NCBI GenBank assembly: GCA_029239235.1
Contig: JAQZBD010000001.1
Location: 1 to 64,000 of the forward strand
Length of the DNA: 64,000 bases
Source: Herbinix sp.
GTDB taxonomy: Bacteria; Bacillota; Clostridia; Lachnospirales; Lachnospiraceae
Direction of reading: 5' to 3'
Within the stretch, counting starts at the first letter, position 1, and each line of letters begins with the position of its first letter. Positions 1 to 64,000 of the stretch are shown here, one piece after another. The notes beneath the pieces were generated by a model. That model saw only the letters and a list, made by a program, of their open reading frames with translations, ran no database searches and was not told where the DNA came from. The translations under genes were made by a program, and so were the position numbers.

Positions 1-650
1 TCAATATCCCATTGAATAGCATAATACCCGCATTCCTTTGCAGTATCCAGGACGACCTTATTGTAATCCCCATAGGGTGCGCGAAATAACGACATTTCAA
101 TACCGGTAAGCTCCATCACTTCATCATGCACTTTCATAATTTCTTGCGAGCCTTCCTCTTTGGTCAGTTCTGTCATATTTTTATGATTATCGCTGTGATT
201 TCCAATATCATGGCCAGCATCAACAATCTTTTTTACTGCTTTAGGATATTTTTTAACCCAATCACCGGTTACAAAAAAGGTTGCCTTAATTTGGTACTTA
301 TCCAGGATATCAAGAATTTTCTGTGTATCATCATTTTCATAGGCACAATCAAAGGTAAGTGCTACTTTTTTCTCGTCCGTTTTGACGCAATAGATTGGCA
401 TATCACTTTTTGCAATTGTTGTATTTGCTGTATTCGACACGGTTACTGCATTTGGCAGGACATTGACACCAAAGCCGATAATCGCGATTAGACTCAATAC
501 CATAATGCCTACCTTCATAAACAAAGCTGCAGTTGTAACCTGCTCTGTTCCAGGATTTTTATTTGCACTTAGCTCTCTTTTCATGTCAGGATCTAATTCT
601 TCAAGATTATAAAGATCATTTTTAGCATGCTTTTTTTCCTTGGATTCCAT
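1..650 (-). CDS. Polysaccharide deacetylase (NodB domain), membrane-anchored, C-terminus outside window
   Basis: The gene starts at 650 and runs off the left edge, leaving 216 codons. A cytoplasmic charged N-terminus is followed by one membrane segment at about residues 43-65, then a NodB-type domain from about residue 95. Visible motifs are the first motif with TFDC (Asp101), the metal-binding HSDNH (152-156) and RAPYG (190-194). The family removes acetyl groups from peptidoglycan or other N-acetylated glycans at the cell surface. Motif 1 reads TFDCAYEND rather than the classical TFDD, a variant I believe occurs in clostridial family members. The substrate cannot be told. The ORF track misses it because it has no stop in the window. 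Confidence 0.85.
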   Translation of the reverse strand, partial: MESKEKKHAKNDLYNLEELDPDMKRELSANKNPGTEQVTTAALFMKVGIMVLSLIAIIGFGVNVLPNAVTVSNTANTTIAKSDMPIYCVKTDEKKVALTFDCAYENDDTQKILDILDKYQIKATFFVTGDWVKKYPKAVKKIVDAGHDIGNHSDNHKNMTELTKEEGSQEIMKVHDEVMELTGIEMSLFRAPYGDYNKVVLDTAKECGYYAIQWDI

Positions 651-733
651 AGCCTACCACCAATATGTTGTCTTACTATAATATATAAGCATGGCTAGGA
701 CTATATTCAAGTTTCTTGTATCTATTCTCGAAT

Positions 734-1894
734 TTACCTTAAGCTTTCCGCATATCGAATCAACCCCCGCTCCGAAAGAATCTCACTCGGATAAGGATAG
801 TTCTTTGATATTTTATCAAAATCAGACTTTATTTTATCAACTAAAGCATCATCTCTTTTTGAAAGCAGCGCATAAACATATTCTGTCCGAAGTACGGAAG
901 GGAATTTTTTCATCACCTTCATAAACTTTTTCTGCTCCTTGTCTAAGAAATGCTCCAGGATATCGCCCCTATTTTCTCCCACCAATTCACAATAGATTTG
1001 ATCTACTACTAGTAAATTACGATGCAAACCTACAATACCTGTATTCATATTAAGAAGCTCTTCTATCAAAGGTTCTGCTTCGCTAAACTTCATCTGATCC
1101 ATTAAGCGGCTGCAGGCCAGTACTCCTATGGAAGCCGTAATACTGTTTTCCATAGCTTCCTCCGACGGAACTACAAACCATTCGTCCGGCATATCCTTTA
1201 ATCGTATTCCGGAAGCTTGCTGCTCATTGACTTTCATTTGTATCCAAAAGGAACGCAAAGCCTCCCTGTTCTTTCCAAGAGCAAGTGTGTTGTAACCATC
1301 ATTATTCACCATTCCAAGCCGCATTGGAATACCATTCATAAGTCCAAATGCAACTCCTAACAATGCCAGCATCATTAATATTAAAGATAATAACCCGATA
1401 TTCTTAAAAATAAGTGCTGCCGCTCCAAATAAGAGTGTGGATATCAGATTGAGAATAGAGCCACCCAAATTGTAAAGAACATACCGGTAGTTTCCTTCCT
1501 TCATCTCCGGAGGAATAAGCAGACATTGACCACCTGTGCCCGCAAGAGATAATCTGCAAAATTTAATCCTATCATTCTCTTTTAACCACATGAAACTTCC
1601 AACTCGAAAGGAGGAAAATCGATAGCTCGTCATAAGTCCGAAAAGCAGATGTCCAGCTTCGTGGATGATAATCTGTAAAAAGATTGCCACATACATTCCA
1701 AGTAGAAGTAATGCGCCCTTTATCAATATGGTATTAATAGGTATCTCTTCTGACTCGGTATCGACATTTAAAATATACTTAGCTATAAGAACACCACACA
1801 CCGCTCCAATCAACATAAAAAATAGAATAGGAATAATTTGCTTACCCTTATTAGATTTCTTATTATTGGATTTCTTATTTTTAGAATCGCTCAT
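734..1894 (-). CDS. M50-family membrane metallopeptidase (site-2-protease-like)
   Basis: This 386-residue protein has a Lys/Asn-rich N-terminus and several membrane segments. The zinc motif HEAGH lies in the third hydrophobic segment (residues 78-82). A second motif, NGIP followed by NNDGYN near residue 190-200, matches the NPDG-type third-ligand region of M50 peptidases. The C-terminal half is soluble and helical. M50 enzymes cleave membrane proteins within the bilayer, often in signalling or surface-protein turnover. The substrate is unknown. It lies 84 bp upstream of the deacetylase in the same direction, so co-transcription is possible. Confidence 0.75.
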   Translation of the reverse strand: MSDSKNKKSNNKKSNKGKQIIPILFFMLIGAVCGVLIAKYILNVDTESEEIPINTILIKGALLLLGMYVAIFLQIIIHEAGHLLFGLMTSYRFSSFRVGSFMWLKENDRIKFCRLSLAGTGGQCLLIPPEMKEGNYRYVLYNLGGSILNLISTLLFGAAALIFKNIGLLSLILMMLALLGVAFGLMNGIPMRLGMVNNDGYNTLALGKNREALRSFWIQMKVNEQQASGIRLKDMPDEWFVVPSEEAMENSITASIGVLACSRLMDQMKFSEAEPLIEELLNMNTGIVGLHRNLLVVDQIYCELVGENRGDILEHFLDKEQKKFMKVMKKFPSVLRTEYVYALLSKRDDALVDKIKSDFDKISKNYPYPSEILSERGLIRYAESLR

Positions 1895-2041
1895 GATGCT
1901 TGCCTTTCTGGTAAACGATTAGTAAACTTCCTCTAAGTATTTACACCTATTACTGCTTTTCGAAAATTGCAATTCGTCTGAGTACCTCAAATTAGTAGAC
2001 TTCCTGCAAGGTGGTACTAGCTTCTTTGTCTCACTTATGTG

Positions 2042-3193
2042 CTATTTCACCGTTATTTTATATGTAAATACTTTTTTTGTTCCATCCCCTAATTCTGCGG
2101 TTATAGAAATTTTAGTAGTTCCGTTCTTTTTCCCTGTTATTTTGCCTTTTGAATTTACAACAGCTATCTTTTTATTACTGGATGCATAGCTTATCTTAAC
2201 TTCATTATACATGCCGGTCACATTACTATTATATTCTTGAACTAATTTTAGAGAATCAGGCAGTGTGACCTTTATAGCTGCTGTCTTCCCCTTTTGAATC
2301 GTCTGTTTTGTTATTCCGGTTATAATGTCATTTAGATAATCCGAAGTTAAAACTCCACTAATCTCAAAGCTTTTAATTATAGTTCCGGTATATCCACCGA
2401 TACCAGTTATGATAACAGCGGCTGAACCCGGATTTCTGTTACCTATATATGAAACATTGTAGTCTACATTTTCCGACAAACCTAGCATTGCTACCGCCGG
2501 CTTTTTATCTGTTCCGTCGTAATAATAGCTTGTTTGAGATAAAGTAGCAGAATATGTATTGATATCTATTGAAGGATTGATACTTTCTTCTGGAGCAGAA
2601 GGCGATAACGCAGTCATTGACGGACTTGACACATAATAATAAAATTCCGCATCCTTAACCTGAACTAATCCGGAGGAAATAGGAATTCTGCCATAGGGAA
2701 CAGCATCCGATGGGTCGGCGCAGTAAAACATTTCACCGGTATAATCCGTAAGCAGAACCGCATGAGATCTCGGAGTGCGTATCTGATCATATAGAACGAT
2801 ACCCTCCGGATGCTGTTGTAATAGCATCAATGCTTCGTTTACCGGATCAGTTCCGAATGAAGCCTTATTTACGGTGATCCCTTCATAAGTGAATGTATAT
2901 TTCAACCCAACACCATTAACCCATGCCTGGCTCTTAACTTTATCTACCGTAATATCAGCCCATGCTGCATTACCCGATAGCATAGCTGCTCTTCTAACCA
3001 GCATTGTCGCTGCAACCAGCGTACATTGCAGGTCTCCATTTACTTGCTTGAGGAACAGATCCGGGTGATTGATTTCATCAAAGGTGACTGCACCTACTTC
3101 ATGTGTAACGTATTGATCCAGTACGGCTATATCTGGTACAGAAATAAATATGACTAAAATTAAAGCTATCATTTGTTTCTTTATTAACTTCAT
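2042..3193 (-). CDS. Secreted C39-like (papain-fold) protein with Ig-like C-terminal domain
   Basis: The 383-residue protein begins with a signal peptide (basic MKLIKKQ then a hydrophobic stretch). Residues about 40-200 look like a C39-like papain fold: Cys57 in QCTLVAA, His144 in SHAVLLTDY and Asp160 in CADPSD form a plausible Cys-His-Asp set. A middle beta-rich segment contains a YDG-type repeat (YYYDGTDKKP), and the last ~90 residues resemble a bacterial Ig-like (Big2) domain with SSNKKIAVVNSKGKITG. It is probably an exported cell-surface cysteine peptidase or peptidase-like binding protein. A GGGGG ribosome site precedes the ATG. Confidence 0.65.
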   Translation of the reverse strand: MKLIKKQMIALILVIFISVPDIAVLDQYVTHEVGAVTFDEINHPDLFLKQVNGDLQCTLVAATMLVRRAAMLSGNAAWADITVDKVKSQAWVNGVGLKYTFTYEGITVNKASFGTDPVNEALMLLQQHPEGIVLYDQIRTPRSHAVLLTDYTGEMFYCADPSDAVPYGRIPISSGLVQVKDAEFYYYVSSPSMTALSPSAPEESINPSIDINTYSATLSQTSYYYDGTDKKPAVAMLGLSENVDYNVSYIGNRNPGSAAVIITGIGGYTGTIIKSFEISGVLTSDYLNDIITGITKQTIQKGKTAAIKVTLPDSLKLVQEYNSNVTGMYNEVKISYASSNKKIAVVNSKGKITGKKNGTTKISITAELGDGTKKVFTYKITVK

Positions 3194-3354
3194 CCATTGT
3201 CCCCCTTGATCATTAGTAATCTAAAATCTTAGTAAATCATTTGTCTTTGAATTAGTTTAAATAATAGTTATTATTAATACAATAAGCCATATGTAAGCTC
3301 CCGTCAATACCATCCTATACTATAAGGTCTTATTCTTCAAAGTCAAAGGACTAT

Positions 3355-4062
3355 CTATATACTGCAATTCATCCAGGCTTCAACAATTGTTTTGTCGCAT
3401 TCTTCCATAAATGGATGCTCACTGTTCTCAGAAACAGTAAGCTGACAGTTGAATTTATCGCAAAAATCATCTATTATTTTACGACTCTGAAGATTATCCA
3501 TTGCCCCATATAAAATATGTGTTGGGGAAGTCCACTTGACTATAGGATGTTCTTTTACATAGGTATAATACAACCAAGACATTGTATCAATTGGTGTAGG
3601 GATTTTTCCTTGTGCTCTAAGATCTTCCTCGGATATGTGAAACCACAGAAACATCTGTTGAATAAGGTATTCCATATTTACAATGGGTGAATGAAACAGG
3701 CAATTTTCAAAATGCTTTTCGCGATATGCATGAAGACTAAAGAAGGCACCTAAACTGCACCCGAACAGTGATACTGTGTCCCAGTTTCTAAAGACATAAT
3801 CGCCAATATGTGTTAGGTCTGTGATTCCATTTATAATGTCGCATGAATCATCTTGATCAGCTCTCTCTCCATGTTCAGGAAGATCAAAACTTATGGTTTG
3901 ATAACCTTTACTTGCCGCAATTGCAGCAAAAGCTTCTGCACTTTCTTTATTTGACATCTTACCATGGACAAAGATGTACGCTTTGTTTGATTTTTCTCCC
4001 CATATAATCGTAGGGATGTATTCAATATATATTTTCTCTTTAATCATTTTCTCTTTAATCAT
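3355..4062 (-). CDS. Alpha/beta hydrolase
   Basis: This 235-residue single-domain protein has an oxyanion HGKMS region near residue 33, the nucleophile elbow GCSLG (Ser103), an Asp in the YGAMDN strand, and a late His in SEHPF. These are the classical triad positions of small alpha/beta hydrolases or esterases. The substrate cannot be inferred. The start is uncertain because the 5' end is a tandem repeat of a 15-nt unit, giving two in-frame ATGs (residues 1 and 6) and an out-of-frame GTG that is closer to the GGAGAG ribosome site. Confidence 0.7.
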   Translation of the reverse strand: MIKEKMIKEKIYIEYIPTIIWGEKSNKAYIFVHGKMSNKESAEAFAAIAASKGYQTISFDLPEHGERADQDDSCDIINGITDLTHIGDYVFRNWDTVSLFGCSLGAFFSLHAYREKHFENCLFHSPIVNMEYLIQQMFLWFHISEEDLRAQGKIPTPIDTMSWLYYTYVKEHPIVKWTSPTHILYGAMDNLQSRKIIDDFCDKFNCQLTVSENSEHPFMEECDKTIVEAWMNCSI

Positions 4063-4076
4063 TTTTCTTTAATCAC
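4032..4076 (-). repeat. 15-nt tandem repeat spanning the hydrolase start codon
   Basis: On the minus strand the unit ATGATTAAAGAGAAA occurs twice, preceded by a third, shorter copy, GTGATTAAAGAAAA (14 nt). The one-base deficit in the first copy puts its GTG out of frame with the ORF. The GTG is the codon that sits directly behind the GGAGAG ribosome site. Confidence 0.8.
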
Positions 4077-4194
4077 TTTCTCTCCAACTCTGGTCTTTAA
4101 GGTTAAGTCTGGTAAATATATAGTTAGGCACCAAAATCTCATAGCACTCGTCAAATTGGACTTTGTCACTTTCTATTATGCTTAATTCTTGTAT

Positions 4195-5025
4195 TTAGCC
4201 AATATTAGCAAGAATTTCATGATAGCGCTTCGTTGCCAATTCACTTGGTTTATTTTTTTCACAGAAAGAGAGCTTTGCCAATTTAGGGACAACGCGCTCT
4301 ACAACAATCTTTTCGTCATTGAGTTTAGAATGCAATGCTTTAAAGGCTTCTAGGAAACGCTTATCTTCTTTCGCACGATTATAAAACGATAAAACATAAA
4401 CATACATAAAAAGGTTGTAATTGTTAAAGGGATATTCTACTTGCATAAACAATGTACCCATTCCGTAGTGACAAGGACCAATCGGCTTTCTGATTGTCCA
4501 ATGTTCCAATAAAAAATCTACCGCTTTATCAAGTTTCGGTTCTTTGTTGAGATAATCGCTGAAATGAAACGCGTTCAGTGCGGTAAGTGTAGGCATTGGG
4601 TTTGAATATTCTGTTTCAGAACCGCGCCCGAAAGAGAATTTATTGCAACGCCAACCGCCATCAGCATACTGCGTTTCAAGAAGATGCCAGAACGTTTTTT
4701 TAATTCTGTCATCTGAAACATAGCCCATATTGCAAAGCAAATAAGCAGCATTGGTAACATGGCAGGGAAGAATACCGCCGGTTGGATATAACTTAAAACG
4801 ACCGTCCTCTTCCCAAGTACTAAAAAATAATTCAGATACTTCTTTCAATACTGAATCTGACGGCTCTACACCTAATTCCAATAGCATTAGCGCACTGTTA
4901 TATGCCGAGAACGGAGAACCTTTTAACAAACGTTTGTCATGCGTTGTCCAATAATCATACCCATTATCATATCTGTGTGATAGTATCGCCTCAACATCTG
5001 ATAAATATTGTTTTTTAACCATCAT
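4195..5025 (-). CDS. Prenyltransferase/terpenoid-cyclase-like alpha-toroid protein
   Basis: The 276-residue soluble protein contains ETQYADGGWRCNKF, a QxxDGGW-type repeat typical of squalene-cyclase and prenyltransferase beta-subunit toroids, and a second weaker helical repeat around residues 20-70. The catalytic DxDD motif of terpene cyclases is not evident, so this is more likely a toroid-fold protein of unknown function than a true cyclase. There is no signal peptide. It lies between the hydrolase and a gene remnant, and nothing nearby clarifies its role. Confidence 0.55.
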   Translation of the reverse strand: MMVKKQYLSDVEAILSHRYDNGYDYWTTHDKRLLKGSPFSAYNSALMLLELGVEPSDSVLKEVSELFFSTWEEDGRFKLYPTGGILPCHVTNAAYLLCNMGYVSDDRIKKTFWHLLETQYADGGWRCNKFSFGRGSETEYSNPMPTLTALNAFHFSDYLNKEPKLDKAVDFLLEHWTIRKPIGPCHYGMGTLFMQVEYPFNNYNLFMYVYVLSFYNRAKEDKRFLEAFKALHSKLNDEKIVVERVVPKLAKLSFCEKNKPSELATKRYHEILANIG

Positions 5026-5092
5026 TTAGCCACCATCCGTTATAGATATCTCTTTATTCAAAACTAATTGAAAATTCATATTTGCCTATGTG

Positions 5093-5335
5093 CTAGGCTA
5101 TTGCAAATCCAAGAAAAACGAACGAGTGATATTCAGACCACTCTACATATCCTCTTACAGTAAAAGCAAGCGCTAAGATACCAAATATAAATAGAATCGT
5201 ACAAGGGATAGCAACAGCAACAAGTTTTCTTTTGACTGAATGATATTCGTTTGATAATTCTTGCAAATATCCATAATCAAATAACAATGGTTCTTGTTTT
5301 AAAACTTTATATTTATCCTGTGCTATAAACGATGG
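5093..5335 (-). pseudogene. Remnant of a membrane-protein C-terminus
   Basis: The open frame runs from just after an in-frame TAG (5336-5338) to the stop at 5093. It has no ATG and no ribosome site, only an internal TTG at 5287. It encodes about 80 residues, with a soluble stretch (DKYKVLKQEPLLFDYGYLQE) followed by two hydrophobic segments. This layout resembles the C-terminal membrane tail of Firmicutes HTH regulators or small permease-prefix proteins. I read it as a 5'-truncated relic, although a short leaderless gene cannot be excluded. Confidence 0.4.
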
Positions 5336-5418
5336 CTAATTTAATCATCTCCGTAAATTCAAATATCCGGGAAGGTTGACCATTGGGTATATCGCGTCAA
5401 TATGCTTCTTTACTAATA

Positions 5419-5886
5419 CTATTTCGATTTATTTGCTTCATAAATACTCACATAAACATCAACAGACATTTTGGAACATAACTCACCGATTAGTTCTAAT
5501 GGAATTTTGTCTATCCGTTTAAATCTGATACAACTTTTTCCCATATCAAGCTTACCTATATTCAACTCCTCATAAGATTTCTTAAACCAATCTAAAAGCG
5601 AACTGTCTGCATAAATACCCATATGATATAATGCAATATATCCTTTCTGATTTGCAAGTCCCATAAAGGGAAGTGGTTCCTTAGCATTAACATGGTAACC
5701 CAATGGATAGATTTCATGTGGCACTACATATCCAATCATGCCATATTGAATTATTTCTTTAAATCCCTGCGGCAGATTATTTAAAATAGTCGTTCTCAAG
5801 GATATTAAAGCAGTCTGACGCTCAATTGGCTGATATTTGATATAGTCTTCTGGTGTAATAATTGAATACTCCTTTTTATTTTGCAT
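5419..5886 (-). CDS. DUF1801 domain protein (YdhG-like)
   Basis: The 155-residue protein matches the DUF1801 pattern: an N-terminal helix with LRTTILNNLPQGFKE, then QYGMIGYVVPH, a MGLANQKGYIALYHMG strand pair, and a C-terminal KSCIRFKRIDKIP segment. The family is small, soluble and of uncertain biochemical role. A clear AAGGAG ribosome site precedes the ATG. It is divided from the GH13 gene downstream by only 53 bp and points the same way, but a functional link is not evident. Confidence 0.75.
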   Translation of the reverse strand: MQNKKEYSIITPEDYIKYQPIERQTALISLRTTILNNLPQGFKEIIQYGMIGYVVPHEIYPLGYHVNAKEPLPFMGLANQKGYIALYHMGIYADSSLLDWFKKSYEELNIGKLDMGKSCIRFKRIDKIPLELIGELCSKMSVDVYVSIYEANKSK

Positions 5887-5939
5887 ACTCGCTCCTTAAC
5901 AGTCTTAATCAAAACTTCGAATATTTTAAACTGTGTTTA

Positions 5940-7814
5940 TCACTCATTCATTTTCCATATACTTGCCTCATAAGGCCGTAAAAATGCCGGCGAAACCTCT
6001 GCGTAATTCGATAATAATTGAATCCCCTCAGGATACTTTGTCCGTTTCTTGTTCTTGGATCCCAAATTTATTTCAATATATAGAGTTTCTGTTTCATCCT
6101 TACGATAATAGCTGAATAAATCTTTTTCTTTTTGATTGATAAATAACACATCTCCATAATAGATGACTCCATGCTCCTTCCGGAATGCTAACAATCTCTG
6201 ATAGAAACGAAGGATGGAATTCTCATCTTTAAGCTGGGTCTCTACATTGCAGTTCTTATAATCATCATCCATCCTAATCCATGGCTCCCCGGTGGAAAAA
6301 CCTGCATATTGTTGATTGGCCCATTGCATCGGTGTTCTGGCATGGTCTCTGGAACCGGCTAATATCTTAACAAATGCCTCTTCCTCTCCCATGGTCTTAC
6401 ATAACTCATCATAAAGATTCAAGGACTCCACATCACGAAGCTCCTCAATTGTACGAAAGTTTTGATTGATCATTCCAAGCTCTTGTCCCTGATAGATAAA
6501 TGGCGTGCCTCGCAAGGTAAGCTGAATTACCGCCAAAAGCTTACCCAGGACATTCCGATACTGTGGGTCTGAATTTATCTTAGATATCATTCGTGGATTA
6601 TCATGGTTCTCATAAAACAAAGAAGGCTGACAATGATTCCCGTAATTCTCCATCCAATGAATCATATAACTTTTTAAATAATTAAGGTCATATTGATAAT
6701 CATCAAAACGGGTATGCCCCGGTGTTTCCAGATGGTCAAAGGAGAACACCATGTCCAGCTCATTTCGATAATCCGCTGTCAATAGCTTACTCATTTCCAT
6801 TCCTGTTCCAGGCGTTTCACCAACCGAAAAAGCATTGTATGGAATAAACACTTTTTCTTTCATTTCCTGCAGATACTCATGGAGGCGAGGCCCGTAGAAG
6901 TAGTGTTCCACCCCATAATACCCCATAAGCTTACCAATACCTTCGTTTCCATCAGGCAAACCGCTGCGCTTAGAAATGTAATTAATGACATCCAGGCGGA
7001 ATCCATCTACACCTTTTTCCAGCCACCTTTTTACCATATCATGAATCTCATGCCGTAGGGTTTCATTTTCCCAGTTTAAATCCATTTGTTTCTTTGAAAA
7101 TAAATGAAGCGCATACTGCTGCCGTTCTTCTACATAATTCCAGGCACTACCGCTAAAAAATGATGTCCAGTTGTTTGGCTGATCCTTAAAAATATAATAA
7201 TCTCCGTACTTGGAATCCTGTTCATGTACCGCCTTCTGATACCATTCATGTTCATCCGAGGTATGATTAACGACCAGATCCATAATAAGCCTCATATTAC
7301 GGTTATGAACCTCTATTAATAATCGCTCGAAGTCCTCCATTGTCCCAAACTCAGCCATAATTTTATGATAATCTCTGATGTCGTATCCGTTATCATCATT
7401 GGGAGAATCATAAATTGGTGAGAGCCAGATCGCATCAATGCCCAGCTCTTTGATATAATCTAATTTACTTATGATGCCCTGCAGATCTCCAATGCCATCT
7501 CTATTGCTATCTTTAAAGCTTCTAGGGTAAATCTGATAAAATACTGCCTCCTTCCACCAAGCTTTTTGAATTTGTCCATCATCCAGCTTTACTGCTTCCT
7601 GTTCGGTGTTTAAAAGGGTAAGCAAAGTATCTACAAAACCTTCATCCATTTGTCTTTTTAAGAGCTTTGGTAACGTCTTAAGCCTCAGATTTCCTATGAT
7701 CAGATTAGTTACCACCTTTTTGCTGATATTCATTTGTAAGAGCACTCTATCAATAATGTCACGACCAATAGGATTTACATAAATATCTTTTATTCGATTT
7801 TCTTTTGTCAGCAT
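5940..7814 (-). CDS. GH13 alpha-glucosidase (oligo-1,6-glucosidase type) with N-terminal helical extension
   Basis: The 624-residue enzyme carries an unusual helical N-terminal region of ~83 residues before the normal GH13 start (WWKEAVFYQIYPRSF). The catalytic set is visible: nucleophile Asp275 in GFRLDVIN, acid/base Glu333 in SVGETPG, and stabiliser Asp405 in ENHDNPR. GVDGFRLD and the overall length after the extension fit the oligo-1,6-glucosidase/alpha-glucosidase group, which acts in the cytoplasm on short alpha-glucosides. There is no signal peptide. It lies 9 bp behind the GPH symporter, so uptake and hydrolysis of an alpha-glucoside is the likely joint task. The extension resembles the C-terminal tail of the GH78 enzyme (see findings). 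Confidence 0.9.
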   Translation of the reverse strand: MLTKENRIKDIYVNPIGRDIIDRVLLQMNISKKVVTNLIIGNLRLKTLPKLLKRQMDEGFVDTLLTLLNTEQEAVKLDDGQIQKAWWKEAVFYQIYPRSFKDSNRDGIGDLQGIISKLDYIKELGIDAIWLSPIYDSPNDDNGYDIRDYHKIMAEFGTMEDFERLLIEVHNRNMRLIMDLVVNHTSDEHEWYQKAVHEQDSKYGDYYIFKDQPNNWTSFFSGSAWNYVEERQQYALHLFSKKQMDLNWENETLRHEIHDMVKRWLEKGVDGFRLDVINYISKRSGLPDGNEGIGKLMGYYGVEHYFYGPRLHEYLQEMKEKVFIPYNAFSVGETPGTGMEMSKLLTADYRNELDMVFSFDHLETPGHTRFDDYQYDLNYLKSYMIHWMENYGNHCQPSLFYENHDNPRMISKINSDPQYRNVLGKLLAVIQLTLRGTPFIYQGQELGMINQNFRTIEELRDVESLNLYDELCKTMGEEEAFVKILAGSRDHARTPMQWANQQYAGFSTGEPWIRMDDDYKNCNVETQLKDENSILRFYQRLLAFRKEHGVIYYGDVLFINQKEKDLFSYYRKDETETLYIEINLGSKNKKRTKYPEGIQLLSNYAEVSPAFLRPYEASIWKMNE

Positions 7815-7823
7815 AGAAGCATC

Positions 7824-9197
7824 TCACTCCTGTTCTTTATTAATTTCACCACGGGCTGCTAATTCTGAAATTATGCTATCATACATCTGCTGATCAATTT
7901 TGAACTTCTTAGCATATATCATATAACCGGAAACAATAAAAATGAGGGGTAAAATCAACATTGCCAGTTTCATAATAAGCAGCCCGGAATCGGTAACCTC
8001 CTCCGGTGTTGACGCAGCATTAATGCCAGAAACGATCAAGGTCACACCAACAATCCCATTCGCTATTGCTCCGCCAATCTTATTAATAAATGGTTGCACA
8101 GAGAAAGTGATACTTTCGTTACGCCGGCCAAGCTTCCACTGTCCATACTCAACCGTATCGGTCAGAAACATCAACATCAGAAGTTGAATGAAAGCTTCTC
8201 CTGCAAAAATAAGAATACCGGATAAACCAATTACTAGCATATTCATTGGTGAAAGGAAGAATACCAGATACCCTGCTACCACCAAAATAGTTGAAAAGGT
8301 ATATAACGTTTTCCTATCGTATTTCTTTGAGAATAGGGGAAATACCGATAAGGCTGCCAGCTGTGACACACCAAGAATTGCAGCAAATACAGAGTACATT
8401 CCCTCATTTCTAAAAGCATATTTAAAGAAATAGACCCCAAAAGCGGTGGTTGTACAATAACCTATCATAAATAATGCCATTGATATAGCCGTGAACAACA
8501 GCTGATCATTCTGGAACAATATACGGAACATTTCCTTTAATGAAGTGGACTCCTGTTTCACATTTATATTTTTATCCTCTTTCACACCAAATACCGTAAA
8601 CATAAGAAATGCCCAGGTAATCAATACAATTGCGATTCCTGTCATCTGCCAAGCCCTTTTATCTCCACCCAGAGCATTCGTAACAGGCAAGATAGCCACT
8701 ACAGTTGTAAATAATCCGATATTTGCACAAATTCTAGCGAAGGAACCGGTCTTCTCACGCTCCTTTTGATCAAGTGTCAAGGACGGAAGCATTGACCAAT
8801 AAGCGATATCATTGGCTCCATAGGTTAAATCCCAGAGAAGATAGATAACAACAAACATTGTTACATATCCTGCTCCCTTCAAACCAAAGTCAAAGAATAA
8901 TAACACCGTAAGAATACCCCCGACAATACCTCCTAATACAATCCACGGCTTAAACTTACCGAATCGTGAGCGGGTATTATCTACTAAAAAACCCATGATA
9001 GGATCATTTACTGCATCAAAAATACGAAGCATCGTCATTGCACCCGTCATCCACCACATAGTCGAATCCGGCAGATCCAGGATATCAGTCAAGAAAAACA
9101 GTAGATACATACTTACAATTGCATAGAGCATATCTCTGCCAATCGTACCAAGACCAAACATATAACGATTGTAATTTCTTTTTGTTTTTGTCATCAT
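7824..9197 (-). CDS. GPH-family sugar:cation symporter
   Basis: The 457-residue, ~12-helix membrane protein carries the GPH signature after helix 2 (DAVNDPIMGFLVDNTRSRFG followed by KFKPW). This MFS-like family imports glycosides, pentosides or hexuronides with Na+ or H+. Gene order (symporter then GH13, 9-bp gap) suggests an alpha-glucoside or a plant-derived oligosaccharide as substrate. A good GGGGG ribosome site lies 6 bp before ATGATG, and a promoter candidate lies ~200 bp upstream. Confidence 0.9.
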   Translation of the reverse strand: MMTKTKRNYNRYMFGLGTIGRDMLYAIVSMYLLFFLTDILDLPDSTMWWMTGAMTMLRIFDAVNDPIMGFLVDNTRSRFGKFKPWIVLGGIVGGILTVLLFFDFGLKGAGYVTMFVVIYLLWDLTYGANDIAYWSMLPSLTLDQKEREKTGSFARICANIGLFTTVVAILPVTNALGGDKRAWQMTGIAIVLITWAFLMFTVFGVKEDKNINVKQESTSLKEMFRILFQNDQLLFTAISMALFMIGYCTTTAFGVYFFKYAFRNEGMYSVFAAILGVSQLAALSVFPLFSKKYDRKTLYTFSTILVVAGYLVFFLSPMNMLVIGLSGILIFAGEAFIQLLMLMFLTDTVEYGQWKLGRRNESITFSVQPFINKIGGAIANGIVGVTLIVSGINAASTPEEVTDSGLLIMKLAMLILPLIFIVSGYMIYAKKFKIDQQMYDSIISELAARGEINKEQE

Positions 9198-9398
9198 ACT
9201 TATCCCCCTATTTTACTGAAAGACCAACTCAATCAATTTATAAGAAGCAGGCCCTTCCCTAACAAATAAACAAATGATTTCCTTTATTCTCCTTCAAATC
9301 TTCTTTCGTATCAATTCATAATCTTTATTCTGTTTCATTATGATCTTTATTTATAGATACTCACTTCCTCTTATTTCTTAAAGCAATTTATATATATT

Positions 9399-9427
9399 AT
9401 ACTACCATATTTAACCATTACTCTCAA
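9399..9427 (-). promoter_or_regulatory. Candidate sigma-A promoter for symporter/GH13 operon
   Basis: On the minus strand TTGAGA and TAGTAT are separated by 17 bp. The site faces the GPH symporter gene, about 200 bp upstream of its start. Confidence 0.5.
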
Positions 9428-9640
9428 GGTTTTTACAATACGTTTCCTTTCTGTATTACCTACTTATTGATTTTAAATACGTGATTTTTTACTCGTGATA
9501 TTATACTCGTAAATTTATATACATTAATCCTTTCGATGGTTGAAAAACTATAGTTTTCTATCTATTTCTATTCCAGTATAAAAATAAAGCTTCCTGGCTT
9601 ATTAAATATTTCTATTTCTAACACCCCTAATTTTTTCATA

Positions 9641-9692
9641 AAAGAAAGCGAGACAAATGCTTAACATCAGCATCTATCCCGCTTTCTTTTTC
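9641..9692 (-). terminator. Rho-independent terminator after GH78
   Basis: A long hairpin (AAAGAAAGCG paired with CGCTTTCTTT, plus an inner ATGC/GCAT stem) lies just past the rhamnosidase stop. It ends in a T-run on the minus strand. Confidence 0.75.
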
Positions 9693-9737
9693 TATTTTAC
9701 TATTTAACTTAATCGTTATCGGTACTCATAGTCCATC

Positions 9738-12644
9738 TTACACTCTTCTAATCTTCACCGGAACTGTCTTCAGCTTCTCATTAAGTAAGTCAAAGTCTAC
9801 CTCACCAAACATCATTCTAAGCATAAATGGATCTCCTGCCCTAAGTACATCCCCAATGCTATAGGGAAGCTCCATTCCCATCGTACCTTGTGAAGATGCA
9901 ATCAGTCTTGGCGCCATTTCATCTAAGATCGCCCTTGCCTCAGGAATGGAAATCAGTTCTCTTACAGGTGAGTCTAAATCATATGTGATCTCATAGGTTC
10001 TAGTGGTAGCATAATTAAAGGTATAGTTACCTGCTGTTAATGTAACCTTCACCTTATCCCCCGCCTGTTCTGCCTGTAAACCTTCGATACCTTTCACCGC
10101 AGCTAAGTCACAGTCCGGCAGATATGCAGTTGCTTCGGAGTCAAACGGTACCACAGCAGTTATAGTAAGGGTGCCATCATCTTCACGTTTCCAACCGCTT
10201 TCTATCACACCCATGGAAGACTTCACCTTTGCATGAGCATGGAACAGCTTTCCATAAATCTCCGGCTTTATCAGGAACTTCTTAAATCCTGGTGCTTCCT
10301 CTAACGGATTAATACCGCACATATTACGATACATCCATTCTACGATGGAACCGTAAGCGTAATGGTTCAAAGAGTTCATATCAGTACCGGAGATCTTGCC
10401 ATCCGGTAAAATGGAATTCCAACGTTCCCAAACGGTGGTTGCTCCCATCAACACCTCATACAGCCAACTTGGATAATCCTCCTGGAGGAAAATCTGATAT
10501 GCGCTGTCGCTGTCCCCATGATCAGAAAGGGAGCGGCATAAATATGGTGTACCGATAAAGCCGGTCTTTAAGTGCATATTACTTTTTCTCAGTAACGCCT
10601 GTAAATCTTTCACCACTCTGCTCTTTACCTCAGGCTCTACCAAATCAAATTGTAATGCTACCACATGTGCTGTTTGTGTAACAACTGTGGAGCGACCATT
10701 CTTTGAGAAGAATTCATCCTGAATTGCCTTCTTGATCTGCTCGGACAATTCCCCGTAATATTTCTCATCCTCAGTAATTCCAAGTACCTTGGCAGCCTTA
10801 GCAAGGATATTGGTTGAAAGTCTGTAGTAAGCAGATGCTAGCAATCCGTTATCCGTACCTCCTAAAACACCGCCGGGTACAGGACCATCCAGTGCCAGCC
10901 AGTCACCGAATTGGAAGCCTTCCAGCCAAAGCTTTCTGTCACCTCCCTTTACATCCTTACGACGAATCCAATCCACCCAGGTCTTCATGCTGACATACTG
11001 TCTTTCGAGGATAGTCTTATCTCCAAAGTGTAAATATACTTCCCACGGAACTACCGTAGCACAATCACTCCAAGCACAAGCACCGCCGCCTGCAAAGCTG
11101 GATTCTGAGCTACGAACCGTTGTAAAGGTTGGTATCGTGCTCGCTACCATACCATCTACTAACTTCTGCTCTTCATATAAATCCTGCATAAATTTAACAT
11201 AGAAGGCGTAAGTATCCATATTAAAGGAAGCAGTTCCCGCGAACACTTCTGTATCACCGGTCCAGCCCATTCTCTCATCACGCTGAGGGCAATCCGTAGG
11301 AACATCCAGGAAATTACCCTTCTGTCCCCACATAGCATTAAGGAAAAGACGGTTAACCAATGGGTCAGAGGTCTCAATGTGGCCGGTGGTCTCCAAATCA
11401 GAATAAACAACACATCCAACAAAATCATCTAAATTAATTGGCTCAGAGAATCCCTCCAGCTTAGCATAACGGAAACCATAGAAGGTTGTATGAGGCTCAA
11501 TCACACGCTCTGTTCCATCACAGATGTAAAGATACTCTGCCTTCGCTGTACGAAGATTGTCACGGTAGAAATTATCGTCCTGAAGAACCTCACCATGAGA
11601 AATCTTAATCTGGGTTCCCTTCTTCTCGCGAACCTTGATCCGTAACCAGCCTACCATGTTCTGTCCCATATCAAGTACCAGCTCGCCTGCCGGGGTATGA
11701 ATTAACTCAACTGGTTTGATGGTTTCCTTTACGATAACCGGAACAGATAACCGATCCACTACTTTTCCAAGAACTTTGGCATCATATTCTGCAACCTTAT
11801 CCCAGTTTTCATCATCACACTCCGTTGTTGACCAACCGGAGATCTCTTTGCCTGTATCATAAATCTCACCATCATAAATACCATCATCAACGATAGGGGA
11901 AGGTGCACATTTCCAGTCAATATCCGTGCCGATCACTTGTACACTGCCATCTTCCATAGTAAGACGTAATTCGCAAAGTAATGCAAAATCATGGCAATAA
12001 GGTTGATTTGCATCTCCAAAGGTACCAAAATGACCCTTTGCCCAGCCATTTGCTAACATTGCCCCAACAACGTTATCACCTTCCTTGATTACCTCTGTTA
12101 CATCATACGCCTGATACTGAACCCACTGATCATAGGTATTGCAATATGGGGTGAGACGCTCCTGTCCAACTCTGTCACCATTGATCTCCAGCTCATAAAG
12201 GCCCATACCGGTTACATAAGCTCTGGCTGACTTAATCTTGCCCTTAACAGAGAATGCTTTTCTCATATATGGATGAAGATTCTTATCTTCCCAGGTGGTA
12301 GTAATCCATTTTGCCTGCCAGCCATCTTCTCTTTTTCCTGTTTCAAACCAGTTTACCTCTGAGGTAGCTTCATCACCTGCATCGCCCCACACTTTTACTG
12401 TCCAGTAGTATCTTGTATATGGTGTCAATTCGATCGGGAGGTCAACTGCCAGGTTTGAAAGCTCTGCCTTCTTACCACTATCATAGAGAACCTCATTCAT
12501 ATTGGCATCTTTTGCTACTACAACCTGAGCTCCAGCCTGCTTCTTTGATACAGTATCTTCCGTAATCCAGGATACTGTTGCATGCACCATTCCATAACCC
12601 AGAGGGTTCACCATATGGTTTGTTTTACATGATGTAATCTTCAT
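9738..12644 (-). CDS. GH78 alpha-L-rhamnosidase
   Basis: The 968-residue cytoplasmic enzyme has the GH78 layout: N-terminal beta domains (WETGKREDGWQAKWI region), the rhamnosidase N domain with the AYVTGMGLYELEINGDRVG stretch, then an (alpha/alpha)6 catalytic barrel with the hallmark DCPQRDERMGWTGD near residue 455, and a C-terminal beta domain. It hydrolyses terminal alpha-L-rhamnose from plant rhamnosides. The final ~85 residues (from about SPVRELISIPEARAILDEM) form an extra helical tail not needed for GH78 activity. There is no signal peptide. It is divergent from an AraC regulator and ~6 kb from the rhamnose/fucose microcompartment operon. AAAAGGAG precedes the ATG. Confidence 0.92.
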   Translation of the reverse strand: MKITSCKTNHMVNPLGYGMVHATVSWITEDTVSKKQAGAQVVVAKDANMNEVLYDSGKKAELSNLAVDLPIELTPYTRYYWTVKVWGDAGDEATSEVNWFETGKREDGWQAKWITTTWEDKNLHPYMRKAFSVKGKIKSARAYVTGMGLYELEINGDRVGQERLTPYCNTYDQWVQYQAYDVTEVIKEGDNVVGAMLANGWAKGHFGTFGDANQPYCHDFALLCELRLTMEDGSVQVIGTDIDWKCAPSPIVDDGIYDGEIYDTGKEISGWSTTECDDENWDKVAEYDAKVLGKVVDRLSVPVIVKETIKPVELIHTPAGELVLDMGQNMVGWLRIKVREKKGTQIKISHGEVLQDDNFYRDNLRTAKAEYLYICDGTERVIEPHTTFYGFRYAKLEGFSEPINLDDFVGCVVYSDLETTGHIETSDPLVNRLFLNAMWGQKGNFLDVPTDCPQRDERMGWTGDTEVFAGTASFNMDTYAFYVKFMQDLYEEQKLVDGMVASTIPTFTTVRSSESSFAGGGACAWSDCATVVPWEVYLHFGDKTILERQYVSMKTWVDWIRRKDVKGGDRKLWLEGFQFGDWLALDGPVPGGVLGGTDNGLLASAYYRLSTNILAKAAKVLGITEDEKYYGELSEQIKKAIQDEFFSKNGRSTVVTQTAHVVALQFDLVEPEVKSRVVKDLQALLRKSNMHLKTGFIGTPYLCRSLSDHGDSDSAYQIFLQEDYPSWLYEVLMGATTVWERWNSILPDGKISGTDMNSLNHYAYGSIVEWMYRNMCGINPLEEAPGFKKFLIKPEIYGKLFHAHAKVKSSMGVIESGWKREDDGTLTITAVVPFDSEATAYLPDCDLAAVKGIEGLQAEQAGDKVKVTLTAGNYTFNYATTRTYEITYDLDSPVRELISIPEARAILDEMAPRLIASSQGTMGMELPYSIGDVLRAGDPFMLRMMFGEVDFDLLNEKLKTVPVKIRRV

Positions 12645-12885
12645 TTTCCTCTTCTCCTTTTCTATGTTCTTATCAATATTTATGTTACGATTTGCTCTTG
12701 ATAATAACGTTTACCCATCCTTACCTTTTCCCACAATAAGGACTTTGTATCAATTTACTTTATGCACAGATTATTTTAAAACATCAAAATATAACTAGCT
12801 AATTTATAGCATAAATTATATAATAATGCTTGTATTTAGGAAATATGGTAAGGTAACAACAAAAGTGTTGTGAGGTAAGATTATT
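12645..12885. promoter_or_regulatory. Divergent promoter region, rhamnosidase / AraC regulator
   Basis: The region lies between oppositely oriented genes and is AT-rich. It contains GATAATAACGTTTACC, which partly resembles a catabolite-response (cre) element on the rhamnosidase side. It also holds a short inverted repeat, CAAC-N6-GTTG, ~25 bp ahead of the regulator start. Operator assignment is a guess. Confidence 0.45.
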
Positions 12886-13872
12886 ATGAATCAGGAATTA
12901 ATTAAACGTCTATGGATGCATACGGATAAAATAGATGAAGAGATTGAATTTAAACATAAGGATAAGTATTACGAGGAAAGAATCAAAAACCCGATGCCCC
13001 ATATTCCGCCTCTTTTACCGGCAGAATTATTTCTTTCCGATGCCTCCTCCCCGATCTTCATGTCGTTTCACCATGAAGAAGGTAATATGAACCGACATGC
13101 ACATGATTTCTTTGAATTAATCTATGTTTGTAAGGGATGTCCCATTGGTGTAATCAACGATCAGGAAATAGAGTTAAAGGAAGGCAATCTATGCATCATG
13201 AATCCAAATGCAGCGCATTTCTTCAAGCAATACTCCGAAACGACAGATCTGATTCTTAATATTGTGTTGCCGAAGGATTTATTTCAGAAGTCAATTTTCC
13301 GTATCCTGTTTAACGATCCGGTACTGAATGCTTTCTTTATACGCTATCGTTTGGAAAATGAGGATCAGCCCTCCTTCCTGTATTTACAGCATCTCGATAA
13401 GGATATTGATCACTTCATAGAAGTACTTGTGAAGGAATACCTGGACAAAATGCAGTATAGCCAGGTTATTATTGAGTCTTTATTAACCCTGATCTTCTCA
13501 TTTATTTTAAGGAATTATAAAGAAAAATCCAGTCATGGCAACAATACCATGACTGAAATTATTGATTACATCTATCTGAATTATCAAACAGTTACCATGA
13601 ATCATGTGGCAGAGCATTTTAATTACCACCCAAAATATCTGTCCACCTTAATTCATAGACAAACCGGACAAACCTTCCGTAGCCTGATTGTGAACATAAA
13701 GCTGCAGAATGCTCTGAATTATTTGCTTTATACCGACTATAGCATCGATCAAATCGTTGACTTGATTGGTTATAAGGATAAAAGCAGCTTCTATAGCCTG
13801 TTCAAGAAGGAATATCGTCTTAGTCCTGCAGAATATCGAAAACAATATTCGCTGCTACAGAGTAAGCTATAA
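12886..13872 (+). CDS. AraC-family transcriptional regulator (probable rhamnoside-responsive)
   Basis: The 328-residue protein has an N-terminal cupin-like sensing domain (FHHEEGNMNRHAHDFFELIY and ELKEGNLCIMNPNAAH) and a C-terminal double HTH (about 225-325) with the usual FKKEYRLSPAEYRKQY end. AraC proteins of this layout activate sugar-use genes when ligand binds. Its divergent position next to GH78 rhamnosidase and near rhaM makes a rhamnose-derived effector likely, by context only. AGG-type ribosome site; ATG start. Confidence 0.85.
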   Translation: MNQELIKRLWMHTDKIDEEIEFKHKDKYYEERIKNPMPHIPPLLPAELFLSDASSPIFMSFHHEEGNMNRHAHDFFELIYVCKGCPIGVINDQEIELKEGNLCIMNPNAAHFFKQYSETTDLILNIVLPKDLFQKSIFRILFNDPVLNAFFIRYRLENEDQPSFLYLQHLDKDIDHFIEVLVKEYLDKMQYSQVIIESLLTLIFSFILRNYKEKSSHGNNTMTEIIDYIYLNYQTVTMNHVAEHFNYHPKYLSTLIHRQTGQTFRSLIVNIKLQNALNYLLYTDYSIDQIVDLIGYKDKSSFYSLFKKEYRLSPAEYRKQYSLLQSKL

Positions 13873-13893
13873 TTTTTATCAGTAGCTTACTCT
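13859..13893 (+). terminator. Hairpin at the end of the AraC gene
   Basis: AGTAAGCTA pairs with TAGCTTACT across a 13-nt loop that includes the stop codon. Only a weak T-rich tail follows. It lies between convergent genes. Confidence 0.5.
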
Positions 13894-13953
13894 TAGTTAT
13901 ATTGTTAACTTTACTTAATAAATTGTATAGATATTACACCTTTGGTTATTTAA

Positions 13954-14427
13954 TCAAGCATTCTTTTTTGCGAAAAACTTTTCCAAGGCGTCCCAGATAA
14001 TTGCATTATCATCGGTATCCTTTAATCCGGAGGTAGCAATAACACCAATCAAACTGCCGTTTCTGAGGCGGATTGGGAATGCACCGCCACAACGCGCAAA
14101 TTCACCCGGAATGATGGAGGGAGCATCCTGGGGCAATCCACGTTCATTTAGCTCCAGCGCTACTCTCATGCTACTCTTCCCAAAGGTCATTACCGTATTC
14201 TTTTTCGCCTTTAACCAACGTTCCTCTAGTCTACCTCTATCATTTGGGAAATAACGCATTACTGTAAAATCATTCACCGTTATCTCAAAGGCAACTGTTC
14301 CCGGATAATTTGTAGTTACCTCAAGTATCAGTTGTCCGATTTCTAAGGCATCATTGTGTGAAAATCCATCAAACTGGTATTCCTTCTCTTTTTCAATTAC
14401 TAATTGCAGAAATTCTTGATCATTCAT
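13954..14427 (-). CDS. UPF0303 / heme-degrading-domain (HbpS/GlcG-like) protein
   Basis: The 157-residue protein fits the UPF0303 family: FDGFSHNDALEIGQLI near the N-terminus, a central MTFGKSSMRVALELNERG helix and a C-terminal FARCGGAFPIRLRNGSLIGVIATSGL strand-turn region. The fold is shared with HbpS/GlcG proteins that bind heme or act beside sugar operons. Members are common within rhamnose and fucose clusters, but the activity is unproven. It sits between the regulator and rhaM, on the same strand as rhaM. Strong GGAGG site. Confidence 0.7.
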   Translation of the reverse strand: MNDQEFLQLVIEKEKEYQFDGFSHNDALEIGQLILEVTTNYPGTVAFEITVNDFTVMRYFPNDRGRLEERWLKAKKNTVMTFGKSSMRVALELNERGLPQDAPSIIPGEFARCGGAFPIRLRNGSLIGVIATSGLKDTDDNAIIWDALEKFFAKKNA

Positions 14428-14555
14428 TGTAAATCCTCCCTATATGTGATGATTCTTTTGTAATTTTACTTCGATATCTTCTATTTTACTCTGGATAGGT
14501 TTTGATTTCAATCAAATAAGTTATCTCCCCATAGTACGTACTTTTCATCAAGCTT

Positions 14556-14870
14556 CTAATCCATATGAAAGACTTCAATTAAATCCATGCTTACTGGGGA
14601 ATTATCTTCATATGTCTCCATGATGTCAGCCATATAATCCCACCACTGTCTTACCACTGGGTTGAGATAAAGCTGATCTGCTTGGTTATGATCCTTCAGC
14701 TTTTGGGTAGCAAACAGTATGTTTGTCTCTGGGTCAAGATAGATGGAGTAGTCTGAAATACCTGCTTCTTCTAACACCTTGACCAGTTCCGGCCAAATCT
14801 CATCATGGCGCCTCTTATATTCTTCTTCATAACCAGGCTTTAGTTTCATTTTAAATGCGGAGCGTATCAT
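14556..14870 (-). CDS. rhaM: L-rhamnose mutarotase
   Basis: The 104-residue protein shows family features throughout: the MIRSAFKMKLKPGYEEEYKRR start, HDEIWPELVKVLEEAGISDYSIYLD and VVRQWWDYMADIM with the conserved Trp pair. RhaM interconverts the alpha and beta anomers of L-rhamnose, supplying the form used by rhamnose isomerase. The length is normal. The GAAGGGAG ribosome site is strong. It supports the view that this chromosomal arm handles rhamnose, though rhaA and rhaB are not in the window. Confidence 0.92.
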   Translation of the reverse strand: MIRSAFKMKLKPGYEEEYKRRHDEIWPELVKVLEEAGISDYSIYLDPETNILFATQKLKDHNQADQLYLNPVVRQWWDYMADIMETYEDNSPVSMDLIEVFHMD

Positions 14871-15106
14871 ATTATATTCTCCCTTCTATTTTCATATCTG
14901 GAAAGTTAGCTTCATGCATCTATGACCGTGCAATTCTGATTTATTAACATAATATGATGGTAGCTTCCTGTTTAAATCTACTAAACTTAATTATTAACTT
15001 TTCATTTTAAATCTCATTTATATAGGTTGCCTATGCGAAGGAATGATTTCCATTCAAATCTCCGCTTCTGCAAAAATCAAACCAATTATTTACACAGCGC
15101 TGCATT

Positions 15107-15928
15107 CTATTTTTGAGATGTTTTTACTGGTATGCAATGTTCTCCGACCCAACTTTTTAGGTCAGGATATTTTGCATTTAAGTAATCTACAAATTTAGAA
15201 GGATCCTCGCTGTTTGCAGCAAACATCTCATAATGACCGGGTACAGCCAGTCCAGGTTTGATCGTCCCTGCCAAATCAACCGCCTCCTGAAATGTCATAT
15301 TTCCAATACAACCGGCTTTATATCGAACCGCATCCCGTCCATTAATCGGAATAAATGCAACAGTAATTGGACTTAAATGCTTGATTTTTTCTGCCATACC
15401 ATCATAAATACAGGTATCCCCTGAATGATAAAAACTAACTTTCCCATTTCCGACTACATGTCCCATATATGGATATAGCCCAGTTTTAGGATCACGATCC
15501 AAAAATTCATGTGCTGCAGCGATTCCTGTTATACTCAAGCCTTTGCATATCATGGTTTTTTCATCCTCGCTTCCAATGAAACGAGACCTTGGTATCAATA
15601 ATTCATCACTGACTTTTTTGGCTATTGCTTCCGGAACAATAAATATAGCTTCTGGAGAGGCTTTTGCTATTCCAACCCAAGCTTCTCTGTCAATGTGATC
15701 AATATGATCATGCGAACCGATCACAATATCAGCATTTGTGATTTCCGAACTTTTAAATACTGGTTCCACTTGTCTGCCCTCCATTTCTGAAAGGAATGCA
15801 TCAACATAAATTATCTTGTCTGCAATTTTTATTACATAACCTAATTGTCCCAGCCACCAGAAAACCATTTCATTATTCGCACATTTTGTTTGATTAATCT
15901 CTTCAATTAGTTGATTACCTTTTTTCAT
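15107..15928 (-). CDS. MBL-fold metallo-hydrolase, UlaG-like
   Basis: The 273-residue protein has the UlaG-type metallo-beta-lactamase signature GSHDHIDHIDREAW, plus AHEF, HSGDT and a late PGHYEMF metal-ligand His. UlaG-family enzymes open lactones such as L-ascorbate-6-phosphate. Position near rhamnose genes suggests a sugar lactone or phosphate substrate, but this is only context. It is an intact single-domain protein, preceded by a GGAGG site. Confidence 0.75.
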   Translation of the reverse strand: MKKGNQLIEEINQTKCANNEMVFWWLGQLGYVIKIADKIIYVDAFLSEMEGRQVEPVFKSSEITNADIVIGSHDHIDHIDREAWVGIAKASPEAIFIVPEAIAKKVSDELLIPRSRFIGSEDEKTMICKGLSITGIAAAHEFLDRDPKTGLYPYMGHVVGNGKVSFYHSGDTCIYDGMAEKIKHLSPITVAFIPINGRDAVRYKAGCIGNMTFQEAVDLAGTIKPGLAVPGHYEMFAANSEDPSKFVDYLNAKYPDLKSWVGEHCIPVKTSQK

Positions 15929-16119
15929 TTTATCCTCCAGTTACTTTTTCAAGTTTAATAAAAAAGAAAGTCGATAACAATTTCACTTAATATATAGATA
16001 AAGTATCATTCAACAAAACTTTTATCAACACCTATGTCAATTTATTTTAATTTTCAAATAACTCTTTTTAAATACTCATCGGTACTTTTCATATCCAAAG
16101 GGATAGTGCGATTACTATA

Positions 16120-16167
16120 TAATAATAAAAAGAGCGAAGCTACGAATCACTTCATAACTTCGCTACA
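16120..16167 (-). terminator. Terminator after yitT-like gene
   Basis: AGCGAAG pairs with CTTCGCT across a ~20-nt loop, followed on the minus strand by a CTTTTTATTATT run. Confidence 0.7.
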
Positions 16168-16204
16168 GCGAATACTTTCTCCAGAAGAAAGTCTGGAACT
16201 TTTA

Positions 16205-17038
16205 TTACTCCTGGGGATATCCCCTACCAATTAACCCTGCAGATTGAGTTACATATACGAAGCTATCATCCTTAAGCTCCTTAATATATTCTTTCAACTG
16301 CATCAGCTCATGCTTATTAACAACGGTTTCTACAAGCATCTTTTTCTTTACATTAGAGGTATCCAGTCCTTGAATAAAGGTCACGCTTCTATGTAGGTTT
16401 TTACTTACGTAATCAGTAACCTCTAAGTACTTGTCAGACATGATTCTCACAATAAAATAGCGTTCTGTTCCCATAATCACCATATCCGTAACCTTACTGC
16501 AGATGAAATTACAGATCAAGGAATAAATGATCAAAGTAATATCACCATACAAGATAGAGGAAGCGATAATTATGGTATTTGAAATCATAAAAAAGGTTCC
16601 AACAGTCATACCCTTCTTCTCTTTTAGATAAATACCTACGATGGATTCCGGCCCGTTTGCTACGGATTGTCTTAGAATCAAGCCTGTTGCCACACCAAGA
16701 AGGCATCCGCCCGTTACTGTCGCAATGATTGGATCTGTGATAAAATCAGGAAGGATCTTATCTACAATACCAATGTAGAAGGTGAAAGTAAAATAACTGG
16801 CCGCTGCATAAAATACCTGCTTCCGATCATATGCAATCAAAGACCAAAGAAAGACCGGAATGCACAATACCACTAACACCAGCTGCATATTCAAACCGAA
16901 CATCCTGTTAAGGACTGTAGCAACACCCCCAAAACCTGTAGCTACTAAACCATTAGGCACCATGACCAGATTAAAGGCACAAGCAGCGATAAACTGCCCA
17001 ATCAAAATCCAGGCCAATCTCTTTACAACTTTTGTCAT
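16205..17038 (-). CDS. YitT-family membrane protein (DUF161 + DUF2179)
   Basis: The protein has about five or six membrane segments (LAWILIGQFIAACAFNLV onward), then a soluble C-terminal domain (ERYFIVRIMSDKYLEV to the end) matching the ligand-binding-like DUF2179. The ORF track start is upstream, but AAGGAG lies 11 bp before the ATG of MTKVVKRL, so I place the start at 17038 (277 residues). Transport or signalling roles are proposed for the family, with no firm substrate. It has its own terminator and lies just past the last microcompartment gene. Confidence 0.8.
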   Translation of the reverse strand: MTKVVKRLAWILIGQFIAACAFNLVMVPNGLVATGFGGVATVLNRMFGLNMQLVLVVLCIPVFLWSLIAYDRKQVFYAAASYFTFTFYIGIVDKILPDFITDPIIATVTGGCLLGVATGLILRQSVANGPESIVGIYLKEKKGMTVGTFFMISNTIIIASSILYGDITLIIYSLICNFICSKVTDMVIMGTERYFIVRIMSDKYLEVTDYVSKNLHRSVTFIQGLDTSNVKKKMLVETVVNKHELMQLKEYIKELKDDSFVYVTQSAGLIGRGYPQE

Positions 17039-17205
17039 AAAATAATTTTCTCCTTCGTTTATGCACATCTTACAATTTTATTATGCATTTTTGTACATAA
17101 TAACAACTTTTAAAACTTTAACATCACCGTAATAATCTGTCAACAAGATTTAATATGATGTATTTGTTGATGCTATACAGAATGAAGGATATATACCTAT
17201 TCATC

Positions 17206-17628
17206 CTATTGTAAATATTCCATTAGTTCGTCAATCCCTTTTCCAGACTTTGAATCCACAAAAAATATCTTGTCGCAGCCTGCCAGACGCAACCAGGCTT
17301 CGGCACGCCTCGGTATCCCTTCCGGATGCTCTATCTGAGTAACAATTCCAATGACCTCCCTATTAGCCATACAGGTAACATTCGGAGGTATCAAGGAATA
17401 ATCGTCCGCAGCACTGATTAATAAGCCTACGATTTCTGCTTCATAGGAATATAAGGCTAGAGCCCTTCCAAGATGCTTACTTTCTGCATATTCTCCAGGA
17501 GTATCAATAATTGATGTATAGAAATTCGTATACTGTGTCTTATGATACTTAATTTCCTCCCCTTTTAATGCCTGTGTCAAGGTCGTCTTACCTGCTCCGG
17601 TTCGTCCCATTAGTATAATTCGTTTCAT
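17206..17628 (-). CDS. EutP/PduV-like small GTPase of the microcompartment operon
   Basis: The ATG at 17628 has a GGAGG site 6 bp upstream, so the track's extra 14 residues are not used. The 140-residue protein has a P-loop GRTGAGKTT, a DTPGE switch II motif and an NKxD-like region replaced by VTQIE. EutP/PduV proteins accompany ethanolamine and propanediol compartments. PduV has been linked to compartment positioning, and EutP has been reported to have kinase activity. Last gene of the BMC operon. Confidence 0.85.
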   Translation of the reverse strand: MKRIILMGRTGAGKTTLTQALKGEEIKYHKTQYTNFYTSIIDTPGEYAESKHLGRALALYSYEAEIVGLLISAADDYSLIPPNVTCMANREVIGIVTQIEHPEGIPRRAEAWLRLAGCDKIFFVDSKSGKGIDELMEYLQ

Positions 17629-17736
17629 GTCAACCTCCGTCATTCCATGTACCAACAAAATTAATATCATATTTTAAAGCCAGTAATACCTTGCTATATC
17701 CCACGCCTCTTGAAAATCCACAATTATTATCTCCGC

Positions 17737-17778
17737 ATATGTAAAAGGGCGCAGTATGACCCGCGCTCTTTTACATGT
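17737..17778 (-). other. Intercistronic hairpin between shell gene and GTPase
   Basis: ATGTAAAAG-GCGC pairs with GCGC-CTTTTACAT across a short loop. There is no long T-run, so it may be a processing or partial-termination structure. Confidence 0.6.
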
Positions 17779-17817
17779 GATTTGATTTGAAATATTTTAA
17801 CAAATGTATTGGGAATA

Positions 17818-18195
17818 TCAAGTTTTTGTAATGCTGCATACTTCGAAGCTAAGCTTCTCTTCCACGTATTCAACAATTGACTGTAGCGCTGTTTCCACCT
17901 GTGATACAGTCCCGGTTATAATAACGGTGCCGCTGAAGCGGTCAACAAAACCAAGATCAACACCTGCGGACTTTATAGCAATATCACTCGCAATAATAGC
18001 AGTTTCACTCGGAGATATCGTCAGAATTCCAATTGCTGCACTATGATAATCCAGTTCTGGATTCAGTCCTAATTTTTTATATAATATTTGATCCGGGTTG
18101 GCGATCACATGTGCCAACGTAACCTGTTTACCAGGAACCAATTCCTGAACGATTCTCATCTTGCTATCACTCTGTAGTAAACTCTCTAAATCCAC
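17818..18195 (-). CDS. EutS/PduU-like circularly permuted BMC shell protein
   Basis: The protein matches EutS/PduU along its length: VPGKQVTLAHVIANPDQ, GILTISPSETAIIASDIAIKSAGVDLGFVDRFSGTVIITG and the final EVCSITKT. These hexamer-forming shell proteins have a permuted BMC fold and a small beta-barrel over the pore. AAGGAG lies 7 bp before a GTG at 18195, which I prefer over the track's ATG at 18219 (125 residues). It lies between rhaD and the GTPase gene. Confidence 0.88.
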   Translation of the reverse strand: MDLESLLQSDSKMRIVQELVPGKQVTLAHVIANPDQILYKKLGLNPELDYHSAAIGILTISPSETAIIASDIAIKSAGVDLGFVDRFSGTVIITGTVSQVETALQSIVEYVEEKLSFEVCSITKT

Positions 18196-18308
18196 GATAT
18201 CACTCCTTGTACTGAGCAACCTTATAAATGTTGCTAATTATATATGATTCCAGCTATTTCTGAGCCTTTATCTACAACAATAAAATTGTTCCGATCCTGA
18301 GGCTCTTG

Positions 18309-18474
18309 ATAGCTTTTTTGATTAACTTTCTTTATAGCTTTCTTTGTTTAGCTCATCTGATTTAGCTTTCTGATTTAGCTTTCCGTTTTAGCTTTCCTAA
18401 GTAACTCTCTTAGTTTAACTTTTCTGAGTATCTTTTTTTAGCTTTCTGCATCACTGTCTGCGTAGCTTTCTAAT
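18309..18474. repeat. Degenerate 13-14 nt tandem repeat array
   Basis: About ten imperfect copies of AGCTTTCTGATTT (plus strand) run in series between the shell-protein gene and rhaD. The last copy touches the rhaD stop codon. The array is non-coding in the annotated reading. Confidence 0.75.
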
Positions 18475-19303
18475 CTTCTTTTTTATATAGGAATTTTTCA
18501 TCCAAAGTCAATTTGAAATCCTTTGCAAGACTTCTAAAATTATTATCAGAAATCGTCTGGTGCTTATCATGTCTCATGGACAATACCTTAATCAGAATAT
18601 CTGCCGATTTTTCAACGGTATGCATCAGACCAAAGGTCAGGTCAAAGTCTGCACCGGAGCAGAACATTCCGTGATGTGCCCAGATTGCAACATCATATTT
18701 CTCCATCAATCTGCTGGTTTCTATCGCGATATCTCTACCACCAGGTACCATCCAGCCAATAACACCAACACCTGCTGGGAATACCACTGGACATTCCGTA
18801 GCCATCTCCCAAAGCTCTCTGGTGAATACTTCATCTGATAAAGGAAGTACAAAGGTTAACGCAATCACATTGGTGGTATGAGCATGATAAATCACTCGAT
18901 GTACACCATTTGATACCCGCTTCTTCACTTCATGATTCATTAAATGAGTAGGAAGCTCACTCGTAGGTCTTCCGCCCTCCACAAGTCCCCAACGAATTCT
19001 GTAATTTTCACCAGTTTCATCAATTTCAATAATCGTGATACAGGTTTCAGGGTCAATTGCGATATTTCTAAAGTATTTTCCACCACCGGTTACCAAGAAA
19101 AACTCTCCTGCAAGTCCCGGTACACTGGTACCGATTGGAGTCCAATCACCAGGGCAGTTCAATCTGGAGCTAACTGCTTCTACTTCCTCCGGTTTAATAC
19201 GGTAGGATAAATTACCACCGTTTCTCTCATGCCAACCCTGAGCAAATCCATCGTCAGCCATTCGAATAAAATCTTTTACAAATTTGGTATCAAGAATCGT
19301 CAT
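18470..19303 (-). CDS. rhaD: Rhamnulose-1-phosphate aldolase
   Basis: A GGAGG lies 7 bp before the ATG of MTILDTKF at 19303, which gives 277 residues, normal for RhaD. Class II aldolase features are present: NGGNLSYR phosphate loop, HAHTTNVIAL and AHHGMFCSG metal-ligand regions. RhaD splits L-rhamnulose-1-phosphate into DHAP and L-lactaldehyde. Its place beside a diol dehydratase within a BMC operon fits rhamnose feeding the compartment. Unlike the FucA-type aldolase in the same operon, it has no obvious encapsulation tail, so whether it is enclosed is open. Confidence 0.92.
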   Translation of the reverse strand: MTILDTKFVKDFIRMADDGFAQGWHERNGGNLSYRIKPEEVEAVSSRLNCPGDWTPIGTSVPGLAGEFFLVTGGGKYFRNIAIDPETCITIIEIDETGENYRIRWGLVEGGRPTSELPTHLMNHEVKKRVSNGVHRVIYHAHTTNVIALTFVLPLSDEVFTRELWEMATECPVVFPAGVGVIGWMVPGGRDIAIETSRLMEKYDVAIWAHHGMFCSGADFDLTFGLMHTVEKSADILIKVLSMRHDKHQTISDNNFRSLAKDFKLTLDEKFLYKKED

Positions 19304-19453
19304 AGGCAAAACCTCCATTAAATAAATTTTAGTATTTCCTGGTCTTTACTAACTTAATTCTACCCTTATTTTTAATTTAAATAACGATTACTATACTCCG
19401 CTCATTTTACACCTTGGTGTATATAGCCAAATTGTGATAAATTTATCGATTTA

Positions 19454-20248
19454 TTATCCCCCGATTTGGCATTGTAAACCTGACTGACTTGCTGCTTCTA
19501 ACAATTGCTGCATATAGTCATTATCAGGAGGTACAACCTCAGCTAATTCATATTTTCTTCCAAGACCTTCATATTTATCCTGACCTAGACGGTGATATGG
19601 CAGAAGATGCAATTCTTTTACTCCTGGGAGACTCTTTGCAAATCTTGCAATCTCCATAATTTCTTCCTTGGTATGATTAAAGGTTGGAACAACTGGTACT
19701 CTAATAATTAAATTAGTTCCTGCTTCCGCTATTTTTCGGGCATTTTCCAAAATCAGCTCATTGGGCTGACTGGTGAACTGCTCATGCTTTTTGCTGTCCA
19801 TATGTTTAATGTCCATCAAAAAAGTATCTATATAAGGCAAATATCTCTGAATAATATCAAAGCTTGTAAACCCGGCAGTTTCTATTGCTGTGTTAATTCC
19901 ATAATCCTGACAGGCTTTTAATAACTCCACAGCAAAATCAGGCTGTAGCAAGGCTTCCCCACCGGATAAGGTAACTCCACCACCGGACCTGCGGTAATAA
20001 CCGTAGTCCTTTTTAATTTCTTCCATCATTTCCTCTACGGTAACATCCCGTCCAATGATTTTGTCTTTTCCCTGAACCTTCATCGTCTGGATTTCCTGCT
20101 GTTGTGATTCCGGATTGCAGCACCACTTGCAGCGAAGTCTGCACCCTTTTAGGAAAATGATGGTTCTGATTCCCGGACCATCATGGATGGAAAATCTCTG
20201 TATGTCAAATATACGGCCGGTAACGGCTTTTTTATCCATTTCCATCAC
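19454..20248 (-). CDS. Glycyl-radical enzyme activase (radical SAM), diol dehydratase partner
   Basis: The 264-residue protein has the GRE-activase signature RFSIHDGPGIRT and the radical SAM cluster CRLRCKWC (Cys36, 40, 43). GGGVTLSGGEALLQ, a core SAM-binding region, follows. It would cleave S-adenosylmethionine and abstract hydrogen from the glycine of the adjacent diol dehydratase. The usual ferredoxin-like insert with two extra clusters is missing, so it is short, like the pyruvate formate-lyase activase. GGAG lies 7 bp before a GTG at 20248; an ATG follows directly. It begins 23 bp after the dehydratase. Confidence 0.9.
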   Translation of the reverse strand: MMEMDKKAVTGRIFDIQRFSIHDGPGIRTIIFLKGCRLRCKWCCNPESQQQEIQTMKVQGKDKIIGRDVTVEEMMEEIKKDYGYYRRSGGGVTLSGGEALLQPDFAVELLKACQDYGINTAIETAGFTSFDIIQRYLPYIDTFLMDIKHMDSKKHEQFTSQPNELILENARKIAEAGTNLIIRVPVVPTFNHTKEEIMEIARFAKSLPGVKELHLLPYHRLGQDKYEGLGRKYELAEVVPPDNDYMQQLLEAASQSGLQCQIGG

Positions 20249-20271
20249 TGTTATACTCCTTTTATCCTGCT

Positions 20272-22794
20272 TTAATGCTGTTCTGTTCTAGCAATAATAT
20301 CTTCCTGTAAGGATCTTGACAGGGAAGTAAACAACGCACTGTAGCCTGCTACACGAACGACGAGAGTTTTATATTTCTCTGGATTCTTCTGTGCTTCGAG
20401 AAGAGTATCTCTACTAACTACATTGAACTGCATATGGCTGCCCTTCTGATCAAAGAAAGATCTAATGAGTGCAACGAAGTTCTCTAAACCCTTCACACCA
20501 CTTAAAGCAGAAGGATGGAATTTCTGATTAAATAAGGTTCCATTGGAAGCAATGTAGTGATCCAGTTTAGCTACGGAATTTGCAGCTGCGGTTGGTCCCA
20601 TGGTGTCCTTTCCTGAAGTAGGAGATACACCGTCAGCAACGGGTCTATTTGCTAATCTGCCATCCGGAGTTGCTCCGGTCTGTGCTCCTAAGGGTACATT
20701 TGCAGACACCGGATATAAGCCTGCCTGATATTGTCCGCCGCGAGGATTTCTAAAATTCTCTAAGGGTTTGGTATAGGTATACGCAACCTCTCTTGCAAAT
20801 AAATCCACCTCAGCAACATCATTACCATACTTCGGAAGCTCATTGATTGCCTCCAGAAGCTCGTCGTATTTCTTATGATCAGCTTCTGAAACACCGCTCT
20901 CAAGGGCGATCTTATATATCTCTGTAATTTCTTTTTCCGTTACCTTACGTCCTGCTGTAACCAGACTACGAACAACTTCCTTTGTAATCTTTTCTGCCAA
21001 GACAGTATCAACACCTTTGCCATAGTTCATCTCCAGTGCTTTTTTAAATTCACCTAAGGTTAGCTTTTTCTCTTCAAATACGAGTTTTTTAATTGCGTAA
21101 AGAGAGTCAGTCATATTTGCTATACCAAAGCCTTGAGGTCCAGTAAAGTTATAGACCGCTCCGCCCTCCTGCATACTCTTTCCTCTGCCGATACAATCTT
21201 CCACCATACTTGACTGGAAAGGAAGCGGGCATCGCTCTGCATGGGCTACATCGATGGCATTAATGGAATTCACCATTAAGCCAATTAAATAATTCATCTG
21301 CTTCTGATAAGCTTCAAAGAGCTCCTCAAAGCTGGTCATATTCTCTACTTCACCGGTCTTTGCACCCACCTGAACACCCTGATCCATACCGTTACTGAAA
21401 ACCAGCTCTAACGGTCTGCACATATTAAAGAATGCGGCGTCATGCCATCCATCGGTCTTACCGGATTTCTGAGGTTCAACACAACCAATGATATTATAAT
21501 CCCTTGCATCCGCTAAGGATAATCCTCGGTTTTGCAGGGATGGGATAACTACTTCGTCATTATAGTATGCCGGTAAGCCAATACCGGTACGTGTTAATTT
21601 TGCTGCCTTAATGAATAATTCGTGAGGTGTTCCATTCCAAATACGAACTGATAGGGATGGCTGTGGCAGCATTACATGCATGGAAGCTTCAATACACAGG
21701 AAAGATAAATCATTGGTTGCATCCATACCCTCTGCGTTCTGTCCTCCAACAATGAGATTCTGGAACAGGCTGTAGCCTGCAAAACCTTCTGCGGAAGCAG
21801 CATCACGTACCTTATTCAAGTCATTTAATTTAACCCAGATACAATCAATTAATTCCTGGGCAAATTCTCTGGTGATTTTTCCTGCTTTCAAATCTGCCTC
21901 ATAATAAGGATACATATATTGATCGAATCGTCCCGGTGAGATGGAATGTCCGCTGGACTCTACCTGTAAGAGCATTTGAACAAACCAGAAGGACTGGCAG
22001 GCTTCATAAAAGGAGGTTGCACCATATCTGGGTACCCTAGCACAGTTTTGCGCAATCTTTGCTAATTCAGCTTTGCGCACGGGATCATTGCTTTTCTTCG
22101 CTTCTTCCAATGCCAGCATTGCATAACGCTGCGAATAATTGATAACCGCCTTACAGCTAAGGATAACAGCCTCTAAAAATCTGCTGCGTTTGTTATAATC
22201 CATATCGGATACCTGAAGCTTAGCTAAAGCTTCCTGGGCTTCTCCGATTATTCCTTCGTAACCAACCGCAAGAATTTTAGCATAATTGACGGTTACATGC
22301 CCGATACCATTGTAAAAATAATTGCCTGGAGTAAAGATATTATGATCAATTGCCTGTTTTGCTTCCGGCGCCATATAGGAAGAAGCTAATTCGCTGGTAG
22401 TTTTTCCATTCCAATAGCAGTATACCTTATGTAAGGTCTCCTTTGCTTCTTCTGAAATTTCAAAGGGGTCTGCACTACGGGTTGCAACGGTCTCAAATTC
22501 CTGCTCTAACCATGCATAGGAATATTCCGGGAATACCTGACAGCTTCTAGGTGCAATCGTTGCACTACCTACGATTAATTCGTCTTCTCGTATTACAATC
22601 GGTATGAATTTTAAGATGTGCTCAAAGGATTTTGCACGTCTCGTAATAATCGGCTCTTTTTCTGTCTGCATATAACTTTCTGTCAAGAGTACAGCACGGT
22701 CAGCTTCAATCTGAGGCATTTTTGCAAATAATGCATCAACTAATCTCGTTATTCTAGGGCTTTTCTCTATTTCACCATTATAATACTTGTTCAT
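20272..22794 (-). CDS. Glycyl-radical 1,2-propanediol dehydratase (B12-independent)
   Basis: GGAGG lies 5 bp before the ATG at 22794, giving 840 residues; the track's GTG is four codons further up. The active-site loop is visible as DYNIIGCVEPQ (thiyl-radical Cys followed by Glu), and the radical glycine as RVAGY with Gly817. Family members of this type dehydrate glycerol or 1,2-propanediol to the aldehyde using a glycyl radical rather than cobalamin. The operon (aldolases making lactaldehyde, aldehyde and alcohol dehydrogenases, PduL) supports propanediol. No N-terminal encapsulation extension is evident. Confidence 0.92.
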   Translation of the reverse strand: MNKYYNGEIEKSPRITRLVDALFAKMPQIEADRAVLLTESYMQTEKEPIITRRAKSFEHILKFIPIVIREDELIVGSATIAPRSCQVFPEYSYAWLEQEFETVATRSADPFEISEEAKETLHKVYCYWNGKTTSELASSYMAPEAKQAIDHNIFTPGNYFYNGIGHVTVNYAKILAVGYEGIIGEAQEALAKLQVSDMDYNKRSRFLEAVILSCKAVINYSQRYAMLALEEAKKSNDPVRKAELAKIAQNCARVPRYGATSFYEACQSFWFVQMLLQVESSGHSISPGRFDQYMYPYYEADLKAGKITREFAQELIDCIWVKLNDLNKVRDAASAEGFAGYSLFQNLIVGGQNAEGMDATNDLSFLCIEASMHVMLPQPSLSVRIWNGTPHELFIKAAKLTRTGIGLPAYYNDEVVIPSLQNRGLSLADARDYNIIGCVEPQKSGKTDGWHDAAFFNMCRPLELVFSNGMDQGVQVGAKTGEVENMTSFEELFEAYQKQMNYLIGLMVNSINAIDVAHAERCPLPFQSSMVEDCIGRGKSMQEGGAVYNFTGPQGFGIANMTDSLYAIKKLVFEEKKLTLGEFKKALEMNYGKGVDTVLAEKITKEVVRSLVTAGRKVTEKEITEIYKIALESGVSEADHKKYDELLEAINELPKYGNDVAEVDLFAREVAYTYTKPLENFRNPRGGQYQAGLYPVSANVPLGAQTGATPDGRLANRPVADGVSPTSGKDTMGPTAAANSVAKLDHYIASNGTLFNQKFHPSALSGVKGLENFVALIRSFFDQKGSHMQFNVVSRDTLLEAQKNPEKYKTLVVRVAGYSALFTSLSRSLQEDIIARTEQH

Positions 22795-22848
22795 AGCGAC
22801 CTCCACTTGCCTGCTTTATACATCAACCTGCAAAAACCAAGGCAATTA

Positions 22849-22925
22849 GTTTGAATTTATCTTAAACATATCGTTTGAATTTATTTTAGACATAGAATTA
22901 AATTACATTTCTATCGCATTCTATG
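22849..22925. promoter_or_regulatory. Repeat and inverted repeat ahead of the diol dehydratase gene
   Basis: A 24-nt direct repeat (TTTGAATTTATCTTAAACAT then TTTGAATTTATTTTAGACAT) is followed by CATAGAAT paired with ATTCTATG (22891-22898 and 22918-22925). The position, between deoR and the enzyme gene, suits an operator or an mRNA stem. The function is unproven. Confidence 0.4.
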
Positions 22926-23008
22926 TACGTATTCTCATTTATAAAAACTTCTTTTATTTCATATATTTCGCATTTTATAAGCCTTGACGTCAAAGAATAA
23001 AACCTGGC

Positions 23009-23779
23009 TTAAGAATTAGCCTTAGTGATCAATTCCACATTCTTTGTTGCAAGAACTTCGTTCCATTTTTCATCCGGTACTTCGTCAGTGACGATAACAT
23101 CAACCTTATCAAGGTCACAGATTTTAATAAAGGATGTCTTTTCCAACTTAGAGCTGTCAACTGCTAAAATGGTAGTATTAGCAGATACTATCATTTGCTG
23201 TTTGATATAGGCTTCCAGTTCGGTAGAATCTGAGATTCCCCGCTCCAAATCCACTCCTTTGCAGGAGATGATAGCCTTATCTACATGATAATTACTAACT
23301 ACCTGCTCTGCCTGATGGCCCAACAGGGAAAGAGAACCTTCCCGGAGCAGTCCTCCAGTTGAAATTACTTTCCAACCGGTTATTTCTGATGTATCTAATA
23401 ATATTTCTACGGAATTCGTAATAATTGTGAGATTCTTTTTATTCTTTAGCTGCTTTGCAATATAACCACTGGTGGAACTTGAGTCAAGCATTATATGATC
23501 ACCGTCTTGAACTATGGACGCCACTATCTCAGCAATTGCCTGCTTTTTAAGTACATTGGAGGTTTTTCTTACGGTGAAGGGTTGATCTGTATAAGCATTT
23601 TCTGTTGCAATTGCCCCGCCATAGGTTTTCTTTGCAAAACCCTCCTGCTCTAACTTTTCAAGGTCACGACGAATGGTTTCCTCTGTAACATCGAAAGCCT
23701 TGCTTAAGTCACTTACCAGTACTCTATTTTCTTTTTGTAAAATAGCCAGTATTTTATTTCTTCTTTCAATCGCGAGCAT
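23009..23779 (-). CDS. DeoR-family transcriptional regulator of the BMC operon
   Basis: The 256-residue protein has an N-terminal winged HTH (ERRNKILAILQKENRVLVSD through TEETIRRDLEKLEQEGFAKK) and a sugar-phosphate sensing domain (DGDHIMLDSSSTSGYIAKQL). DeoR proteins usually repress sugar catabolic genes until a phosphorylated intermediate binds. Because it lies inside the operon, autoregulation by fuculose- or rhamnulose-1-phosphate, or a derived metabolite, is plausible. Possible operator repeats lie at the operon promoter. Confidence 0.88.
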   Translation of the reverse strand: MLAIERRNKILAILQKENRVLVSDLSKAFDVTEETIRRDLEKLEQEGFAKKTYGGAIATENAYTDQPFTVRKTSNVLKKQAIAEIVASIVQDGDHIMLDSSSTSGYIAKQLKNKKNLTIITNSVEILLDTSEITGWKVISTGGLLREGSLSLLGHQAEQVVSNYHVDKAIISCKGVDLERGISDSTELEAYIKQQMIVSANTTILAVDSSKLEKTSFIKICDLDKVDVIVTDEVPDEKWNEVLATKNVELITKANS

Positions 23780-23895
23780 TTAATCCCTACTTTCCTTCTG
23801 ATAAAATATTAAAATTAATGAACTACATATCAAGAAACTAATAAAATGCAGATTAGTTTCTCTTTTCGTTTGCACTAATCTGCCTATGTTCTACC

Positions 23896-24444
23896 TTATA
23901 AAATATATTTACATAATTTATCATCCGGATTTGCAATTACTGTTGAATCCAGCAGCATGGCATGTTCACCAACCGCTTTTTTCGCTTTTTCTATGGCCGC
24001 TTCCACTGCCGCGATCTCACCAGTTAAGAACATGTAGGACTTCCCGCACATTCCTCTTGCCATTCTTAGTTCAATCAACTCAACCTCAGAGGTCTTAGCT
24101 GCTTCATCAGCCGCAACAATAATGGAAGGGGTTGAAAAGGTTTCAAGGATTCCAAGTGCATTAATCTTCTCTACTTTAGAGGTACCATAGAGCGCAGGAA
24201 AAATGCCCTCATGAGGATTACCAAGAATAAAGCTATCAATCAGATGTTGCCCACAGGTACTGCGTGCAGCCTCTACACTTGCATTTACCGCGCTTAAATC
24301 ACCGCAGAAAATAGCTATGTACTTTCCCGGACAGACGGTCTGTGCTTCGATAATATCAATCTCGGCTGTTTTCACCATCACATCAGCTGCATGAATTCCG
24401 GCAGATACAGTTTTATATTCAACCATTCCGATTGCTTTACTCAT
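23896..24444 (-). CDS. PduT-like tandem BMC (BMC-T) shell protein with Fe-S pore cysteine
   Basis: Two BMC domains in tandem (182 residues) form a trimeric pseudo-hexamer. Cys38, in AQTVCPGKY, falls at the position that holds the [4Fe-4S] cluster at the pore of PduT. Closest resemblance is PduT (SKAIGMVEYKTV start, second repeat from KINALGILETFS). Together with the PduS-like flavoprotein next door it could pass electrons across the shell. The ribosome site AGAGGA is weakly spaced. Confidence 0.88.
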   Translation of the reverse strand: MSKAIGMVEYKTVSAGIHAADVMVKTAEIDIIEAQTVCPGKYIAIFCGDLSAVNASVEAARSTCGQHLIDSFILGNPHEGIFPALYGTSKVEKINALGILETFSTPSIIVAADEAAKTSEVELIELRMARGMCGKSYMFLTGEIAAVEAAIEKAKKAVGEHAMLLDSTVIANPDDKLCKYIL

Positions 24445-24611
24445 AGTGTCATTAACATCCTCTCATTTGAACTGTCTTATTGAGTCTTGTAGATCTATTT
24501 GTTCTTCACATTTATATCTTAACTTTTTTATAACAATAAATTTTTTATATCTTTCTTAGCATAATTAATATCTTAACATTTTTTATCTTAACATTTTTTT
24601 ATAATTTTCTA

Positions 24612-25943
24612 TTATTTTACTCGAATAATGATCTGGCTATCATTTACCTCAAGAACTACACCGGAAATTGAGGCATGAACCGGTAGAGATAGCTTTCCTT
24701 CCTCAGCTACAGCAATCACATCACCCTGCTGCACGGTATCATTTTTATGAACAACCGGAACTGCTTTTGCACCAATATGCATATTCAGTTTTATTCGAAC
24801 CTGCTTCGCAGAAACCTTTTCCTCTATCATCGGTGCGTCCACATTATACTCTGCTAAACCTAATCTGGTTATCATGCGTTCCATTGGAACAGCTCTGTAG
24901 CTGCGCATTTTATTCACAGGCTTTAGTGAAACTCCCTTAGGAATTGGAATGCCCTTACTGCGAAGGCCATTTTTATATTCTGTAATTAATTTTCTTGGTG
25001 CCAAGCCCTGAGGACAGGCATACATTTCGCAAACACCACAGGAACAGCAGAAGAGTGTGCTTAAGAAAGGCTCTAAATTCTGAGTTGTTCCGCTTGTTGC
25101 TGCTCTCATGAATAGGTGAGGCGTAATGGGGTGACCTAATTGGTTTCTAGGACATAAATCCGTACACATCTCACACTGGCAGCAAGAGGCCATTGCTTTT
25201 TTCATATCTATGGAAGTACTTCCAAGCTTTTGCATCACCACAGGATGATTCTTAGGAAATACAAGGATTGCATTTGTAGTCTTTGTGATTGAACTGAAGG
25301 TATTAACAACTCCACCAGTCATTGGTCCGCCCATAATGTAGGCAGGCTCTTTCACAGTCACACCACCGGCTAACTCTACCAGATCTTCCACTGACATTCC
25401 GATTGGAGCTAAAACAGTAATTGGATTCTTTACTGCTCCGGCAATGGTAAGATATTTCGCAGAAACTGGGGCTTTTTGATTGATGGCACAGTAGATATTA
25501 TAAATCGTCTCTACATTAAATACCACTACACCAACCTCAAGAGGAATACTTCCGGGAGGAACCACCTTTCCCAAGGTTTCATAGATCAGCTGTAATTCGT
25601 CACCCATTGGATACACTTCCTTCAGCTGGCTTAATCGAAGTCTTGGAAAGAAGGAAAGATAAGACTGGACTGCATTCACTGTCTGTTCATATGCTTCCTT
25701 TACGCCGATAACTACTTCCTGTACTTCAAGAGTTTCTGCAATCAATTGTAAAGTAGACATTATCTCATATGGATACTTCTGCAGTAATTGTCTATGAACT
25801 TTTAACAGCGGTTCACATTCTGCACAGTTTAACAAAATTGTGTCTGCTTTCTGATCCAGCTTGGCATAGCTGGGAAATCCTGCTCCACCTGCACCTGCCA
25901 CACCGCATTCTCTAACAATATGTTTTAATTCCTGAATATCCAT
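24612..25943 (-). CDS. PduS-like RnfC-family Fe-S flavoprotein
   Basis: GGAGA lies 6 bp before the ATG at 25943; the track TTG is not used. The 443-residue protein has an N-terminal nucleotide/FMN-binding Complex-I 51K-like domain (GAGGAGFPSYAKL), an SLBB segment, two cluster motifs (CQCEMCTDLCP and CSCGVCEMYACP), and a C-terminal barrel-sandwich domain. PduS reduces cobalamin in B12-dependent compartments. Here the dehydratase is B12-free, so a general NADH-linked redox role with the PduT-like pore protein is more likely. No encapsulation helix is obvious. Confidence 0.88.
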   Translation of the reverse strand: MDIQELKHIVRECGVAGAGGAGFPSYAKLDQKADTILLNCAECEPLLKVHRQLLQKYPYEIMSTLQLIAETLEVQEVVIGVKEAYEQTVNAVQSYLSFFPRLRLSQLKEVYPMGDELQLIYETLGKVVPPGSIPLEVGVVVFNVETIYNIYCAINQKAPVSAKYLTIAGAVKNPITVLAPIGMSVEDLVELAGGVTVKEPAYIMGGPMTGGVVNTFSSITKTTNAILVFPKNHPVVMQKLGSTSIDMKKAMASCCQCEMCTDLCPRNQLGHPITPHLFMRAATSGTTQNLEPFLSTLFCCSCGVCEMYACPQGLAPRKLITEYKNGLRSKGIPIPKGVSLKPVNKMRSYRAVPMERMITRLGLAEYNVDAPMIEEKVSAKQVRIKLNMHIGAKAVPVVHKNDTVQQGDVIAVAEEGKLSLPVHASISGVVLEVNDSQIIIRVK

Positions 25944-25968
25944 GTAAGTCTCCAATTTTTATAAAATG

Positions 25969-26232
25969 CTACAGTTCCGTTATCGTATCAACAATTCCGA
26001 CAATTGCTGCATCAATCGGTGAGTCTTTCATATTGCAGCCGACTCTGGCACCGCTGCCTAATACCACCAGGACATTTTCACCTACGCCTGCACCTACATT
26101 ATCAATTGCAATAAATCTTCCAGTACCTTTATCCATATTGTCTAAGGGTTCAACAATTAACAATTTGCAGCCGACAAGTCTATCATTCTTCCTTGTAGCA
26201 ACAACAGTCCCCACAACCTTGCCAATAATCAT
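25969..26232 (-). CDS. EutN/CcmL-type BMC vertex protein (BMC-P)
   Basis: The 87-residue protein matches the pentamer family: MIIGKVVGTVVATRK start, VGCKLLIVEPLD, FIAIDNVGAGVGENVLVV and DAAIVGIVDTI. These pentamers cap the vertices of the polyhedral shell. It is the only BMC-P gene seen in the window, so it probably closes all vertices. Strong GGAGG site. Confidence 0.93.
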   Translation of the reverse strand: MIIGKVVGTVVATRKNDRLVGCKLLIVEPLDNMDKGTGRFIAIDNVGAGVGENVLVVLGSGARVGCNMKDSPIDAAIVGIVDTITEL

Positions 26233-26348
26233 ACTCTAACCTCCCTAATTTTCCCCATGGAAAAAATCATCCTTCTCTAAGTGAAAGATTTCTCCGGCCT
26301 ATAAGGCGGTCTCTTCCCTTAAAGAAGAATTTTCTACCCTAAGGCTTG

Positions 26349-26388
26349 GTGAGTCTAATGGAATAGAATACTTATTCCACGACTCACT
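26349..26388 (-). other. Intercistronic stem-loop just after pduL
   Basis: GTGAGTC and GGAATA pair with TATTCC and GACTCAC around a short loop immediately past the pduL stop. It lacks a T-run, so an mRNA-stability or processing role is more likely than termination. Confidence 0.6.
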
Positions 26389-26391
26389 TAT

Positions 26392-27051
26392 CTATAAAAT
26401 CGTTACAGTACTACCTGTAATTATGCTCGCTGCATTAGCCTCATCTGTATCAATGTGCATCTCCAAGGTATACGTTTCATCTACACGGATCGTCACATGG
26501 TTAAAGGTAGTTCCTCTGGCATTTTCTGCTTTAACAGAAACTACATCTCCATTTTTAACTCCTGCCGCTTTCGCGTCTGCCGGAGACATATGGATGTGTC
26601 TTTTAGCGATGATGCATCCTTCCTTCAAATACAAGGCACCTTTTGGTCCAACAATAGCAATTGGAGCGGAATCCTTGATATCTCCGGAATCTCTAATTGG
26701 TGTTTTCACACCTAATTTCAGTGCGTCCGTAGCAGAAATCTCAACCTGAGTTGCTTTACGAACTGGTCCTAATATTCTGACATTCTCAATTGCTCTAAGC
26801 TTAATACCTACAATCGTTACCTGCTCTTCAGCAGCATATTGTCCGCCCATCAGTTCTTTTTTCTTAGTGAGCGTATGTCCCTTACCAAAAAGTATCTCAA
26901 GATCTTCCTGGGTTACATGTAAATGTCTAGCAGATACACCAACGGGAACCACGAATCCTTCTTTTTTTTCAGGAGCGCTTTGTTTCATCGCATCCATAAC
27001 TAATTTCGTAACTAATTCAATTGTTTTTTCTTCCAAGAGATTCACCTGCAC
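26392..27051 (-). CDS. pduL: PduL-type phosphotransacylase with N-terminal encapsulation helix
   Basis: The 219-residue protein has two PduL repeats. Metal-binding His residues appear in VSARHLHVT and AKRHIHMSPADAK. It moves the acyl group of propionyl-CoA to phosphate, regenerating CoA inside the compartment. The first ~25 residues (LLEEKTIELVTKLVMDAMKQ) form the amphipathic helix expected of a targeting peptide, followed by a Pro/Glu/Lys linker. The start is uncertain: GTG at 27051, GTG two codons later, or a TTG five codons in that has AGGTGA well placed. Confidence 0.92.
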   Translation of the reverse strand: MQVNLLEEKTIELVTKLVMDAMKQSAPEKKEGFVVPVGVSARHLHVTQEDLEILFGKGHTLTKKKELMGGQYAAEEQVTIVGIKLRAIENVRILGPVRKATQVEISATDALKLGVKTPIRDSGDIKDSAPIAIVGPKGALYLKEGCIIAKRHIHMSPADAKAAGVKNGDVVSVKAENARGTTFNHVTIRVDETYTLEMHIDTDEANAASIITGSTVTIL

Positions 27052-27064
27052 TCTTTCAAAATTT

Positions 27065-27134
27065 TTTATCTCAGGCTGTCACACAACCACCCTTGTTTCC
27101 TTAGAAACGATAGTCATGCAACAGCCCTGATAAA
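27065..27134 (-). other. Intercistronic branched stem-loop upstream of pduL
   Basis: TTTATC-GGGCTGT pairs with ACAGCC-GATAAA on the minus strand, enclosing a second perfect hairpin, GTTTC-TAA-GGAAAC. It lies between the extended shell gene and pduL. Confidence 0.6.
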
Positions 27135-27216
27135 AGAAACTACATATACATAGCAATTTTAGTGTATACAAGATGAATCAAAATGTTGACTCACTTGATA
27201 TGAATGTTAATTTAAA

Positions 27217-27771
27217 TTACTTTAAAGCTGGAAGAATCTTTTCAACATCGGTATGAGGTCTTGGGATTACGTGTGTAGCTACTAATTCGCCAAGCTTGGA
27301 TGCGGAGTTTGCACCTGATTCAACAGCTGCTTTAACTGCACCTACATCTCCTCTAACCATAACAGATACAAGTCCAGAACCGATTTTCTCTGTTCCTACT
27401 AAAGTTACGTTTGCAGCCTTTAACATAGCATCTGCTGCTTCAATTGCTGCTACTAAACCTCTTGTTTCAACCATTCCTAATGCTTCCTGAGCCATTTTCT
27501 TTTCCTCCTTGATAGCGTTCGCTATTTCGTTGTTAATAGTTTTGTTTGTAGTGTTTACTGCTTCATTACTTGCATCGTCCGTACTGTCTTTTGCGTCAAG
27601 TACTTCTTCTGTAACTTTCTTTGTTGCTGCTTTGGTTTTGGTTTTTACTTCATTACTTTCATTGGTTTTTACTTCATTATTAACTTCAACTTCTTGTACT
27701 GCTTCTTTTGTAACTTCATTTGCTGGTGTTTTTGAATTACTTTTGGCACCGCGCTTTTTTGAATCTGCCAT
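27217..27771 (-). CDS. BMC-H shell protein with 92-residue charged N-terminal extension and internal start
   Basis: The 184-residue reading has a Lys/Glu/Thr/Asn-rich, low-complexity N-terminus (residues 1-92), including a NEVKTN repeat. A complete hexameric BMC domain follows from [13 protein letters not shown] to the end. The long ATG (27771) has GGAG 5 bp upstream. Inside the frame, AAGGAGG lies 8 bp before the ATG at 27495, so a 92-residue canonical PduA-like shell protein could also be made. That short form is nearly identical to the shell gene at 28350. The extension could face the lumen or cytosol, tether cargo, or be cleaved. Confidence 0.85.
27503..27509 (-). promoter_or_regulatory. 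Internal in-frame Shine-Dalgarno (AAGGAGG) for short BMC-H form
   Basis: AAGGAGG followed by 8 nt and an ATG lies within the reading frame, where it encodes Lys-Glu-Glu. It matches the arrangement in front of the stand-alone paralogue at 28625. Confidence 0.75.
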
Positions 27772-27848
27772 ATTGTCTCCATTCCGCCGCTAACCTGGCG
27801 GCATAAATTACCATGACATTTATATCGTGCGATCAGATAATTGTGATT

Positions 27849-28157
27849 CTAGTCTTCCATCAAATCCACTGGTTCATTTCCATACATTCTGCTAGCACTA
27901 AGCTTTACCATTCGCATGGTTTCTTCATGTGGATTTGGAATTACTGCATGTACACAAGCTTTCATCGACTTACTTGCAGCAACTTCCACTGCTTCTTTTA
28001 CAGCCGATACATCTCCTTGTATAATGATGGTAACAAGACGTCCGCCTAACTTTCTTTCCCAGGTAACGAATTCCACATCTGCTGTCTTGCACATGATGTC
28101 AAGAGCATCTACTGCGGCTGTTACACTTGGGATCTCAATAAATCCTAATGATTTCAT
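27849..28157 (-). CDS. BMC-H shell protein, divergent
   Basis: The 102-residue protein has a single BMC domain (MKSLGFIEIPSVTAAVDALDI, then GGRLVTIIIQGDVSAVKEAV and HAVIPNPHEE) with a ~15-residue C-terminal tail ending in PVDLMED. It differs clearly from the PduA-like pair around it, so it probably forms a hexamer with a different pore. The pore-loop region around KLGGRL may set permeability. AAAGG site, ATG start. Confidence 0.9.
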   Translation of the reverse strand: MKSLGFIEIPSVTAAVDALDIMCKTADVEFVTWERKLGGRLVTIIIQGDVSAVKEAVEVAASKSMKACVHAVIPNPHEETMRMVKLSASRMYGNEPVDLMED

Positions 28158-28273
28158 CTGTAACCCATACCTTTCGATTTATCTACCTTAACAGGTCTTC
28201 CGGAATTGTTTTATACAAGCGAATTACATATCCTCCAACTTGTTAACTGGGTTCTTTTGAAACTTACACCCGT

Positions 28274-28350
28274 GCCTTTCACTTTTTGATGATATATTCA
28301 AAAAGTGAACAGGCCTTAATAAATAGTTTGAAAATGCGTTTTTTCAAACT
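28274..28350 (-). other. Two intercistronic stem-loops between shell genes
   Basis: GCCT-CACTTTTTGA pairs with TCAAAAAGTG-AGGC (28274-28314). AGTTTGAAA pairs with TTTCAAACT (28325-28350), ending at the stop codon of the upstream shell gene. They could protect or process the mRNA of the most abundant shell protein. Confidence 0.65.
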
Positions 28351-28625
28351 TAGAACTTCGGAAGAATTTTCTCAACATCGGTATGAGGTCTAGGAATAAC
28401 ATGTGTTGCAACTAACTCACCTAATCTGGAAGCTGCTGATGCTCCTACCTCAGTAGCTGCTTTAACTGCACCTACATCACCGCGAACCAATACTGTTACA
28501 AGTCCTGATCCGATTTTCTCTGTTCCTACCAAAGTTACTTCTGCTGCTTTAACCATTGCATCAGCTGCTTCAATCGCTGCTGTAAGACCTCTAGTTTCAA
28601 CCATTCCTAATGCTTCTTGAGCCAT
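28350..28625 (-). CDS. BMC-H shell protein (PduA-like, major)
   Basis: The 91-residue protein is a canonical hexameric shell protein: [22 protein letters not shown], the pore loop [21 protein letters not shown] and the [14 protein letters not shown] end. It is nearly identical to the C-terminal half of the extended gene at 27217, so the two arose by duplication. AGGAGG sits 9 bp before the ATG, and an unusual array of three hairpins precedes it. Confidence 0.95.
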
Positions 28626-28631
28626 TTTACT

Positions 28632-28730
28632 AATCCTCCTGATTTGGGTGGAGGATTTCTCCTCCTGATTTTAGGTGGAGAGTTTCTCCGCCTGAGATTG
28701 TTTGGTATCAGGAGTATTTAGCCTCCTGAC
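28632..28730 (-). promoter_or_regulatory. Array of three SD-bearing hairpins in the leader of the major shell gene
   Basis: Reading the minus strand, TCAGGAG-N8-CTCCTGA, then GGCGGAG paired with CTCTCCACC, then GGAGGA-GAAA-TCCTCC follow one another at ~35-nt spacing. Each hides a GGAG-type motif in its 5' arm. The real, unpaired AGGAGG comes directly after the last one. Confidence 0.7.
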
Positions 28731-28771
28731 TGTGCTACCTTATCTAGTATTTATCCATTATAATATATTTC

Positions 28772-29089
28772 TTAGTTTTTATCCAGTCCACTAAGTGCAA
28801 GCATTTTCTCAACTGCCGGATCCGGTGCTGCGATAACATGAGTTGTAATAACTCCGGATATTTGATTTGCTGCTTCCTGTGCTGCTTCCACTGCTGCTCT
28901 AACATCAACAACGCTTCCGCGGAATTTTACAGTAACAATGAGTGGAACCGGAAGACTGTCAGCATTTGCAGGCTTATTACGGTCAAAGGCCTCAACAGTT
29001 ACGTTAGCTGCTTTGCATCCGGCATCGCATGCCATAAAAGCTGTAACAAGTCCGAAAACTTCAATTATGCCAACTGCATTTCCCATCAT
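28772..29089 (-). CDS. BMC-H shell protein with insertion
   Basis: The 105-residue single BMC domain starts GNAVGIIEVFGLVTAFMACDAGCKAANV and ends THVIAAPDPAVEKMLALSGLDKN. It carries a ~9-residue insertion (KPANADSLP) in the strand-turn before PLIVTVKFRGSV that other shell proteins here lack. Two Cys residues lie in the first helix. It is the first shell gene of the operon, directly after the alcohol dehydrogenase. ATGATG start with GGAG. Confidence 0.9.
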   Translation of the reverse strand: MMGNAVGIIEVFGLVTAFMACDAGCKAANVTVEAFDRNKPANADSLPVPLIVTVKFRGSVVDVRAAVEAAQEAANQISGVITTHVIAAPDPAVEKMLALSGLDKN

Positions 29090-29146
29090 TTACTCCATTC
29101 TAGCATAAACTTTCATTATGCTTTCCTTATCTATATGAATAACAAG

Positions 29147-30370
29147 TTATTCATTAATGACTGTTACTTTCAGACCTTCCATCTTCAAGTTAGTTACATA
29201 AGCGTCATTGATTTTATCTAAAGGATATTTATGAGTAATTAATTTATTCATTGGTAATCCGATTCCCTTTGCTCTCTTTAAGAAATCGAAGGTTGTAGCA
29301 TAATCTCTTAAGGTATATACCCATGAGCCAACTGTTGTAATCTCTTTTGCACAGATATCAAAGTGAGGATTAATTGTTGCATCTCCACCGTTGATGAAGA
29401 ATCCAAGTTCACATAAACCACCGCCGCTGCGGATGAATTTATAGATATTGGAATGTGCTGCAGGAGATCCTGTACACTGGAACGCGAAGTCAGCAAGTTT
29501 ACCGCCAAATGCGTCTTCCACTGCTGCTGCTAATGCTTCAATTCCCTTATGGTCTTTGAAGTTAACAGTCTTTGTTGCGCCCATTTCTTTTGCAAATTCA
29601 AGTCTTTTAGCTTCGCCGTCTACTGCTACGATATTCTCGATACCCATAGTACGGAGAACTGCGATACAGATTAAACCGATTGGTCCACAACCCTGAACTA
29701 CTACACGGCTGTTAAAACGTAAGATGTTAGTAGTTTTTGCTCTCTCTACTGCATGGATTAATACTGCACATGGCTCGATGAGGATTCTTGATTCAAGATC
29801 AAGATCACTAACATTGAAGATTGTTGATCCGCCGCGGATTACAATGTAATCAGCGAACCATCCATTTAAGTGTGTGCTGTCATCTGGTAAAAGACCATAT
29901 ACATCAGCACCACCAACGTTCTGCTTGTTTAAGTCGAACATTGTAATATCCGGATTATCCTTAAAGATCATACAGGAAACCACTTTATCACCAAGATTAA
30001 GATCTTTGCCTGCACTGTCTTTCTTTACGTTCTTACCCATTTTAACGATCTCGCCGGTTCCTTCATGTCCAAGAACTACAGGAATCAAACCGAATGGATC
30101 TCTTTTGTACTCATGAGCGTCAGTACCGCATACGCCACAGCCTTCTACCTTAACTAAGATATCGTCATCGCCAAGTTCCGGAATTGGATACTCTTGAAGC
30201 TCGATTTTCTCAAGATCAGTTAACATTGCTACACGGCTTGTCTTAGGAATTTCACCGTTTGACTTGTGGGAGCAATTACCGCTGCAACCTTCTTTTTTAG
30301 CAGGCGCCTGTCCAAGCTCTTGAAGTACTTGTTTTACTATATCTTCAATATTTGTTGAATTAATGTCCAT
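29147..30370 (-). CDS. Zinc alcohol dehydrogenase with encapsulation peptide
   Basis: The 407-residue medium-chain dehydrogenase has catalytic-zinc motifs GCGVCGTDAHE and GHEGTGEI and a Rossmann GCGPIGLICIAVL. An N-terminal amphipathic helix (TNIEDIVKQVLQELG) is followed by a linker with KKEGCSGNCSHKSNGE, then the enzyme from about residue 45. The helix is the usual lumen-targeting tag. It probably reduces propionaldehyde to propanol, recycling NAD+ used by the aldehyde dehydrogenase. The Cys-rich linker is unusual. AGGAGG, ATG start. Confidence 0.88.
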   Translation of the reverse strand: MDINSTNIEDIVKQVLQELGQAPAKKEGCSGNCSHKSNGEIPKTSRVAMLTDLEKIELQEYPIPELGDDDILVKVEGCGVCGTDAHEYKRDPFGLIPVVLGHEGTGEIVKMGKNVKKDSAGKDLNLGDKVVSCMIFKDNPDITMFDLNKQNVGGADVYGLLPDDSTHLNGWFADYIVIRGGSTIFNVSDLDLESRILIEPCAVLIHAVERAKTTNILRFNSRVVVQGCGPIGLICIAVLRTMGIENIVAVDGEAKRLEFAKEMGATKTVNFKDHKGIEALAAAVEDAFGGKLADFAFQCTGSPAAHSNIYKFIRSGGGLCELGFFINGGDATINPHFDICAKEITTVGSWVYTLRDYATTFDFLKRAKGIGLPMNKLITHKYPLDKINDAYVTNLKMEGLKVTVINE

Positions 30371-30392
30371 TATTTCCTCCTGTTTATTCGAA

Positions 30393-31790
30393 TTAACGAA
30401 TGCATAAGCTATCTGACATTACACATCTTCTAGCTTTCGTAAAACTTCTTGCTGAAGTAAGACCTTCGCCAGTTCTGCTTGCGATTGTGAAAGTACAGAA
30501 GCCTTCTCCGCCGAAGCCTAATGCTGCATAGGATGGAGCATTCTTTACGAAAATTGCTGTATCGATTGCTTTACCATATTTGGTTAGGTTATCAATATTC
30601 TTGGAGTGCATATGTGCGGAATGGCGATAGCCGTGCTCCAACCATACTGCCTTTTCAATTGCATCGTCGATATCTTTCGCTCTAACAATACCAAGGATTG
30701 GCATCATTAATTCTTCTGCAATGAGTGGATGTTCCTTTTCTCCTTCGAAGATGATGCAGCGTGTTCCCTTTGGTGCATCAACACCGATCATAGAAAGTAA
30801 GGTAACAGCATCTTTACCAACACATTTTCTATTAAGCTGACCTTTAATTACAACAGTATTTAAAAGTTTTTCTTGTTCTTCTGCATTAATCATGTAGCAG
30901 CCGTTCTCTTTTAAGAAGTAGATCAACTCATCCACGATGGTTTCGATTGCTACAACTTCCTTTTCTGCGATACAAGGAAGGTTATTGTCGAAGGTAGCTC
31001 CGTTTACGATATCCCTTGCTGCCTTCTGGATGTCTGCTGTATCATCAACAAGTACCGGAGGATTACCTGCACCGGCACCAATTCCTCTTTTACCGGAGGA
31101 AAGAACTGTTGTTACAACACCAGGACCACCAGTTGCAGCGATTAATTGAATCGCCTTATGCTTCAACATAATGTTGCTGGTTTCCAGAGTAGGCTTTTGA
31201 ACAGTTACTGCGATATTAGCAGGACCGCCAACCTCAAGGGATGCTTCATTTAACATGTTAACTGCATAGATCGAAGTCTTGATTGCCGCAGGATGAGGAT
31301 TAAATACTACTGTATTTCCTCCTGCAATCATACCAATGGTGTTACAGATAATAGTTTCACTTGGATTAGTACATGGAGTAATCGCACCGATTACACCGAA
31401 AGGTCCCATCTCTACTAAAGTCAGACCTCTATCACCAGACCAAGCTGTTGTTGTAATATCTTCAGTACCTGGAGTTTTGTCTGCCAAAAGCTGATGCTTT
31501 AAAATCTTATCTCCGACATTACCCATGCCTGTTTCTTCCACTGCCATCTTTGCAAAGATTTCAGCATTCTCTATTGTTTTCTTACGAATATTGCTTATAA
31601 TTTTTTCTCTGGCGTCCATCGGCAGCTTCTGCATGATCTTCTGAGCCTTGATAGAAGCTTCAATTGCTTCATTCATATCCTCGAAGACACCTAGTTCTTT
31701 ACTAGAAGCTGAAGTACTTGATGTTTCTGCCTGTAGTTTTCTGACTACTTCTTTAACGATATCCTGGAGTAAAGCTTCGTTCTCCATCAC
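30393..31790 (-). CDS. CoA-acylating propionaldehyde dehydrogenase (PduP-like) with encapsulation peptide
   Basis: The 465-residue enzyme belongs to the EutE/PduP class: short aldehyde dehydrogenase with catalytic Cys273 in NNLPCIAEKEVV and the AITPCTNPSETI nucleotide region. Residues 1-20 (NEALLQDIVKEVVRKLQAE) form the targeting helix, followed by a Ser-rich linker. It oxidises propionaldehyde to propionyl-CoA with NAD+. AGGAGG lies 7 bp before a GTG at 31790 that is directly followed by an ATG, so the start is one of the two. It is 22 bp upstream of the alcohol dehydrogenase. Confidence 0.92.
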   Translation of the reverse strand: MMENEALLQDIVKEVVRKLQAETSSTSASSKELGVFEDMNEAIEASIKAQKIMQKLPMDAREKIISNIRKKTIENAEIFAKMAVEETGMGNVGDKILKHQLLADKTPGTEDITTTAWSGDRGLTLVEMGPFGVIGAITPCTNPSETIICNTIGMIAGGNTVVFNPHPAAIKTSIYAVNMLNEASLEVGGPANIAVTVQKPTLETSNIMLKHKAIQLIAATGGPGVVTTVLSSGKRGIGAGAGNPPVLVDDTADIQKAARDIVNGATFDNNLPCIAEKEVVAIETIVDELIYFLKENGCYMINAEEQEKLLNTVVIKGQLNRKCVGKDAVTLLSMIGVDAPKGTRCIIFEGEKEHPLIAEELMMPILGIVRAKDIDDAIEKAVWLEHGYRHSAHMHSKNIDNLTKYGKAIDTAIFVKNAPSYAALGFGGEGFCTFTIASRTGEGLTSARSFTKARRCVMSDSLCIR

Positions 31791-31837
31791 TTTATTACCT
31801 CCTCATTGATGTCTTCTTCAAACTTTGAGAAGATGAA

Positions 31838-32638
31838 TTATTTTAAGCCTAACTGCTCGATAACTTTCTTAGCGATTTCAGAAACAATGTCATCTGCTTT
31901 TGTTTCTGTTGTTGCAGCATGATTACCACAGTTATGGCAGCTAGAACCACCTTTATTAACCTTAGCGCAAAGATCAGCAGGATGCTTTCCTGTCATACCA
32001 AACTGTCTACGAATCTCATATAATCTCTCTACCTGAGCGTCGGATAATTCCTGAGGTCCACCTAACTGCTTGGAGATGAATAATAACTGTGCGTAGAACT
32101 CAACTGATTCCATCTTGTGATAAGCTGCTAATAAGGAATCAGAGAAGGTTAATGCGCCATGATTCTCTAATAATACTGCATCATAGTACTGAACATACTT
32201 AGCAACTGCATCCGGAATCTCTTCGGTAGAAGGTGTGCCGTACTCAGCGATTGGTACGCAGCCAAGAGTGATAACTGCTTCTGGCATGATAGGCTGTGTC
32301 AACGGGATACCCGCAATAGCAAAGCCTGTTGCATACATTGGATGAGCATGTACTACTGAGTTAACGTCTGGTCTGTCTTTGTAAACACGCATATGCATTT
32401 TGATTTCTGATGAAGGCTTAAAATCGCCGTTTGCCTGAAGAACCTTACCATTCTTGTCAACCTTACAGATGTACTCTGGTGTCATAAAACCTTTGCTTAC
32501 GCCAGTAGGTGTACATAAGAATTCATTCTCATTTAACTTTACGGAAATGTTACCATCATTAGCAGCAACCATCCCTTTGTTATAAATTCTTCTACCTATC
32601 TCGCATATTTCTTTTTTGATTTCGTATTCTGACTTCAT
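31838..32638 (-). CDS. fucA: L-fuculose-1-phosphate aldolase with C-terminal encapsulation peptide
   Basis: AGGAGG precedes the ATG at 32638 (266 residues); the track's upstream 33 codons include the promoter and are not coding. Class II aldolase motifs: NDGNISVK phosphate loop, HAHPMYATGFA and LENHGALTF. It splits fuculose-1-phosphate to DHAP and lactaldehyde. After the fold, a linker with CHNCGNH leads to an amphipathic helix (ADDIVSEIAKKVIEQLGLK) typical of targeting peptides, here at the C-terminus. First gene of the operon; promoter annotated upstream. Confidence 0.9.
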   Translation of the reverse strand: MKSEYEIKKEICEIGRRIYNKGMVAANDGNISVKLNENEFLCTPTGVSKGFMTPEYICKVDKNGKVLQANGDFKPSSEIKMHMRVYKDRPDVNSVVHAHPMYATGFAIAGIPLTQPIMPEAVITLGCVPIAEYGTPSTEEIPDAVAKYVQYYDAVLLENHGALTFSDSLLAAYHKMESVEFYAQLLFISKQLGGPQELSDAQVERLYEIRRQFGMTGKHPADLCAKVNKGGSSCHNCGNHAATTETKADDIVSEIAKKVIEQLGLK

Positions 32639-32654
32639 ACATGTCCTCCTATTA

Positions 32655-32785
32655 TGTGTTACATAAAATTTGTTGTTTTGGTTTGATTTTTTTTGGTTTG
32701 TCTTTATTCTAATACCTGTATATTCTTTTGTCAACATGTATTTGTTGTTTTTATGTTGTTTTTGTTTGTTTTTCTTTTGGTCTTG
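32655..32785 (-). promoter_or_regulatory. A/C-rich repeated operator candidate around the BMC promoter
   Basis: On the minus strand, motifs of the type CAAACCAAAA (twice downstream of the promoter) and AACAACA/AAACAAA (several times upstream) flank the -35/-10. The minus strand of the tract is very poor in G. It is a possible DeoR-type binding region. Confidence 0.45.
32706..32734 (-). promoter_or_regulatory. Sigma-A promoter of the BMC operon
   Basis: TTGACA and TAGAAT on the minus strand are separated by exactly 17 bp, ~70 bp ahead of the fucA start. This is one of the best promoter matches in the window. Confidence 0.8.
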
Positions 32786-32811
32786 CTTGTATTTTTTTGG
32801 TAATACAAGAA

Positions 32812-32855
32812 AAAAGAAGGTATTTTAGATATAACACTCCAAAATACCTTCTTTT
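32812..32855 (-). terminator. Terminator upstream of the BMC operon
   Basis: AAAAGAAGGTATTTT pairs with AAAATACCTTCTTTT across a 14-nt loop, with T-rich tails on both strands. It probably insulates the operon from transcripts coming from the 33.2-33.7 kb gene. Confidence 0.75.
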
Positions 32856-33032
32856 CTTTCTCAATTAAACTATTTTATGGATGAATCAAGAATAAATCTT
32901 TATATTATTTGATCTATGGGATACCCCATAAACTCACTTCTTCTTATTATAACAATATGATTTGAGTAAGAAGAATCAATGCAATTATATAAGAATATGA
33001 TTAGAGCACAATTGCCTACATTAACCTAAAGC

Positions 33033-33172
33033 GGTGAAACTGGGTGCATCTATATCCATATGGGCGAAGACCGGGTCTCCCGTGATTGCCTGCACTTTGC
33101 AATCATGGGCATGTTTACAGAAGCAAGCTTCTGCGGCGAGCCCAGGTGGATATAGATGCACCCAGTTTCACC
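33033..33172. repeat. Palindromic element, copy 1 (26-bp perfect stem)
   Basis: GGTGAAACTGGGTGCATCTA... (26 nt) is perfectly complementary to 33147-33172. The interior holds GGGCGAAGACCGGG, an inner hairpin CCCGTGATTGC/GCAATCATGGG, and an extra small hairpin AGAAGC/GCTTCT that is absent from the other copies. Homology with copy 3 continues on the right to ~33211. Confidence 0.9.
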
Positions 33173-33232
33173 TCACAGCCTAAATCTAACACATTTAACA
33201 CTCAAATCATATTAATATAGTACAAAGTCTTT

Positions 33233-33691
33233 TTATTTATCTCTAATTCCTTTCCGTTCATTCAAAATAATCTTATCCAGAACTGCTTTATACACTAAGA
33301 TTAATTGTGCATCGATATAGCAGAATTTGTTTGTAATATATTCGTAAGCCTTATAGACAAAGCAGACGCTTATACTTATTAAAGCTACCATAGTCAACAG
33401 CGGCTGCAAATCCTTTGCAATTAAAAAGACAGATGCTGATAAATAAAATAAAAATGCAAGAAAAAAATTCTTACTAATACGAAAAGCAAGAAGCATTGTA
33501 TCATTTAATCGATTATGCATTTTAGCTATTGACTTTATATCTCGACTTTGTAACTTTTCATACATATCCTCGTATATGGTTTTGCTGTTACTTATTTTCG
33601 TTTCCATATTCTTTTTTACATAAGAAGAGTATCGGCGATATTCAGCTTCCCCAAGCTCTTTTCTAATTAATTTTTTAAATACATTTGACAT
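33233..33691 (-). CDS. Hypothetical two-helix membrane protein
   Basis: I do not recognise this 152-residue protein. It has a basic, helical N-terminus (~70 residues, KKLIRKELGEAEYRRYSSYV), two adjacent hydrophobic segments (FFLAFLFYLSASVFLIA and LLTMVALISISVCFVYKAY), and a short C-terminal helix. No catalytic motif is seen. A GGAGG site and ATG support real translation. It is alone, with palindromic copy 1 61 bp past its stop. Confidence 0.6.
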   Translation of the reverse strand: MSNVFKKLIRKELGEAEYRRYSSYVKKNMETKISNSKTIYEDMYEKLQSRDIKSIAKMHNRLNDTMLLAFRISKNFFLAFLFYLSASVFLIAKDLQPLLTMVALISISVCFVYKAYEYITNKFCYIDAQLILVYKAVLDKIILNERKGIRDK

Positions 33692-34131
33692 AAAATTCCT
33701 CCATTATACACCAATGAACTAAACCTAGCAAGAAATCCTTTTATTTGACTTTTATACCATAATACTTCTTTTTTGTCCAGTTCCTTATATATATTCGGCT
33801 TTCAAATTATATTTCATATATACTATTATTCTCAAACAGCTCAAAATAAACCTCAGCAAATATTGTTTCTATTTCCATCGTAACTATCTATTGAACGCTT
33901 GAATCAATTTTCTTTAACGATTCATTTCTTAAATTTATTTCAAATCAATATCTTCTGTTAGACAAATTTCAAAATAATTGACCGTAGATTTATTAACAAA
34001 TTGTTCATAATATATCCATACAATAATCATATATGTACTTTATAATCAAAAATAAGTTAAGAAGATTACTTCATTAACTGATGAAAGCACTACAATTTAA
34101 TATCGCTTACAAGATAATTTTTTTCATAAAA

Positions 34132-34170
34132 TAAGCCCGGCAGCTACCCTCCCCCCTCTACCGGGCTTCT
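34132..34170. other. GC-rich stem-loop with C-rich loop, possible small RNA part
   Basis: AAGCCCGG pairs with CCGGGCTT around a loop containing CCCTCCCCCCTCT. On the minus strand the loop reads AGAGGGGGGAGGG. Flanking TAAAA/TTTTA can extend the stem. It stands out sharply from its AT-rich surroundings. Confidence 0.6.
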
Positions 34171-34223
34171 CCTCTTTTATAAGCCCAGATTCAGGAGGAT
34201 TTCCTTTGTAATGTAAGATTAGT

Positions 34224-34252
34224 TAAGACAGTTTTCTGTCTTATTTTTTTTG
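34224..34252 (+). terminator. Rho-independent terminator of an unidentified plus-strand transcript
   Basis: AAGACAG-TTTT-CTGTCTT is followed by ATTTTTTTT. There is no plus-strand gene upstream, so it would end a non-coding transcript running through the GC-rich stem-loop. Confidence 0.65.
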
Positions 34253-34357
34253 CTTTAAAGATATATCATGATCAACTCCATTAATGAAATCAACTAAGAT
34301 AATTTACTATAATATATGGTTTTTACTATTTCAATGTTCATATCTAGTGAAACAATT

Positions 34358-34530
34358 GCATTTACTGAGAATTAAAAAGCGTTTTCGCAAAACTGAAAAC
34401 ATATCACTGAAAGTGGAAAATGCGTTCACAGAGATCTAAAAATGCATTTACCAAGTATATAGCATACGTTTAGAGAACTGAAAAGACATTCACAGAGTAC
34501 TAAAAATACATTTACATAGAAGATAAAAGA
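34358..34530. repeat. Degenerate ~22-nt tandem repeat array upstream of upp
   Basis: About eight imperfect units of the form GCATTTACTGAGAACTAAAAA follow each other. Units vary by substitutions and one or two bases in length. No ORF runs through them. Confidence 0.65.
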
Positions 34531-34662
34531 AGTTCTCTTGAAATAACAGAGAAAATAAGCAATTTTAATCTTTCCTTACGTATTATTTTATGTTATTATA
34601 TTCGATGGATATTTGGCGAAAATATAATTGTCATGTAGAAAACAAACTTAGGAGGTAGAACA

Positions 34663-35292
34663 ATGTCAACCGTAATAACCATGGAGCATCCGTTAATCCA
34701 ACACAAAATCGGAATTATGAGACGCAAAACTACATCAACAAAGGAGTTTCGTGATCTCGTTTCAGAAGTTGCTATGCTAATCTGTTATGAGGCTACCAGA
34801 AAACTTCCCCTTGCTGACATAGAAATAGAGACACCATTAGTGAATACAATTGCAAAAGAAATTGCCGGTAAGAAACTTTGTATCGTTCCAATTCTTCGTG
34901 CAGGTCTTCATATGGCTGATGGTATCTTAAATCTGATCCCCAGCGCAAAGGTTGGTCATATTGGTTTATATCGTAATGAAGAAACACTTGAGCCGGTAGA
35001 ATATTTCTGTAAGCTTCCATCCGATGCTGATGAACGTGAAATCTTTGTTGTTGATCCAATGCTGGCAACCGGAGGCTCTGCTGTAGCAGCAATTGATCTT
35101 CTTAAGAAAAGAGGTATCGGTAAGATTCATTTCCTTTGCCTGATTGCTGCACCAGAAGGTGTAGAACGCTTAACGAAGGCTCACCCTGATGTTGATATCT
35201 ATATTGGAAGTCTTGATGAAAGATTAAACGATAAAGGTTATATTTTACCAGGTCTTGGCGATGCGGGAGACAGAATCTACGGAACAAAATGA
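34663..35292 (+). CDS. upp: Uracil phosphoribosyltransferase
   Basis: The 209-residue protein is full length and typical: [24 protein letters not shown] start, [12 protein letters not shown], the PRPP-binding [11 protein letters not shown], and the C-terminal [15 protein letters not shown]. It salvages uracil to UMP with PRPP. AGGAGG precedes the ATG. It stands alone and ends at a shared bidirectional terminator. Confidence 0.97.
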
Positions 35293-35379
35293 AAATAAGA
35301 TAATTTTTCAGATTGGTGTTATCAACACCGTTGCAAATAAAACGATGAGCCAACATACCGGTTCATGTATTGCGAATCA

Positions 35380-35442
35380 AAAAAACCCCAGGAATAGTTG
35401 GTTTGATTTTAAATCAAATCATCTGATCCTGGGGTTTTTTTG
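35380..35442. terminator. Bidirectional terminator between upp and galM
   Basis: AAAAAACCCCAGGA pairs with TCCTGGGGTTTTTT, with an inner TTTGATTT/AAATCAAA stem. The A-run and T-run serve both convergent genes. Confidence 0.9.
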
Positions 35443-35446
35443 TAGC

Positions 35447-36505
35447 TTATATCACGGAGAACTTATAAATCGTAACTGAGTCATATTCTTTTCCTGCTTT
35501 TAAAAGGCAGGATGGGAAGCTGCTGATATTGCAGGAATTAGGGAAGTACTGAGTTTCAAAGCAAACAGCATCTCTCTTATTATATACTGCTCCTGCTTTG
35601 CTATCTTCAACGGGAGTCAGGAAGTTTGCTGAATATAGCTGTATGCCCGGCATATCTGTAAATACCTCCAGCTTTCTTCCGCTCTTTTCATCAATCATCT
35701 CAGCAACCTTTTCTACATCAGTGCCGCTGATATCGAGTACATAGTTATGATCATAACCACCGGCAAATACAAGCGGTTCATAGTTAGAATCAATATCCTG
35801 ACCCAGTTTCTTGGCAACTCTGAAGTCCATTGGTGTTCCTGTTACATCTCTAAGTTCACCGGTAGGAATCAATTGCTTGTCCGTTGGAGTAAATTGATTT
35901 GCTTTAATCCAAACCTTATGATCAAGTACGGAACCAGCATTATGACCGGAAAGATTGAAATATGAATGGTTTGTTAAATTCACAATCGTATCACGATCAG
36001 ATACTGCTAAGTATTCAATTACTAATTCATTTGCTTCTGTTAGGCTATAAGTAACTGTAATATCCAGATTACCAGGGAAACCTTGCTCCATATGTGGGCT
36101 TAGTCTTGAAAACTCCACACTCGCAATATCATCATCTTCATAGCTTTCGGTCTCATAAACAAATTTATTATAACCTGTAAAACCACCATGCAGGTTATTA
36201 TCACCATCATTTTTATCTAATTCATATATCTTGCCATTTATTTCGAATTTTGCGCCGCCAATTCGATTCGCATGTCTGCCAATAAAGGAACCAAATCCCG
36301 GTGCATTTTTTTCATAGCCGGCAACCTTATCGTATCCCAAGTTAACATCTGCCATTGTTCCCTTAGAATCAGGAACAATAATACTCACAATATTTGCTCC
36401 ATAATTAGTTAAGGAAACCTTCATTCCATTTCCATTCGTCAAGGTGTATAGGGTTACTCCCTCACCTTGTGCTGTTTTACCAAATGATTTTTGTGTGATC
36501 TTCAT
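35447..36505 (-). CDS. galM: Aldose 1-epimerase
   Basis: The 352-residue protein follows the GalM pattern: NYGANIVSI, NRIGGAKFEINGKIYELD, NLHGG, the catalytic His of NLTNHSYFNLSG, GYDHNY and a late Glu in CFETQYFPNS. It interconverts anomers of galactose or glucose. A GAGGAG site precedes the ATG. No sugar operon is attached to it here. Confidence 0.93.
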   Translation of the reverse strand: MKITQKSFGKTAQGEGVTLYTLTNGNGMKVSLTNYGANIVSIIVPDSKGTMADVNLGYDKVAGYEKNAPGFGSFIGRHANRIGGAKFEINGKIYELDKNDGDNNLHGGFTGYNKFVYETESYEDDDIASVEFSRLSPHMEQGFPGNLDITVTYSLTEANELVIEYLAVSDRDTIVNLTNHSYFNLSGHNAGSVLDHKVWIKANQFTPTDKQLIPTGELRDVTGTPMDFRVAKKLGQDIDSNYEPLVFAGGYDHNYVLDISGTDVEKVAEMIDEKSGRKLEVFTDMPGIQLYSANFLTPVEDSKAGAVYNKRDAVCFETQYFPNSCNISSFPSCLLKAGKEYDSVTIYKFSVI

Positions 36506-36659
36506 CTTCTTACTCCTCGTCCTAAAGATATAAACACTCTTAGTTAATTATTATAACATATTGGCTAAAAATAGCAAATAGTTTATTCTCCGGGATATGA
36601 CAAATGTCCTCAAACCGAGTACAAGAATTTAAGAATTATAACCAATCTGTTTTCCTTGA

Positions 36660-36688
36660 TTGACACAAGAAAATGCCGATGCTATACT
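36660..36688 (+). promoter_or_regulatory. Promoter of the B12-riboswitch transcript
   Basis: TTGACA and TATACT are separated by 17 bp, ~50 bp ahead of the riboswitch. Confidence 0.8.
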
Positions 36689-36734
36689 AAAGATGTAATT
36701 ATATTAGGAATAAGTGGTTAAGCTCACGTATCCT

Positions 36735-36930
36735 CATTTTTATTCGATGCGTCGCAGTTTAACATAATAGGGAAACAGGTTAAAAACCTGTACGGTCTCG
36801 CCGCTGTATTTGGGGAGCTCATTGAGGCAAGAATTATCTTGTTAAAATCACTGGATATTATTTTGAATGAAAGAATAATACCGGGAAGATGCGAAATGAG
36901 TGATGATCCAAGAGTCAGAAAACCTGCTTA
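36735..36930 (+). ncRNA. Cobalamin riboswitch
   Basis: Conserved aptamer pieces occur in order: GGGAAACAGGTTAAAAACCTG, CGGTCTCGCCGCTGTA (B12-box region), then CCGGGAAGATGCGAAATGAG, GATGATCCAAGAGTCAGAAAACCTGC. The order and spacing fit the AdoCbl-type aptamer. An intrinsic terminator follows before the uptake genes. Confidence 0.9.
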
Positions 36931-37010
36931 TTTCTGTACCAGTCATTCCACGAGGATTTGGATATGGGTACAATAAATGATTTAGCTGCATTTGCGGTAT
37001 GATTTTATTG

Positions 37011-37048
37011 TCCTTTTCCTCATTAATACGTGGGTAAAGGATTTTTTT
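37011..37048 (+). terminator. Attenuator terminator of the cobalamin riboswitch
   Basis: TCCTTT pairs with AAAGGA, followed by seven T. It lies between the aptamer and the first gene, so ligand binding probably favours this hairpin. The stem is short. Confidence 0.6.
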
Positions 37049-37083
37049 ATTGTATTTTTATTGCATTTATAAAGGAGGACACT

Positions 37084-37485
37084 ATGAAAAACAACAAATA
37101 TTTCAAACCGATACTTGCGGTTGTTGTATTAGCACTATTGATACTGATTATGGCCTTAGTCTATAACCAATTCAAACCTGAGACTTCAAAAGGTTCCAAA
37201 GAGGTTGTTGTAGAGGTTGTTATACCTGAGGAAGAAACAAAAGAATTTACGTTACATACAGACGCGGAATACTTAAGTCAGGCACTGGAGGAAGAGCAAT
37301 TAGTAAAAGGCTCCGCCGGTGAATATGGTTTATTCATTACAGAAGTGAATGGACGTGTTGCTGATGACTCAAAACAGGAATGGTGGTGCATCACAAAGAA
37401 CGGCGAAGATGTATTTACCGGTGTTGATGCCACTCCTATAGCAAATGGGGAACATTATGAAATCACTCTTACTATCGGCTACTAA
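37084..37485 (+). CDS. DUF4430 (transcobalamin-like) surface protein
   Basis: AAAGGAGG precedes the ATG at 37084 (133 residues); the track start lies in the riboswitch terminator and is not used. An N-terminal membrane anchor or signal (ILAVVVLALLILIMALVY) is followed by a charged linker and a ~70-residue DUF4430 domain (LSQALEEEQLVKGS to the end, with EWWCITKNGEDV). This domain is related to the cobalamin-binding C-domain of transcobalamin and intrinsic factor. Placement under a B12 riboswitch supports capture of cobalamin or a precursor at the surface. Confidence 0.85.
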   Translation: MKNNKYFKPILAVVVLALLILIMALVYNQFKPETSKGSKEVVVEVVIPEEETKEFTLHTDAEYLSQALEEEQLVKGSAGEYGLFITEVNGRVADDSKQEWWCITKNGEDVFTGVDATPIANGEHYEITLTIGY

Positions 37486-37519
37486 AAAAGAAAAGGAATT
37501 TTCAGCAGGGGGTTCTCAG

Positions 37520-38011
37520 ATGAAGGTTAAGGATATCGCTTTGATTGGTATGATGAGCGCAATTATGCTTGCTGCTCAAGTCGGTTTAAGCTTTCTTCCT
37601 AACATTGAACTGGTATCCTTGCTCATTATACTATATACCTTAATCTTTGGCTGGAGAGCACTTTATATTATCTATGTATTTGTGGCAGTAGAAGGTATTT
37701 TATATGGCTTTGGCTTATGGTGGTTTTCTTACCTGTACATCTGGTTCGTGTTATATGTAATCACCAAGGTATTTCATAAGATCCAATCCCCATTTTATTG
37801 GGCTATAATCTCAGGAATCTACGGTTTAAGCTTTGGTGCACTATACTCCATTGTAGTTGTAATTACAAGCGGAATGAATGGAGGTTTAGCTAGTTGGGTG
37901 CAAGGAATTCCCTTTGATATTGCTCATGGCATTGGTAATTTTGCTGTTACTCTTATTTTATTTAAACCTCTCTATTTTATTTTAAGCAAATTAAACCGTC
38001 AAATAACATAA
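37520..38011 (+). CDS. ECF transporter S component (probable cobalamin)
   Basis: AGGGGG lies 9 bp before the ATG at 37520 (163 residues). The protein is almost entirely membrane-embedded, about six segments, with the N-terminal KVKDIALIGMMSAIMLAAQV typical of S components. The S unit binds vitamin and docks on shared EcfA/A'/T modules, which are not in the window. The riboswitch and the DUF4430 neighbour 34 bp upstream make cobalamin the likely substrate. Confidence 0.85.
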   Translation: MKVKDIALIGMMSAIMLAAQVGLSFLPNIELVSLLIILYTLIFGWRALYIIYVFVAVEGILYGFGLWWFSYLYIWFVLYVITKVFHKIQSPFYWAIISGIYGLSFGALYSIVVVITSGMNGGLASWVQGIPFDIAHGIGNFAVTLILFKPLYFILSKLNRQIT

Positions 38012-38035
38012 TTATTTAGAATAATTTGTAAAATT

Positions 38036-38090
38036 TCTCTTAAAAAAAAGGTTATCCTCAATGATTACTCATTAAGGATAACCTTTAATC
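38036..38090. terminator. Bidirectional terminator between ECF gene and csp
   Basis: AAAGGTTATCCT pairs with AGGATAACCTTT around a 15-nt loop, preceded by an A-run and followed by a T-rich tail. Confidence 0.8.
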
Positions 38091-38189
38091 AACTGTTCTA
38101 CACAATACAGCACTATTTCTTTATAAACTCATTTCTATCGAAAACAAAATTTATAGTATAGAAAAGGTACACTGTAATCCCAACATTGA

Positions 38190-38390
38190 TTATAATTTTG
38201 TTACGTTAGTTGCCTGAGGACCCTTAGCTCCTTGAACTACTTCGAAAGCAACAGCTTGGCCTTCTTCTAAAGATTTGAAACCATCCATATTAAGACCACT
38301 GTAATGTACGAATACATCGTTACCCTGCTCATCAGAGATAAAACCGAATCCTTTTTGATTGTTGAACCACTTTACTGTACCTTTGTTCAT
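38190..38390 (-). CDS. Cold-shock protein
   Basis: The 66-residue protein starts at the ATG at 38390 behind GGAGG (track start too early). RNA-binding motifs KGFGFI and DVFVHYS are intact. Csp proteins bind single-stranded RNA as chaperones. The separate ~190-bp upstream stretch could hold a regulated 5' leader. No paralogue is seen in the window. Confidence 0.96.
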
Positions 38391-38571
38391 GTAAAAATTC
38401 CTCCAAATATAAATATTATCTAGTCGCCGATAATCTCGCCAACATCCTAATTTTAACACTTATTTCTAGTCCTGTCAAATATTATTTGTCGACATAATGC
38501 TATATCGATAGTGTGTTTTTTCAAAACTGTTTGTACATTTATCATAAAATTATTTCTTCTATCAATTAATA

Positions 38572-38847
38572 TCATTTCCATACAAACCCAAATAATCGAA
38601 GGATAATTACTAAGTAAAGAAGGGCTGCCACCGGTAACCACAACACAAATTTCTTATGCTTAGTCTTATGATGGAAGACATACATACCAAGGAGCGATCC
38701 TATGCCTCCTCCCAGAAATGCTATGGCAAAAAGAGTTTTTTCAGGAATACGCCAAGCTCTTTGCTTTGCCTTTCTCTTATCAATACCCATAACAGCAAAT
38801 CCAAGAAGAGTCATAAAGCTAAGATAACCATAAATACTATCTATCAT
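38572..38847 (-). CDS. DUF1294 small membrane protein
   Basis: This 91-residue protein has hydrophobic segments and the DUF1294 signature FLGGGIGSLLGMYVFHHKTKHKKF. The function is unknown. The ATG at 38847 overlaps the aspS stop by one base (TAATG) and has GGAA 6 bp upstream, so coupled translation with aspS is likely. The track's ATG four codons earlier lacks a ribosome site. Confidence 0.85.
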   Translation of the reverse strand: MIDSIYGYLSFMTLLGFAVMGIDKRKAKQRAWRIPEKTLFAIAFLGGGIGSLLGMYVFHHKTKHKKFVLWLPVAALLYLVIILRLFGFVWK

Positions 38848-40652
38848 TATTTGTTCCATATATAATTCTGATCAATCGTAAGACCAATCTCTAATTCCTT
38901 TAACTGCTTATCTTCTACCAGATTAGGAGCCTCTGACATAAGACAGGAAGCATCCTTCACCTTAGGGAAGGCAATTACGTCACGGATACTGTCTTCCTTT
39001 GCCATAAGCATAATGAGACGATCCAATCCATAAGCAAGACCTGCATGAGGAGGTACCCCATATTTGAAAGCATTTAATAAGAAGCCGAACTGCTCGTAGG
39101 CTCTTTCTTTGGTGAAACCAAGAACCTCAAACATCTTTTCCTGTACATCATTCTGGTAGATTCTCACGGAACCACCACCAATTTCAGTACCATTTAAGGT
39201 GATGTCATAAGCCTTCGCTCTAACCTTACCCGGATCTGTATCAAGTAAATGAAGATCTTCGTCCATTGGCATTGTAAATGGATGATGCTTTGCAGTATAA
39301 CGATTTTCTTCCTTAGAATATTCCAACAGCGGGAATTCTGTGATCCAAAGGAACTTATATTCATCCTTAAGAAGAAGTCCCAGGTTCTTAGCTATCTCAA
39401 TACGAAGAGCACCAAGAGCTGCAAATACTACATCATCTTCATCTGCCGCAAATAATAGTAAGTCTCCCGGCTTGCCGCTCATCGCTTCCACGAGTGCTTT
39501 TAATTCTTCTTCGGTTAAGAATTTTGCAAAGGAGGATTTGTAGGAGCCATCTGCTTCAATCGCCAGGTAAGCCAGGCCCTTTGCACCGTAATCCTTCACA
39601 AAGCTTACAAGAGCATCAATCTTCTTACGAGGCATATCTCCCTGACCTTCGGCATTAATTCCACGAACGGAGCCGCCATTGCCAAGCGCTCCTGTAAATA
39701 CGCTGAATCCACAGTCCTTCACAACCTCGGATACATTCTTTAATTCAAATCCAAAACGAACGTCCGGCTTGTCCGAACCAAAACGCTCCATAGCCTCAGC
39801 ATAGGTCATTCTCTGAATTGGCAACGGAACATCAATTCCGATGGCCTCTTCAAACATCTTCTTCAGTAAACGTTCATTCACATCCAGAACATCTTCCACA
39901 TCCACAAAGGAAAGCTCCATGTCAATCTGAGTGAATTCCGGCTGTCTGTCAGCACGAAGATCCTCATCACGGAAGCATTTTACAATCTGGAAGTAACGGT
40001 CATAGCCGGATACCATTAATAATTGTTTAAAGATCTGAGGAGATTGAGGTAAGGCATAGAAATTACCGGGATGCACACGGCTAGGTACCAGATAATCTCT
40101 TGCTCCTTCCGGTGTGCTCTTGGTTAATACCGGTGTTTCTATCTCCAGGAAGCCTTCTTCCGCCAGGAACTGACGGGTAACTGTCGCCACCTTACTACGC
40201 AGTATCATATTCTTCTGTATATCCGGTCTTCTTAAATCCAAATAACGATACTTTAATCTTAAATCTTCCTTCGTCTTTGATTCCTCTTCAATTGGGAAAG
40301 GAGGTGTCTCTGCTTCAGACAGCACGCGAAGCTCTGTTGCTCTAATCTCAATGTCACCGGTAGCTAAATTCTCGTTGATTCCACCGGAACGAGCCTCCAC
40401 CTTACCAACAACTGCAATAACAAATTCACTTCTGATTTTTTCCGCTTTTGCAAAGTTTTCTGCTCCGCAATCGCTTTCTTCAAATATTATCTGTAAAAGA
40501 CCAGAACGATCTCTTAAATCGATGAAGATAATTCCGCCTTTATTTCTATATTTTTGCACCCATCCCATTACAGTAACGGTCTCGCCAACGTTTTTGTTGG
40601 TAACCTCTGTACATCTGTGGCTTCTCTGCAAGCCTTTCATTGCTTCTGCCAT
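38847..40652 (-). CDS. aspS: Aspartyl-tRNA synthetase
   Basis: AAGGAG precedes the ATG at 40652 (601 residues). It has the OB-fold anticodon domain (VMGWVQKYRNKGGIIFIDLRDRSG), the class II core with motif 2 (FRDEDLRADRQPEFTQID), the bacterial GAD insert (~residues 280-420), and motif 3 (GLAYGLDRLIMLM). It charges tRNA-Asp. Full length for bacterial AspRS. It sits in a conserved block with hisS. Confidence 0.97.
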   Translation of the reverse strand: MAEAMKGLQRSHRCTEVTNKNVGETVTVMGWVQKYRNKGGIIFIDLRDRSGLLQIIFEESDCGAENFAKAEKIRSEFVIAVVGKVEARSGGINENLATGDIEIRATELRVLSEAETPPFPIEEESKTKEDLRLKYRYLDLRRPDIQKNMILRSKVATVTRQFLAEEGFLEIETPVLTKSTPEGARDYLVPSRVHPGNFYALPQSPQIFKQLLMVSGYDRYFQIVKCFRDEDLRADRQPEFTQIDMELSFVDVEDVLDVNERLLKKMFEEAIGIDVPLPIQRMTYAEAMERFGSDKPDVRFGFELKNVSEVVKDCGFSVFTGALGNGGSVRGINAEGQGDMPRKKIDALVSFVKDYGAKGLAYLAIEADGSYKSSFAKFLTEEELKALVEAMSGKPGDLLLFAADEDDVVFAALGALRIEIAKNLGLLLKDEYKFLWITEFPLLEYSKEENRYTAKHHPFTMPMDEDLHLLDTDPGKVRAKAYDITLNGTEIGGGSVRIYQNDVQEKMFEVLGFTKERAYEQFGFLLNAFKYGVPPHAGLAYGLDRLIMLMAKEDSIRDVIAFPKVKDASCLMSEAPNLVEDKQLKELEIGLTIDQNYIWNK

Positions 40653-40782
40653 TTCTTTCAATCTCCTTCATCTCACAGCCTTTGACATCTAATGCCAAGA
40701 CCTTATTAACGCAACTATTTTAATGCATTTTTACCTGGATGTCTATAAGATTATGCTGAATCATATCTTTCAATAATTCACG

Positions 40783-41088
40783 CTAATCTACCACAAAATC
40801 AATGCATTTACGGTTGCAGGTAATTGGTTTTACATAATTCGTACCAACTCTGACATGCTCCGGGTGTACAATATATCCTTTTAAAGCTTCCTCATCTACG
40901 AATACGCTGTCCAATACCAACTCAGAATCTGAGGTTGAAAGCTGATTTAAATATACATTAATTGATACAATACCGGGTATTAAATCCTTTAAGCTCTCCA
41001 GTTCCTGCTTCATCTGTGCTGACTTAGCCTCTCGTTCCTCCGCAGAAAGATGTTCAGCAAAATTCCATGCCACAAAATGTCTTACCAT
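40783..41088 (-). CDS. Dabb-family (stress-responsive A/B barrel) protein
   Basis: The AAGGAGG lies inside the track's first codons, 8 bp before the ATG at 41088 (101 residues). The Dabb pattern is visible: MVRHFVAWNFAEHLSAEER, LKDLIPGIVSINVYLN, DLVLDSVF-like strand and YIVHPEHVRV. These small dimeric barrels are of mixed or unknown function. It is placed between hisS and aspS on the same strand. Confidence 0.85.
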   Translation of the reverse strand: MVRHFVAWNFAEHLSAEEREAKSAQMKQELESLKDLIPGIVSINVYLNQLSTSDSELVLDSVFVDEEALKGYIVHPEHVRVGTNYVKPITCNRKCIDFVVD

Positions 41089-41247
41089 AGTAATAGCCTC
41101 CTTATCCATATTGATACTAATGAAAATAACCTAGCTTTTTTAATATTCTAATTTACTTTTACTTAGCGTTTTTTCGCTTCAACTTAATATTTTTTGCTTT
41201 TCTTTCATTATTTACATTTCATTTCTCTTATTTCCTCTGACAAGGAT

Positions 41248-42492
41248 TTATAAGAAAAATTCAGCTATTTTATCCAGTGCTACCTCTGTCTGTTCACCGG
41301 TTTCCATATTCTTAATATTAGCCTTATTATTACTTAACTCATCTGCACCGATAATGACTGTGTTCTTTGCTCCGATTTTATTCGCGTACTTCATCTGAGC
41401 CTTAACACTTCGATCCATATAATCTGTTTCAACGATTACGCCAGAACTACGAAGCTTTTGTACCAGTTTGAAAGCCTCCGCCTTAGCATCCTGTCCTAAG
41501 ATTCCTACGTAGAGTGCCACGGAAGGTTCCGCCTCCAGTTCAACTCCCTCTACAGCCAACTCGTTGATAATTCGCTCGATACCAAAGCCAAAGCCTACAG
41601 CCGGGATATCCTGCTTCTCATCAACCTCATGAATGAGATTATCATATCTTCCGCCGCCGCATAAAGTAAAGCCATCAGCATTTACGAATTCAAATACTGT
41701 TTTGGTATAGTAATCAAGACCTCTAACAATTCCGGTATCCACCTCGAAAGGAATTTCAAGCTCTGTTAACAAGCGCTGCAGCTCCTCGAAGTGATTTTTA
41801 CATTCTTCATCCAGATACTCTATGGTTCTGGGCGCATCCTTTACAATCACCTTACAGGATGGCACCTTACAGTCGATTACTCGCAGGGGGTTTTTCAGCA
41901 TACGTTCACGACAGGTCGGACATAACTCTGATTCATGCTGTTTTAAATAAGCCAGTAATGCTTCATTATAAGTCTTACGGCAATTACCGCAGCCGATACT
42001 GTTAATATGAAGCTTGGCACCCTTCATGCCTAATTCTTTCATGAATTCCGTCAGTAAGGTGATTAGCTCAACCTCAGCCAGGGGGCTTGCTGAACCAAAG
42101 AACTCGATACCAAACTGGTGATGCTGACGCAAACGTCCGCTTTGAGGATTCTCATATCGAAATGCCTGGGTAAAATAAAACAACTTTGTTGGCTGGGTTT
42201 CTGCAAATAAACCATTTTCCAGAAAGGCTCTTACAGCCCCCGCTGTACCCTCCGGCTTTAAGGTAATACTGCGATTTCCTTTATCGTCAAAGGTATACAT
42301 CTCCTTTTGAACAACGTCCGTAGTCTCACCTACACCTCTTTGAAAAAGAACTGTATGCTCAAATGCAGGGGTAATGATTTCTTTCACGTTATAAGCCTTA
42401 CATATTTTACGCGCAATACCTTCGATAATTGTTCGTTTATGCATATTGGAACCATACCAGTCCTGGGTTCCCTTCGGTCTTTGTGTAATCAT
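41248..42492 (-). CDS. hisS: Histidyl-tRNA synthetase
   Basis: The 414-residue class II synthetase has motif 1 around [20 protein letters not shown], motif 2 [18 protein letters not shown], the histidine-specific [13 protein letters not shown] and GGGRYDNL, and a C-terminal anticodon-binding domain. The short length is normal for Firmicutes HisRS. GAGGACG precedes the ATG. Confidence 0.97.
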
Positions 42493-42544
42493 GTTCGTCC
42501 TCCGTTCTAACTAAACTATTCTATCGTTTTATCATAATACCTGT

Positions 42545-44062
42545 TTAATTCCATAAATCATTTCGAGCAATAAAATCCTGCTTTCTAGCTATCATTTCAT
42601 CAATGCGGTTGATGTAATCTGTTACACTTTTTACATTGTCCACCCGTTCCAGCCGATTCTCCTTATGGAAAACAAATTTAGACATCCCTCCTGCTCCAAG
42701 GGCTAGGATTGTCTGCTTTTCCTCCATAATTAATATATTATAAAGCCCTTCTTTACCGAATCTGGAATAGCCGATATTCTCAAGATTATCAGCCATATTC
42801 TTTTGCCGGTAAAGATAATAGGGTAGATAGCTGTTATCTTCTGCAAAATCCATTACATGCTCTAGCATCTTCGGCACTTCTGAGGCTTTCAGCTCCATGT
42901 AATTATCCTTCTCAAGATTCAATCTCGCCGCACGTTTAATCGCTAACGTATGAACTGTGAGACTTTCCGGATTCATTTCTTTAATCTGTCTTAAAGTATC
43001 CTCCACATCCTCCGGAGCTTCTCCCGGTAAGCCGATGATAATATCCATATTAATATTATGATGTCCGGTTTCACGTGCTATACGAAAAGCTTCTTTAATA
43101 TCTTCTATGGTATGACATCTTCCAATCAAATCCAAGGTTCTTTGCTGCATGCTTTGCGGATTAATACTAATTCGATCCACTCCCCATTTTTTTAATACCA
43201 AAAGCTTCTCAGGGGTAATGCTGTCAGGTCGTCCCGCTTCCACACAGAACTCTTTTACATGTGAAAAATCAAAATGCTCCTTCACTTTGCCAATGATTCG
43301 ATCCAGCTGCTCTGCACTTAGTGTTGTGGGTGTTCCACCACCAAAGTAAATGCAAGCCAGCTTCTTATCCGGGAAGCAGGTGGAAGCATATACCAGTTCC
43401 TTCTCTAACGCCTCCAGATAATCCTCTACTAAATTAGAAAAACGTGCTATAGAATATGAGGTAAAGGAACAATATAAACAGGTGGTCGGACAGAAGGGAA
43501 TACCAATGTAAAGGCTATAGCCCTTTTGATAATCCATCTCCTGAAGGAGTACCAGCTCCCTTTTTGCAATCTGTATGCTCATATCTACCTTTTCCCTGGA
43601 ACAAAGATATTCTTTATCCATATGAGCCCTAATGTCTTCCTCCGAAACCTCCTGCTCCAGCATCTCATAAACCAGCTTTGTTGGTCGAATCCCCGTAAGA
43701 ATCCCCCAAGGAAGCTCTCGTTCTACAAGCCGCGATAGTACTTGGTACAGACCACGCTTGATCGTATTCTTATACCCTGCCTTCGTCAACGAATTAAGGG
43801 AGCCGATTATTTTCGTCTCCTGCCAATCCAATTGATTCCCAACCCGCAGAAGGACATACTCTTCAAATAACTCAATCTCAACGGTAAGTCCTTTATCAAC
43901 TTGAACTCCAACATTCTCTTGCTGAGGAAGCAGATCTTCCTGCTGTTGTCCGATAAACTCCTCCGAAGAAAATACCTTGATAGTCTCCTCAGGATAAAAA
44001 GCTTTCACCAGTGGATAAAAATCGTTCTCGTAAGCCTTATCGGATAAAATAATATTAATCAT
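42545..44062 (-). CDS. hemZ: HemZ-like radical SAM coproporphyrinogen-dehydrogenase family protein
   Basis: The 505-residue protein has an ~160-residue N-terminal domain typical of HemZ, then a HemN-type radical SAM core: YIGIPFCPTTCLYCSFTSY, FGGGTPTTLS and NMDIIIGLPGE. The family name comes from Bacillus subtilis HemZ. Many HemN-like proteins have other roles, so heme synthesis is not assured. Palindromic element copy 2 lies between it and the upstream MBL gene. Confidence 0.85.
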   Translation of the reverse strand: MINIILSDKAYENDFYPLVKAFYPEETIKVFSSEEFIGQQQEDLLPQQENVGVQVDKGLTVEIELFEEYVLLRVGNQLDWQETKIIGSLNSLTKAGYKNTIKRGLYQVLSRLVERELPWGILTGIRPTKLVYEMLEQEVSEEDIRAHMDKEYLCSREKVDMSIQIAKRELVLLQEMDYQKGYSLYIGIPFCPTTCLYCSFTSYSIARFSNLVEDYLEALEKELVYASTCFPDKKLACIYFGGGTPTTLSAEQLDRIIGKVKEHFDFSHVKEFCVEAGRPDSITPEKLLVLKKWGVDRISINPQSMQQRTLDLIGRCHTIEDIKEAFRIARETGHHNINMDIIIGLPGEAPEDVEDTLRQIKEMNPESLTVHTLAIKRAARLNLEKDNYMELKASEVPKMLEHVMDFAEDNSYLPYYLYRQKNMADNLENIGYSRFGKEGLYNILIMEEKQTILALGAGGMSKFVFHKENRLERVDNVKSVTDYINRIDEMIARKQDFIARNDLWN

Positions 44063-44126
44063 ATCAATCTCACTTCCTACAAACTATATAAGATTCATAT
44101 GTCAAGAATCTCAATAATACTACAGC

Positions 44127-44246
44127 GATGAATCAGTGTGTATATGTATTCAGATGGCGCAGACCGGCATCTTGTGATTGCCTGCATTTGGCAAGCACAG
44201 GATGGTAAGGCAAGTCCAGATGAATGCATATACACACTGATTCATC
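44127..44246. repeat. Palindromic element, copy 2 (26-bp stem with one G-T pair)
   Basis: The 26-nt left arm (44127-44152, GATGAATCAGTGTG...) pairs with 44221-44246 with one T-G wobble. Arm sequence differs from copies 1 and 3 at many positions on both sides, yet pairing is kept. Interior CAGACCGG and GTGATTGCCTGCA are shared, and the inner hairpin changes to TGTG/CACA plus TTGCC/GGCAA. Confidence 0.9.
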
Positions 44247-44287
44247 TCACTACATAAACCTAAGTTAAACATGAATCCTATAACCCA

Positions 44288-44962
44288 CTAATCGAAAAGG
44301 CTTGAACTTCTATTGATATATATATTATTATCCCGCTCATGTCCTATCGTAGTTGGATCACCATGACCCGGATATACAATAACCTGATCTTCCAGTAACA
44401 TTAGTTTACTATTGATTGAGTTCACCAATACTTTTCCATTTCCGGTGGGCAGATCATATCTGCCGATATCCTCAAGAAAAAGTGTATCTCCGCTGAACAA
44501 AACACCATGACCGACAAAATAATAGCAGGCACCGCCAATTGTGTGCCCCGGTGTATGAATTACTTTAATAGTAAAGCCAGCCATGTGTAAAACTTCCTGA
44601 TCTTTTAATAGGACATCAGGTCTCAAGCTGCATTCTTTACGAAATTGGATTGAGGCATTCATTCCCGGATCCTCTAACAGTTTCGCTTCCTCTTCATGTG
44701 CATGAATCTGAGCTTTTGTCGCGGCTGCCAAATCAGCCGCCGCCATAATATGGTCAAAATGACCATGCGTGAGAAGGATACCCTTGCACACGAGGTCATT
44801 TGCCTTTAAATATTGTTCAATTTTATCCGCGCGATCCGCCGGATCAACTACAATAGCTTCCTTTGTATCTTCATTGCTGACAATATAGCAATTTGTTTGA
44901 ACCATGCCAAGTACTAATGCTTTAACTTTAATGTTACTCACTCCTATCTCCATCTCATTCAT
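44288..44962 (-). CDS. MBL-fold hydrolase, glyoxalase-II-like
   Basis: The ~220-residue protein has the binuclear metal motif LTHGHFDHI, the HTPGHTIGGACYY ligand, FSGDTLF and a final PGHGDPTTIGHE. It resembles the YqgX/GloB-type hydrolases that often follow rel in Lachnospiraceae and Clostridia. The substrate is unknown. The start may be the ATG at 44962 or a GTG seven codons later that has GGAG at good distance. Confidence 0.85.
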   Translation of the reverse strand: MNEMEIGVSNIKVKALVLGMVQTNCYIVSNEDTKEAIVVDPADRADKIEQYLKANDLVCKGILLTHGHFDHIMAAADLAAATKAQIHAHEEEAKLLEDPGMNASIQFRKECSLRPDVLLKDQEVLHMAGFTIKVIHTPGHTIGGACYYFVGHGVLFSGDTLFLEDIGRYDLPTGNGKVLVNSINSKLMLLEDQVIVYPGHGDPTTIGHERDNNIYINRSSSLFD

Positions 44963-44997
44963 ATTACTAATTGTTTATGAAAACCATTTTTAATTTA

Positions 44998-47283
44998 TTA
45001 GCCTGCAGTTCGTTCAATATCAAGAATACTCTCCACATTTCGAACCTTTGCAATAATTTCATTAAGCTGATCTTTACTTTTAATTTCAAATCCAATGCTG
45101 ATGGTCGCCGTTCCCTGTTTACTGGTTCTCACATTCATAGAGGTTACATCGATCTTATTTTCAGTAAGCACCTTGGAAATATCAACCAGGACACCGGATC
45201 GATTATTTGCATAGATGGTGATCTCTGCACTGTATACTCCACCGGATACTTTATCATCAGCTACATTCCATTCAGCCGTGATTAATCGCGCACGGTCTTC
45301 TTCCGGCAAGTTCATGACATTGATACAGTCGGTACGATGGATGGATACGCCTCTTCCTCTGGTGACAAAGCCAACAATTTCATCTCCCGGAACAGGGCTG
45401 CAGCATTTTGAAAAGCGTACTGCAACATCATGGATTCCTTCGACAACAATTCCGCTCTTTGATTTTTTCTGAGGGAACTTTTCTTTAATCTCTGAGATTG
45501 TCTCCAGTACGTTTTCATCTGTAATTTCTTTCTTATGCTTCTTCTTATACTCTTCCAGAAGCTTATTAACAATCTGACCTTCTTTTAAGCCTCCATGACC
45601 AACCGCTGCCAAGACGGATTCCCAATCTCGAAAACCGTATTTCGCCATCACAATACTTGTATATTCGGATTTCATAACGTCGCTTGCGACAATACTTTTA
45701 GCCTTACAATATGCCAGGATTAATTCCTTACCCCTTGTAATATTCTCATCTTTTAGCTCTGTCTTGAACCATTGGTTAATCTTATTCTTCGCCTGAGTAC
45801 TCTTAACAATTCCCAGCCAGTCACGGCTTGGTCCCTTAGAGTTCTGCGAAGTAAGAATTTCAATGCGATCACCATTTTGAATGACATAATCGATGGGAAC
45901 TAATTTACCATTTACTCTCGCACCCACCATTTTATTGCCGACAGCACTATGAATACTATAAGCAAAATCAATTGGATTCGATCCGGTCGGTAAGGTCTTA
46001 ACATCCCCAGTCGGTGTAAATGCATATACACTGTCAGAGAAAAGGTCAAAATCATTTTTAATCAGACTAAGGAATTCTTTATTATCAGATAAATCCTTCT
46101 GCCATTCAAGCACTTGCCTCAGCCAGGTCAATTTTTCTTCTTCTGAATTTGCTGTGCCGCTCTTTCCGTCCTGACCTTCCTTATACTTCCAGTGGGCAGC
46201 AATACCGTATTCCGCGGTACGATGCATGTCAAAGGTACGTATCTGTATTTCAAAAGGTGTTCCTTGAGGCCCAATTAGAGTAGTGTGAAGAGATTGATAC
46301 ATATTAGGCTTTGGCATAGCGATATAATCTTTGAAGCGCCCTGGAATCGGCTTATACATCTCATGTATAACGCCTAAAACAGCATAACAATCCTTAACAG
46401 AGTCTACAATAACACGAACAGCAAATAAATCATAAATCTGGTCCAGCGTTTTATTCTGGTTCACCATCTTCTTATAAATACTAAAGAAGTGCTTTACGCG
46501 TCCATCAATTTTAGCTGATATACCCGCTTCATCAATATGCTCCAATACTTCCTCGACAATGTCATCAATGTAAACCTGGCGTTCACTTTTCTTTGTCGTT
46601 ATCTTTTCCGATAAATCCTTGTATACCTCAGGCTCCAGATATTTCAGCGATAAATCGTCAAGTTCTATCTTTATCTTACTAATACCAAGTCGCTGCGCAA
46701 TAGGTGCATAGATATCCATGGTCTCCCGGGCTTTTTCCTTTTGCTTCTCAGGAGCCATGTATTTTAACGTTCTCATATTATGCAACCGGTCAGCTAATTT
46801 AATCAAAATAACACGGATGTCCTTTGCCATAGCAAGGAACATCTTACGAAGATTCTCTGCCTGCAACTCGACCTTATCCATGTTTAACTGTGTCAGCTTG
46901 GTTACACCATCAACCAGTAATGCGATTTCCTCTGAGAACATGGAGGATATCTGTTCTGTTGTGAGAACTGTATCCTCGACCACGTCATGCAGAATACCGG
47001 CAATAATGGTTTCCTTATCAAGCTCCAATTCCGCGAGAATATTTGCCACACAAAGCGGATGAATGATATAAGGCTCGCCCGATTTTCGAAGCTGCTCCTT
47101 ATGTGCATCATTAGCTATATTATAGGCTTTCTCCACTAGAGAGATATCTGCGGAAGGGTGATAGCTTCTTATTTTATCAACTAATTCTTTATATAGAATT
47201 TCGGGCGCAGTAAAATCAGCAGGCACATTACTTGCTGCCATCAGGATTGTCTCATTTCCAGATATCGCTCTCTTTTCCTCCAT
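44998..47283 (-). CDS. relA: Bifunctional (p)ppGpp synthetase/hydrolase
   Basis: The 761-residue Rel protein is complete: HD hydrolase domain (GILHDVVEDT near residue 95), synthetase domain (RFKDYIAMPKPNMYQSLHTT), TGS domain (YAFTPTGDVKTLPTGSNP), helical/zinc-finger region (VRFSKCCSPVPGDEI) and C-terminal ACT (ISKVLTENKIDVTSMNV). It makes and degrades the stringent-response alarmone. Both catalytic centres look intact, as expected for the single long Rel of Firmicutes. The apt gene lies 108 bp upstream. Confidence 0.96.
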   Translation of the reverse strand: MEEKRAISGNETILMAASNVPADFTAPEILYKELVDKIRSYHPSADISLVEKAYNIANDAHKEQLRKSGEPYIIHPLCVANILAELELDKETIIAGILHDVVEDTVLTTEQISSMFSEEIALLVDGVTKLTQLNMDKVELQAENLRKMFLAMAKDIRVILIKLADRLHNMRTLKYMAPEKQKEKARETMDIYAPIAQRLGISKIKIELDDLSLKYLEPEVYKDLSEKITTKKSERQVYIDDIVEEVLEHIDEAGISAKIDGRVKHFFSIYKKMVNQNKTLDQIYDLFAVRVIVDSVKDCYAVLGVIHEMYKPIPGRFKDYIAMPKPNMYQSLHTTLIGPQGTPFEIQIRTFDMHRTAEYGIAAHWKYKEGQDGKSGTANSEEEKLTWLRQVLEWQKDLSDNKEFLSLIKNDFDLFSDSVYAFTPTGDVKTLPTGSNPIDFAYSIHSAVGNKMVGARVNGKLVPIDYVIQNGDRIEILTSQNSKGPSRDWLGIVKSTQAKNKINQWFKTELKDENITRGKELILAYCKAKSIVASDVMKSEYTSIVMAKYGFRDWESVLAAVGHGGLKEGQIVNKLLEEYKKKHKKEITDENVLETISEIKEKFPQKKSKSGIVVEGIHDVAVRFSKCCSPVPGDEIVGFVTRGRGVSIHRTDCINVMNLPEEDRARLITAEWNVADDKVSGGVYSAEITIYANNRSGVLVDISKVLTENKIDVTSMNVRTSKQGTATISIGFEIKSKDQLNEIIAKVRNVESILDIERTAG

Positions 47284-47391
47284 GATATTACCACCCCTTT
47301 ATAAAGTCTTCTATAAGGAACATATTGATGTTCCATTCATCTAGTCACAGGGCATAAACTATGCCTTTCGTTGTCTATTGAATCTATAGTA

Positions 47392-47949
47392 CTATTTGCC
47401 TTCGTATTGAAGAACTGCTTCTATGTCAAAGCCTTCCAGCTTCTTACGTCCTTCCAGCCCCTTTAATTCCATGAGGAATACAATTTTAATTACTTCACCG
47501 CCAAGTTCCTTCACTAGCTTTGTAATCGCTTCAATGGTCCCGCCGGTTGCAATCAGGTCATCAATAATAACCACTTTCTGACCTGGCTGAATCGCATCCT
47601 TATGAACTTCAATCGTACCCTTACCATATTCCAAGTCATAATCCATGGAGATCGTCTCACAAGGCAATTTACCCTTTTTACGAATCGGTACAAAGGCTTT
47701 GTTCAAGTTATATGCAATCGGTACACCAAAGATAAATCCTCTGGACTCAGGTCCAACAATAACATCAAAATCTAATTCTGTCAGATACGCCTGCATTTGG
47801 TCAATCGCCATTCTCAGACCGTCCTTATCTTGTAAAATACTTGTAACATCACGAAATACAATCCCTGGTTCCGGAAAATCCGGTATACTTCTTACATATT
47901 CTTCCAACTTTTTCATTTCATTATCCATGCCTTTCTGATTTAACTCCAT
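47392..47949 (-). CDS. apt: Adenine phosphoribosyltransferase
   Basis: The protein has the Apt features FPEPGIVFRDVTSILQD, the PESRGFIFG loop and the PRPP motif VVIIDDLIATGGT. It converts adenine and PRPP to AMP. The exact start is uncertain: three in-frame ATGs (residues 1, 8 and 12) with no clearly superior ribosome site. The conserved part begins MKKLEEYVRSIPDF, so the 174-residue form is likely. It belongs to the recJ-apt-rel block. Confidence 0.95.
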   Translation of the reverse strand: MELNQKGMDNEMKKLEEYVRSIPDFPEPGIVFRDVTSILQDKDGLRMAIDQMQAYLTELDFDVIVGPESRGFIFGVPIAYNLNKAFVPIRKKGKLPCETISMDYDLEYGKGTIEVHKDAIQPGQKVVIIDDLIATGGTIEAITKLVKELGGEVIKIVFLMELKGLEGRKKLEGFDIEAVLQYEGK

Positions 47950-48183
47950 CCTAATATATAAATGATTGCTTAAAATTCTATTTTTATATCCAATTATTGC
48001 AAATTTTTTATTTATTATTAATTAATCATGCTTTAGATGCTTATTATATCACCATAACCTTAATTTCGTAAAGAATATTTCATGAGAATAATACATAATT
48101 TAGACAAAATAGGCCTTTTATCCATTAATTAACTATGTTTCCCAATATATGTATAATCATTTCAATTCATATTCAGCTTCCGT

Positions 48184-49941
48184 CTAACGATAATTTTGTA
48201 TCATTAACTGAAGAGTCTTAAAGCCATTATACTCGTTAATCTTAGGAAAATAGGTCACCGAAATTGTGGCATTCACTCCTCTGCCTGTTTTCATCTTCCT
48301 GGCTTCCTCTTCTCCATAGGTTTTACTAATATATGCAAAAAATTCATTTACGTCACCGAAGTAGACCGCATCCATTTCTCTTCCGTATTTGTTCTCAACT
48401 CTGAGTCGTAAACCGTTCCCACTCTTCCCTATTATAAAGGCAGATCGAATCTTTAAATCCTTTTCGGCAAAGAGCGGCTTCTCGTTACCTTTACCAAAGG
48501 GCTCCAGAACCTTAAGCTCATTTACAAGCTGCTCGTTGATAAACCCCAGTGGTAAATGGATATCAATCGTAACCTTGGGAACCAGCATGTCATCCGTGAG
48601 TAAGGTATTCTGATTTAAGGTCGTCCGTAAAAGCTCAACATTTTCGGGAAGCAGTGAAAGTCCTGCCGCCATGGGATGACCTCCCATCTTCAAGAACAAA
48701 TCCCGGCAGCCTGATAATTCCTCAAACATATTATAAACTTCAATCGAGCGCCCTGAGCCTTTTACTCCATGTTCCGCATCCGTTAATACGATAGCCGGCT
48801 TATTATATCGCTCACGCAGCCTGCCGGCAATAATACCTGCAATACTTTCATGACAATCACATAAATGCACTACCAATACCTTATGGTCTTTAATTTCGCT
48901 CTCTTCAATAATTGCAATCGCTTTCTCTACATTTTCAGCGGTCATATTCTTTCGGAGTTCATTTAAGCTTTTCACTTCACCGGCAAGACGAATCGCTGCT
49001 TCTTCATTATCTGAAAGTAATAATTCTAATCCCTTTTTCGCAGTATCCAGTCTACCGGAGGCATTCAGGCAGGGTCCAATGACAAAGCCTAAATGAAAAG
49101 CACTTAACTGTTCCTTATCAACAGCGCAAACCTCCATAAGAGCATTTAGTCCTCGGTTTTTTGTCCTTTTTAACAGCTCCAAGCCATGTTTTACAATTAC
49201 ACGGTTTTCACCGATCAGTTCCATAACATCGCAAACCGTTGCAATTGCCACATAGGATAGCAATTCCTCAGCAAACGCTTGATTGTCGCTCATTGTAAAG
49301 TCATTTAGCAGCGCCATCGATAATTTATAGGCAACTGCTGCACCGCACAGACCTTTAAAGGGATATTGGCAATCTGACCGCTTTGGATTAATCACCGCAT
49401 CTGCACTGGGAAGTATGGGATTTCCCTCTTCTAATTGCACCAGACTATGATGATCCGTAACGATTACGGTCATGCCAAAGGATTTCGCCTTTTCAATCTG
49501 CTCCAGCGCTGCTATTCCGTTATCACAGGTGATGATCGTATCTATTCCCGCTTCGTAGGCAGCTTCCACCATGTTGATATTAATCCCGTATCCGTCCTTG
49601 ATACGATCTGGAATCTCATAATCGACCCTGGCTCCCAGTCTTGTGAAGGTCTGATACAGTACATACGTCGCCACTACACCATCCACATCATAATCGCCGA
49701 TGATTCTGATTCGTTTCTCCTCTTGCAGCTTATTCTTAAGAATTGCACAAGCCTCGGGCAAATCTTTTAATAATAAGGGCTCTCCAAGCTGTTCTAACCC
49801 CGGATGCAGGAATTTTTGCATGTCCTCTACCTTTTCAAAGCCCTTATTAACCAAACAGCGGGCAATTACTTCGCTAATACCGCACTCCTGCATTATTAAT
49901 TGAAAATCTGCCTTTTTATTTTTTAATACCCAATTTTCCAT
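48184..49941 (-). CDS. recJ: Single-stranded-DNA-specific exonuclease RecJ
   Basis: The 585-residue protein contains the DHH phosphoesterase motifs: GDYDVDGVVATYVLY, ITCDNGIAAL, VTDHHSL and a DHHA1 region with MGGHPMAAGLSL. A C-terminal OB-like domain follows (LKVLEPFGKGNEKP). RecJ degrades ssDNA 5' to 3' in recombination and mismatch repair. GGAGG lies before the ATG. It is 18 bp after the SCIFF maturase and probably co-transcribed with it. Confidence 0.96.
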   Translation of the reverse strand: MENWVLKNKKADFQLIMQECGISEVIARCLVNKGFEKVEDMQKFLHPGLEQLGEPLLLKDLPEACAILKNKLQEEKRIRIIGDYDVDGVVATYVLYQTFTRLGARVDYEIPDRIKDGYGININMVEAAYEAGIDTIITCDNGIAALEQIEKAKSFGMTVIVTDHHSLVQLEEGNPILPSADAVINPKRSDCQYPFKGLCGAAVAYKLSMALLNDFTMSDNQAFAEELLSYVAIATVCDVMELIGENRVIVKHGLELLKRTKNRGLNALMEVCAVDKEQLSAFHLGFVIGPCLNASGRLDTAKKGLELLLSDNEEAAIRLAGEVKSLNELRKNMTAENVEKAIAIIEESEIKDHKVLVVHLCDCHESIAGIIAGRLRERYNKPAIVLTDAEHGVKGSGRSIEVYNMFEELSGCRDLFLKMGGHPMAAGLSLLPENVELLRTTLNQNTLLTDDMLVPKVTIDIHLPLGFINEQLVNELKVLEPFGKGNEKPLFAEKDLKIRSAFIIGKSGNGLRLRVENKYGREMDAVYFGDVNEFFAYISKTYGEEEARKMKTGRGVNATISVTYFPKINEYNGFKTLQLMIQNYR

Positions 49942-49959
49942 GCAGCCTCCAATTTGTTT

Positions 49960-51381
49960 CTATTCCTCTGCTGCTTTAAGCATAATAGCACATTCCACAC
50001 GTTTTTTCTGAAGCTCACAGCCAATATCATAAGCATCATTAATATCACCATGGAATTTAAAGGAGTTTGCTGCACATCCGCCGCTGCAATAGAATTTTGC
50101 AAAACAATCCCGGCATTTATCTTTGGAATATACATTACAATGCTTAAAATCCTGCACCATGTCCGGTGTCTTCACACCTTCGAACACATTTCCCATCAGA
50201 TATTGTTCTTCTCCAACAAACTGATGACAGGGATACAGATCTCCCCATGGGGTCACTGCCAAATATTCTGTTCCTGAGCCACAGCCGGACAAGCGCTTCG
50301 CAACACATGGACCTCCGGAAAGATCTATCATAAAATGGAAGAAATTAAAATCCTTTCCTTCCTTTTTATACTCTAGCATCAGCTTTGCCAGCTTATCATA
50401 TTCCTCATATAGCTTTGGCAGATCTTCTTCCTTAATAGCATAGGGCTCTTCCGGCAATGCAACTACCGGCTCCACGGAAATCTGCTTAAAGCCCAGGTCA
50501 GCAAGATGCTTTACATCCTCACTAAAATCCAGATTATTATGAGTAAAGGTACCTCTCACATAATAATTGGTCTGATTTCTGCTTTCTGCAAGCTTTTTAA
50601 ATTTAGGAACTATGAGTTCATAGCTTCCCCTACCATTCCTGCTTGGGCGCATCTGATCGTTGATTTCCATACGTCCGTCGATACTGAGTACCACATTACT
50701 CATTTCCTGATTAGCAAATTCCATAATGTCATCATTCAGTAATACCCCATTTGTTGTCAGGGTGAAACGGAACTTCTTATTATGAGATTCTTCCAGCCCT
50801 CTACCGTATTTGACAAGATCCTTCACCACCTGGAAATTCATTAAAGGTTCCCCGCCGAAGAAATCCACTTCCAGATTTCTTCTTTTCCCTGAATTTGCAA
50901 TTAGAAAATCCAAGGCCTGTTTTCCAACTTCATAACTCATCAATTCTCGATGCCCTTTATATTCTCCCTCTTCTGCAAAGCAATATCTGCAGGCCAGGTT
51001 ACAATCATGGGCAATATGTAGACATAGAGCTTTCACTACTGTAGAACGTGATTTGAAATCCTTAATATAATTCTCATAGATATCCTGAGTAAATAAGGCA
51101 CCCTCTTGTTTCAGCTGTTCTACATCCTCAAGCACTTCATTAATCAAGTTAACCAGTGCATCTTTTTTATTCTCAAAACCTGTTATCTCTTCCTGTGAGA
51201 GAATTTCATCCAAAAGCTCTGCCTGACTATACTTTTCAAGCATTGCCGCTGCAATCTCTTCCCGCCCATTGTTTTCGTACATTCCGATGATATCATATGC
51301 CAAATCGTCAACTACATGAACCATTCCACTATTAACATCTAATACGATATTGTATCCATTATTTTTATACTGATGAACCAC
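49960..51381 (-). CDS. scfB: SCIFF peptide maturase (thioether-forming radical SAM/SPASM)
   Basis: The 473-residue protein starts with GTG behind AGGAGG. It has an N-terminal peptide-recognition region (VVDDLAYDIIGMYE), the radical SAM cluster CNLACRYCFAEEGEY near residue 130, DFFGGEPLMN, and a C-terminal SPASM domain rich in Cys (CGSGTEYLAVTPWGDLYPC, CRDCFAKFYCSGGC). Such enzymes install Cys thioether links in the SCIFF peptide. The peptide gene lies 390 bp upstream on the same strand. The pair is a hallmark of Clostridia. Confidence 0.95.
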   Translation of the reverse strand: MVHQYKNNGYNIVLDVNSGMVHVVDDLAYDIIGMYENNGREEIAAAMLEKYSQAELLDEILSQEEITGFENKKDALVNLINEVLEDVEQLKQEGALFTQDIYENYIKDFKSRSTVVKALCLHIAHDCNLACRYCFAEEGEYKGHRELMSYEVGKQALDFLIANSGKRRNLEVDFFGGEPLMNFQVVKDLVKYGRGLEESHNKKFRFTLTTNGVLLNDDIMEFANQEMSNVVLSIDGRMEINDQMRPSRNGRGSYELIVPKFKKLAESRNQTNYYVRGTFTHNNLDFSEDVKHLADLGFKQISVEPVVALPEEPYAIKEEDLPKLYEEYDKLAKLMLEYKKEGKDFNFFHFMIDLSGGPCVAKRLSGCGSGTEYLAVTPWGDLYPCHQFVGEEQYLMGNVFEGVKTPDMVQDFKHCNVYSKDKCRDCFAKFYCSGGCAANSFKFHGDINDAYDIGCELQKKRVECAIMLKAAEE

Positions 51382-51464
51382 GGTTAATCCTCCTATTACC
51401 TAAACAAATGAATTGATTTTTCAACTCATATTTATATCCTGACTATTATCTTTCACAACGAATA

Positions 51465-51526
51465 GGACTGTCTTAAAATATCTTCCGTAAATTATGTCTC
51501 GCACCGAAAAATATTTTAAGGCAGCC
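51465..51526. repeat. 62-bp inverted repeat between SCIFF peptide and maturase (MITE-like)
   Basis: GGACTGTCTTAAAATAT pairs with ATATTTTAAGGCAGCCC around a ~27-nt centre. The ends resemble the terminal repeats of some insertion sequences. On the minus-strand transcript it forms a strong hairpin between scfA and scfB. Confidence 0.6.
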
Positions 51527-51618
51527 CCATACCACCGATTGAATCAATAAACTGATCCATTACTTACAAAATTGAGAGAACGAATTCATATTTCCGAATC
51601 CATTCTCTCGTAGAAGAT

Positions 51619-51690
51619 GTTTTATCTTCTTAAGTTGTTTTATCTTCTTAATTAGATTTATCTTCTTTGTTCACCTTCATCATCTTCTTT
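51619..51690. repeat. ~18-nt imperfect tandem repeat
   Basis: TTTTATCTTCTTAAGTTG, TTTTATCTTCTTAATTAG and two more degraded copies follow in series in the scfA-scfB spacer. Confidence 0.7.
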
Positions 51691-51771
51691 AAAGATGTAA
51701 TTCCAAAACAGATCTATTGCCCTCTAACGATAAGGTTCAGAGAACAATTACGTATTCTATGTACGAATTAT

Positions 51772-51912
51772 CTATTTGTTCTCACAGCTCTGATTTCCAA
51801 CTGTACAAGATGTCTTGCAAGCTGACTGACAGGATGTCTGGCATTCTCCGCAACCGCCTGTTTTCATAGTATCCTTAAGGTTTTTTGTGTTTAAAGTTTT
51901 GATATGTTTCAT
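51772..51912 (-). CDS. scfA: Six-cysteine SCIFF ranthipeptide precursor
   Basis: This 46-residue ORF is too short for the track. An N-terminal leader (MKHIKTLNTKNLKDTMKTGG) is followed by six Cys at 21, 24, 28, 32, 36 and 43, with Thr/Ser residues between them as potential thioether acceptors. The 'six Cys in forty-five' pattern defines the SCIFF family. AAGGAGG precedes the ATG. The maturase lies 390 bp downstream on the same strand. The biological role of SCIFF peptides is not settled; quorum or population-level signalling has been proposed. Confidence 0.95.
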   Translation of the reverse strand: MKHIKTLNTKNLKDTMKTGGCGECQTSCQSACKTSCTVGNQSCENK

Positions 51913-52083
51913 TCTTCTACCTCCTTAACATCAATTAACTTCTTGTAATTATATCATAAGTATTTTCATAAGAAAAGAGTTTTTTGTAATAAAGACACAT
52001 TTCAACCAATTTAGGGATTTTTTTCAAAAGATGATTCAGGTGTTATAAGTCAAAGATCAAAATTATATTTTTAGAAAGGCATA

Positions 52084-52113
52084 TTGTAACAGCTAGGTAT
52101 AGTATGATATAAT
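52084..52113 (+). promoter_or_regulatory. Candidate promoter of the degV gene
   Basis: TTGTAA and TATAAT are separated by 18 bp, ~95 bp ahead of the ATG. Confidence 0.55.
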
Positions 52114-52209
52114 ATATGATATCGTAATTAAAACTACTTGAATTTCATTTGAAGAATCTAAAATTTAAGATCTTTCAGAATTAACATAAGAAAGGATTGG
52201 TATAATACA

Positions 52210-53079
52210 ATGAACAAATATATCATTACTACCGATACGACATGTGATTTACCAGAGGATTATGTCCAACAGCATAACATCGGCGTACTTCCCCTTTATT
52301 ACAATATGAATGGAACCGTATACGGAGAAGGAAATGTCCTGGAACCAAAGACGTTTTATGATATTATGCGAGGAGGAGCAATGCCTACAACAATGGCAGT
52401 TAATCCTGATATAGCACGTAAAGTATTTACCCGCTTCCTTGATGAAGGCTATGATATACTGCACATCGCTTTTTCTTCTGCATTAAGCGGAAGCTGCTCC
52501 GTAGCCGGGACTGTTGCAAGAGAGCTATGTGACGAACGTGCGAATGCCAAAATTATTGTAATTGATTCTCTTTGTGCTTCCCTTGGTGAAGGTCTTCTGA
52601 TACACAAGGCTGTGATGTTACAAGAGGCTGGTAAGACTCTTGAAGAAACTGTGGAGTGGCTTGAGGCCAACAAATTAAATCTGTGCCACATGTTTACCGT
52701 AGACGATTTGCATCATTTGCATCGTGGCGGGCGTGTATCCAAGGCTACTGCCATTATCGGCACTCTAATCAATGTTAAGCCGGTTCTACATGTTGATAAT
52801 GAAGGACGACTGATTCCTTTGAACAATGTAAGAGGCAGAAAAAAAGCTTTAATATCTCTAGTTGATACCATGGGCGAGAAGATTAAGAATTATTCCGGCA
52901 CGAATGATATCATTTTCATTAGTCATGGTGATTGTCTTGAGGATGCACAATTTGTTGCAGATCAGATTAAAGAGCGCTTTGGTATTAATAACTTCTTGAT
53001 TAGCTATGTTAGTCCTACCATCGGAGCACATTCCGGACCTGGTACGGTAGCATTGTTCTTTATGGGAAGTCAAAGATAG
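52210..53079 (+). CDS. DegV-family fatty-acid-binding protein
   Basis: The 289-residue protein has the DegV layout: IITTDTTCDLPEDY at the N-terminus, TTMAVNPD (the lipid-binding Thr region), IAFSSALSGS, DDLHHLHRGGRVSKATAIIGTLINVKPVL and the C-terminal PTIGAHSGPGTVALFF. FakB proteins of this family present exogenous fatty acids to the FakA kinase. No fakA is in the window. It stands alone between opposite-strand genes. Confidence 0.93.
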   Translation: MNKYIITTDTTCDLPEDYVQQHNIGVLPLYYNMNGTVYGEGNVLEPKTFYDIMRGGAMPTTMAVNPDIARKVFTRFLDEGYDILHIAFSSALSGSCSVAGTVARELCDERANAKIIVIDSLCASLGEGLLIHKAVMLQEAGKTLEETVEWLEANKLNLCHMFTVDDLHHLHRGGRVSKATAIIGTLINVKPVLHVDNEGRLIPLNNVRGRKKALISLVDTMGEKIKNYSGTNDIIFISHGDCLEDAQFVADQIKERFGINNFLISYVSPTIGAHSGPGTVALFFMGSQR

Positions 53080-53183
53080 TAAATCAATAGAATAAAGAAA
53101 CAGCAAATCATTTGATTAGTTCGTTCGTAATTTCTTTGGTATATACAAATTGAATTAAGGAAATAATTTAACTGTCATAAATT

Positions 53184-53240
53184 GAAAAGCTTGATCACTG
53201 GGATATGCATTCCTATCCTATAATGTGATCAAGCTTTTTA
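53184..53240 (+). terminator. Terminator after degV
   Basis: AAAAGCTTGATCAC pairs with GTGATCAAGCTTTTT, perfect over 14 bp, with A-run and T-run ends. It also suits the convergent small gene on the minus strand. Confidence 0.9.
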
Positions 53241-53244
53241 TTAG

Positions 53245-53457
53245 TTAACGATATGTGTCCCCCTTATGCAGATTGGAAACCACTTCTGTAACACGGTTTC
53301 TTGCTTCGTCCCCTGTTGATGAGCCTTCAATATAATCAACTAATTGCTTTTTACTGCTATCCGAAAGTCTCACAAAATTCGTCATTGCATCCATATCTAA
53401 TGCTAATCTCATCCCCAAGCCCACCGGTAACTGGTGCTCATTATCTATTAAACTCAC
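53245..53457 (-). CDS. Small conserved-type hypothetical protein
   Basis: The 70-residue protein starts at GTG with AGGGTG upstream. It is helical and acidic: PVGLGMRLALDMDAMTNFVRLSDSSKKQLVDYIEG. The pattern 'GLGM-AL-MDAM--F--LS---K' recalls a family of small uncharacterised Firmicutes proteins, but I cannot name it. It ends at the degV terminator and lies downstream of palindromic copy 3. Confidence 0.6.
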   Translation of the reverse strand: MSLIDNEHQLPVGLGMRLALDMDAMTNFVRLSDSSKKQLVDYIEGSSTGDEARNRVTEVVSNLHKGDTYR

Positions 53458-53712
53458 TCATCTCACACCCTTTCTATTAACACTTTAAAATCCATCTCTC
53501 GCTTTTTAACAATGATATATTAATAAAGCCTACTTTTATTGTCTCACCATTTACTGAATTTATGTGAATTTTTCTTTCCTCATTTTTCAATTTTCGCTAT
53601 AAAATGACTTTAATTATGATATTAAGGCCAAAATCTTCTTTACTCAACCTCGCTGAATGTATACGCATTTATTATATGGTTTGCCCGACAAATGCCTTTC
53701 TAAGACTAGCGC

Positions 53713-53835
53713 AGTGAATATGGGTGCATATATATCCATATGGGCGAAGACCGGGCCTCCCGTGATTGCCTGCACTCGGCAATCATGGGATGTTAAAGGC
53801 GAGCCCAGGTGGATATATATGCACCCATATTCACT
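53713..53835. repeat. Palindromic element, copy 3 (26-bp perfect stem)
   Basis: AGTGAATATGGGTGCATATA... (26 nt) is perfectly complementary to 53810-53835. The interior is almost the same as copy 1 (GGGCGAAGACCGGG, CCCGTGATTGC/GCAATCATGGG, GGCGAGCCCAGG) without the extra hairpin. Homology with copy 1 runs on to the right as far as the stop codon of the ABC ATPase gene (53873). Confidence 0.92.
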
Positions 53836-53872
53836 TCACACCCTAAATCTCGTACATTTGACGCCAAAATCA

Positions 53873-54658
53873 TTATATAGTATATTCCAACTGCGGCTGG
53901 GAACTAGCCAAATGCAATTTTTCAAGAATAACACCGCGTATCGACAAAAACTCCGATCCTCCACGGTCACGAGGATGTGACAGTTTGATGTTCATTATTT
54001 CACTAATCTTACCTGGACGTGGTGTCATAATGACAATCCGGTCACTTAGATAAATCGCTTCATCCACATCGTGGGTCACAAGTATCATGGTTGCATCATT
54101 TTCTTTGCGAAGCTCCAATAGTTTATCCTGAATGTCTGCCCGGGTAAAGGAATCAAGCGCTCCCATCGGCTCATCGAGAAGCAGTGCCTTCGGCTTATTA
54201 ATCAGCGCACGTGCAATTGCTACTCGTTGTGCCATACCGCCGCTGATCTGATGGGGAAAGGCCTTCTCAAAGCCGTTTAATCCGATCAAATCAATATAGT
54301 GAACAACCTGACTTTTGTTTTGCCGGTAGACACGCCTTGCCTTCAAGCCTGTAGCAATATTTTGTTCCACTGTCAGCCAGGGGAATAATCCGCCTTGTTG
54401 AAAAACATACCCTCTTTGGGGATCTGGCTCCGTGATTTCCTGTCCGGCAAGTGTTAGTAGCCCGGTCTCCGGCAAATCAAGTCCGGCAATAAGACGCAGC
54501 AAGGTCGTTTTCCCGCATCCGGAGGAGCCGATGATTGACACAAATTCACCGCGTTTAACGGTAAGATTAATATCCTTTAGCGCTTCCACCGTATTGTCTT
54601 TATCATCTATATAGGTGCGGTTAACATTTTTGATTTCTATAATTGTATCATTCTCCAA
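53873..54658 (-). CDS. NitT/TauT-type ABC transporter ATP-binding protein
   Basis: The 261-residue ATPase has Walker [11 protein letters not shown]-loop [12 protein letters not shown], the signature [15 protein letters not shown], Walker [13 protein letters not shown] and the H-loop VTHDVDEA. The pattern is that of SsuB/TauB/NrtD proteins. A TTG start with GGTG upstream overlaps the permease stop by 11 bp, so translation is coupled. It energises import of the substrate caught by the lipoprotein encoded first in the operon. Confidence 0.93.
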
Positions 54659-55712
54659 TTCTTTTCACCAAGCCTTTCTGCCACCTTAGCACATGACTCT
54701 GAATCAAGCTAATGACTTCCATAATCAGACTGAACAATACTGCCATTACAAGAATCGCCGCAAAAACCTTGTAATAAGCACTCCACACCTTTGACGTGTT
54801 GATGTAATAGCCAAGTCCGCCCGGCTGCCCCATCATTTCTGCCATAACAAGTGTTGTAAATGCAAAGCCATTTGCGTTCGAGATACCGGTAAAAATCTGT
54901 GGTATCGCATGAGGAATTGCCACATGGAATACCAGAAAGGGCGTCTTCGCCCCAAGAGTACGCGCAACCTCAAACTGCGACTTTTGAGTACTTTGAATGC
55001 CCTGGGCTGTCAATGATGCAATGGAAAACCATGCGCAGATTACAATCAAAAATGCTGCCGCTGAAAAGGGTGTAGGAAATAGCGTCAGCGCAAAGGGCAT
55101 CCAGGCTACTGCCGGTATTACACCGGTTATTTTCAAGACCGGATATACCCAATAATATACCTTCGGAAACCATCCAATAAGAATACCGGTACCTACACCG
55201 AATATTACTCCGAGCACAAAGCCAATGGTGAACAAACGAAGGGAATACAAGGTGTTTTGGCATATGTAATCACCTTCCATCATAAACGCCTCGATAATAC
55301 GGGCTGGCCCCGGGAAAAATGGTTGAGGAAGTAACAGCAGCTTGGTTCCCAATATATCCCAGACAGCCAGTGCAATACCAATTGCAAATCGAAACGGAGC
55401 GCGCTTGGCAAACTTTATCCTCCTGTCGACATCGAAGAATGAGTAGGCAGAAATACCGAGATACACCAGTATCAGCACCGCAAGAACAATACGGTAGGCA
55501 TCATTGATATCAATAATCAGGGAACCGTAGGCATATGCTGTTATCTTTACATCTGCAATCTGTCTGACAGACAAATTAGCAATGATTGCAACTGCTAAAC
55601 CTATCACCGTAAATGCTGTAATTAGTAAATACTTTTTATTAGTTATGCGTTTTTTACCGTTCCTCCCCTGGTTTAACAAGGGGGGAACGGTTGATTGTTT
55701 TATTATGCTCAA
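54648..55712 (-). CDS. NitT/TauT-type ABC permease with N-terminal membrane extension
   Basis: The 354-residue permease starts at a TTG 8 bp behind AGGAGG. The C-terminal ~250 residues form the BPD permease domain with the EAA-type loop (FEVARTLGAKTPFLVFHVAIPHAIP). The first ~100 residues add two or three membrane segments (LLITAFTVIGLAVAIIANL, AYRIVLAVLILVYLGISAY) beyond the usual SsuC length. A GC-rich inverted repeat lies near codons 7-18. It lies 12 bp behind the binding-protein gene. Confidence 0.9.
   Translation of the reverse strand: MSIIKQSTVPPLLNQGRNGKKRITNKKYLLITAFTVIGLAVAIIANLSVRQIADVKITAYAYGSLIIDINDAYRIVLAVLILVYLGISAYSFFDVDRRIKFAKRAPFRFAIGIALAVWDILGTKLLLLPQPFFPGPARIIEAFMMEGDYICQNTLYSLRLFTIGFVLGVIFGVGTGILIGWFPKVYYWVYPVLKITGVIPAVAWMPFALTLFPTPFSAAAFLIVICAWFSIASLTAQGIQSTQKSQFEVARTLGAKTPFLVFHVAIPHAIPQIFTGISNANGFAFTTLVMAEMMGQPGGLGYYINTSKVWSAYYKVFAAILVMAVLFSLIMEVISLIQSHVLRWQKGLVKRIGE
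55658..55691 (-). other. GC-rich inverted repeat within the permease 5' coding region
   Basis: CCGTTCC-CCCC at the 5' side pairs with AGGGG-GGAACGG, about 20 bp inside the gene. The stem could slow translation or mark an mRNA processing site. Confidence 0.5.
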
Positions 55713-55724
55713 GGCATCTGCCTC

Positions 55725-56855
55725 CTATTGACCTAATGTAAGGTCTATTTTTTGATATGCTTTTTTTACAAACTCTTCAGGATTCGTTTTCAGATATCCT
55801 ATGTTATACAGCTCAGTAGCAAAATAGAGTACATCGGACCCTACATCCTGCTTATTAACCTCATGGTCATGAGCGGATGGATAAGAATAATGCTTCACAA
55901 GCTCTACAGCAAGCTCTTGATCTTCAATTGCGGAATATTTGCCATCAATAATAAGCTGAACGGCTTCTTCGGCATTCTCAGAAATCCAGTTCTGTGCTTT
56001 ATGGTAAGCACGGAGTAATGCAGCTATTTTTTCAGGCTCCTCATTAAGCAGCTTTTCAGAAGCATAGAGGAAGCAGCAATACTTGCCTGCAAAGGTAGGA
56101 TCAGTGGAAAGATCAAAGATAACCTTGTAATTGCCGGTCTTTTCCTGAACTGAACCAAATGGATCCCATAACGCAGCTACATCGATATCTCCCTTGTTGA
56201 GCGCTTCCACTTCAAGATTACCATCGTCAAAAGGAAGGAACTCTACTTCGCCATCCTCTGGCTTTGCGGAAATTCCAGCCTTCTCAAGCCATACAGAAGC
56301 TACCTGGTGAGGAGTACCACCGATTTCATCCACACCAATTTTCAAGCCCTTAAGATCCTCGGCACTTTCAATGGTTGAATCCTTTCTAACAAGAAACTTA
56401 ATACAACCGTTGTGTAAACCGTCTACAACCTTAACCTTAACGTCATTCTCAATGGACGGGAAGAACTGAAAATCACCATTTACAATCGGGATTGTTCCGT
56501 TGTTCAGACCAATTTTACGTGTTTCAGCGTTAGCAGAGATGAGTGTCACATCAAATCCTTCTTCTGCAAAGAAGCCCTTTTCATATGCGATATAAATGGG
56601 AGCGGCACAAAGTGCTCCTTCCTTGCCGGGAATGTCAATTTTCCCATACTTGTATTCAACAGTTTCGGCTGCAGGCGCTTCAGTAGGTGCGGTTGTAGCT
56701 GCGGTTGCAGGCTCGGTTGTGGATACACTTTCGCTGCTATCCTCGTTGGTAGTGGTACTGCTCTCTTCAACCGGCTTACCGGCGCAAGCGGTGAGCAGCA
56801 GATTGAGGGTGAGTGCAAGCGCTATCAGGCTTGCAAATTTTCTTAGTTTTCTCAT
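55725..56855 (-). CDS. ABC transporter substrate-binding lipoprotein (SsuA/NMT1-like)
   Basis: The 376-residue protein has a lipoprotein signal (LALTLNLLLTACAGK, Cys after LTA), a Ser/Thr/Ala/Glu-rich linker (residues ~30-65), and a periplasmic-binding fold of the NMT1/SsuA class (CAAPIYIAYEKGFFAEEGFDVTLI). Ligand class in this family includes sulfonates, nitrate, pyrimidine precursors and bicarbonate, so the substrate is open. AGGAGG precedes the ATG. First gene of the ABC operon. Confidence 0.9.
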   Translation of the reverse strand: MRKLRKFASLIALALTLNLLLTACAGKPVEESSTTTNEDSSESVSTTEPATAATTAPTEAPAAETVEYKYGKIDIPGKEGALCAAPIYIAYEKGFFAEEGFDVTLISANAETRKIGLNNGTIPIVNGDFQFFPSIENDVKVKVVDGLHNGCIKFLVRKDSTIESAEDLKGLKIGVDEIGGTPHQVASVWLEKAGISAKPEDGEVEFLPFDDGNLEVEALNKGDIDVAALWDPFGSVQEKTGNYKVIFDLSTDPTFAGKYCCFLYASEKLLNEEPEKIAALLRAYHKAQNWISENAEEAVQLIIDGKYSAIEDQELAVELVKHYSYPSAHDHEVNKQDVGSDVLYFATELYNIGYLKTNPEEFVKKAYQKIDLTLGQ

Positions 56856-56970
56856 GGTTAATAACTCCTCCTAAAATTTATTATGTTCCCGCTTTCAGCG
56901 TGTAACATTTATTATAAATATGTTTAATAGGTTTTAGGTCAAAAAAATAAGTTATTTATCTATTAAACTC

Positions 56971-57123
56971 TTAATTTGGATCGGCAATTAATTTTGCCAC
57001 ATCCTTATGCCTGGTCAATCTATGTATTCGATTCTTCCATATCAGCTTTACAGCTATAGCTTCCTCTCACCATTCATCGTCTGCAGCGACTTGGCACTGA
57101 GATTGATTTTGTTCTAATGCCAT
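56971..57123 (-). pseudogene. 50-codon small ORF interrupted by in-frame TGA
   Basis: A perfect AAGGAGG precedes the ATG at 57123. The frame encodes MALEQNQSQCQVAADDEW, then a TGA (57067-57069), then 31 further codons (EEAIAVKLIWKNRIHRLTRH...) to a TAA. The downstream part looks protein-like and stays open. The TGA follows a TGG, so a Trp codon (TGG to TGA) mutation is the simplest reading. An 18-residue peptide product, stop read-through or selenocysteine are alternatives. It lies 115 bp ahead of the ABC lipoprotein gene on the same strand. Confidence 0.5.
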
Positions 57124-57259
57124 AAGCTTTCCTCCTTTTAACCTTTATATTTATTACCATTGTTACCACTAAAGACAGCACCTTGGAATTGCGCCTCATA
57201 AGCTAAACATTTGCCTTGAAGAAACAAGTTGAGGCAGCAAATTATTTCGTGGGTAATAA

Positions 57260-57303
57260 AAAACAGGAGACTAAAAACATAAAATATGTTTTTAACCTCC
57301 TGT
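57260..57303 (-). terminator. Terminator after the serine-dehydratase-like gene
   Basis: On the minus strand CAGGAGG-AAAAACATA pairs with TATGTTTTT-CTCCTG, followed by TTTTTTATT. Confidence 0.85.
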
Positions 57304-57435
57304 TGTCCGGTCAGTTAAATTATTAATTTTTATATCAGATTTACGATTTATTAGTATTTTAGATAGGATAAAACAATATGTCTGATATGTCAAGTATGAT
57401 TTTAAAATTATTTAGCTTAAATTACATATGATTTT

Positions 57436-59013
57436 TCAAACTACTGCCCTGTTCTTCTTAAACTCCTCCTCACAGCGTTTGGCTGTAGGAGTTGTGCAGC
57501 ATCCTCCTTTCGAGGTACAGAGAAGCTCTGGTGGCATTCCTTTACCTACTAGGTCCAGTGCCTGAACCATCTCATCATAAGGAATTACTGCCTGAGAACC
57601 TGCAAGAGCGAGGTCAGCGTATACCACTGCCAAACTTGCTGCAGCAATAACCCGACTGAAGCAGGGTGCCTCATATCCACCAATCACGGGGTCGCAGGGC
57701 AGCCCGATAAAGGTCTGGAGAGCCAATGAAGCTGCATTTTCTATTTGATGCCCATTCCCTCCGCACATCTCAACAATAGCCGCTGCTCCCATAGCGCAGC
57801 ATACGCCGCACTCACCTCCACACCCGACTACTTCCCCGGTCGGACTGGTGTGAGTGTAGGAAATGGCTCCGATGCCTGCCGCTACAAAAAGTCCCCTTAA
57901 CAAATCATCCTCACTTAGACCATAAGCCTCTTTTACTGAAAGCATTGCAGAAAATAAATAACCTCCCCCGGTACCCATAGGGCCGGGAACGATAGGTACT
58001 CCAATTGTTTTTTGATTTACACCAATGGTACGCTTAATTACATTACCAATCACAGACCCACTCAAGACCCTTGAGCCCTTCTGGTAATCACTCCATAGCC
58101 CACTGTCCATGCGTTCAAACTCAGAAGCTTCCTTTTCTTCGTAGGTTTCATATGCCGCATTAATCTGTCTATGTAAGATATGTTTCAGTTCTTTCATATA
58201 CTCAATCACTTTTTCTTCCGGCCATAATGAGGAAGCCATTTCATATTCTACCGCTGCCTGGCTCATACTGATTTTACGTTCAGAAGCTATATGGCGCCAT
58301 TCCGACACAGTCTTAAAAAGCTGAGTCATTCTATTACGCTGAAATACAACGGGTAATACCGGATTCAAAAGCTCTATTCTTACATCTGCAAATTCAGCTT
58401 TAATACGAGCAATACCCGGAGGTTCAGAATATTTATAAAAGTTCAGAGTTCGTTCCTGATTTATTATTATTCCACTTTCCAGATATTCGCCGGTTATTTG
58501 TAGTAGGCTCTTCTCCTGCACAGCAGAAATCGCTGAGAATACTAATAAAACATAGGTTTCTCCAATCAAATTGACCTCAAAACCATCCAGTTTCTTAATA
58601 CACACCATACCACCGCCGGTAGAATCACCGACGAGCTCAACCGTTTTACCGCTGATACCTCTAAGCACGATTTTAATGGAATTCAAATGACTGCTTTCCT
58701 TCATCTGATCAAATATATAGCTGTATTTCAGCCCTTCATTTTGGGCTATATTAAATACCTGATTAATTCTCTCATCTTCCGGACCAAATCCTAGAACTCC
58801 CGAGAGCATCCCTTTATCTTCCTTCATAATACCAAAGGTACCTGCAAAGGAGCCTTCCGTATCCATGATAAATCTAGCTTCCACCGGCTGCTCACCAAGA
58901 AACGATCTGGCTAATAAACCAATTCTGCAGGGTGCTGCCGTATGAGAACTTGAACCAGGTTGCATAATTGGTCCAAAAACGTCATTAAAAAAATCAGGGT
59001 AATTCATCATCAT
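57436..59013 (-). CDS. Single-chain iron-sulfur L-serine dehydratase-like protein
   Basis: The 525-residue protein combines a beta-type N-terminal domain (QPGSSSHTAAPCRIG) and an alpha-type C-terminal domain (MGTGGGYLFSAMLSV, GCGGECGVCCAMGAAA, FIGLPCDPVIGGYEAPC). Cys-rich loops fit the oxygen-sensitive [4Fe-4S] centre of L-serine dehydratases, which deaminate serine to pyruvate. It is longer than the ~455-residue E. coli SdaA and has extra Cys residues (GGCCTTPTAKRC near the C-terminus). The actual substrate may differ. It lies ahead of a NitT/TauT-type ABC operon but has its own terminator. Confidence 0.8.
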   Translation of the reverse strand: MMMNYPDFFNDVFGPIMQPGSSSHTAAPCRIGLLARSFLGEQPVEARFIMDTEGSFAGTFGIMKEDKGMLSGVLGFGPEDERINQVFNIAQNEGLKYSYIFDQMKESSHLNSIKIVLRGISGKTVELVGDSTGGGMVCIKKLDGFEVNLIGETYVLLVFSAISAVQEKSLLQITGEYLESGIIINQERTLNFYKYSEPPGIARIKAEFADVRIELLNPVLPVVFQRNRMTQLFKTVSEWRHIASERKISMSQAAVEYEMASSLWPEEKVIEYMKELKHILHRQINAAYETYEEKEASEFERMDSGLWSDYQKGSRVLSGSVIGNVIKRTIGVNQKTIGVPIVPGPMGTGGGYLFSAMLSVKEAYGLSEDDLLRGLFVAAGIGAISYTHTSPTGEVVGCGGECGVCCAMGAAAIVEMCGGNGHQIENAASLALQTFIGLPCDPVIGGYEAPCFSRVIAAASLAVVYADLALAGSQAVIPYDEMVQALDLVGKGMPPELLCTSKGGCCTTPTAKRCEEEFKKNRAVV

Positions 59014-59057
59014 ATGATCTACTCCTTAACAAACGTCACAGTTCTTTATCAAAGGAA

Positions 59058-59104
59058 AAAGCTGATATAACATTCCATACATATATGTTATATCAGCTTT
59101 TATG
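59058..59104 (-). terminator. Terminator after pepF
   Basis: AAAGCTGATATAACAT pairs with ATGTTATATCAGCTTT around a short loop, with A/T tails on both sides. It lies 80-125 bp past the pepF stop. Confidence 0.85.
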
Positions 59105-59183
59105 ATTTGTCAAGAGTTCTTTACGCTCCCTACTATATTTTCTCAATCAAAATTTTCTAAATCAATTTCCTTATACATGCATG

Positions 59184-60938
59184 TCACTCCGCCAAGCTGA
59201 TAAATTCATCAATCATCTTTTCAACTGATCTCAGACTGTTTCTCCAGAATTCTGGATTTTCAATATCAATTTCTGCCTGACGTGCGGCATCTTCTACACT
59301 CATAATGGTTGTAGCATTCAGAAGCGCTTTGTATTTTGAAACAAATGCTTCCCCTTCTGCTTTATATTTTTCATAAAGTCCTCTTGCGAATAAGCCGCCA
59401 AAGGCATAAGGGAAATTGTAGAAATTATGGCTGTCAGAATAATAGTGTCCTTTTACTACCCACATGTAAGGATGCAGATAATCCTGATCCAGTCCTTCTC
59501 CATAGGCTTCCTTTTGAGCCCAAAGCATTAACTCCTTTAATTCATCTGCAAATAAAAAGCCTGACTTGCTCTGTTCGAAGACTGCTGTTTCAAACAAATA
59601 TCTGGAGTAGATATCACATATAATCTGTGTAAAGTCCTGGAGCTGACTTTCAATCAAAGTCATCTTTTCCTTGCCCTGAGCTTCTTCTATGACTGCATCC
59701 ATAATCAAGGCTTCATTAAAGGTTGAGGCCGTCTCCGCAACCGGCATACTATAATCCACATTGAGCGGCTGATGTTCCTGAATATTTAATCCGTGATATG
59801 CATGGCCAAGCTCATGAGCAAGTGTTACTACATCGCTTAAGGAACCTTCGAAATTAGATAAAATGATACTCTGCTTTGCAAAAGGCAGATTCTCACAGAA
59901 TGCTCCGCCAACCTTACCCTTTCTGGGATAGAAGTCAATCCAGGCATTGTCAAAGGCCTCCTCCACCATGTCAGCAAGATCTGCTGTAAATCCACGGAAG
60001 TGCTTGATCAAATAATCCTTTGACTCCTCCACGGTAAATCTTCTTCCGCTTTCTCCTAAAGGTGCAAATAACTCATACCAGGGCAGCCCATGCTCATGCC
60101 CTAACAGCTTTGCCTTATGCTTTAAATAACGGTGGAAGGCAGGAAGGAATTCCTTAATTGCCTCCAGCAGCGCATCCAAGGTTTCTCTTTTCATTTTGGA
60201 ATCGATTAAAGTCATTGATAACGGAGATTCATAGCCCCTGAGATCACATATGGTGGTAACCTGAGTTTTAATATTATTCAGAGAATAGCTGATAGCATCC
60301 TTAATCTTTTCCAAGGCTTTTACCTCTGCAATATATGCCTCCTTACGAACCTTTACATCAGCATCATAAGCTTTGTTTCGTACTTCCGAGAGGGTAATCA
60401 TACTATCTCGGTATTCGACTTCAAGAGTGGATGTCAAATAGCTTTGCATACTGCTCCAAGCGGAAGCTGCTGAGATATTAAGCTTTGCAATCACTTCTTC
60501 CACGTCGTCACTTAATAAATAATTAGCTTCCTCTTTCATCTCTGATAAAATGTAGTCATAGCCCTTTAACTTTGGATATTTCTCATAATACTTCTCGATA
60601 TTTGGAATTTTCGCAATAAACTTTTTGATAACTGCAGAAGGCTTAGTGGATAAGCTCAGGGTTTTTTCAAAATAATTGATTTCATTCACGGTAGCACTAT
60701 CCGAGGTATTTACTGCCTGCTTGGAATATAGATATCCGGCAAACTTAGAACCCATCAGCTGCAGCTGCTCAAGATACTCCACAGCTTGCAAGAGAGCTGC
60801 TTCTTCTTGCTTCTCAGATAATTCACTACTGAATCTGGATACTTCACTAATTAAAGCCTCTAGCTTTTTCTTATCATTCTTATATTCTTCATCCTCGAAA
60901 CCTCGATATAGAAAATCTAATGACCATTCCTTATTCAT
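59184..60938 (-). CDS. pepF: Oligoendopeptidase F (M3 family)
   Basis: The 584-residue enzyme starts at the ATG at 60938; the track TTG three codons earlier is too near the AAGGA site. It shows the long helical N-terminal part and the zinc motif HELGHAYHG, with the third ligand Glu in PVAETASTFNEALIMD. PepF degrades small peptides in the cytoplasm. Normal length and no signal peptide. A short tandem repeat precedes it. Confidence 0.94.
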   Translation of the reverse strand: MNKEWSLDFLYRGFEDEEYKNDKKKLEALISEVSRFSSELSEKQEEAALLQAVEYLEQLQLMGSKFAGYLYSKQAVNTSDSATVNEINYFEKTLSLSTKPSAVIKKFIAKIPNIEKYYEKYPKLKGYDYILSEMKEEANYLLSDDVEEVIAKLNISAASAWSSMQSYLTSTLEVEYRDSMITLSEVRNKAYDADVKVRKEAYIAEVKALEKIKDAISYSLNNIKTQVTTICDLRGYESPLSMTLIDSKMKRETLDALLEAIKEFLPAFHRYLKHKAKLLGHEHGLPWYELFAPLGESGRRFTVEESKDYLIKHFRGFTADLADMVEEAFDNAWIDFYPRKGKVGGAFCENLPFAKQSIILSNFEGSLSDVVTLAHELGHAYHGLNIQEHQPLNVDYSMPVAETASTFNEALIMDAVIEEAQGKEKMTLIESQLQDFTQIICDIYSRYLFETAVFEQSKSGFLFADELKELMLWAQKEAYGEGLDQDYLHPYMWVVKGHYYSDSHNFYNFPYAFGGLFARGLYEKYKAEGEAFVSKYKALLNATTIMSVEDAARQAEIDIENPEFWRNSLRSVEKMIDEFISLAE

Positions 60939-60980
60939 GTTATACAATTCCTTTCTAATTACATTTATTGTTCTAACTAA

Positions 60981-61066
60981 TCATATTTGATTTAAGTATT
61001 CATCATATTTGATTTAGACATTATCATATTTGATTTAAACACTTATCATATTTAATTTTAATACTT
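60981..61066. repeat. ~22-nt tandem repeat upstream of pepF
   Basis: Four copies of ATCATATTTGATTTAAACACTT with small changes follow in series in the pepF upstream region. Confidence 0.8.
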
Positions 61067-61090
61067 GATTGGTGACAAGAAGCTACTGTA

Positions 61091-61585
61091 CTAACCTACC
61101 TGACTATTCGCTTTTTCTAAGTTAAGCAAAAACTCCTTTCTATGCAGTCCTCCGGCATAGCCAACCAAGGAGCCGTTTGCACCTATTACTCGATGGCAGG
61201 GAATGAGGCACATAATCGGATTATTGTGATTTGCCATACCAACAGCTCTGGAGGCCTTTTCGTTTCCGACCTGCTCAGCAATCTGCTTATAGGTTCTAAC
61301 TTCACCATATGGAATACTGATTAACGCATTCCAAACCTTTTTTTGAAACTCCGTTCCTTCCGGTTTTAAAGGAATCGTAAAATTCTGACGTTTTCCGTCC
61401 AGATATTCACATAACTGGATTGCAGCAGCTTTAATCAAATCTGTTTCCCGGAACAAAAGGTTCGATTGCACATCTCCTTCATTTCCTGTTTCATCAACAC
61501 TAATAGAAACCTCTGTAATACTCTCATCTTTCTCTTTGAATACTATTTTTCCAAGTTTTGTTTCATATATGTATGCAAATTCCAT
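61091..61585 (-). CDS. ogt: Methylated-DNA--protein-cysteine methyltransferase
   Basis: The 164-residue protein has the active-site PCHRV within CLIPCHRVIGANGSLVGYAGG and the DNA-binding region YGEVRTYKQIAEQVG. It repairs O6-alkylguanine by transferring the alkyl group to its Cys, and is used once. The N-terminal domain is short but normal for small Ogt proteins. GGAGG site before ATG. Confidence 0.95.
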   Translation of the reverse strand: MEFAYIYETKLGKIVFKEKDESITEVSISVDETGNEGDVQSNLLFRETDLIKAAAIQLCEYLDGKRQNFTIPLKPEGTEFQKKVWNALISIPYGEVRTYKQIAEQVGNEKASRAVGMANHNNPIMCLIPCHRVIGANGSLVGYAGGLHRKEFLLNLEKANSQVG

Positions 61586-61652
61586 ATAACCTCCGTTCTT
61601 TGATTTCTGATATGTTTTTTTATTATTAATTTGATAGATATTTTAAGAAATC

Positions 61653-61755
61653 GGGTGCTATAAGTCATTAAAAAGGTGCTATAAAGTCATCCTATCAAAA
61701 TTACGATAAATATATTTCACACCTATCATAACATAAAATCCGACTTATAGCACCC
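61653..61755. repeat. Inverted repeat with two alternative 5' arms
   Basis: GGGTGCTATAAGTC (61653-61666) and the near-copy GGTGCTATAAAGTCA (61675-61689) are both complementary to GACTTATAGCACCC (61742-61755). It lies between ogt and the next gene, beginning 13 bp past that gene's stop on the minus strand. Confidence 0.75.
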
Positions 61756-61768
61756 ATAGATTATCACT

Positions 61769-62404
61769 TTATTCTTCTAACAATCTGACCATTACCTTTT
61801 TCAAATGAGACACTGTATCCATCATTACCTCAATAATGTGTCTTCGTCTAAAGTAATCCTCTTCATCGATAGATTCCTGTTCCCATTTCGTAATATCACG
61901 ATAACTGCCGTAATATACCACGTATTCTTCCAGCCTTTCTTCCAGCTCCCGAATCGCTAATATATTAGGGTATCGAAGCAAATATGCGACAAATTCCAAG
62001 CAGGTAAAAGTATTTTTCATCTCCAGCCGCTTTTTAATCAGTGACAGCACCGCATTTAAGGTATTGTATATCATTTCTTCTTTATGTTTATGAAAATACT
62101 CCACTTCCTTCTTAATCCGCTTATACTCGATCGCGCTTACCGGAAGCTTGCAGATTTTTACATAAATATCACTATTATTAATTAAATACCGATAGGGTTC
62201 TTCAACTACGAACCCCCCAGAAATCGGGGAATTGATATTATAACGTGCAAAGGAGTACATTTTATTTAAATCATGCTCAAAAGCAATCGACACATGGCTA
62301 TACTGATTTCTGGTAAAGAGGCGAATCAGTCGTCCCATGTTTGTATTCGTTACTAAAAAGGCTACATATATATAATGATTATTTGTTTTCTCTAATGACA
62401 GCAT
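61769..62404 (-). CDS. Hypothetical protein with permuted papain-like (NlpC/YiiX-type) features
   Basis: I do not recognise this 211-residue protein with certainty. An early His in QYSHVSIAFEHD and a later Cys in FTCLEFVAYLL fit the permuted NlpC/P60 or LRAT-like order of catalytic residues. The C-terminal part is helical and charged. There is no signal peptide. Such folds include lipid or peptide amidases, and the role here is unknown. Strong AAGGGGG site before ATG. Confidence 0.5.
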   Translation of the reverse strand: MLSLEKTNNHYIYVAFLVTNTNMGRLIRLFTRNQYSHVSIAFEHDLNKMYSFARYNINSPISGGFVVEEPYRYLINNSDIYVKICKLPVSAIEYKRIKKEVEYFHKHKEEMIYNTLNAVLSLIKKRLEMKNTFTCLEFVAYLLRYPNILAIRELEERLEEYVVYYGSYRDITKWEQESIDEEDYFRRRHIIEVMMDTVSHLKKVMVRLLEE

Positions 62405-62644
62405 AGTTCCCCCTTATTTTGTAAAATTAATATGCTATCATTATATCAAGGATGGAGAACAAAAGAAAGACATTTCTGCAAGTAGCTTTTTGTAACTTAA
62501 GCACTAATATGGAAAAAGAGCTATCATACATTCTCTCCCAAAGCCTTAGATATGATATATTCAGGCTGCTGTTCACGAGTAATGTTTTATAGCTCTTCCA
62601 CCAACATTATTTAAACCAGAGAAAATTAGGGTTACTTATTCTTG

Positions 62645-63244
62645 TTATCCAAATACTTTCACTCTTGCCTCAAGCGGTGAGAATTCTTTCTCTCCTGCCG
62701 GAGCTAAGACCTTTCCAAAAGGCATCTGAGCCCAAAGCTTCCACTTATCAGGGATACCCCATTCAGCTTTCACCTGATCATCAATCAATGGATTGTAATG
62801 CTGTAAGGAGGCACCTAGCCCTGCTTCTTCCAGCGCAGTCCAGATCGTAAATTGTAACATACCCGAGGACTGGAGGGACCATACGGGGAAGTTATCCTTA
62901 TATAGTGCAAAATTCTCTTGTAAGCCTTCTACCACTGCCTGATCCTCAAAGAATAAGAGGGTTCCATAGCCATTCTTAAAAGCATTCAGTTTTTCTTCCG
63001 TAGCTGCAAAGCTCTCCACAGGTACTAACTTTCTTAAGCTTTCCTTTGTTATATCCCACAGCCTATCATGCTGTTCCTTTAATAAAATTGCTACTCTTGC
63101 ACTCTGTGAGTTAAAGGAGGCTGGAACATACTTAACTGCATGCTCAACGATATTTTGTATTTCTTGATCACTAATTGGTGATTCTTTTCCGATTGCGTAT
63201 ATTGATCTCCTGTTTTCAACTGCTTGATTAAAATTACTGTTCAT
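62645..63244 (-). CDS. Nitroreductase-family oxidoreductase
   Basis: The 199-residue protein fits the small fungal-HBN1/YfhC-like branch of nitroreductases: NRRSIYAIGKESPISDQEI at the N-terminus, VPASFNSQSARVAILL (FMN-contact region) and TALEEAGLGASLQHYNPLID. It is an FMN flavoprotein, likely reducing quinones or nitro compounds. Its divergence from an OhrR-like regulator suggests oxidative or electrophile stress control. Confidence 0.88.
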   Translation of the reverse strand: MNSNFNQAVENRRSIYAIGKESPISDQEIQNIVEHAVKYVPASFNSQSARVAILLKEQHDRLWDITKESLRKLVPVESFAATEEKLNAFKNGYGTLLFFEDQAVVEGLQENFALYKDNFPVWSLQSSGMLQFTIWTALEEAGLGASLQHYNPLIDDQVKAEWGIPDKWKLWAQMPFGKVLAPAGEKEFSPLEARVKVFG

Positions 63245-63500
63245 AATGATACCATCCTTTCAACGATACTAATATAATGTTATTAACAACTAGAGTTATT
63301 ATTTATTTTTAAATGGGGTATTATGTAATATAGCTCCCATTCTTTTTTGTATTGCTTGCAATTTAATTTAACACTATTATTTTATATTGTCAATATGTTT
63401 CATTGACTTTTTCAAAATAATTGTATAAAATCTAATTGTAATCAAACAAGATGAGTTTATCCTATCTTTTATCTGACAAAAAACAAAGTGAGGTAATCCT
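63245..63500. promoter_or_regulatory. Divergent promoter region, nitroreductase / MarR regulator
   Basis: TTGACT (63403-63408) and TAAAAT (63426-63431), 17 bp apart, face the regulator. Two ATTGTA motifs lie across this -10, a possible OhrR-type operator half-site pair. Confidence 0.5.
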
Positions 63501-64000
63501 ATGAGTAAAATAGAGAAATCAACAACGAACAAAGCCACCAAGAAAGATCAGCCGGCTGATTCTCTTGGTAGTAATAAAAAGGAATCAGTACCTGCTGCCA
63601 GCTCTAGCTATGATTTATTAAAGCTTGATAACCAGCTATGCTTCTCCCTGTATGTCTGTTCCAAGGAGATTATAAAAAAATACAAACCCCTCTTAGATCC
63701 CCATGGTCTTACGTACACCGGCTACATCATTCTCCTTGCACTCTGGGAGGAGGATAACGTGAATGTGAAGGAGCTTGGCAAGCGTCTTTATCTGGACTCC
63801 GGTACGCTTACCCCCATGTTAAAAAAGCTGGAATCCCAGGATTATATTAAGAGAACCCGCAGCTTAAATGATGAACGAAATGTATATATTGAATTAACTG
63901 AAAAGGGTAAGGAACTTCAAAAGGAAGCTATTCATATTCCGGAAAACCTGATCTGTAACCTGGACATTGAGGCTAAATATGCCAGCGGCTTATTACAAGG
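63501..64000 (+). CDS. MarR/OhrR-family regulator, C-terminus outside window
   Basis: The gene starts with ATG at 63501 behind GAGG and runs off the right edge (about 166 codons visible). After a ~40-residue Lys/Ser-rich leader, the OhrR-like domain begins: LDNQLCFSLYVCSKEIIKKY carries the Cys that senses peroxides in OhrR. The winged helix (VKELGKRLYLDSGTLTPMLKK, RTRSLNDERNVYIELT) is intact. It probably represses the divergent nitroreductase and itself until oxidised. The leader is longer than in typical OhrR. Confidence 0.88.
   Translation, partial: MSKIEKSTTNKATKKDQPADSLGSNKKESVPAASSSYDLLKLDNQLCFSLYVCSKEIIKKYKPLLDPHGLTYTGYIILLALWEEDNVNVKELGKRLYLDSGTLTPMLKKLESQDYIKRTRSLNDERNVYIELTEKGKELQKEAIHIPENLICNLDIEAKYASGLLQ

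Follow-up and report, generated by a model that had tools for sequence, protein, structure and literature searches.

Between the genes of an MBL-fold hydrolase and hemZ in Herbinix sp. lies a long imperfect palindrome, the second of three copies first noticed in the 64,000-nucleotide stretch analysed here (the window; contig JAQZBD010000001.1, positions 1 to 64,000). The question raised by this locus is whether the palindrome acts as a structured RNA in the mRNA shared by the two genes, as the first-pass annotation had proposed from a single G-T pair, or whether it is something else. The explanation that we consider probable is a non-autonomous, MITE-like mobile family of the genus Herbinix, around 190 bp in length, in which the fold of the strand bearing the GACCGG motif is selected and whose copy at MBL-hemZ is a passenger.

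Copy 2 and its family

The genes, the parts of copy 2, and the two other copies in the window are given below in order of position. For copy 2, plus denotes the strand bearing the GACCGG core, which is antisense to both MBL and hemZ.

32999 to 33208, plus: copy 1, subfamily A, with an additional small hairpin ACAGAAGCAAGCTTCTGC after P3 (family search, fold)
42545 to 44062, minus: hemZ, coproporphyrinogen dehydrogenase (TIGR03994, 609.7 bits, cut-off 321.4)
44084 to 44091, unstranded: left flank CTATATAA, a possible imperfect target duplication with 44278-44283 (CTATAA), inexact in copy 2
44092 to 44277, plus: copy 2, entire element (GATTC...GAATC), subfamily B, 186 bp, ends placed from the terminal repeats
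44092 to 44106, plus: left arm of outer helix P1, terminal inverted repeat GATTCATATGTCAAG (pairing; family pattern search)
44127 to 44152, plus: left arm of P2, covarying, partner 44221-44246 (pairing, covariation, fold)
44158 to 44168, plus: conserved core, 5' side of the internal loop, GCAGACCGGCA (invariant columns; retained in other species)
44171 to 44201, plus: inner hairpin P3, TTGTGATTGCC tgcattt GGCAAGCACAG (covariation, fold)
44202 to 44219, plus: conserved core, 3' side of the internal loop, GATGGTAAGGCAAGTCCA (invariant columns; retained in other species)
44221 to 44246, plus: right arm of P2, partner 44127-44152 (pairing, covariation, fold)
44262 to 44277, plus: right arm of P1, terminal inverted repeat, partly decayed (pairing)
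44288 to 44962, minus: MBL-fold hydrolase (PF00753), its stop 11 bp from the right end of copy 2
53678 to 53871, plus: copy 3, subfamily A, with an exact 7-bp duplication ATTATAT at 53671-53677 and 53872-53878

Copy 2 forms a nearly perfect hairpin of 126 nt whose plus strand folds at -70.5 kcal/mol (z -11.9; 0 of 200 shuffles as good), and its core matched the family model with an E-value of 3.5e-32, copy 2 itself having been included in model building. The 26-nt arms with a single T-G wobble that had been described before were recovered (44127-44152 and 44221-44246, with one difference after reverse-complementing one arm), as was the one mismatch left in the inner hairpin (TGTGATTGCC/GGCAAGCACA). 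The differences from copies 1 and 3 are paired changes in the stems, as had been reported, and the distances given from copy 2 to the MBL stop (44288) and the hemZ start (44062) were correct. The element is longer than had been described: it extends from 44092 to 44277, and its outer helix P1 had been overlooked.

Instead of three copies, the family comprises around 60 in the 4.97-Mb genome. Its consensus consists of the inner hairpin P3, an asymmetric internal loop, the long helix P2 (the arms noted earlier), and the outer helix P1, and the sequence of the internal loop is conserved on both sides (GCGCAGACCGGC and GGTAAGGCAAGTCC). There are two main subfamilies, A with window copies 1 and 3, and B with copy 2. 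The three window copies measure 186-210 bp and the family mostly 60-390 bp, including shorter derivatives of 63-116 bp with the same ends. In a sub-lineage formed by copy 1 (hairpin at 33108-33137) and around ten others, among them L013, L015, L016, L019, L021, L025, L026, L027, and L029, the extra hairpin ACAGAAGCAAGCTTCTGC takes the place of ATGTTAAA next to the conserved core. Some copies of the sister species G023 (e.g. L131, on its right side) have as many as four tandem units of the right-hand internal-loop segment TTTAGGCTGTGAGG.

Elsewhere in the window, several short paralogous genes at 27217-29089 and 23896-24444 (minus strand) form a putative bacterial microcompartment shell protein cluster, which includes a 269-nt direct repeat with 81% identity, and the intergenic stretch 60958-61058 contains direct repeats of ATCATATTTGATTT, a possible regulator binding array. 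The sole Rfam match in the window was a cobalamin riboswitch (RF00174, 65 bits) at 36711-36930 on the plus strand, upstream of the genes at 37030-38011. At both gathering and relaxed thresholds, Rfam returned nothing relevant to the element, the sub-threshold matches being chance hairpins.

The fold of the GACCGG strand is selected

The stems of the palindrome covary at nearly every position around the asymmetric internal loop (GACCGGC...GGTAAGGCA), with both-sided changes in 33 of the 46 predicted pairs among 40 copies of this genome. As an independent test, P2 and P3 were taken from this genome and counted in 55 copies from G023 (57 examined), which were aligned without structure and with the window copy added as reference. 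There, 98.3% of the cells paired and both-sided changes occurred in 25 of 37 pairs; the both-sided cells numbered 258, whereas shuffles gave 59 on average and slid controls 24-45, and the covariation score was 0.425 as against 0.04-0.08 with the partners slid by 1-3 columns. In more distant Herbinix species, the P2 and P3 sequences are quite different and still paired around the same internal-loop motif. The compensatory changes first read from the window copies were thus borne out by counting across further copies in this genome and G023, and a retained core with lost arm complementarity, which would have spoken against them, was seen only in occasional truncated copies such as L029 and not in the family. 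The terminal repeats (P1 arms) covary as well, and even between nearest copies compensated changes outnumber mismatches.

The isolated mispairs in the shared helices distinguish the two strands. On the GACCGG strand, 89 were G.T and 6 A.C in this genome, and 120 were G.T and 23 A.C in G023, counts that share ancestry, so that their p-values are nominal and too small. This strand was the better folder in all 58 copies of this genome and in 56 of 57 in G023 (114 of 115 in total), as well as in 9 of 10 in G004 and 9 of 11 in G010/G024, and species whose arm sequences are unrelated show the bias again. Mutation biases are expected to give more C-to-T changes on the sense or lagging-template strand, which would push in the opposite direction to the observed G.T bias. 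A cruciform exposes both strands, and a G.T in one arm pair is an A.C in the other, so that no bias would be expected from it. Consequently, the earlier use of the G-T pair to prefer RNA over a DNA cruciform stands, family-wide, as an argument against a plain cruciform, but it does not prove RNA, since folded single-stranded DNA tolerates G.T too. What is selected is the fold of one strand, the GACCGG strand, be it in RNA or in single-stranded DNA.

Variants common to several copies showed a strong bias (G.U to A.C, 191:25), those private to one copy a lesser one (42:23; p 4e-5, nominal). Because shared variants have been filtered and private ones less so, this suggests that selection on the fold acts mainly in the lineages that transmit the element. 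In the preferred explanation, the folded strand would be needed in spreading lineages, as RNA or single-stranded DNA, and the requirement would relax after insertion. However, a fold needed only for spreading predicts that private both-sided changes are rare, and the common compensated changes between nearest copies count against it.

Mobile-element features and distribution

The outer helix P1 is at the same time a terminal inverted repeat (GATTCRAGNGTCAAAAG). The pattern TGATTYRAGNGTCAWAAGYC, with at most two mismatches, matched 64 times in this genome and 0 times as a reversed control; with at most one mismatch it was found in 10 of the 34 genomes of the genus and was abundant in G010 and G024. 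Among 66 elements, 8 were flanked by exact 7-mers and 10 by exact 6-mers, where 0.1 and 0.35 were expected from mismatched flanks. Exact duplications of 6-7 bp thus accompany 18 of the 66 elements, compared with around 0.5 expected, and a second count gave 30% versus 4%. Only a few of 57 insertion sites were common to this genome and G023.

Copy numbers ranged from around 60 in this genome and at least 70 in the sister G023 to a few divergent copies in seven further species, and the other genomes searched had none. In a scan of 84,980 species, true matches were confined to Herbinix-related assemblies, the named ones beyond this genome being Herbinix assemblies. The covariance model rejected the matches in Komagataeibacter, Caulobacteraceae, Acetobacteraceae, Elusimicrobia, a Bacteroidales, and a Bacillota assembly.

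Judged by these sequence features, the element constitutes a new, MITE-like family within Herbinix: it is short and carries no transposase gene, has terminal inverted repeats and 6-7 bp target duplications, and occurs in at least 60 dispersed copies with empty orthologous sites. A literature search, limited to title and abstract level, found no account of this repeat in Herbinix. In the loci examined, no insertion sequence was found that shares the element's ends and could be its parent, and for some MITEs no parent is known. An incomplete search in fragmented assemblies revealed no transposase between matching terminal repeats in the loci examined, and the open reading frames close to terminal repeats that stood alone or far apart, considered as candidates for an autonomous partner, were ordinary genes (e.g. 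GAPDH, ribosomal protein S15, and a SPOUT methyltransferase). A solitary terminal-repeat-like sequence TGATTCAGGTGTTATAAGTC is located in the window at 52032-52051 (plus strand), upstream of a DegV gene; it has no obvious partner and is perhaps a decayed element. A DDE-type transposase supplied in trans may move the element via its terminal repeats. Covarying terminal repeats are not predicted by a transposase that reads sequence, and this counts against the explanation that we prefer.

The bacterial MITEs Correia/NEMIS, RUP, and ERIC/RU-1 (reviewed in PMC2229807) are similar in being shorter than 200 bp and non-coding, with terminal inverted repeats, target duplications, a stable hairpin, and many intergenic copies. 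The Herbinix element differs from them in its sequence and terminal repeats, in duplications of 6-7 bp and not TA, in stems that covary over their full length, and in the strand-specific selection of G.U antisense to the neighbour gene. It also resembles bcr1 of the Bacillus cereus group, a repeat of around 150-170 bp that is present in dozens of copies, is confined to one bacterial group, and combines mobile features with a conserved structure (PMC2267715, PMC6542083). A TTTAT motif and a mechanism like site-specific recombination have been connected with the mobility of bcr elements (PMC6542083), whereas the Herbinix element, compared here by description, has terminal repeats and 6-7 bp duplications.

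Placement at gene ends and competing explanations

In the two element-rich sister genomes, copies lie just 3' of a stop codon, with the GACCGG strand antisense to the gene. Read along this strand, the element mostly has on its right a gene that points towards it. The median distance between the stop of this gene and the end of the core (126 nt) is around 38 nt, compared with around 167 for left-hand stops, and the stop often lies at or within the right terminal repeat. Between tandem genes, 69 copies were in the antisense orientation and 9 in the opposite one (p 1.4e-12, this genome and G023 combined), and the right-hand stop was the nearer one in 14 of 17 convergent pairs; in other species the orientation bias was weak (11:6, 33 copies). 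For a MITE-like family, such placement could reflect target choice or the removal of copies placed otherwise. A different account, to which we give a minor share of belief, makes the folded GACCGG strand itself the mobility intermediate: a structured RNA or folded single-stranded DNA, recognised by its GACCGGC/GGTAAGGCA loop, would direct antisense insertion to gene 3' ends.

We regard it as unlikely that the element acts in cis within the mRNA of MBL-hemZ and similar loci, as a 3'-UTR or intercistronic element that stabilises the transcript, serves as an attenuator, or offers a site for RNase III. Copies do lie 10-50 nt past stop codons in a fixed orientation in two genomes, the mRNA strand of copy 2 still folds strongly (z -7.5), and ERIC effects, including that on mRNA stability, depend on orientation (PMC2229807, a review). 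However, MBL and hemZ are both on the minus strand, and their mRNA therefore carries the complement of the selected strand. The position read earlier as a T-G wobble is an A.C mismatch there, the selected G.U pairs being on the other strand, and the fold is weaker (-58.5 kcal/mol compared with -70.5 on the opposite strand). Thus, the RNA argument drawn from the G-T pair points away from the MBL-hemZ mRNA, for which the first-pass annotation had proposed it. There is no T-run beyond the far end of the hairpin on the mRNA strand, as an intrinsic terminator would have. Nor is the element conserved at the orthologous locus: none of the 29 other MBL loci scanned in the genus had it, and the MBL-hemZ gap was much shorter in the element-free loci whose sequence was read. 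A recent, lineage-specific insertion makes a conserved regulatory role at this site unlikely, and copy 2 would be a passenger between MBL and hemZ, not a regulator of either.

Small antisense RNA genes, with the GACCGG strand transcribed from a promoter in the left part of the element and acting on the adjacent 3' end or in trans, would directly explain the strand bias and the antisense placement, and the score of a TANACT box close to the left base of P2 is slightly higher than that of the corresponding box on the right. This account is doubtful as well. The weak -10-like box is the only promoter signal for the GACCGG strand, without a consistent -35 box, and Rfam gave no match. Furthermore, private changes were less filtered than shared ones, unlike what a functional RNA at each locus would show.

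Integron attC sites are imperfect palindromes that follow a stop codon, with a better-folding bottom strand, a variable tip, and conserved unpaired positions. The Herbinix element shares this appearance, lying 3' of a gene with its bottom strand folding best, and REP/BIME sequences are likewise repeated extragenic palindromes near gene 3' ends (PMC3733652). Nevertheless, a folded single-stranded DNA recombination site of the attC type or a REP/Y1-transposase element, with the antisense strand as the recombining hairpin, seems improbable to us, the attC likeness being one of similarity only. The target duplications point to a transposase making staggered cuts, the copies are single and dispersed and form no cassette arrays, and no integron integrase exceeded the cut-off (best TIGR02249 score 49 bits, cut-off 265). 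REP/BIME units are 20-40 bp long, tagged by GTAG or CGTC, and linked to Y1 transposases (PMC3733652), whereas this element has around 190 bp and does not track Y1 (IS200-type) transposases, which are absent from the carriers G004 and G015 and present in several element-free genomes.

Finally, a mutational origin of the paired changes by arm-to-arm copying (template switching or gene conversion), without selection on folding, would suit their frequency between nearest copies and the covarying terminal repeats, but is similarly improbable, because it does not predict the excess of G.T over A.C, the both-sided changes do not form tracts (17 adjacent, 16.5 expected), and the asymmetric internal loop survives uncorrected.

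Palindromic repeats are usually taken to be mRNA structures or DNA cruciforms. With more than 100 copies, the numbers of G.T and A.C mispairs could be used to ask which strand is selected, and it is the one absent from the neighbouring mRNA; the same count is applicable to other bacterial repeats. If the folded GACCGG strand is itself the mobility intermediate, the spread of this mobile element would depend on a strand-specific fold in addition to terminal repeats, and if the fold is needed for spreading, a strand-specific structure would be linked to transposition and to the targeting of gene ends.
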